From the IMG/VR virus record IMGVR_UViG_3300030061_003534, positions 1 through 22,354 of that record: a stretch of 22,354 bases of DNA; one strand, written 5' to 3'. Each line of letters begins with the position of its first letter. The stretch's first letter is position 1. The DNA comes from a virus. The notes under the pieces are model-generated. The model saw only the letters and a list, made by a program, of their open reading frames with translations. It had not been told where the DNA came from and did no database searches. Shown here piece by piece: positions 1 to 22,354 of the stretch. A program made the position numbers and the translations under genes.

Positions 1-2
1 AC

Positions 3-287
3 CTTGAAGATTTAAAAGGATTCTATAAATACGAAGAATCCGGAATGAACGAAGAACAAGAAATAAACGGAGTTTTTATCCCAAACAAACTAATTACGAA
101 GAATTCTAAACGTTCTTGTCCTGTATGTAATGTTTATTCATTTAAATCAAATGATGATGTTTATATGTCAAAATTTGATTGTTGTGAAAAATGTTATATC
201 CAATATGTAGAAGGACGTGAAGAACGTTGGAAAAAAGGATGGAGACCAAATGAAACTAACAACCCAAAGGCTCAAAAAACTCATTAA
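3..287 (+). CDS. Small zinc-site protein, 5' end outside window
   Basis: Only the 3' part of this gene is present. The frame is open from base 3 (codons for LEDLKGFYKYEESG come before the first ATG at 45). That ATG has no good ribosome site, so the true start probably lies upstream of the window. The visible protein has two Cys pairs, CPVC and CCEKC, about 20 residues apart, a layout that fits one structural zinc ion. It ends in a charged tail (GREERWKKGWRP). No enzyme motif is visible and I do not recognise a named family. The 3' end overlaps the next gene by 38 bases, and its last codons contain that gene's ribosome site, so the two are probably translationally coupled. An internal start at 45, giving 80 residues, is the alternative. 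Confidence 0.6.
   Translation, partial: LEDLKGFYKYEESGMNEEQEINGVFIPNKLITKNSKRSCPVCNVYSFKSNDDVYMSKFDCCEKCYIQYVEGREERWKKGWRPNETNNPKAQKTH
24..31 (+). promoter_or_regulatory. Possible T4-type late promoter element TATAAATA
   Basis: This is an exact match to the T4 late-promoter box TATAAATA. It is the only exact + strand copy I found in the window, and it lies upstream of a long run of late (structural) genes. Against it, the box lies inside an open coding frame, and an AT-rich window of this size can contain a few matches by chance. A transcript from here would start near base 37 and could serve the genes from 250 onward. Confidence 0.25.
236..263 (+). repeat. 28-bp direct repeat, copy 1 (ribosome site, start codon, leader)
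   Basis: These 28 bases are identical to 493-520. The repeat covers GGATGGAG (ribosome site), a short spacer, ATG and the first codons (MKLTT) of the gene at 250. In this copy the upstream half is also the coding sequence for KGWRPN at the end of the preceding gene. The two copies differ at the bases immediately outside. Confidence 0.95.
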
Positions 288-486
288 AGAAGAACTCGAA
301 GGATTAGAAGAAGCCTCAGGGCAAATGGTTTATGTAATTGTGGAAAACGCAATTGATGATTATTCTCTTGAAGGATCTGCATATAAATCAAGAGAAGACG
401 CAGAAATGAGAGCCGAAGAACTAAATGATACTAACGAAAATCCTATGTCTACTTATCAAGTGGTAGAAGTTCAATTGATGGACTAA
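250..486 (+). CDS. 78-aa protein with capsid-targeting-like leader (class A)
   Basis: I chose the ATG at 250 because GGATGGAG lies just upstream and the N-terminus then matches two other genes in the window. An in-frame ATG at 217 would add 11 residues. The first 21 residues, MKLTTQRLKKLIKEELEGLE plus E, form a basic amphipathic helix ending in L-E-E before Ala22. That resembles the [L/I]-x-E site cut by T4-type gp21 proteases. The rest (about 57 residues) is acidic, with a short beta segment (QMVYVIVENAIDDYSLEG), a helix rich in Glu, and a closing strand (TYQVVEVQLMD). This ferredoxin-like pattern is not one I can name. By analogy with T4 internal proteins I infer a prohead-core or packaged protein. 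The coding call is firm and the role is inference. Confidence 0.75.
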   Translation: MKLTTQRLKKLIKEELEGLEEASGQMVYVIVENAIDDYSLEGSAYKSREDAEMRAEELNDTNENPMSTYQVVEVQLMD

Positions 487-492
487 TAAAAC

Positions 493-520
493 AGGATGGA
501 GACCAAATGAAACTAACAAC
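493..520 (+). repeat. 28-bp direct repeat, copy 2 (ribosome site, start codon, leader)
   Basis: This is the second copy of the repeat at 236-263. Here the ribosome-site half is intergenic, after the stop of the 250 gene, and the other half encodes MKLTTQ of the next gene. Similarity continues past the repeat, imperfectly, over about 40 bases of leader-coding sequence and is then lost. Confidence 0.95.
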
Positions 521-863
521 ACAAAAACTTAAAAAGCTTATTCGCGAAGAATTGGATTCTTTAAATGAATCTTATGGTTCTTATGAAGATAAAATTATTA
601 AGTTAATTGCATCTAATAACGAAGAGAATTACGCTCAAGCAATGATGTTTATAGAGTCTCTCCCACAACTTCAAGATAATGAATCAATTACCAGATTTGT
701 TGAAGAATATGTAAAGTCTAGAGCGTTTATAGACGCACTCGCAAACGTCAGCCCAACAGGTGGAGAGCAAACGCGGTGGCTAGCAAAACATAGCTCTGTT
801 TACTCACAACTATACGAAGAGCATCTTCAACATCTCTATGAAACAATAGAAGACTATTTATAA
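507..863 (+). CDS. 118-aa protein with capsid-targeting-like leader (class A)
   Basis: The start is fixed by the GGATGGAG ribosome site and by leader identity with the gene at 250. The leader MKLTTQKLKKLIREELDSLN plus Glu21 ends in L-N-E before Ser22, at the same residue number as the putative cut sites of the proteins at 250 and 7468. The remainder (about 97 residues) looks mostly helical (YEDKIIKLIASNNEENYAQA, then SITRFVEEYVKSRAFIDALA) with an aromatic and acidic C-terminus (YSQLYEEHLQHLYETIEDYL). No known domain is recognised. The body is unrelated by eye to that of the 250 gene although the leaders match, so leader and body behave as separate modules. A packaged or prohead-core role is inferred. 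Confidence 0.75.
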   Translation: MKLTTQKLKKLIREELDSLNESYGSYEDKIIKLIASNNEENYAQAMMFIESLPQLQDNESITRFVEEYVKSRAFIDALANVSPTGGEQTRWLAKHSSVYSQLYEEHLQHLYETIEDYL

Positions 864-879
864 TAAAAAGGAATAAATT

Positions 880-1446
880 ATGGCTGAATCAACAACATTA
901 GAAATTATACAAGGACTATCACAAGCGGCAGCAAATGCTTATGATGGTGTTCATGACGAGAGATTTACACTTGATGGACAAGTTCGTAAGGTTGGACTTC
1001 GTCGTGAAGAGGGGTGTCCTCTTATGGACAGCCGAGTAAACGATGGTTTCTCTGTGAAGTTTTACGGAAATAAAATTTGCATAAATTACCAATCCGACAT
1101 TCGTCTTAAAGACATCTATAACACAAAAGATTATGAAGGAGATATCGTTCGTCAATTGACCGAGATTAAAAAGTTCCTTCAAAAAGAATATAAGGCGATT
1201 ACTGGTAAATCCATCACACTGACAGCAGATGGGGAACCAAAAGTTATTGCACAATCAACATCTCGTGTCCGCTCATTTGTTCAGGCTTATCAACACTACA
1301 AAATTAGTGGTGTAAAAGAAGAACCTATCATGGATCCAGCAGTTGAAGATAGCAGAAAAATTACACGAGACTTTCTAGAAAAGTTCAAAGCAGCAAAGCG
1401 TCCCTCAAACGATAAAAGAAAAAAGGGCGATAACGAGAAGAAGTAA
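880..1446 (+). CDS. 188-aa protein upstream of terminase; small-terminase candidate by position
   Basis: This is a 188-aa protein preceded by AAAAGGAAT, and its stop overlaps the terminase ATG (TAATG). The N-terminal third is MAESTTLEIIQGLSQAAANA followed by a charged stretch with REEGCPL. The middle is beta-rich (GFSVKFYGNKICINYQSDI). A helix (IVRQLTEIKKFLQKEYKAIT) and a beta segment follow, and the tail from about residue 165 is strongly basic (KAAKRPSNDKRKKGDNEKK). In T4 the gene directly upstream of the large terminase is the small terminase gp16, which is of similar length, so position and the basic tail make this a candidate. I see no clear coiled-coil oligomerisation core like that of gp16. 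A conserved protein of unknown role is equally likely. Confidence 0.85.
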   Translation: MAESTTLEIIQGLSQAAANAYDGVHDERFTLDGQVRKVGLRREEGCPLMDSRVNDGFSVKFYGNKICINYQSDIRLKDIYNTKDYEGDIVRQLTEIKKFLQKEYKAITGKSITLTADGEPKVIAQSTSRVRSFVQAYQHYKISGVKEEPIMDPAVEDSRKITRDFLEKFKAAKRPSNDKRKKGDNEKK

Positions 1447-3029
1447 TGGCTTTTTCTCTTTCAAAGAAAGAAATTGTAAAAGAAATCGTAAAGTCCGGCA
1501 AAGATCCGCAATACTTCATAAATAATTATTGTCGTATTTCACATCCAATGCACGGGCTTATTCCGTTTAAAACTTATCCCTATCAAGATGATTTGATAAA
1601 TGATTTTAATGATTTCCGTTTTACAGTTATTCTTAAAGCAAGACAGTTGGGTATCTCAACGATATCTGCTGCATATGCTGTTTGGTTCATGTTGTTTCAC
1701 AGAGACAAAAACATACTTGTAATTGCAACTAAATTCTCAACAGCAGCGAATCTTGTAAAGAAAGTTAAGAACATTATGCAATACCTTCCGGAGTGGATGA
1801 GAGTTGCAAAAATTAAAGTTGATAACAGAACTTCCTTTGAACTCTCAAATGGATCCCAGATTAAAGCCGCTTCAACTTCTGGGGATGCTGGTCGTTCCGA
1901 AGCACTTTCTCTTCTTATTATTGATGAGGCTGCTCATATTGACGGACTTGACGATCTGTGGACTGGTCTTTATCCCACTCTATCTACTGGTGGTCGCTGT
2001 ATTGCCTTGAGTACTCCGAATGGTGTTGGGAATTGGTTTCACAAGACATACGTCGCAGCAGATAACGGAGAGTCAGACTTTAAACCAGTAAATCTACCGT
2101 GGGATGTGCACCCTGAAAGAGATCAAGCGTGGTTTGAGAAAGAGACAAAAAATATGTCTCGTAGGCAAATTGCACAAGAATTAGAGTGTAACTTCAATAC
2201 ATCAGGCGATACTGTTATTCACCCAGAAGATATTGCTTGGCTGCAAGAACAAATTAAAGAACCAACTTATAGGACAGGATATGATAGAAATTTTTGGATA
2301 TGGGAGAAGTACCGAGATGGTGCTCATTACCTTCTCGTTGCCGATGTTGCTAGAGGCGATGGCGCTGACAACTCTGTTTTTCATGTATTAGATGTAGGAA
2401 AAATGGAAATAGTTGCCGAATATCAAGGCAAACCATCTTTAGATATGTACGCTCAAATGCTATATTCAGCAGGTATGGAATACGGTAAATGCCTTCTGGT
2501 TGTGGAGAATAATGGTATTGGTATTTCTGTTTTTGAGAAGCTTAAGGATTTAGGATATGAGAATCTTTATTATTCTGTTAAGGGCACACACGAGTTTGTT
2601 GAATCTTCACAGGGTGAATTTATGAATAATGCAATTGGCGGCTTTACAACTTCAACGAAAACAAGGCCCCTTATTGTAGCAAAACTCGAAGAATTTATAA
2701 GAAATAAAATTATCAAGATACCATCTGCACGAGCATTTGATGAATTTAGAACTTTTATTTGGAACAACGGTAAACCACAAGCCATGAGATCTTACCATGA
2801 TGATATAATAATGTGTCTTTCTATTATGTGCTGGGTGAGGGACACAGCACTTGAAGTGTCGCAAAAAGATCTTGAATATCGTAAAGCTATGATTGATGGA
2901 ATGTATATGAAGAAGAGTGTCATGAACACAACCATAAAAGGGCAAGATGGGTATAATGCCGACTTCGAAACTAAATATAAAGAAGAGTTAAATATAGCAA
3001 GAAATTTTGCTTGGATATTCAAAGGATAA
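1446..3029 (+). CDS. 17: Terminase large subunit (T4 gp17-like packaging ATPase/nuclease)
   Basis: This is the motor that pumps DNA into the prohead through the portal and cuts concatemers into headfuls. The N-terminal ATPase has a deviant Walker A (KARQLGIST, residues 64-72), a hydrophobic Walker B (LLIIDEA, 156-162, catalytic Glu161) and a coupling motif (ALSTPN, 187-192). The C-terminal RNase H-like nuclease has acidic metal ligands at Asp300 (LLVADVARGDGAD), Glu354 (VVENNGIG) and Asp452/453 (HDDIIMCLS), the pattern of T4 gp17. At 527 residues it is shorter than T4 gp17 (about 610), mainly at the N-terminus. It overlaps the 188-aa gene by one base and sits three bases before the portal gene. 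All key residues appear intact. Confidence 0.97.
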   Translation: MAFSLSKKEIVKEIVKSGKDPQYFINNYCRISHPMHGLIPFKTYPYQDDLINDFNDFRFTVILKARQLGISTISAAYAVWFMLFHRDKNILVIATKFSTAANLVKKVKNIMQYLPEWMRVAKIKVDNRTSFELSNGSQIKAASTSGDAGRSEALSLLIIDEAAHIDGLDDLWTGLYPTLSTGGRCIALSTPNGVGNWFHKTYVAADNGESDFKPVNLPWDVHPERDQAWFEKETKNMSRRQIAQELECNFNTSGDTVIHPEDIAWLQEQIKEPTYRTGYDRNFWIWEKYRDGAHYLLVADVARGDGADNSVFHVLDVGKMEIVAEYQGKPSLDMYAQMLYSAGMEYGKCLLVVENNGIGISVFEKLKDLGYENLYYSVKGTHEFVESSQGEFMNNAIGGFTTSTKTRPLIVAKLEEFIRNKIIKIPSARAFDEFRTFIWNNGKPQAMRSYHDDIIMCLSIMCWVRDTALEVSQKDLEYRKAMIDGMYMKKSVMNTTIKGQDGYNADFETKYKEELNIARNFAWIFKG

Positions 3030-3032
3030 TAA

Positions 3033-4985
3033 ATGGCTAATAGAAAGAAGAACCTAGGGAAAAATCCCTACAATCCGGAGAATGGTCTTTTTCGTTCACT
3101 AACAAGATTATTTTCTGGTCCAATTACACAAAGAAGGACCCAACAAGGTCGTGCATTGCGCAGACGACACTTGGATACTTATGCATCTCGCTTCACTTCC
3201 GCTTCAGGAAGACAATTCAAAAAGCAAGAATATAACCCTATGAACATCATGACAGTTAACATGATATCAAATAGAAATAGAGCAGAGCGTTATGTTGATT
3301 TTGACCAAATGGAATATACACCAGAATGCGCTTCTTCATTGGATATCTACGCCGATGAAATGACAACACACTCATCTCTGCAACCGATGCTTAGAATTAA
3401 ATGTCCAAACGATGAGATAAAAACAATTCTTGATAATCTTTATCACAACGTTTTAAATATTGAACACAACCTGTTTGGTTGGTGTAGAACAATGTGTAAG
3501 TATGGAGACCTCTTTCTTTATTTAGATATCGAAGAAGGTATGGGTGTACGAGCCACTATCGGTCTACCTCCTCAAGAAATTGAGCGCTTAGAGGGCGAAG
3601 ATGAATCTAACCCCAACTATGTACAGTTTCAGTGGAATTCTGGGGGCATGACCTTAGAAAACTGGCAAATGGCACACTTTAGAATACTTGGCAACGACAA
3701 ACATGCCCCTTATGGAACATCTGTGTTGGAACCAGCAAGAAGAATTTGGAGACAACTTACTCTCCTTGAAGACGCTATGATGGCATACCGAATTGTACGT
3801 GCTCCGGAGAGACGCGTATTTAAAATTGATGTCGGCAATATTCCTCCTCAAGATGTCGAACAATACATGCAAAAGGTTATGACTCAAATGAAACGTCATC
3901 AGGTCGTGGACCCAAAAACAGGTCGACTTGATTTAAGATACAACCCATTATCAATTGAAGAAGATTATTATATTCCTATTCGCGGCACCTCAAATACAGA
4001 TATTGTTTCTCTCAAAGGTGGAGAAATGACAGCGCAAATTGAAGATGTAAAGTATCTCAGAGATAAGTTGTTCTCCGCACTTAAAATTCCTCAATCCTAT
4101 CTTACGATGGGCGACGGTGCATCTGAAGACAAAACAACACTTGCACAAAAAGATATTAGATTTGCAAGAACAATTCAAAGATTACAACGAGTTATCATTG
4201 CAGAGCTTGAGAAGATTGGAATCATTCACCTATTCACCATGGGTTTCCGTAATGATGATCTTCTTAGTTTCAAATTACAATTAAACAATCCATCAAAGAT
4301 TGCTGAACTTCAGGAACTAGAACACTGGGACAAGAAATTCTCAGTTGCTGGAAATGCAACGGAAGGATATTTCTCAAAACGTTGGGTTTCCGAAAATCTA
4401 TTTGGTCTCTCGGAAGAAGAAATAATAAGAATGCAACGTGAGATGTTCTACGATAAAAAGTTTGGTGCTAGCCTAGAAGCCGCTGCGCAACCCGCCGAAG
4501 GTGGTGATGCTGGTGGAGGTTTGGGTGATCTTGGTGGAGATGATGCTGGTGGTGGTCTTGACTTAGGCGGAGATGATGCTGGTGGTGGATTAGATTTAGG
4601 TGGTGATGCCGGAGGCGAGGCTGCTGGGGACACGAGCCCTGGTGCCGAAGGGGGTGATCAAAATGACGACGTTCTCTTGGCTGAACCACCGGCTAAACGC
4701 GATGACGAGCCAACATATAAACGTGGCAAATATAAGCGTCATCAATCTTCATATTCAAAAGGTGGTAGAAAGAAGCACTTCAAAAACCAAGCTACTGGGG
4801 AATACGGAAATACATACAGAACAACCTTTCAAGGCAAGTCAGGCTTTGGTGGCTTAGATTCTCTTGGTCGTGGAATTACAGAAAATAATGAAACTGAAGA
4901 AGAGAAACTATTTAAAACATCAAAGCAAGTTGATAACTTGATTGAAAGTCTACTAAAAAAGGTGAAAGAAGATGAAGCACAATAA
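3033..4985 (+). CDS. 20: Portal vertex protein (T4 gp20-like) with long repetitive C-terminal tail
   Basis: The dodecameric portal forms the DNA gate at one head vertex, starts prohead assembly and docks the terminase. T4-type signatures are clear: NRAERYVDFDQMEYTPECAS in the N-terminal part, GTSVLEPARRIWRQLTLLED then IVRAPERRVFKIDVGNIPP at about residues 230-275, and the crown-side segment LKIPQSYLTMGDGASEDKTT with helix RFARTIQRLQRVIIAELEKI. Similarity ends near residue 485. A tail of about 165 residues follows: four Gly/Asp-rich 11-residue units (490-533), an acidic stretch, a basic stretch (KRGKYKRH, GGRKKHFKN, about 561-585) and a C-terminal helix (VDNLIESLLKKVKEDEAQ). T4 gp20 has 524 residues and, from memory, no such tail. 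The stop overlaps the next gene by 14 bases. Confidence 0.96.
   Translation: MANRKKNLGKNPYNPENGLFRSLTRLFSGPITQRRTQQGRALRRRHLDTYASRFTSASGRQFKKQEYNPMNIMTVNMISNRNRAERYVDFDQMEYTPECASSLDIYADEMTTHSSLQPMLRIKCPNDEIKTILDNLYHNVLNIEHNLFGWCRTMCKYGDLFLYLDIEEGMGVRATIGLPPQEIERLEGEDESNPNYVQFQWNSGGMTLENWQMAHFRILGNDKHAPYGTSVLEPARRIWRQLTLLEDAMMAYRIVRAPERRVFKIDVGNIPPQDVEQYMQKVMTQMKRHQVVDPKTGRLDLRYNPLSIEEDYYIPIRGTSNTDIVSLKGGEMTAQIEDVKYLRDKLFSALKIPQSYLTMGDGASEDKTTLAQKDIRFARTIQRLQRVIIAELEKIGIIHLFTMGFRNDDLLSFKLQLNNPSKIAELQELEHWDKKFSVAGNATEGYFSKRWVSENLFGLSEEEIIRMQREMFYDKKFGASLEAAAQPAEGGDAGGGLGDLGGDDAGGGLDLGGDDAGGGLDLGGDAGGEAAGDTSPGAEGGDQNDDVLLAEPPAKRDDEPTYKRGKYKRHQSSYSKGGRKKHFKNQATGEYGNTYRTTFQGKSGFGGLDSLGRGITENNETEEEKLFKTSKQVDNLIESLLKKVKEDEAQ
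4500..4631 (+). repeat. Four 33-bp tandem units in the portal gene
   Basis: Four consecutive 33-base units start at 4500, 4533, 4566 and 4599. They encode GGDAGGGLGDL, GGDDAGGGLDL, GGDDAGGGLDL and GGDAGGEAAGD. Units 2 and 3 are the closest pair and give identical peptides with a few silent changes. Outer units are degenerate. In-frame unit gain or loss would change only the length of a flexible acidic linker. Confidence 0.9.
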
Positions 4986-5784
4986 GAAAAGAAATACCGC
5001 TTTTCTTTACGAATCTCTTGTAAAAGAACTAACAAAAACAATTGTAAGACAACAAGAAGAGAGAAAAGGAAAGATTGTAAATATTATTAGAGAAAACTTT
5101 ACGAAAGGAACTCTACTGCAACAAGATTTAGATCTTTACAAATCTATCTTAGAAAACAAAGATAAAATGACAAAAGATTTTACAGATCGTTTTCTTGTTG
5201 AAACAAGAAAAGATTATAATGCTATTGATCGCAAATCTGTTTTTAATGCTCAAACGAAAGTTATAACACAGATTAATCAACAGCTCGGTGCAGACGTATT
5301 TAAGAACTTTGTTCCAAACTACAAAGATATTGCAACAGTTGGCACATGGTTTCAAGATAATATTCCACATGCCAAGTCTCGTCTTATTGTTGAGACGAAA
5401 GTTAAATCCTTGCTAGTTCCCTCACAAGTACAAGAAAGTGAAATGAAACATATTGACAATCTTACTTACAAAACATTTGTTAATAAATTTAATGATACAT
5501 ATAAAAATTCTTTAAAAGAAAACCAAAAGAAACTTCTAACAAACTATATTATTTCTTTCTCTGATAATGGTCTAGGATTGAAATCTTTTGTTAACGAAGA
5601 AGTCGGAAATTTAAAAGAAAAACTCGCCGAAAAACTTTCAAAGGGTGTTGACACCTTTGGAGAAGAAAAGCATCAAAAAATTAAAAAAGTTGCGACAATT
5701 TTAGAAGATTTTAGTAAAAAACCACTAGATGAGAAACTAGTCAAAAAGTTATTTTATATCCAAGATTTAGTGGAGGAATTGTAA
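4972..5784 (+). CDS. 270-aa Lys-rich helical protein after portal, function unknown
   Basis: The ATG lies inside the portal reading frame, giving a 14-base overlap, with GGTGAAAGAAG as a weak ribosome site. This points to translational coupling with the portal. The protein is Lys-rich and predicted mostly helical throughout (NTAFLYESLVKELTKTIVRQ at the N-terminus, LDEKLVKKLFYIQDLVEEL at the end). There is no Cys, no membrane segment, no signal peptide and no recognisable catalytic motif. In T4 the genes after the portal encode prohead-core proteins (gp67, gp68), so a core or scaffold-accessory role is plausible from position and composition only. It lacks the leader seen in the smaller proteins downstream. 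I do not recognise the family. Confidence 0.88.
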   Translation: MKHNKKRNTAFLYESLVKELTKTIVRQQEERKGKIVNIIRENFTKGTLLQQDLDLYKSILENKDKMTKDFTDRFLVETRKDYNAIDRKSVFNAQTKVITQINQQLGADVFKNFVPNYKDIATVGTWFQDNIPHAKSRLIVETKVKSLLVPSQVQESEMKHIDNLTYKTFVNKFNDTYKNSLKENQKKLLTNYIISFSDNGLGLKSFVNEEVGNLKEKLAEKLSKGVDTFGEEKHQKIKKVATILEDFSKKPLDEKLVKKLFYIQDLVEEL

Positions 5785-6425
5785 TGGTTCGTGTTAATGT
5801 TTTAAAACCATCTGGGGTTGATGTTATAACACCAGCAGAAGCAGATGCGGGACATGTAGATGTTGGAGTTCAAAAAGATGTAGGAGTTAATGTTAAACCA
5901 TCTGTGGGTGTTAGAATTACGAACAATAATTTAAACACTTATGTATTTGAACTAAACGCTAGAGAATCGTTGGATGGTAATTTAATGATTTACGACCACA
6001 AGGATATTGACATTGTCTTGATGCAAGAACAAAAGAAGATTGTTGCTTTTGCAAAAGATATGTTGACAGATAGTGTTTATGGTGCTGAATCTCGCTTGTT
6101 TGAATTTTTAAGAAAAAAGGGTATAGTTGCCTACGATTCTATTCAAGGGGGAAATATTTATGGATCCATGGAGGCAAAAATTTTAGACTCTAAGAAATAC
6201 GATTCCGTAAAATCTGCTTTGCTCAATATAGCTGAGTGGTTTAAAGAAGAAAAACCAAGTATGGAATATGAAGAAGGACACGATGAATTGATGGACGATG
6301 CTTTACTGCATCCAGACGACGAGCATGCAACAGAACTCGGTGAAGTACCACAAGCTGCGGAGAAAGGCTCAATCCTGCAGAAAAATATGTTTGCACCCTA
6401 CCTTTATGGAAGGTATACATACTAA
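5784..6425 (+). CDS. 213-aa protein in head cluster, function unknown
   Basis: It starts by TAATG overlap with the previous gene, with GGAGG about 6 bases upstream (tggaggaattgtaATG). The first 45 residues are low-complexity and Val/Asp/Gly-rich (GVDVITPAEADAGHVDVGVQ), suggesting an extended or flexible arm. A compact alpha/beta part follows (TYVFELNARESLDGNLMIYD, then IVLMQEQKKIVAFAKDML, then ESRLFEFLRKKGIVAYDSIQ). The C-terminal 50 residues are acidic and end in an aromatic tail (MFAPYLYGRYTY). No Cys pairs, membrane segments or enzyme motifs are visible. Its place between portal and protease genes suggests a head-assembly or minor virion protein, but there is no direct sequence support for either. 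Confidence 0.85.
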   Translation: MVRVNVLKPSGVDVITPAEADAGHVDVGVQKDVGVNVKPSVGVRITNNNLNTYVFELNARESLDGNLMIYDHKDIDIVLMQEQKKIVAFAKDMLTDSVYGAESRLFEFLRKKGIVAYDSIQGGNIYGSMEAKILDSKKYDSVKSALLNIAEWFKEEKPSMEYEEGHDELMDDALLHPDDEHATELGEVPQAAEKGSILQKNMFAPYLYGRYTY

Positions 6426-7153
6426 TGAAAACAATTTTAAATGAATGGCGAAAGTTTTTATTAAAAGAATCTGAGAACGCACCGGATTTTCCATACGATG
6501 AAAGAGAATTAGAACCCAATCTTTCTGTTTTTCATGAAACCGATGGTGAAACACACGCGATTATTTTATATAAGAAAAAGAAATATGTTGATGATTTCTA
6601 TATTATCGGATATATTTCAGTTGACCTATTAACCGATTCGGGAGACGAAAGGTTCAATTGTATCCCCAACACTTACCAAATTGGAGCGGTTTACGTAGAA
6701 AAAGAGTTGCGTGGACACAAAGAGAGATTTGGAAAGAAAATGTATGATTTGGCATATGGTGCAATAGAGGACGATGCTGGTTTAACTTCAGATAAATATT
6801 CTGGGTCATTACCAAAGGCTAAAGGTAATTGGCAGAAAATGGAAGCAAGTCCTGAAATTGAAAAGAAAAAAACCAAGCCGAAAGGGAATGATGAGTTTGA
6901 TTATGACGGTAAGAAAACACCAGATGATAAAATGGATGATTGCTTTGTGAATTTTGATTTAGGATCCACTAATGCTACTGACCATTCGCTTAAAAAGAAG
7001 AACAACAGCGAGGATAAGGCTACATTGGCAGATTATGTAGCACAACACGAACAGAATGATTTCTTAAACAAAGCTGATGTTGAAAGTAGATTAATGAACA
7101 AAGCAGTTAGAAGGTTCGGGGAAATCTATTCAAAATTAACAAACTATGGTTAA
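6425..7153 (+). CDS. GNAT-like protein with capsid-targeting-like leader (class B)
   Basis: This is a 242-aa protein starting by TAATG overlap. The N-terminus MKTILNEWRKFLLKESENA matches the T4 internal-protein leader MKTYQEFIAEA in plan: Met-Lys-Thr, acidic and aromatic residues, then L-K-E before Ser16 as a likely gp21 cut site. Residues about 40-140 look like a GNAT acetyltransferase core: strands AIILYKKKKYVDDFYIIGYI, then IGAVYVEKELRGHKERFGKK, whose RGHKxxFGKK replaces the usual R/QxxGxG/A acetyl-CoA loop, then the helix MYDLAYGAIEDD and a Ser-Asp...Trp segment (TSDKYSG to NWQKM, Trp136). The C-terminal 90 residues are charged and low-complexity. The GNAT call rests on pattern recognition, and the pyrophosphate loop carries an insertion, so catalysis is uncertain. 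I infer a packaged, possibly injected protein. Confidence 0.7.
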   Translation: MKTILNEWRKFLLKESENAPDFPYDERELEPNLSVFHETDGETHAIILYKKKKYVDDFYIIGYISVDLLTDSGDERFNCIPNTYQIGAVYVEKELRGHKERFGKKMYDLAYGAIEDDAGLTSDKYSGSLPKAKGNWQKMEASPEIEKKKTKPKGNDEFDYDGKKTPDDKMDDCFVNFDLGSTNATDHSLKKKNNSEDKATLADYVAQHEQNDFLNKADVESRLMNKAVRRFGEIYSKLTNYG

Positions 7154-7165
7154 AAAGAGGTTTTG

Positions 7166-7471
7166 GTGAATTTATTGTATTTTATTCTTGCATGTTATGG
7201 GATGACTTTTATTCTCGTACATGGAAAAATCTTCGAAGACTTGAGACCAGAAAAAGATTATACAAAGAAATGGAACACATTATTTCATTGTCCTTTGTGC
7301 ATGGGCTTTTGGGTTGGTGTGTTTATGTGGGCGATAAATGGTTTTACGGAACTATTTACATTTGAATATTCATTAATTAACGCATTTTTGTGCGGATGTA
7401 TCTCTGCTGGTACATCTTACATTTTATCGATGTTAGTTGATGATTTTGGAATAAGGATTATTAAAAAATGA
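7166..7471 (+). CDS. DUF1360-like membrane protein with CxxC
   Basis: This is a protein of about 101 residues. I prefer GTG at 7166 (AGAGG ends 5 bases upstream) over TTG at 7163, which is too close to the ribosome site. A hydrophobic N-terminal helix (LLYFILACYGMTFILV) is followed by a charged loop, then WNTLFHCPLCMGFWVGVFMW, where a CPxC motif runs into a Trp-rich membrane segment, then a third hydrophobic stretch (LINAFLCGCISAGTSYILSM). The CPxC-(x)GFWVG signature fits the DUF1360 family, whose function is unknown. It overlaps the next gene by ATGA. A three-pass inner-membrane protein is unexpected among head genes. It could act in the host membrane late in infection, but nothing here shows how. 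Confidence 0.75.
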   Translation: MNLLYFILACYGMTFILVHGKIFEDLRPEKDYTKKWNTLFHCPLCMGFWVGVFMWAINGFTELFTFEYSLINAFLCGCISAGTSYILSMLVDDFGIRIIKK

Positions 7472-7686
7472 AATTGACATCCCAAAGAATTAAAGAATTG
7501 ATAAAAGAAGAAATAGAAAAAATCAATGAAGAAGAAGAGGAAGAAGAAGAGGCATTAATACAAGCTTGTGCTAATGCAATTATATCCGCTGCAAGTAAAA
7601 TTGAATCAGAGGGACAAGAAAAATTTGAACGAAAAGTTATATATAATCTAGAAGTGCTTATTCAAAATTTTAAATACGGTTATTAA
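7468..7686 (+). CDS. 72-aa acidic protein with capsid-targeting-like leader (class A)
   Basis: The start overlaps the previous stop (ATGA). The leader MKLTSQRIKELIKEEIEKIN plus Glu21 matches the leaders at 250 and 507 at protein level but uses different codons, so it is not a recent copy. I-N-E at 19-21 aligns with their putative cut sites. A run of eight Glu follows (residues 21-28, encoded by a GAA/GAG run at about 7528-7551), then a helix (ALIQACANAIISAASKIESE) and a Lys/aromatic end. T4 has small acidic prohead-core proteins (gp67) encoded between portal and protease genes, and this gene fits that size, charge and position. Direct homology is not visible. Confidence 0.72.
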   Translation: MKLTSQRIKELIKEEIEKINEEEEEEEEALIQACANAIISAASKIESEGQEKFERKVIYNLEVLIQNFKYGY

Positions 7687-7702
7687 AAATATGGAGTTAA
7701 AA

Positions 7703-7759
7703 ATGATTAGTAAAAAATGGATGCTACAACCTGTAAGACGCTGCTGTTCAGGGTCCTGA
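7703..7759 (+). CDS. Possible 18-codon leader peptide
   Basis: This is a short frame, MISKKWMLQPVRRCCSGS, with GGAG 7 bases before its ATG. It ends at TGA within an inverted repeat (TCAGG/CCTGA at 7748-7759) and is followed at once by a terminator-like hairpin (7761-7790) before the next gene. The spacing resembles attenuation leaders, but a chance frame of this size is easy to obtain. Confidence 0.3.
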   Translation: MISKKWMLQPVRRCCSGS

Positions 7760-7760
7760 C

Positions 7761-7790
7761 ACGAGCGGAGAGAGACCGCTAGTTTTTTTT
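7761..7790 (+). terminator. Intrinsic terminator or attenuator hairpin
   Basis: AGCGG (7764-7768) pairs with CCGCT (7776-7780) around the loop AGAGAGA. The stem can extend outward to 8 pairs with one G-A mismatch (ACGAGCGG/CCGCTAGT). Eight T follow at 7783-7790. It lies in the largest gap of the 250-10164 gene run, just before the ribosome site (GGAG) of the gene at 7802. Confidence 0.6.
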
Positions 7791-7801
7791 GGAGAATATA
7801 A

Positions 7802-8374
7802 ATGAAAACAAAACTTATTATGGAATCTTGGAGAAGATTTTTAATTGAAGGTCCACAATCCACAATTCACTTTATGGATTGGTTGGTTCAAAAAACAGAT
7901 CGCGTACACTCAAAACCCGGACAGGGTTCTATTTTTGCTATACCGACAGAACAAGTTGTTAGTAAGGTTAAAGAAATAGCATCTAGTGCTGGAGATGTCG
8001 AAGAAATTGCAAACACTTCCGGAGTTCTTTCTTCTAGTGTTCCAAACATTGGTTACGATCTAGTTGTTCCTGTTGTAAATGGGCAACCAATGTTAAACGG
8101 AAAACCTCTAGACGGAGAGATAACAACAGCTCAAAAAGAAGAAGGTAGAGGAACAATCGATGTTCCTGCGATTATTACTGATGAGCCGATGGAAAGCTTT
8201 TCGACCGATGAGCTTACTATAATAGTGAGACCGATGAAGGATTCAGAAGGCAATGTACTTCCAAATGAATATATAATTCTCTCTGCATTTCCAGGTTCCA
8301 CTGGGGCTGATCTTAGGGCATCGGAATGGGCTGGTAAATATATGGTGGTTATTCCCAAGGTGCCATCAGAATGA
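7802..8374 (+). CDS. 190-aa protein with capsid-targeting-like leader (class B)
   Basis: GGAG lies 7 bases upstream of the ATG. The N-terminus MKTKLIMESWRRFLIEGPQS parallels the 6425 gene (WRKFLLKES) and has L-I-E before Gly17 as a likely gp21 cut site. The body has a helical N-terminal part (HFMDWLVQK, EQVVSKVKEIASSAGDVEE), then a beta-rich half (NIGYDLVVPVVNGQPMLNGK, STDELTIIVRPMKDSEG, EYIILSAFPGST, WAGKYMVVIPKVP). The last segment recalls the C-terminal sheet of small secreted toxin or nuclease domains, but I see no catalytic residues I can assign. The stop overlaps the start of the gp21 gene (ATGA). A prohead-core or packaged cargo role is inferred from leader and neighbours. Confidence 0.75.
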   Translation: MKTKLIMESWRRFLIEGPQSTIHFMDWLVQKTDRVHSKPGQGSIFAIPTEQVVSKVKEIASSAGDVEEIANTSGVLSSSVPNIGYDLVVPVVNGQPMLNGKPLDGEITTAQKEEGRGTIDVPAIITDEPMESFSTDELTIIVRPMKDSEGNVLPNEYIILSAFPGSTGADLRASEWAGKYMVVIPKVPSE

Positions 8375-8982
8375 AAAAACAATTATTAACAGAATTTAAC
8401 GAGCTTTGCAAAGACGGAATTTGCCGAGATCTTCTTTCTGAAAGAGAGAAGAGAGAAGTTGAAAACGGTACATTATATTTGTCTGGCCGTATTCAAACTG
8501 CTGACAAGAAGAATGGAAACGGAAGATCTTATCCATTTAAGGTTTTAAAGCGTGAAATGGACAATTATAAAAAGATTGTTCAAGATAATCGCGCATGTGG
8601 AGAGCTTGATCACCCTGATGACTCTGTTATCAATCTTAAAAATGTTTCTCACATGATTACAGATGTATGGTGGGAAGGCAAAGATGTTATGGGCAAGATT
8701 AAAGTGCTTGATACACCATCTGGTCGTATCCTCAAGGATTTAATTAATGCCGGTGTTAAACTTGGAATTTCTTCTCGTGGGCTTGGTTCTGTTAAAGAAT
8801 CAATGGGAAGCACTGTTGTTCAAGAGGATTTTGAACTTATTTGTTTTGATATAGTCTCAGAACCATCAACACCAAATGCTTACGTCTATCCAAAAGAGCA
8901 AAGTAGAATGTACGAAAACAAAATCAACGAAGCCAAACAAAACATCGTTGATGATTTGTTTAAGAAAATATTGGAAGACTAA
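8371..8982 (+). CDS. 21: Prohead core protease (T4 gp21-like)
   Basis: This serine protease of the T4 gp21 type is built into the prohead core and, once active, cuts scaffold, capsid protein and internal proteins after [L/I]-x-E. The 203 residues are close to the T4 length (212). Visible landmarks are the fold start GTLYLSGRIQTADKKNGNGR (33-52), GELDHP with catalytic His81, a second conserved His94 (NVSHMI), GISSRGLG with nucleophile Ser134 or Ser135, and FDIVSEPSTPNAYV with conserved Asp160. The N-terminus (MKKQLLTEFNELCKDGICRD, then L-L-S-E at 21-24) has a candidate self-cleavage site. It overlaps both neighbours (ATGA upstream, TAATG downstream). The C-terminal helix (DDLFKKILED) probably belongs to the inhibitory or core-binding tail. 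Confidence 0.95.
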   Translation: MKKQLLTEFNELCKDGICRDLLSEREKREVENGTLYLSGRIQTADKKNGNGRSYPFKVLKREMDNYKKIVQDNRACGELDHPDDSVINLKNVSHMITDVWWEGKDVMGKIKVLDTPSGRILKDLINAGVKLGISSRGLGSVKESMGSTVVQEDFELICFDIVSEPSTPNAYVYPKEQSRMYENKINEAKQNIVDDLFKKILED

Positions 8983-9548
8983 TGAATAAAATATTTGAAA
9001 ACTGGAATAAATTTGTCAATGAAATTGAAGCAAGACCAGATGTTGGTAGTGGTAGAGTAGATGTTGATTGGGCTGCTGGTAAAGCAGATGAAGTAACAGA
9101 TGAAAAAAAATCATTTGAAAACATGATGGTAAAAGTTGCTCCAAGTGGAGATCACACAAAAATTATTTTTTATTCTGGTGAGAACCCTATAGGATATGTG
9201 TCTTTGGTTAAGTTTAAAGATGGCTATAAAGTCTCAACACTTTCAATAAAGCCAGAGTTTGAGGGTAAGGGTTTGAGTAAAAAATTCTATGATTACATTG
9301 TCGCGAACCATGGACCAATCTATTCTGGTGATAGCCAAACAGGTGCTGCTCGTGGATTGTGGGCAAGTTTAGCTAAGAAATATGAAGTTATAGCTGTTGA
9401 CGTAAAAACTGGTCAAGAATATAAGACAACAAGAGTTCCACAAAAAGCAAACCCACAATATAAAGAACTAGGTATTGTAGGCGGAGATGAAAAAATTTAC
9501 ACCTACCCACCAGAAGAAAACAATAATATTTACTTGAGGATTAAATGA
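8982..9548 (+). CDS. GNAT-like acetyltransferase with capsid-targeting-like leader (class B)
   Basis: This 188-aa protein begins by TAATG overlap with the protease gene. The leader MNKIFENWNKFVNEIEARPD keeps the ExWxxFxxE pattern of the class B leaders, with V-N-E (12-14) or E-I-E (14-16) as less typical cut sites. After a 25-residue linker, residues about 45-140 fit a GNAT fold: KIIFYSGENPIGYVSLVKF, then the acetyl-CoA strand-loop-helix LSIKPEFEGKGLSKKFYDYI, where EFEGKGLSK matches R/QxxGxG/A, then YSGDSQTGAARGLWASLAKK. The C-terminal 45 residues are beta-rich and unassigned. The Ser...Gly-Ala...Trp segment resembles that of the protein at 6425, so the two cores may be distant relatives. The substrate is unknown. 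A virion-packaged enzyme acting on host proteins is inference. Confidence 0.72.
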   Translation: MNKIFENWNKFVNEIEARPDVGSGRVDVDWAAGKADEVTDEKKSFENMMVKVAPSGDHTKIIFYSGENPIGYVSLVKFKDGYKVSTLSIKPEFEGKGLSKKFYDYIVANHGPIYSGDSQTGAARGLWASLAKKYEVIAVDVKTGQEYKTTRVPQKANPQYKELGIVGGDEKIYTYPPEENNNIYLRIK

Positions 9549-9958
9549 AAAAGAACGAATTGAAAAATATGCTAAAGCCGCTAATTAAAGAGTGCATCAA
9601 AGAGGTAATCTTTGAAGAGGGCGCTCTTTCTACCATCATTAGTGAAGTTATGAAGGGAACCTCCGGATCTCAGCAAATTGTTGAGACAAGGACACAACAA
9701 CCCAAACAAGATTTTGAGAGACAAGAAAGAAAGATGGAAGAAGCGAAGCAACGAAGAAAAAAACTTTTAGATTCAATTGGTACTGATGCCTACAACGGTG
9801 TTAACCTTTTTGAAGGAACCACGCCTGCTCCCGCTCCACAACAACAAGGCCAAGGACCTCTTGACGGCGTTGCCCCAAGCGATCCCGGCGTTGACATTTC
9901 GTCTATCTTCTCTGGTCATTCGTCAAAGATTTGGCAAAAACTATCAGGAAAAAATTAA
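9545..9958 (+). CDS. 137-aa coiled-coil protein of head cluster
   Basis: It starts inside the previous stop (ATGA). The N-terminus MKKNELKNMLKPLIKECIKE, then VIFEEGALS, is a long amphipathic helix related in style to the class A leaders, with F-E-E before Gly26 as a possible gp21 site. A Gln/Glu/Arg/Lys coiled coil follows (DFERQERKMEEAKQRRKKLL, about 59-78). A Pro/Gln linker (TPAPAPQQQGQGP) then leads to the short end GVDISSIFSGHSSKIWQKLS. No enzymatic motif is present. It looks like a small structural or scaffold-associated protein. The stop overlaps the bS21 gene (TAATG). Confidence 0.82.
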   Translation: MKKNELKNMLKPLIKECIKEVIFEEGALSTIISEVMKGTSGSQQIVETRTQQPKQDFERQERKMEEAKQRRKKLLDSIGTDAYNGVNLFEGTTPAPAPQQQGQGPLDGVAPSDPGVDISSIFSGHSSKIWQKLSGKN

Positions 9959-10164
9959 TGGCTGTAAATCACAAGGTAAGGCCTCGTAGAAACGAGAGCG
10001 GCGAAAGACTCATAAAGAGATTCACTAGAAAGATTAAGAAGCTTGGCCTCTTAGAAGAGGTTAAAGATAGAAGACATCACAAGAAGAAATCTGATGTCAA
10101 AAGACGGGCTAAGCAGAAAGCCATTGCACGAAGAAAGAAAAAAGAGAAGAAAAATACTAATTAA
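9958..10164 (+). CDS. rpsU-like: Ribosomal protein bS21 homologue
   Basis: I chose ATG 9958 (TAATG coupling, MAVNHKVRPRRNESGERLIK) over an upstream in-frame ATG at 9931 that would overlap the previous gene. The 68 residues align along bS21: conserved Val-Arg N-terminus, Asn-Glu, ERLIKRFTRKIKKLGLLEEV (bacterial LRRFKRSCEKAGVLAEV), an RR segment, then (K)xSxxxRRAKxxAxxRxKK, and a very basic tail (RRKKKEKKNTN). The aromatic F-Y-x-K-P of E. coli bS21 is replaced by HHKKK. bS21 binds near the 3' end of 16S rRNA and aids initiation. It is known to occur in several phage groups. Its place among late head genes suggests that ribosomes are altered when virion proteins are being made. Exchange into host ribosomes is not shown. 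Confidence 0.8.
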   Translation: MAVNHKVRPRRNESGERLIKRFTRKIKKLGLLEEVKDRRHHKKKSDVKRRAKQKAIARRKKKEKKNTN

Positions 10165-10181
10165 ATTAGTTCGGAGAAAAT

Positions 10182-10535
10182 ATGTCAAACTTTCAATATA
10201 CAGTAGGCTTAAACAATGTCGGTTCCTACCAAGTCGCTGGGTCACCATATCTCACAGCATCAACAATAACTGAGCAAGAAAAACAATTCAGTTTTCCTAG
10301 GGTAACAAAAAATATTACAATTCACAATACTGGATCGGCGGATATATATTTTTATTTTGTGTCCTCTCCAAGTGTCAAGTTGGTATTGCCGGCTGATAAA
10401 AAAATGAACTTAGATGTTAAGTGCTCTTCAATATATGTCTCTGGATCTACACAAAGTGGAGTTCAACTTCTGGGAGAACTTACAAATATACCAGAGGAAC
10501 GGATGTTCTCTCTTGTTGGGCTGGAGGGAGTATAA
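10182..10535 (+). CDS. 117-aa virion-type beta protein, paralogue 1
   Basis: CGGAG lies 8 bases before the ATG. The protein is mostly beta: MSNFQYTVGLNNVGSYQVAG, SPYLTAST, FPRVTKNITIHNTGSADIYF, then MNLDVKCSSIYVSGS and a closing ELTNIPEERMF. The first 27 residues are nearly identical to those of the gene at 10906, and the ends also match (LTNIPxxRM). The gene at 10535 is a more distant member. There are no membrane, signal or catalytic features. A small beta-sandwich decorating the head, neck or a fibre is the likeliest role. It has no T4 counterpart that I recognise. Confidence 0.85.
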   Translation: MSNFQYTVGLNNVGSYQVAGSPYLTASTITEQEKQFSFPRVTKNITIHNTGSADIYFYFVSSPSVKLVLPADKKMNLDVKCSSIYVSGSTQSGVQLLGELTNIPEERMFSLVGLEGV

Positions 10536-10903
10536 TGGCTAACAATATTTACAATCCCGGATTATATCATATGGGTGCATACCAAGCGTCTGGTAGACCC
10601 TTTGGTGCTACCGGCTCTTTAAACGCTGATACAGATACAATTAATTTTCCCTATGTTACAAAACAAATCGTTGTTTTAAACAGAGATGCAGGTTCTGATA
10701 TTATGTACGCCTATTTTCACACAGGATCTTCTGATTCAAATAAATATGCTATAACCGCAGGTGAACAAGCTACATTTGATGTTAAGTGTGGGATGATAAT
10801 CTTAAGCTCATCGGCAACCGTAGATTACACGCTTTATGCTTCTCTAACAGCAATCACATCAAGTTACATGTATAACTTAACTGGCTCCGGCGTAACGGAG
10901 TAG
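10535..10903 (+). CDS. 122-aa virion-type beta protein, paralogue 2
   Basis: The start is the ATG at 10535 in TAATG overlap, with GGAGGGAG just upstream. The in-frame ATG at 10421 lies inside the previous gene and is rejected. The sequence follows the same plan as paralogue 1: GLYHMGAYQASGRPF for GLNNVGSYQVAGSPY, INFPYVTKQIVVLNRDAGSD for FSFPRVTKNITIHNTGSAD, FDVKCGMIILSSS for LDVKCSSIYVSGS, and an end (LTGSGVTE) that matches the end of paralogue 3 (HTGSGVDE). This suggests an old tandem duplication. Function is unknown beyond a probable virion-surface or structural role. Confidence 0.85.
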   Translation: MANNIYNPGLYHMGAYQASGRPFGATGSLNADTDTINFPYVTKQIVVLNRDAGSDIMYAYFHTGSSDSNKYAITAGEQATFDVKCGMIILSSSATVDYTLYASLTAITSSYMYNLTGSGVTE

Positions 10904-10905
10904 TA

Positions 10906-12012
10906 ATGAGTGATAAATTTAAATACACAACAGGTCTAAATAATGTCGGCTCTTATCAAGTCGCGGGTTCTCCGTATGTAACGGCATCAACGGTGAGTCA
11001 AGATACAGAGCTAGAAATACAGTTTCCAAGAGTCACGAATAATTTGACAGTTAAACTTGATTCTGCTGGTTTAAAAAGTATAGCTATAAGTGGTAGTATC
11101 TTCGCAAAAACAGCAGATGAAATATACACCGACGATGGTCATGACTATAGTGTTACCATGTGGGTTTCTGCTAGTAATGACCTGACATCAAATGATCAAG
11201 AATCAGTTTGGAGTTTTACTACTGGAAACGCAAGAAATCTTTTAAAAGAAAAAAATAACAGATGGCAATTTTTAATCCAAGATGTTGGGGCAACACAGAC
11301 TGCTGTGGCAAGTCCTGCAAATAGTGTTCCGTCTGGTTGGCAGTTTATTGCATGCGTTGCTAAGGATCTTGGAGGCAGTATAATAGCTTCTTTATCTTTA
11401 AATGCGGCAACCTCCGGAGGTAATTTTGGATCACAAACAAAAACAACTGCAAATGATATCGATAATACGGTTGGAGATACTAATTTTAACATTGGCCCAA
11501 TAGCATCCGGTAGAGATGATGGAGCAGCGATAAAAGTTCGTGATATTATATTGTGGAACGGCGCTTTGAGCACAGCAAATGTTTCAACATTATATAATTC
11601 AGGGCAATATTATAATCCAAGCCAACTGACTGTCTTTAGCAAACTAGTTTGGATCAAAGACAACTTTGTTACAGATGCTCCACAAAATTATGGTACTACC
11701 GGAGGAGTCTTTTCACTTCAAGATTCCGGTTCAGGTGATATTTTTCAAATTTCTTCTGATTCGCCTTTTGGTAGTTCCGGAGGAGAACTACGAGTTCACT
11801 ATAGATCAACCGGTTCTCTTCCAAATGTTGCAAACAACAAACACTATTGGACTTTATCTTCTCAAGATGAGGAGATCAAAATGAATGTAAAAACAAAAGA
11901 AATTTATCTTTCTGCTGTAGATGGAGATTGTGATTTCTCTTTGCATGCAGACTTAACAAACATTCCTGCCTCTAGGATGTATCAACACACAGGATCGGGA
12001 GTGGATGAATAA
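10906..12012 (+). CDS. 368-aa virion protein, paralogue 3 with nested LamG-like domain
   Basis: Two bases separate it from the previous stop. Residues 1-52 (KYTTGLNNVGSYQVAGSPYV, FPRVTNNLTVKL) and 293-368 (ELRVHYRSTGS, EIKMNVKTKEIYLSA, ADLTNIPASRMYQHTGSGVD) together make one copy of the fold encoded at 10182. Between them, at the loop where paralogue 1 has NTGSAD, sit about 240 extra residues with a LamG/concanavalin-type jelly-roll look: DYSVTMWVSAS, SVWSFTTGN, RWQFLIQD, GWQFIACVAKD, then KVRDIILWNGALSTANVSTL. LamG-like domains often bind glycans or cell surfaces, so this copy may display a receptor-binding module on a shared base. The LamG assignment rests on pattern, not alignment. Confidence 0.85.
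   Translation: MSDKFKYTTGLNNVGSYQVAGSPYVTASTVSQDTELEIQFPRVTNNLTVKLDSAGLKSIAISGSIFAKTADEIYTDDGHDYSVTMWVSASNDLTSNDQESVWSFTTGNARNLLKEKNNRWQFLIQDVGATQTAVASPANSVPSGWQFIACVAKDLGGSIIASLSLNAATSGGNFGSQTKTTANDIDNTVGDTNFNIGPIASGRDDGAAIKVRDIILWNGALSTANVSTLYNSGQYYNPSQLTVFSKLVWIKDNFVTDAPQNYGTTGGVFSLQDSGSGDIFQISSDSPFGSSGGELRVHYRSTGSLPNVANNKHYWTLSSQDEEIKMNVKTKEIYLSAVDGDCDFSLHADLTNIPASRMYQHTGSGVDE
11062..11782 (+). other. LamG-like domain inserted in a loop of the 10906 protein
   Basis: This is the segment of the 10906 gene (residues about 53-292) that has no counterpart in paralogues 1 and 2. Its ends fall in the loop between two strands of the base fold (LTVKL and ELRVHY), so host-fold continuity is kept. 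Boundaries are accurate to perhaps 10 codons. Confidence 0.65.
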
Positions 12013-15000
12013 TGGCAGAATTCGGATGGGCATATGTAAGCGGGTCTAATTTACCGCAAGGTGTTGATAAATCAATACAAGTAAAGAATGGTGATGAATT
12101 TAATGGTAATGGTAACTTTACTTATGATACTAGTACCAATGAATTGATACTTTCTGGTAATATGCATTTGTCCGGTACTTTGTACGCAAATGAATTTACA
12201 ACAAATGTAACAAGTAAAAATGTTATAAACCTCTCAGCTACAGGGTCAACACAGATCGGAGACACTGCTGATGATATTCACTCTTTTACAGGAACGGTAA
12301 ACGTTGCAGGGGCTTTAAGTTCTTCGTTGAACATTTCAGCCTCGTCGTATTATGGTGATGGTTCGAACCTAAGTGGACTCTCTTCAACTCTAGCAGAGGT
12401 TACAACGAATGGCAATACAACAACAAATCAAATTTCTGTTGCTGCTTTGACCGCTTCCACAGGTGGTGCCTTAATAACAGGTAGTTTGCTTGTTAGTGCT
12501 TCAGCTCACCCTCTACATCTTTCAGGATTACAGGCTGGTGATCGATTGGACGCTAATAGTTATTTGGCTCTCGACTCAGCAGGCAGAATTATCTTGACCG
12601 CGTCAGTTACACCTGATCAATCCGCTAGAATACAAAACGCTAATACAGGAAGTGATGATGGAGGAACGATTGGAGATGCTGAAGATGGTAGTTATGCCGA
12701 TGGCCTCTTTGCAGATTTTGCAACATCGACACCGGTTGGAACAGCAGTAGATCGATTTAATGAAGTACTCAAGATTTTAGCGCCAAGCCCTGCTCCCGGG
12801 TTAAAATCAGCTAAGGCAGATGAAACAAATGGAGTAGCAGCAAAATTATCATTCGGGTCAGGCGATGAAATAACCGGTTACAACAATGTTGCAGCACAAG
12901 GTTATACAACCACCGGAGGAGGGTTTGGTACCGTATTATCAACGATTAACCAAAACGGCACATATACACCGACCACAACCTCCGAAGTAACAAACGCTAA
13001 TGGTTTTGGGAATGGGATTCATTTTTCATTAGGTTCTTATAATAACCAAGAGATAACCGGCACACTAAATTACAATGTTGGGCCAAATATTACAAACGGT
13101 CAAATAGCATATGCTAGTGGAGCCTTTGGAAATGCCGAAACCGGTTCATTAATTATGAAACTAAATGGAGTAACGCTTCATACTATAGATTTAGCCACCA
13201 TAACAGGCTCCGGAAATCCCGCTACTGGATCTGATTCTTACTTGAACTCTTCGGGGTCTGGTTTTATTCTCATGTCCGCTACAGCCTCTTCATTTGATGG
13301 GAATGCCTCGGAGTGGTATATTTTCAAACACAGGACAGCCGGATTTAAGGTTTCGACTAATGATCAAGTCAAAGGGAAAAACAATCTCATAATACAGCAT
13401 ACAAGAGGCAGCACTAATGAATTTACAAATCTAATTCAGTGGGTTAACGATCCCGATGGAGCAGCAGCAGCACTATCTGTCTCAAACAATAGAATAGAGA
13501 ATGTTTCTCTTGTCGGATCTAAATATGTTTCTGGGGTCAAATACAACACTGATTTGACAGCAAACTACAAAGCGGACATTGTAAACATGTATAAAAATGT
13601 GTTTCCATCAGATAGCAACACTATTACTTTTACACCAACAAACTCAACAACCCCCTCGGCACAATCGGTACCAAACATTGGAGGATCAGAAGATCACACA
13701 AAAACCTTGGGCGTGACCGCAAGTATAGATTACAACGGAACTTATCTTTTGAATGGAACAATAGGGATGAGTTTGAATGCCACGCACCCTTTGAAATCTA
13801 ATTTATCAACTGCTGGTGCGACTACGATAACAGGGATGTTGATCGACGCGGATACTAGTAGTCCCAATTCAAATCTTTCCGAGACGTTTGAAGACGAAAC
13901 TTTTAGAATCTCTTCAGGTTCTTATGATACACAAGGCGCTGTAGGGTCTGGGACTTGGACTTCTTCTGCGCACATGACAGCATCTGGTTTAGCTGGTCAC
14001 GAAGATGGAATGTTGTTTTACAACAGAAGACTTTATAACCCAAAAGACGCAGATATACCAAATGCCGGAAACTTCTCTACACTAGCAAATGTAGAAAGTG
14101 GACAACCAAATTATAATGGAATAAGTGGAATTAGAACATATTTTAGAAAAATACAAAACACTTCCGGTGCTTCTATCCGAGATCTCAAAATTACATCCCA
14201 AAAGAGTGGGTTTAAATTTAATGCCGATACTCAAGCGCTTGACACTAACGACTCTCATTTCTATATCAAAGCGCCGGGTTCAACCGGTTGGATGAATATA
14301 ACAGAAAACTTTGTTTATGGCTCTACATCTGATGGAGATGGTGGATTAATCAATGGAGCCAATAATAATTCCAACAATACAGGGACAGGTAATTCTGTGC
14401 ACTGTGTTACATTTGGTACCCAGTCAGTAGCTGATGATGATTATGTATTGATTAAAATAGAAACTAACGGTATGCAGGGTTACGTATCTCAGTTGTCATT
14501 TCAACTTGGAGCCTCTGCTGAAACAGCCGCAACCCCACAGGTTCTTTCTGATATCGATGCGAATGACACAGGCACTTCTGCTAAACTATCTTTTGGTTCT
14601 TCAAATGCTGTTGCTGGCTATAGCAATGTTGCCGGATCAGGAATTGGATCAATGTCCACGTTCAACTCTAACGGAGACTATACAGTTAGTGGAGATAGAA
14701 GAGGTATTTTCTCTGCTGCTCCAACAATTGACGGAGAAATTAACGATGCAATTGCTGCCGATGGAGGGAGCGACTATCCCGCCAAAGCATTTTATAATGC
14801 ATACTCTGGTTCTTTGGTTTTGGAAGTAAATGGCTCTGATGTCCATACTGTTGATTTGACAAGTACCCTTTCTGCTATCAACACTACAAATGGTCAAAGT
14901 TCTCGTTTAAGTGTATCTGCTATCAGTTTCTCAACGACATCTGATGATGTCCCAGATTACAGAAGACCTTATAGAACGGGAACATATGAAGTTGCCGCAG

Positions 15001-16286
15001 GTGATCAAAGACCTGGTTGGAACTACGCAAGATTAAAACATGGTTCAAGCACTACAAATTATGTTGAATGGGTTGTGGATGCTTCCGGTGCAGTTGATAA
15101 TTCAGCAGTATCTACGCCAGTTCTAAGTGATTTTGGTCACACAAGTTTATATTATCAATCTGGTGTTAAATATTTTGCTTCAAGACCAACTGGTAGTTTT
15201 ACATATTCTGGTTCAAACTTTTACAGCAATGTTTATAGTAGAGAAACAGATGCTATATCTTTTGGAACAACAACAAATTGTTCAATTTCAAACATCAGAG
15301 CAGTAGGTAGCGGTGTCACAACTTTTGACTCTGGTGTCAGCCAAGCTAGTATGCCGGCTTTAAATAATAATGCAGACTGTGAGATAACAACACTTCAAGT
15401 AACCGGCACAGTTTTGTTTGACAATTTAACATCTATTAGTGGTGGTTTGGGGATCTTTACAAAAAGAGATGTATCTGTTGCTTCGACCCTTAAGCACCCA
15501 TTTAAGACCAACAGAACAACATCAACTGCTTCAAAAACAGCATTTATGGTTTACTCTGGTTCTATTGGAAGCACAAACCTAGGAACACAAGAATATTTTA
15601 ATACAGAAGATTATCGTATTGTTTCTGGTAATTACACAAACCAAGCTGCTGTAACGGACTCCGATAATACTTGGAATCCACAAACCGCTATGAATGGAGG
15701 AAATGCTCATGATGACGGTATGGTGACAGCAAATGGTTTTGCTATTTCTCCATTTCAGATTGGAAAGTCCGGAGACACTAGAAATAATGCTGAGGGTTCC
15801 ACGGGATTGCAAGCCCCCGCAGGTAATCCAAACTATTCAACTCTAACCAACAACACAAGAACTTATTACAGATACTTTAGATATACAAGTGCCTCTACTG
15901 TAGCTAGTTTCACAATGACACTCCATGGAGATGCTACTCTTGTTGGAAAATCTGGGACTTATGCTGGTTCATTAGGGGCAAACAAAAATGTCTTTGTGGA
16001 AGTAAAAGTACCTTATGATCCAAACTATTCCGGAGCAGATGACCAATCGACAGGCTGGGCTGATGCTGCTAAGATTTTTGATGCTGGTAATCAACCAAAT
16101 AATGACGGCGCGGGAATCCGAGCAGGAAGTTTTTCTGGTGAAGATCAATCAATCGATTCAAATGGATTGGCTGTTTCATTAACCCTCGGAACAAGACGCA
16201 TAAAGCAAAACCAATATTTTATTGTAAAGATTTCAGCGCATAAAGATTGGACTGGTTATATTTCTAGAATACAGGTGGCATACTAA
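12012..16286 (+). CDS. 1424-aa fibre-like virion protein with two tandem modules
   Basis: This is the largest gene in the window, started by TAATG overlap. The N-terminal 250 residues follow a common phage fibre plan: NGNGNFTYDTSTNELILSGN, repeated beta-strand turns and YYGDGSNLSGL (113-122). Two long homologous modules then follow, about residues 257-830 and 842-1424. Shared landmarks are AAKLSFGSGDEITGYNNVA with SAKLSFGSSNAVAGYSNVA; GSLIMKLNGVTLHTIDLA with GSLVLEVNGSDVHTVDLT; KYVSGVKY with YYQSGVKY; and the ends GYVSQLSFQLG with GYISRIQVAY. The protein is Ser/Thr/Asn/Gly-rich with few Cys, as expected of an extracellular beta-structured protein. Fibre or adhesin is the best reading. No chaperone or peptidase domain is visible. 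Confidence 0.88.
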   Translation: MAEFGWAYVSGSNLPQGVDKSIQVKNGDEFNGNGNFTYDTSTNELILSGNMHLSGTLYANEFTTNVTSKNVINLSATGSTQIGDTADDIHSFTGTVNVAGALSSSLNISASSYYGDGSNLSGLSSTLAEVTTNGNTTTNQISVAALTASTGGALITGSLLVSASAHPLHLSGLQAGDRLDANSYLALDSAGRIILTASVTPDQSARIQNANTGSDDGGTIGDAEDGSYADGLFADFATSTPVGTAVDRFNEVLKILAPSPAPGLKSAKADETNGVAAKLSFGSGDEITGYNNVAAQGYTTTGGGFGTVLSTINQNGTYTPTTTSEVTNANGFGNGIHFSLGSYNNQEITGTLNYNVGPNITNGQIAYASGAFGNAETGSLIMKLNGVTLHTIDLATITGSGNPATGSDSYLNSSGSGFILMSATASSFDGNASEWYIFKHRTAGFKVSTNDQVKGKNNLIIQHTRGSTNEFTNLIQWVNDPDGAAAALSVSNNRIENVSLVGSKYVSGVKYNTDLTANYKADIVNMYKNVFPSDSNTITFTPTNSTTPSAQSVPNIGGSEDHTKTLGVTASIDYNGTYLLNGTIGMSLNATHPLKSNLSTAGATTITGMLIDADTSSPNSNLSETFEDETFRISSGSYDTQGAVGSGTWTSSAHMTASGLAGHEDGMLFYNRRLYNPKDADIPNAGNFSTLANVESGQPNYNGISGIRTYFRKIQNTSGASIRDLKITSQKSGFKFNADTQALDTNDSHFYIKAPGSTGWMNITENFVYGSTSDGDGGLINGANNNSNNTGTGNSVHCVTFGTQSVADDDYVLIKIETNGMQGYVSQLSFQLGASAETAATPQVLSDIDANDTGTSAKLSFGSSNAVAGYSNVAGSGIGSMSTFNSNGDYTVSGDRRGIFSAAPTIDGEINDAIAADGGSDYPAKAFYNAYSGSLVLEVNGSDVHTVDLTSTLSAINTTNGQSSRLSVSAISFSTTSDDVPDYRRPYRTGTYEVAAGDQRPGWNYARLKHGSSTTNYVEWVVDASGAVDNSAVSTPVLSDFGHTSLYYQSGVKYFASRPTGSFTYSGSNFYSNVYSRETDAISFGTTTNCSISNIRAVGSGVTTFDSGVSQASMPALNNNADCEITTLQVTGTVLFDNLTSISGGLGIFTKRDVSVASTLKHPFKTNRTTSTASKTAFMVYSGSIGSTNLGTQEYFNTEDYRIVSGNYTNQAAVTDSDNTWNPQTAMNGGNAHDDGMVTANGFAISPFQIGKSGDTRNNAEGSTGLQAPAGNPNYSTLTNNTRTYYRYFRYTSASTVASFTMTLHGDATLVGKSGTYAGSLGANKNVFVEVKVPYDPNYSGADDQSTGWADAAKIFDAGNQPNNDGAGIRAGSFSGEDQSIDSNGLAVSLTLGTRRIKQNQYFIVKISAHKDWTGYISRIQVAY
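12780..14500 (+). repeat. Long protein-level tandem module 1
   Basis: This is the first of two diverged modules in the 1424-aa protein. Landmark KLSF starts near 12842, against 14582 in module 2 (1740 bases apart), and the GY(V/I)S end is offset by 1776 bases. The period is therefore about 580-592 residues. Similarity is clear in protein and weak in DNA. Confidence 0.75.
14535..16283 (+). repeat. Long protein-level tandem module 2
   Basis: This is the second module, ending at the stop of the 1424-aa protein. It repeats the order of module 1: KLSFGSS, GSLVLEVNG, a Trp-containing strand (NYVEWVVDASG, as FTNLIQWVNDPDG in module 1), SGVKYF, HPFKTNRTT (HPLKSNLST), EDYRIVSGNYTNQAAV (ETFRISSGSYDTQGAV), AHDDGM (GHEDGM), RTYYR (RTYFR) and GYISR. 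Confidence 0.75.
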
Positions 16287-17386
16287 TGGCTAAAACGAAT
16301 GTAACAGCAACGCAATTCGCTGCGAAAAAATTACTTGGAAAAACGCAAGTAAGACCATCACTTACAGATGCTGAGGAAGCATACCCGTCGAATGTATCCG
16401 TTCCGGGTGCTGGTGTATTTGCGGAAAGTATACCTAGAGAACCTGGTACTGATTTTTACACATTGTATTCTGCATCTGCTGGGGCACCTGCTACAGTTGA
16501 AAAAGTTTACTTTGATTGTGTTGCTATTTCTGATGGCTATTACGATGCTGATTCTGCATCGAGTGATGGTGGAGACGAATCACAATCAGCAGGTAATCAT
16601 GCTTATTACTTAAAACTACCCTCCGCCTACCAAACAACTTCTTCGAATCCAAATAGAGGAACTGGTAGTTTTGTCAATGACCAGCGTGTTTACCTTTCTG
16701 CAGGTGGTCTGCAACTAATTCCTCCTTTCACAACAGATGCAGGTCTTCCCGGTGCTTCTGGGAACAATAGATACTATGTTGAACTGTTTACTGGAGATCC
16801 AACAAACCCATCTAATAAAATTTCATCCACAGATGCAATTGATTGGCAATTTGATTATTATTCCGGTATTATCTTTATACAGGATTATAGTGCTTCGAAG
16901 ATACCAGTTACAGCATCGGCATATCTGTATGTTGGGAAATACCTTGATGAAAAACTTGATGGGGTTGGTTCAACAATTGTTAAGGATGAAGGTTCTAATA
17001 TTACTACAGGTGTTACTTCATTTGATTTTGTTGGCGCCGGCGTTACAGCGACCAACTCAGGTAATAATGTTACTGTTACAATTCCCGGCGGTGGTGGATA
17101 CAGCAGGACTGCTGTTACAACAACAATTACTGCCTCTGTTAATTCTAGAATACTAGGTGTCTCTGCTTCTTCTGCTTTGGAGATTCGATTACCCGCTGCT
17201 TCTGGATATTCTGCCGGTCAGCATTTTACCGTTAAAGATGAAGCCGGAAATGCTAATACAAACAACATAACGATCTTAACAACCGGAGGTGAAACTATTG
17301 ATGGTTCAACCTCTATTATCCTCGAAAGTCCCCACGCAGCCGTGAATATCTACTGTGACGGTTCTGCGAAATTCTTCATATACTAG
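16286..17386 (+). CDS. 366-aa fibre-like virion protein with shared C-terminal domain
   Basis: It starts by TAATG overlap with the 1424-aa gene. The N-terminal part has a helix-like start (VTATQFAAKKLLGKTQVRPS) and a beta region with TDFYTLYSASAGAPATVEKV, DWQFDYYSGIIFIQDYSAS and ASAYLYVGKYLDEKLDGVGS. A Gly hinge (TVTIPGGGGYSR) separates it from a C-terminal domain of about 90 residues: EIRLPAAS, GQHFTVKDEAGNA, NITILTTGGETIDGSTSIIL, then AAVNIYCDGSAKFFIY. That domain has a clear counterpart at the end of the 572-aa protein downstream (IRTLTLPAS, SQTIDG, SIVLES, WRVF). A hairpin follows the gene. A baseplate- or head-attached fibre protein is the likely role. Confidence 0.86.
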   Translation: MAKTNVTATQFAAKKLLGKTQVRPSLTDAEEAYPSNVSVPGAGVFAESIPREPGTDFYTLYSASAGAPATVEKVYFDCVAISDGYYDADSASSDGGDESQSAGNHAYYLKLPSAYQTTSSNPNRGTGSFVNDQRVYLSAGGLQLIPPFTTDAGLPGASGNNRYYVELFTGDPTNPSNKISSTDAIDWQFDYYSGIIFIQDYSASKIPVTASAYLYVGKYLDEKLDGVGSTIVKDEGSNITTGVTSFDFVGAGVTATNSGNNVTVTIPGGGGYSRTAVTTTITASVNSRILGVSASSALEIRLPAASGYSAGQHFTVKDEAGNANTNNITILTTGGETIDGSTSIILESPHAAVNIYCDGSAKFFIY

Positions 17387-17422
17387 CGTGCTTTTATGTG
17401 CCTAGATCACTATTTACCTTGC

Positions 17423-17439
17423 AAGCCCTTCGGGGCTTT
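17423..17439 (+). terminator. UUCG-tetraloop hairpin, possible terminator or mRNA stabiliser
   Basis: AAGCCC (17423-17428), loop TTCG and GGGCTT (17433-17438) form six perfect pairs closed by the extra-stable C(UUCG)G loop, which is frequent in T4 mRNAs. Only TTT follows, so termination may be partial. It lies in the 83-base gap between the 366-aa and 572-aa genes. Confidence 0.6.
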
Positions 17440-17469
17440 CATGCTATACATATCTTGGAGGATTTTTTT

Positions 17470-19188
17470 ATGGCTTATAAATTTCAAATCGGAGCTGCTA
17501 AACTTAGCGGTTCTGTACAATTAACGGATGGTTCTATTGATGGCACTAGTGTCGACGATGCAACCGCTGCTAATATTGTTTCTCAAATCGACGCAGGCGA
17601 AATTGCAATTGCAAAGCTTGCTGCTTCTACAATTTCTGGAAAGGCTCTTGGTACAAACCTTGATGCTCTTGCAGTTGATGATTCATCTATTGAATATTCT
17701 GCTGGTTCCGCTTATAACGGTTCCGCTGCTTCTACTATCCGAGTAAAAGCTTCTGGTGTTACAAACGCTATGTTGGCTGGTTCTATTGCAAACGCTAAGT
17801 TGGCAAACAGCACAATCTCTGGTGTTGCTCTTGGTTCTAACTTGAACTCTCTTTCTAAAGCTACTAATGGTGGTGTTAATTTCAGTTCTTACAACGGATC
17901 TGCTGCTGTTTCCAATCTTCAATTGGACCTTAGTGATCTTGCTGCTGCTGCAGTAAATGTTGGTGCTGATTCTATCGCTATTTATGATGCAGATGCAGAT
18001 GTAACTGGTCAAGAATCAATTGCTGATCTTATGACTGCTGTTGCTGGTAATGGTCTTGCTGCTTCTTCAGGTGTTCTTGCTGTTGGTGTTGATGACAGCT
18101 CTATTGAGTTGAATTCTGATGCACTTCGTGTTAAGGCTTCTGGTGTAACAAACGCTATGCTTGCCGGTTCTATTGCAAACGCTAAGTTGGCAAACGATGG
18201 TATCACAATCGCTGGTTCTGATACAAGTCTCGGTGGTTCTATTACTGCTGCAGCAATTTTGAATACTGACATGGGTGGTGCTTTTACAATCGGTAGTCAG
18301 TCTGATGATGTTGCTACATTCTCTGGTGGCGTTGTTATTGCTGGTAATTTGACTGTTCAAGGTTCTGCTGTTGAGGTTCAACAAGGATTTGTGGTAACTT
18401 CTTCTGTACAGTTTGAAGGTTCAACTCCAGATGGTAATGAGATTTCTCTTACTTCTGCTGATCCTTCTGCAGATCGCACAATCACACTTCCTGATTTGTC
18501 TGGTCACGTTCCACTTCTTGCGGATGCGGCTTCTGCTGCTTCTATCGCGGTAACTGCTGCTGAATTTGCTTTGCTTGACGGTGCAACTTCTCGCGGAGTA
18601 TCTGCTCTTGCTGATGGTGACGGATTCATGCACAATGATAATGGAACTATGAAGCAAACTAACGTTCTTAAAATGTTTGAATACACTGTTGCAAAGGTTT
18701 CTGGAGATGTTGTAATTGCTGATACTGGTGCTGCAACTATCCAAGCAAACGCTGTTGAAGGCTCTATGCTTAATAACAATATTGTTTCTGGCTTAACTGA
18801 TATCGGTGCTGCTATCGTAGGTACTGATGAGATGATTGTTTCGGACAACGGAACTATCAGAAGAACAGATATGTCTCGTCTTAAGACGTTCATTGGAAAC
18901 GGTACTGCTGCTGTTGCTTCTTTCGGAGATTCCGATGCTACTCTTATAGTTGGTGTTAACTTTGCTTCTGCAAACATGTCTGCTATTCGTACTTTGACTC
19001 TTCCTGCTTCTCCTTCTGTTGGGGAATCGGTAAAAATCAAGGCTGCTGGAATGGGTGGAGCATCAATTATAATTGCTCGCGCTGGTTCTCAAACAATTGA
19101 CGGATCTTTTACCTCAATCGTTCTTGAATCAGACAACGCTGCTGTTGAATTGGTTTACGTTGCTTCTGATGATTGGAGAGTATTCTAA
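17470..19188 (+). CDS. 572-aa repetitive fibre-like protein, probably highly expressed
   Basis: ATG 17470 has a strong GGAGG 8 bases upstream. A GTG at 17398 lies before the UUCG hairpin and is rejected. The N-terminal half carries repeats: KASGVTNAMLAGSIANAKLA occurs twice, and VDDSSIE occurs twice (before S/AY and LNSDALRV). A short central part (NLTVQGSAVEVQQGFVVTSS) is followed by DRTITLPDLSGHVPLL, a motif common in phage fibres. The C-terminus (IRTLTLPAS to WRVF) matches the 366-aa protein. Codon choice differs from the large fibre gene: mainly GCT, GGT, GTT, CTT and CGN, with few ATA, as in the capsid gene. With hairpins on both sides, this looks like an abundant, separately controlled virion protein. 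Confidence 0.86.
   Translation: MAYKFQIGAAKLSGSVQLTDGSIDGTSVDDATAANIVSQIDAGEIAIAKLAASTISGKALGTNLDALAVDDSSIEYSAGSAYNGSAASTIRVKASGVTNAMLAGSIANAKLANSTISGVALGSNLNSLSKATNGGVNFSSYNGSAAVSNLQLDLSDLAAAAVNVGADSIAIYDADADVTGQESIADLMTAVAGNGLAASSGVLAVGVDDSSIELNSDALRVKASGVTNAMLAGSIANAKLANDGITIAGSDTSLGGSITAAAILNTDMGGAFTIGSQSDDVATFSGGVVIAGNLTVQGSAVEVQQGFVVTSSVQFEGSTPDGNEISLTSADPSADRTITLPDLSGHVPLLADAASAASIAVTAAEFALLDGATSRGVSALADGDGFMHNDNGTMKQTNVLKMFEYTVAKVSGDVVIADTGAATIQANAVEGSMLNNNIVSGLTDIGAAIVGTDEMIVSDNGTIRRTDMSRLKTFIGNGTAAVASFGDSDATLIVGVNFASANMSAIRTLTLPASPSVGESVKIKAAGMGGASIIIARAGSQTIDGSFTSIVLESDNAAVELVYVASDDWRVF
17746..17808 (+). repeat. 63-bp direct repeat, copy 1
   Basis: These 63 bases nearly match 18133-18195, with a few silent differences. 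They encode KASGVTNAMLAGSIANAKLA plus Asn. The low divergence compared with the rest of the protein suggests recent duplication or gene conversion within the gene. Confidence 0.9.
18133..18195 (+). repeat. 63-bp direct repeat, copy 2
   Basis: This is the second copy of 17746-17808, 387 bases downstream and in frame (129 codons). Its context VDDSSIELNSDALRV resembles the context of copy 1 (VDDSSIEYSAGSAY), so the duplicated unit is longer than the near-identical core. Confidence 0.9.
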
Positions 19189-19213
19189 TCTAAAGTCACA
19201 AGTTTTATCTTGG

Positions 19214-19239
19214 GGGTCGGGCTTTGTCCGACCCTTTTT
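19214..19239 (+). terminator. Strong intrinsic terminator
   Basis: GGGTCGG (19214-19220), loop GCTTTGT and CCGACCC (19228-19234) form seven perfect GC-rich pairs, followed by TTTTT. It lies 25 bases after the 572-aa gene and before the ribosome site of the next gene. It should end most transcription from upstream, which means the next gene needs read-through or its own promoter. Confidence 0.88.
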
Positions 19240-19263
19240 CTATTTATAAAAAGGAGAAATTTT

Positions 19264-20490
19264 ATGGCATTTAAATATTCTAAAGGATCAACAGTTCAAG
19301 GAGATATCAAAGCAGCAGATGATACACAGAGAGATACTCTTATAGATTTTGGCGAAGATCAGATTGATCTCCAAACTTCTGGTTCTGTTCGTTTAAGAAT
19401 CCAAAACTCAGAAACAACTGTTAATACTCCTCTTACAGTATCCGGAGAAATCAGCGCCGCTGGTATGGTTCAACCTTTAAACACAATAACTGGTGCCACG
19501 GGACAAGTTGATCATGATTGCTCTAATTCTCATATTTTTTATCACAGTAACATCGCAGGTAACTTTACCCCCAACTTTACTCAACTTGACCTTTCTAATA
19601 GTGAAATAACCAGTATTTCTATTATTTTAGACCAAGGAGGTACTGCTTACCTTCCAGATGCTTACAAAGTGAACTCAACTTCTTCTGCGTTATATTGGGA
19701 AGGCTCAACAATGCCAACCGGTTCAGCAAACAAAGTTGATACAGTAGATCTTAAGATATTGAGAGTTTCAGATTCTTATAACACTTTTGCTCGCTTCCAT
19801 AACACTATTGAGATCTCTAGTGGAGGTGACGGCGTATCAATACCCAATAATGCTCTTGTGTTCTTGGATGCTTCAGATGCAAACAGCTATGGAGGTTCCG
19901 GAACAACTTGGTCGGATATCTCTGGTCAAGGAAACCACGCAACACTTGTAAATTCGCCATCATTTAGCAGCTCAGATAAGTGGTTTGATTTTACAGGAGG
20001 AAGTTCACATCATGCTACTCTTCCATCCGGATTCGCTGATTTTACAAATGGGGCAACCTTCTTTTTTGTAGCTGATTTAGACTCTGGGGACCATTGGGAA
20101 AGGCTTATTGATTTTAGTGGAGGAAGCAGTACTCCTATAAATGTTGGTCGAAAGCAAAGCGGCACCACTATGAAGCTAGAATACTACAACCCTTCTAAGA
20201 CAGGAACAGAAACAAATATAATATTGAACAACACACTTGCTAGTTATTGTGTTACCACAGATGGTGTTAATGCTAAGTTTTATCGCAACGGTACGTTGAT
20301 TACAACTAATTCATTTGATAAAGTCCCAGATAACAACACAAGAACGCAGAACTATATTGGTCGCTCTAGAAGCGGTGGTGATGCGTATTATGATGGCCAA
20401 TTGGCTGTTGTTGGGATTTTTAATAGGGATTTATCTGCTAGTGAAATTTCAGATCTTCACAACCATTATGACTCTATTTACAGTTTATAA
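19264..20490 (+). CDS. 408-aa fibre-like protein with C-terminal LamG domain
   Basis: ATG 19264 has AAGGAG 8 bases upstream. The frame extends back to 19210, but that start lies inside the terminator and is rejected. The N-terminus (MAFKYSKGSTVQGDIKAADD, then LIDFGEDQIDLQTSGSVRLR) follows the fibre head plan of many phages. After a beta-rich middle, residues about 195-408 form a LamG/concanavalin-like domain: ALVFLDASDANSYGGSGTTW, SDISGQGNHATLV, ATFFFVADLDS, YCVTTDGVNAKFYRNGTLI, NYIGRSRSGGDAYYDGQLAV, then VGIFNRDLSASEISDLHNHY. A glycan- or surface-binding adhesin tip is a reasonable inference. It sits between the terminator and the scaffold gene. Confidence 0.86.
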   Translation: MAFKYSKGSTVQGDIKAADDTQRDTLIDFGEDQIDLQTSGSVRLRIQNSETTVNTPLTVSGEISAAGMVQPLNTITGATGQVDHDCSNSHIFYHSNIAGNFTPNFTQLDLSNSEITSISIILDQGGTAYLPDAYKVNSTSSALYWEGSTMPTGSANKVDTVDLKILRVSDSYNTFARFHNTIEISSGGDGVSIPNNALVFLDASDANSYGGSGTTWSDISGQGNHATLVNSPSFSSSDKWFDFTGGSSHHATLPSGFADFTNGATFFFVADLDSGDHWERLIDFSGGSSTPINVGRKQSGTTMKLEYYNPSKTGTETNIILNNTLASYCVTTDGVNAKFYRNGTLITTNSFDKVPDNNTRTQNYIGRSRSGGDAYYDGQLAVVGIFNRDLSASEISDLHNHYDSIYSL

Positions 20491-20497
20491 TAGATAA

Positions 20498-20541
20498 ACA
20501 GTAATATCTGTCTTTTTCTTTGTTTTCTCACTATTTACTGT
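20498..20541 (+). promoter_or_regulatory. Two mutually exclusive hairpins before the scaffold gene
   Basis: ACAG (20498-20501) can pair with CTGT (20508-20511), followed by a T-rich stretch (20511-20526). Alternatively ACAGTAA (20498-20504) can pair with TTACTGT (20535-20541). Both are weak. The 78-base gap otherwise holds the scaffold ribosome site (AGGAG, 20555-20559). Confidence 0.3.
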
Positions 20542-20568
20542 GATACGTATTATTAGGAGTTTACATTA

Positions 20569-21777
20569 ATGTCTTCAATGTTGGAACAAGCTATCGTAGA
20601 TGCACAAGCATTACGAGAGGCAGCGCTAAAAAATGCCGAACAAGCACTTATTGAAAAATTTGCACCGCAGATCAAAGATGCAGTAGAAAGTCTATTGGAA
20701 GAGAACCAAGCACCTGCTAAAAGAAAAGCCACTTATGAAGGGCAAGTTTACAGTGTGATGGAAGTTGATGGTGGCAAGGCAACAATTCAGAAACAAGGTG
20801 AAAAACCTTTTGTTGTTTCTGAAGCTGAATTGTCTGAAGTAGATGAAAATCTTCTTCAAGAAGAAGAAGTGACTGTGGACGGCGGAGCTGCTCCTTCGGC
20901 GGCTGTAGAAGCGCCTTTTGCTGGTTCTCCTGTCTCTGACCCTGATCAAACTGTTGAGTTCTCAGTGGATATTAAAGAGCCAATATATGAGTTTGATCTT
21001 CAAGCCCTCAAGAACGATTTAGAAAATGAAGAACAACCTGATGAGTCTATGGAAGGCCCTTCTGACCTTCTTAGTGATCTCGGAGGAGAGGAAGAGACCG
21101 AAGCAGCACCGGATGAAGAAGGTGATGATCTTCTTGGTGGACTTGAACTTCAAGAGTCTTTAGATGAAGGTAACGATGAACTTGTAAATGAAATTATGAA
21201 TCTCATGAATGAAATGTATGACGAAGACGAAACAGAAGTTCTAGAAGAAGAACTTATCGTTGACATGGGCGAAGTAAAAGATGGTACGTTTCGTACTGAT
21301 AAAGAAACTTTAGAATATTACAAAAAAATGCAAAAAGCCAAAGATTACGCTGAGGCTAAAGCAGAGGAAAATGAGGGCCTCAAAGAAACACTCAAACGAT
21401 TTAAGTTAAAAAATAAACAATACAAAGACGCTGTTGAGAAGTTGTCCGAGAAACTTAACGAGACAATGCTCTCCAACGCTAAATTGATTTATTCAAATAA
21501 AACTTTAGGTGATGCCTCCTTGAATGAGCGACAAAAAAATAAAATTGTTGAAGCCATCGCCAAGGCAAGAACTCCCGAAGAAGCAAAGAATCTTCATGAG
21601 GCTCTGAATGCTACGGTAACTTCTGGTCAGGATAAGAAATCCCCTAGAACCCTAAGCGAGTCTGTACAGAGAAAATCTACCCTCTCAGGAATTCTTCCAC
21701 GTAGAAATAAGCAAGTTAATGAAAGTGAAGAGCATACATTTGCCGATCACATGAAAAAACTTGCTGGCATTAAATAA
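20569..21777 (+). CDS. 22: Prohead core scaffold protein (T4 gp22-like)
   Basis: This is the major internal scaffold around which the capsid protein assembles. It is later degraded by gp21. The 402-aa protein starts with helices (EQAIVDAQALREAALKNAEQ, then KFAPQIKDAVESLLEENQ) and a small beta segment (YEGQVYSVMEVDGGKATIQK). A very acidic, disordered middle spans about 100-240 (EEEVTVDGGAAP, LGGEEETEAAPDEEGDDLLG, DEDETEVLEEE). A Lys/Glu coiled coil follows (about 245-310), then the gp22-type C-terminal motif SLNERQKNKIVEAIAKARTP. Many L-x-E sites are present. T4 gp22 is shorter (269), so the acidic middle is enlarged. Its place directly before gp23 is the T4 order. Confidence 0.9.
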   Translation: MSSMLEQAIVDAQALREAALKNAEQALIEKFAPQIKDAVESLLEENQAPAKRKATYEGQVYSVMEVDGGKATIQKQGEKPFVVSEAELSEVDENLLQEEEVTVDGGAAPSAAVEAPFAGSPVSDPDQTVEFSVDIKEPIYEFDLQALKNDLENEEQPDESMEGPSDLLSDLGGEEETEAAPDEEGDDLLGGLELQESLDEGNDELVNEIMNLMNEMYDEDETEVLEEELIVDMGEVKDGTFRTDKETLEYYKKMQKAKDYAEAKAEENEGLKETLKRFKLKNKQYKDAVEKLSEKLNETMLSNAKLIYSNKTLGDASLNERQKNKIVEAIAKARTPEEAKNLHEALNATVTSGQDKKSPRTLSESVQRKSTLSGILPRRNKQVNESEEHTFADHMKKLAGIK

Positions 21778-21784
21778 CAATATT

Positions 21785-21793
21785 TAAGGAGGT
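21785..21793 (+). promoter_or_regulatory. Very strong ribosome site of the capsid gene
   Basis: AAGGAGGT, centred about 10 bases before the ATG at 21800, is a full match to the anti-Shine-Dalgarno end of 16S rRNA and the longest such match I noticed at a gene start in the window. This agrees with the need for very high capsid-protein synthesis. Confidence 0.8.
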
Positions 21794-21799
21794 TAAAAA

Positions 21800-22354
21800 A
21801 TGTCTATTATTGAAACACTTACAGAAGGCATCGTAAACCGTGACATGAAGAAGGAGGGCTCTGCTCTTCTTTCTAAGTGGGGAAAAACCGGTCTACTTGA
21901 AGGTCTTCAATCAGAGCACCAGAAGTCAACTATGGCTCGCTTGCTCGAAAACCAAGCAAAAGAACTTCTTCGCGAATCTAGCTCTATGGGAGCAGGTGAT
22001 GTTGAAGGTTTCGCTGCTGTTGCTTTCCCAATCGTTCGTCGTGTATTCGCCGGACTTATCGCTAACGAACTTGTTAGTGTACAACCAATGAGCCTTCCAT
22101 CAGGACTCATCTTCTTTCTTGACTTCGTATATTCACCATCATTGAATGGATCCGATACTCAAGATAGTCGTTTTGGTAACCTCAAAAACGCTTCAATCTA
22201 TGGTACTAACAAAGTTGGTGCTGGAGTAATTGACGGTGTTAGTCTTGTTGATTCTCAAGGTGGCGACCTTTCACAAACTCGTGGAATGGTTGGTTATGCT
22301 TATGGCTCTCCTGAATCTACTGGCTTGGCCGGATCTGTTTCTGTAACCGGTTCT
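21800..22354 (+). CDS. 23: Major capsid protein (T4 gp23-like), 3' end outside window
   Basis: The first 185 codons are present and the frame stays open to the window edge. The propeptide MSIIETLTEGIVNRDMKKEG to ARLLENQAKELLRESSS matches the gp23 N-terminal region. L-R-E at 57-59 before Ser60 is the likely gp21 maturation cut (T4 cuts after Glu65). The mature part begins GAGDVEGFAAVAFPIVRRVF, then LIANELVSVQPMSLPSGLIF, the gp23 signature GxxxPxxRRxxxxLIAxxxxxVQPMxxPxG. The codons are biased (CGT, CTT, GCT), as expected of a very abundant protein. It would form the hexamers of the head after scaffold removal. Confidence 0.96.
   Translation, partial: MSIIETLTEGIVNRDMKKEGSALLSKWGKTGLLEGLQSEHQKSTMARLLENQAKELLRESSSMGAGDVEGFAAVAFPIVRRVFAGLIANELVSVQPMSLPSGLIFFLDFVYSPSLNGSDTQDSRFGNLKNASIYGTNKVGAGVIDGVSLVDSQGGDLSQTRGMVGYAYGSPESTGLAGSVSVTGS

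Follow-up and report, generated by a model that had tools for sequence, protein, structure and literature searches.

A predicted LamG-like domain nested in a loop of one of three tandem jelly-roll paralogues and exchanged as a cassette among relatives of a Far-T4-like phage

Three consecutive genes in the window, an entire IMG/VR virus fragment of 22,354 bp, encode the paralogous proteins P1, P2 and P3 (Table 1), and in P3 the fold of P1 is interrupted at the turn NTGSAD. From profile and fold comparisons, the segment that fills the break is predicted to be a LamG/ConA-like jelly roll with putative ligand binding. Between near-identical relatives this segment has been replaced wholesale, as a cassette, and the tree of the inserts conflicts with that of the platforms around them. 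The sequence comparisons and structure models described below give good support, for architecture and for evolution alike, to a display platform whose binding module can be replaced.

Table 1. Genes and subregions of the 22,354-bp window referred to in the text
Feature	Position	Strand	Basis or remark
Terminase	1446-3029		T4-type packaging gene
Portal gp20, T4-type	3033..4985	+	Pfam Portal_T4, E 2.6e-77
Prohead protease gp21	8371..8982	+	Pfam Peptidase_S77, E 1.9e-33
bS21-like gene	~9958-10164	+	Pfam Ribosomal_S21, E 8e-10
P1, intact platform, 117 aa, eight-stranded jelly roll	10182..10535	+	
P2, intact platform, 122 aa	10535..10903	+	
P3, split platform with nested LamG, 368 aa	10906..12012	+	
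N-terminal half of the P3 platform (strands 1-3; residues 1-50)	10906..11055	+	Profile split, model strands
Inserted cassette, residues 51-289	11056..11772	+	Exchanged as a unit in relatives
LamG core, residues 76-226	11131..11583	+	Pfam Laminin_G_3, fold and profile matches to ConA-like domains
C-terminal half of the P3 platform (strands 4-8; residues 290-368 plus stop codon)	11773..12012	+	
Fibre-like gene, 1424 aa	12012..16286	+	Directly 3' of P3; label by eye
Probable scaffold gene	at 20569		Judged solely from its place
Major capsid protein gp23, truncated by window end	21800..22354	+	Pfam Gp23, E 6.1e-12

The initial annotation had proposed that the proteins encoded from 10182, 10535 and 10906 are paralogues, and the coordinates it gave for the three reading frames were correct. 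BLAST with P1 as the sole query found P2 at 36% identity (E 9.5e-16) and P3 in two pieces, the first matching P1 residues 3-49 (64% identity, E 1.7e-17) and the second matching residues 71-113 (35% identity, E 1.3e-3). A profile of P1/P2 homologues matches both halves of P3 (N part E 3e-15, C part E 1e-11), which excludes chance and confirms the paralogy. The profile split analysis, in which the window P3 is L006, placed the split between P1 H48 and T50/G51, within the NTGSAD turn that had been named, with a score of 203 at this turn versus 183 at the next loop. The insert measures ~239 aa (residues ~51-289), in agreement with the roughly 240 extra residues counted at first. P1 and P2 matched no family in Pfam or PHROGs, only scattered single matches were obtained among 61 homologues, and the platform family had no sequence match in the PDB.

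AlphaFold models were built from input alignments that held only the relatives collected in this analysis. The P1 model (pLDDT 80) has eight strands, at residues 21-29, 34-37, 40-49, 55-58, 67-69, 74-77, 83-88 and 92-104. The P3 model has a pLDDT of 65 overall, ~80-89 across most platform strands and mostly 70-85 in the insert, parts of which are of modest confidence; its platform strands lie at 22-30, 35-39 and 42-54, then, after the LamG domain, at 294-298, 315-317, 323-326, 332-338 and 342-354. Compared by strand order rather than by coordinates, the eight platform strands of the two models pair one to one in the same sequence, with LamG between strands 3 and 4, so that the P3 flanks are predicted to rebuild the P1 fold on both sides of the insert, as had been expected. 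Folds similar to that of P1 are found in cupin/double-stranded beta-helix proteins, in a ring protein of Bacillus endospore appendages and in many small, uncharacterised phage proteins.

The identification of the insert comes from several comparisons that agree. Pfam Laminin_G_3 matches P3 residues 76-226 with 29.1 bits (cut-off 27.6, E 1.3e-6), and the same family was found in 36 of 39 split relatives at E <= 0.01 (best E 8e-19). The insert profile matches solved ConA-like modules, among them arabinanase, pentraxin and sialidase lectin domains, and Foldseek matched the insert model to pentraxins and LNS/LG domains with E values down to 1e-6; the LamG-like jelly roll first proposed from sequence alone is borne out by these matches. 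The top names among the Foldseek/PDB matches were clostridial neurotoxin binding domains, but such names stem from no more than the ConA-like lectin fold in common, and a toxin reading was rejected. In P3 relatives (e.g. L041:6426-7457) the LamG core is followed at once by a conserved 'LTSWWAFEDN...DRIGSNNL'-like stretch. Many LamG proteins of other kinds have such a segment before the core, and the segment order could reflect a circular permutation.

Judged by its portal and gene order, the window phage appears to be Far-T4-like. Its head genes are of T4 type, and the assignment was made because the portal is nearest to those of Mel-JY01 (43.5% identity) and Flavobacterium phage immuto (39.7%), then RM378 (30.8%); identity to cyanophages is ~25%, and by portal the nearest cultured relatives lie outside the T4/cyanophage core. 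Far-T4 phages, namely RM378 and uncultured aquatic clades that are widespread in water (PMC4360716, PMC7198788), have the T4-type head genes in common with the window phage, in the same order of terminase, portal, protease and MCP, but differ in that P1-P3 were not found among the tested Mel-JY01 and immuto genes. A tblastn search with five queries found no P1-P3 homologue in 50,697 phage records, no cultured relative came to light, and a scan of bacterial and archaeal genomes from 84,980 species also found none and thus gave no hint of the host. P1-P3 are located within the head-gene block. The fibre-like gene has no family match in Pfam or PHROGs and is followed in the window by three further structural-looking genes, and sheath and tube genes are present in several relatives.

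Some further features of this region were observed. A phage-encoded bS21 homologue, whose sequence might hint at the host, lies directly 5' of P1; S21-like ORFs occupy the same spot in many relatives, and Microcystis phage Mel-JY01 likewise has one ahead of the head genes. A second LamG domain was found at the C-terminus of another structural-looking protein (window 19210-20490, plus strand; Laminin_G_3 E 2.8e-16, residues 264-414). It was missed by the P3-cassette profile and probably belongs to a separate LamG lineage. Several small plus-strand ORFs (217-486, 507-863 and 7468-7686) encode otherwise different proteins with the common start 'MKLT.Q..K.LI(K/R)EE', also present in L001, which might serve to direct them to scaffold or capsid.

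The initial annotation had suggested comparing relatives for presence, absence or replacement of the insert, and such a comparison proved informative. IMG/VR scans yielded at least ~165 loci, with some contigs represented more than once and, in one scan, the best 80 of 526 relatives kept. All sequences compared are metagenome assemblies, several contigs end near the cluster, and the counts are lower bounds. Nested LamG was found in all of at least 54 distinct split copies, among them L097, which is L001 truncated at a contig end, versus none of at least 118 distinct intact copies, using a LamG profile built from 39 split proteins, of which the Pfam count given above is independent. Insert length ranges from ~190 to ~1,520 residues, the largest inserts holding two or three LamG domains; L013, L020, L021, L149 and L169 have such P3 proteins, with inserts of ~500-1,500 residues and both platform halves kept. 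One large clade has a single intact platform copy without nested LamG, where 'single copy' is firm only if the contig runs on downstream. In some members of this clade (L067, L082/L083 and L087) a separate LamG gene lies directly downstream of the platform gene, and this free-standing LamG may show how things stood before nesting. In L025 (5011-7500), P1 itself reaches 830 residues; the part added at its C terminus bears a weak likeness to bacterial Ig-like surface domains (below cut-off), and P1 may act as a carrier too in some phages.

The position of the LamG domain is not the same in all relatives. Strand 4 (GGELRVHYRS) comes after LamG in the window clade. Its counterpart in L028, L029, L037, L047, L057 and L161 (such as GELRVHF) comes before LamG, which puts the domain in the next loop in these six, a placement with score margins of ~14-25 in the profile split analysis. 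Across 54 proteins, 18 are clearly of the first insertion type and 21 of the second, with 15 lacking a clear assignment. Because a tree with all P3s as one clade is compatible with the data (p-AU 0.56, or 0.63 without L161), the idea that independent insertions are a necessity was dropped; on the sequences, one origin followed by a shift of site and a second insertion appear equally possible. Since every split copy found carries LamG, a recent single graft was rejected. The view of P3 as a grafted display platform is therefore retained for the exchangeable module, which near-identical phages swap, and abandoned for a one-off graft. By these comparisons the nested LamG is an old, family-wide design with cassette turnover on top.

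The turnover was seen at several levels of relatedness. Within the window clade, mean identity is 58-61% for P1, P2 and both P3 halves versus ~28% for the insert, and divergence from one locus to another correlates with that of P1 strongly for P2 (r 0.9) and weakly for the insert (r 0.34). The contigs of L014 and L017 are 98.6-99.6% identical across ~17.9 kb with unrelated cassettes: P3 residues ~29-294 of the 19.3-kb L017 contig do not align with L014, the other exceptions being a ~220-bp stretch near the L017 start and the last 450 bp, which lie outside the compared segment. The left junction of L017 is repeated in L016, from the same metagenome. In L018 and L019 the platform ends are 100% identical and the inserts 23%, and by cassette L018 groups with L022 and L019 with L005. 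Pairs joined by their platforms are rejected by the insert data (p-AU 3e-5 for L018+L019, 7e-54 for L046+L084), and a similar break or excess divergence was found in L046/L084, L031/L036 and L026/L027. Both flanks of the insert are at least 80% identical in 25 locus pairs; in 18 of these the inserts themselves are less than 50% identical. In some pairs, L033/L115 for one, the replacement extends to the entire P3 gene, platform included. A search for a near-identical partner of the window phage found none, so that exchange is seen in relatives rather than in this genome.

A working that would fit these observations, and the one we favour as reasonably probable, is that P1-P3 form a surface platform, that LamG binds a variable target and that exchange of the cassette changes adhesion specificity. 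P1, P2 and P3 would be jelly-roll platforms, most likely on the surface of a Far-T4-like particle; their virion location is suggested by the gene neighbourhood. The platform would attach P3 to the particle, perhaps together with P1 and P2, and LamG, displayed from a platform loop, would offer the binding face. Its target would be a variable surface, most likely a host cell-surface glycan; glycan or cell-surface binding and an effect on host choice are what the pattern of variability points to. Host-cell adhesion is our first choice because wholesale exchange matches the pattern reported for marine-phage host-recognition genes (PMC3909814, PMC7029224). The cassette would be flanked by homology, with the N-terminal motif of the three tandem copies on one side and the conserved strands 4-8 on the other. 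Because homology lies on both sides, ordinary recombination between co-infecting phages could swap the cassette, and sometimes the whole gene, with attachment undisturbed, and we infer homologous recombination as the route. Phages of the same lineage would thereby change their adhesion specificity. A more particular proposal is that the head block holds a dedicated socket, in which the loop of one tandem paralogue takes LamG cassettes singly or in arrays, recombination occurs at the conserved ends, and a module of the head or neck, not the tail fibre, retargets adhesion; this we put forward tentatively, as a possibility that is less likely than not.

Alternatively, the LamG domain could serve to attach the phage to matrix or to particles, or its part could be structural alone. 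The main rival to host adhesion, modelled on a proposal for capsid Ig-like domains, is that the P3 module adheres to mucus, polysaccharide gels or particles; virions would then stay close to hosts, but the module would not select among them. In keeping with such a role, carbohydrates are frequent ligands of LamG/ConA-like folds, and P3 belongs to the head block, at a distance from the tail genes (P genes at 16.7-18.5 kb and sheath at 35.6 kb in G001), but wholesale exchange among near-identical phages is more typical of host-recognition genes (PMC3909814), and we consider this rival unlikely, if worth keeping in view. A structural insert that docks a co-varying virion protein and diverges with its partner is improbable. 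In the window clade P3 is followed immediately by the large fibre-like gene, so it could dock the fibre; however, the L014 and L017 sequences downstream of P3 are ~98% identical despite their unrelated cassettes, which shows that the cassette does not vary with its downstream neighbour, and gradual drift cannot give identical platforms with unrelated inserts. It is very improbable that P1-P3 are non-structural and merely encoded within the head block, as the bS21-like gene upstream, itself not structural, might suggest, given the gene order from gp21 to gp22/gp23, which is conserved among distant relatives, and the match of the jelly roll to many small phage proteins, albeit uncharacterised ones. 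Least credible of all is that nesting is real and the swaps are assembly chimeras: assemblers can cross over at conserved flanks such as the platform ends, and all contigs are metagenome assemblies, but the break is seen in many unrelated pairs, and separate metagenomes share a cassette together with its context (L031=L032=L034, L084=L086=L088 and L022=L023).

To place the cassette-bearing platform of the favoured account among known systems, we compared it with other variable or displayed modules. T4 Hoc displays Ig-like domains on the virion surface and is an accessory module thought to bind glycans. P3 would resemble it in presenting a binding module on the particle, a location that for P3 is deduced from genes alone, but its module is LamG instead of Ig and is nested in a jelly roll. 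Proteins diversified by retroelements (Mtd and its relatives) likewise pair a constant scaffold with a binding domain that varies, but they change by targeted point mutation, whereas P3 would change through whole-domain exchange. Reverse transcriptase (RVT_1) gave no match in nine related contigs, several of them fragments, and a diversity-generating retroelement was rejected for P3 on this ground. The insert scores above the model cut-off of PF13385 (Laminin_G_3, ConA-like lectin/glucanase superfamily) and is ConA-like by profile and fold, but differs in that it is embedded in a second fold and swapped as one cassette. In studies on metaviromic islands (PMC3909814) and on the pelagimyophage host recognition cluster (PMC7029224), lectin-like or carbohydrate-binding proteins form a hypervariable class associated with host recognition in marine phages. 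Such proteins likewise vary between otherwise similar phages, and the P3 cassette differs between otherwise near-identical genomes among our relatives as metaviromic-island host-recognition genes do; the difference is that here the domain sits within a conserved platform, in a head block instead of a tail-fibre island. The nested arrangement is not described in the consulted passages of the two papers, and a literature search found no report of a nested, exchangeable LamG. LamG domains, lectin-like variability in marine phages and nested domains are all of known kinds, and what appears new is their nested, exchangeable combination.

Little is known of host recognition in uncultured Far-T4 phages; for the marine ones, Bacteroidetes have been proposed as hosts (PMC7198788). 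The present analysis points to a platform family, without Pfam, PHROG or PDB match beyond scattered single matches, in which a loop bears an exchangeable lectin-like domain. The near-isogenic natural pairs, which differ almost solely in the cassette, make the target of the module directly testable. The P1/P3 platform would be a natural fold that tolerates the exchange of nested domains, apparently at two neighbouring loops. In summary, the swapping of LamG cassettes suggests a plug-in module, as yet a prediction, for sticking to different surfaces, and if the head block does hold a dedicated socket, adhesion to hosts or other surfaces would be retargeted via a head- or neck-associated module.
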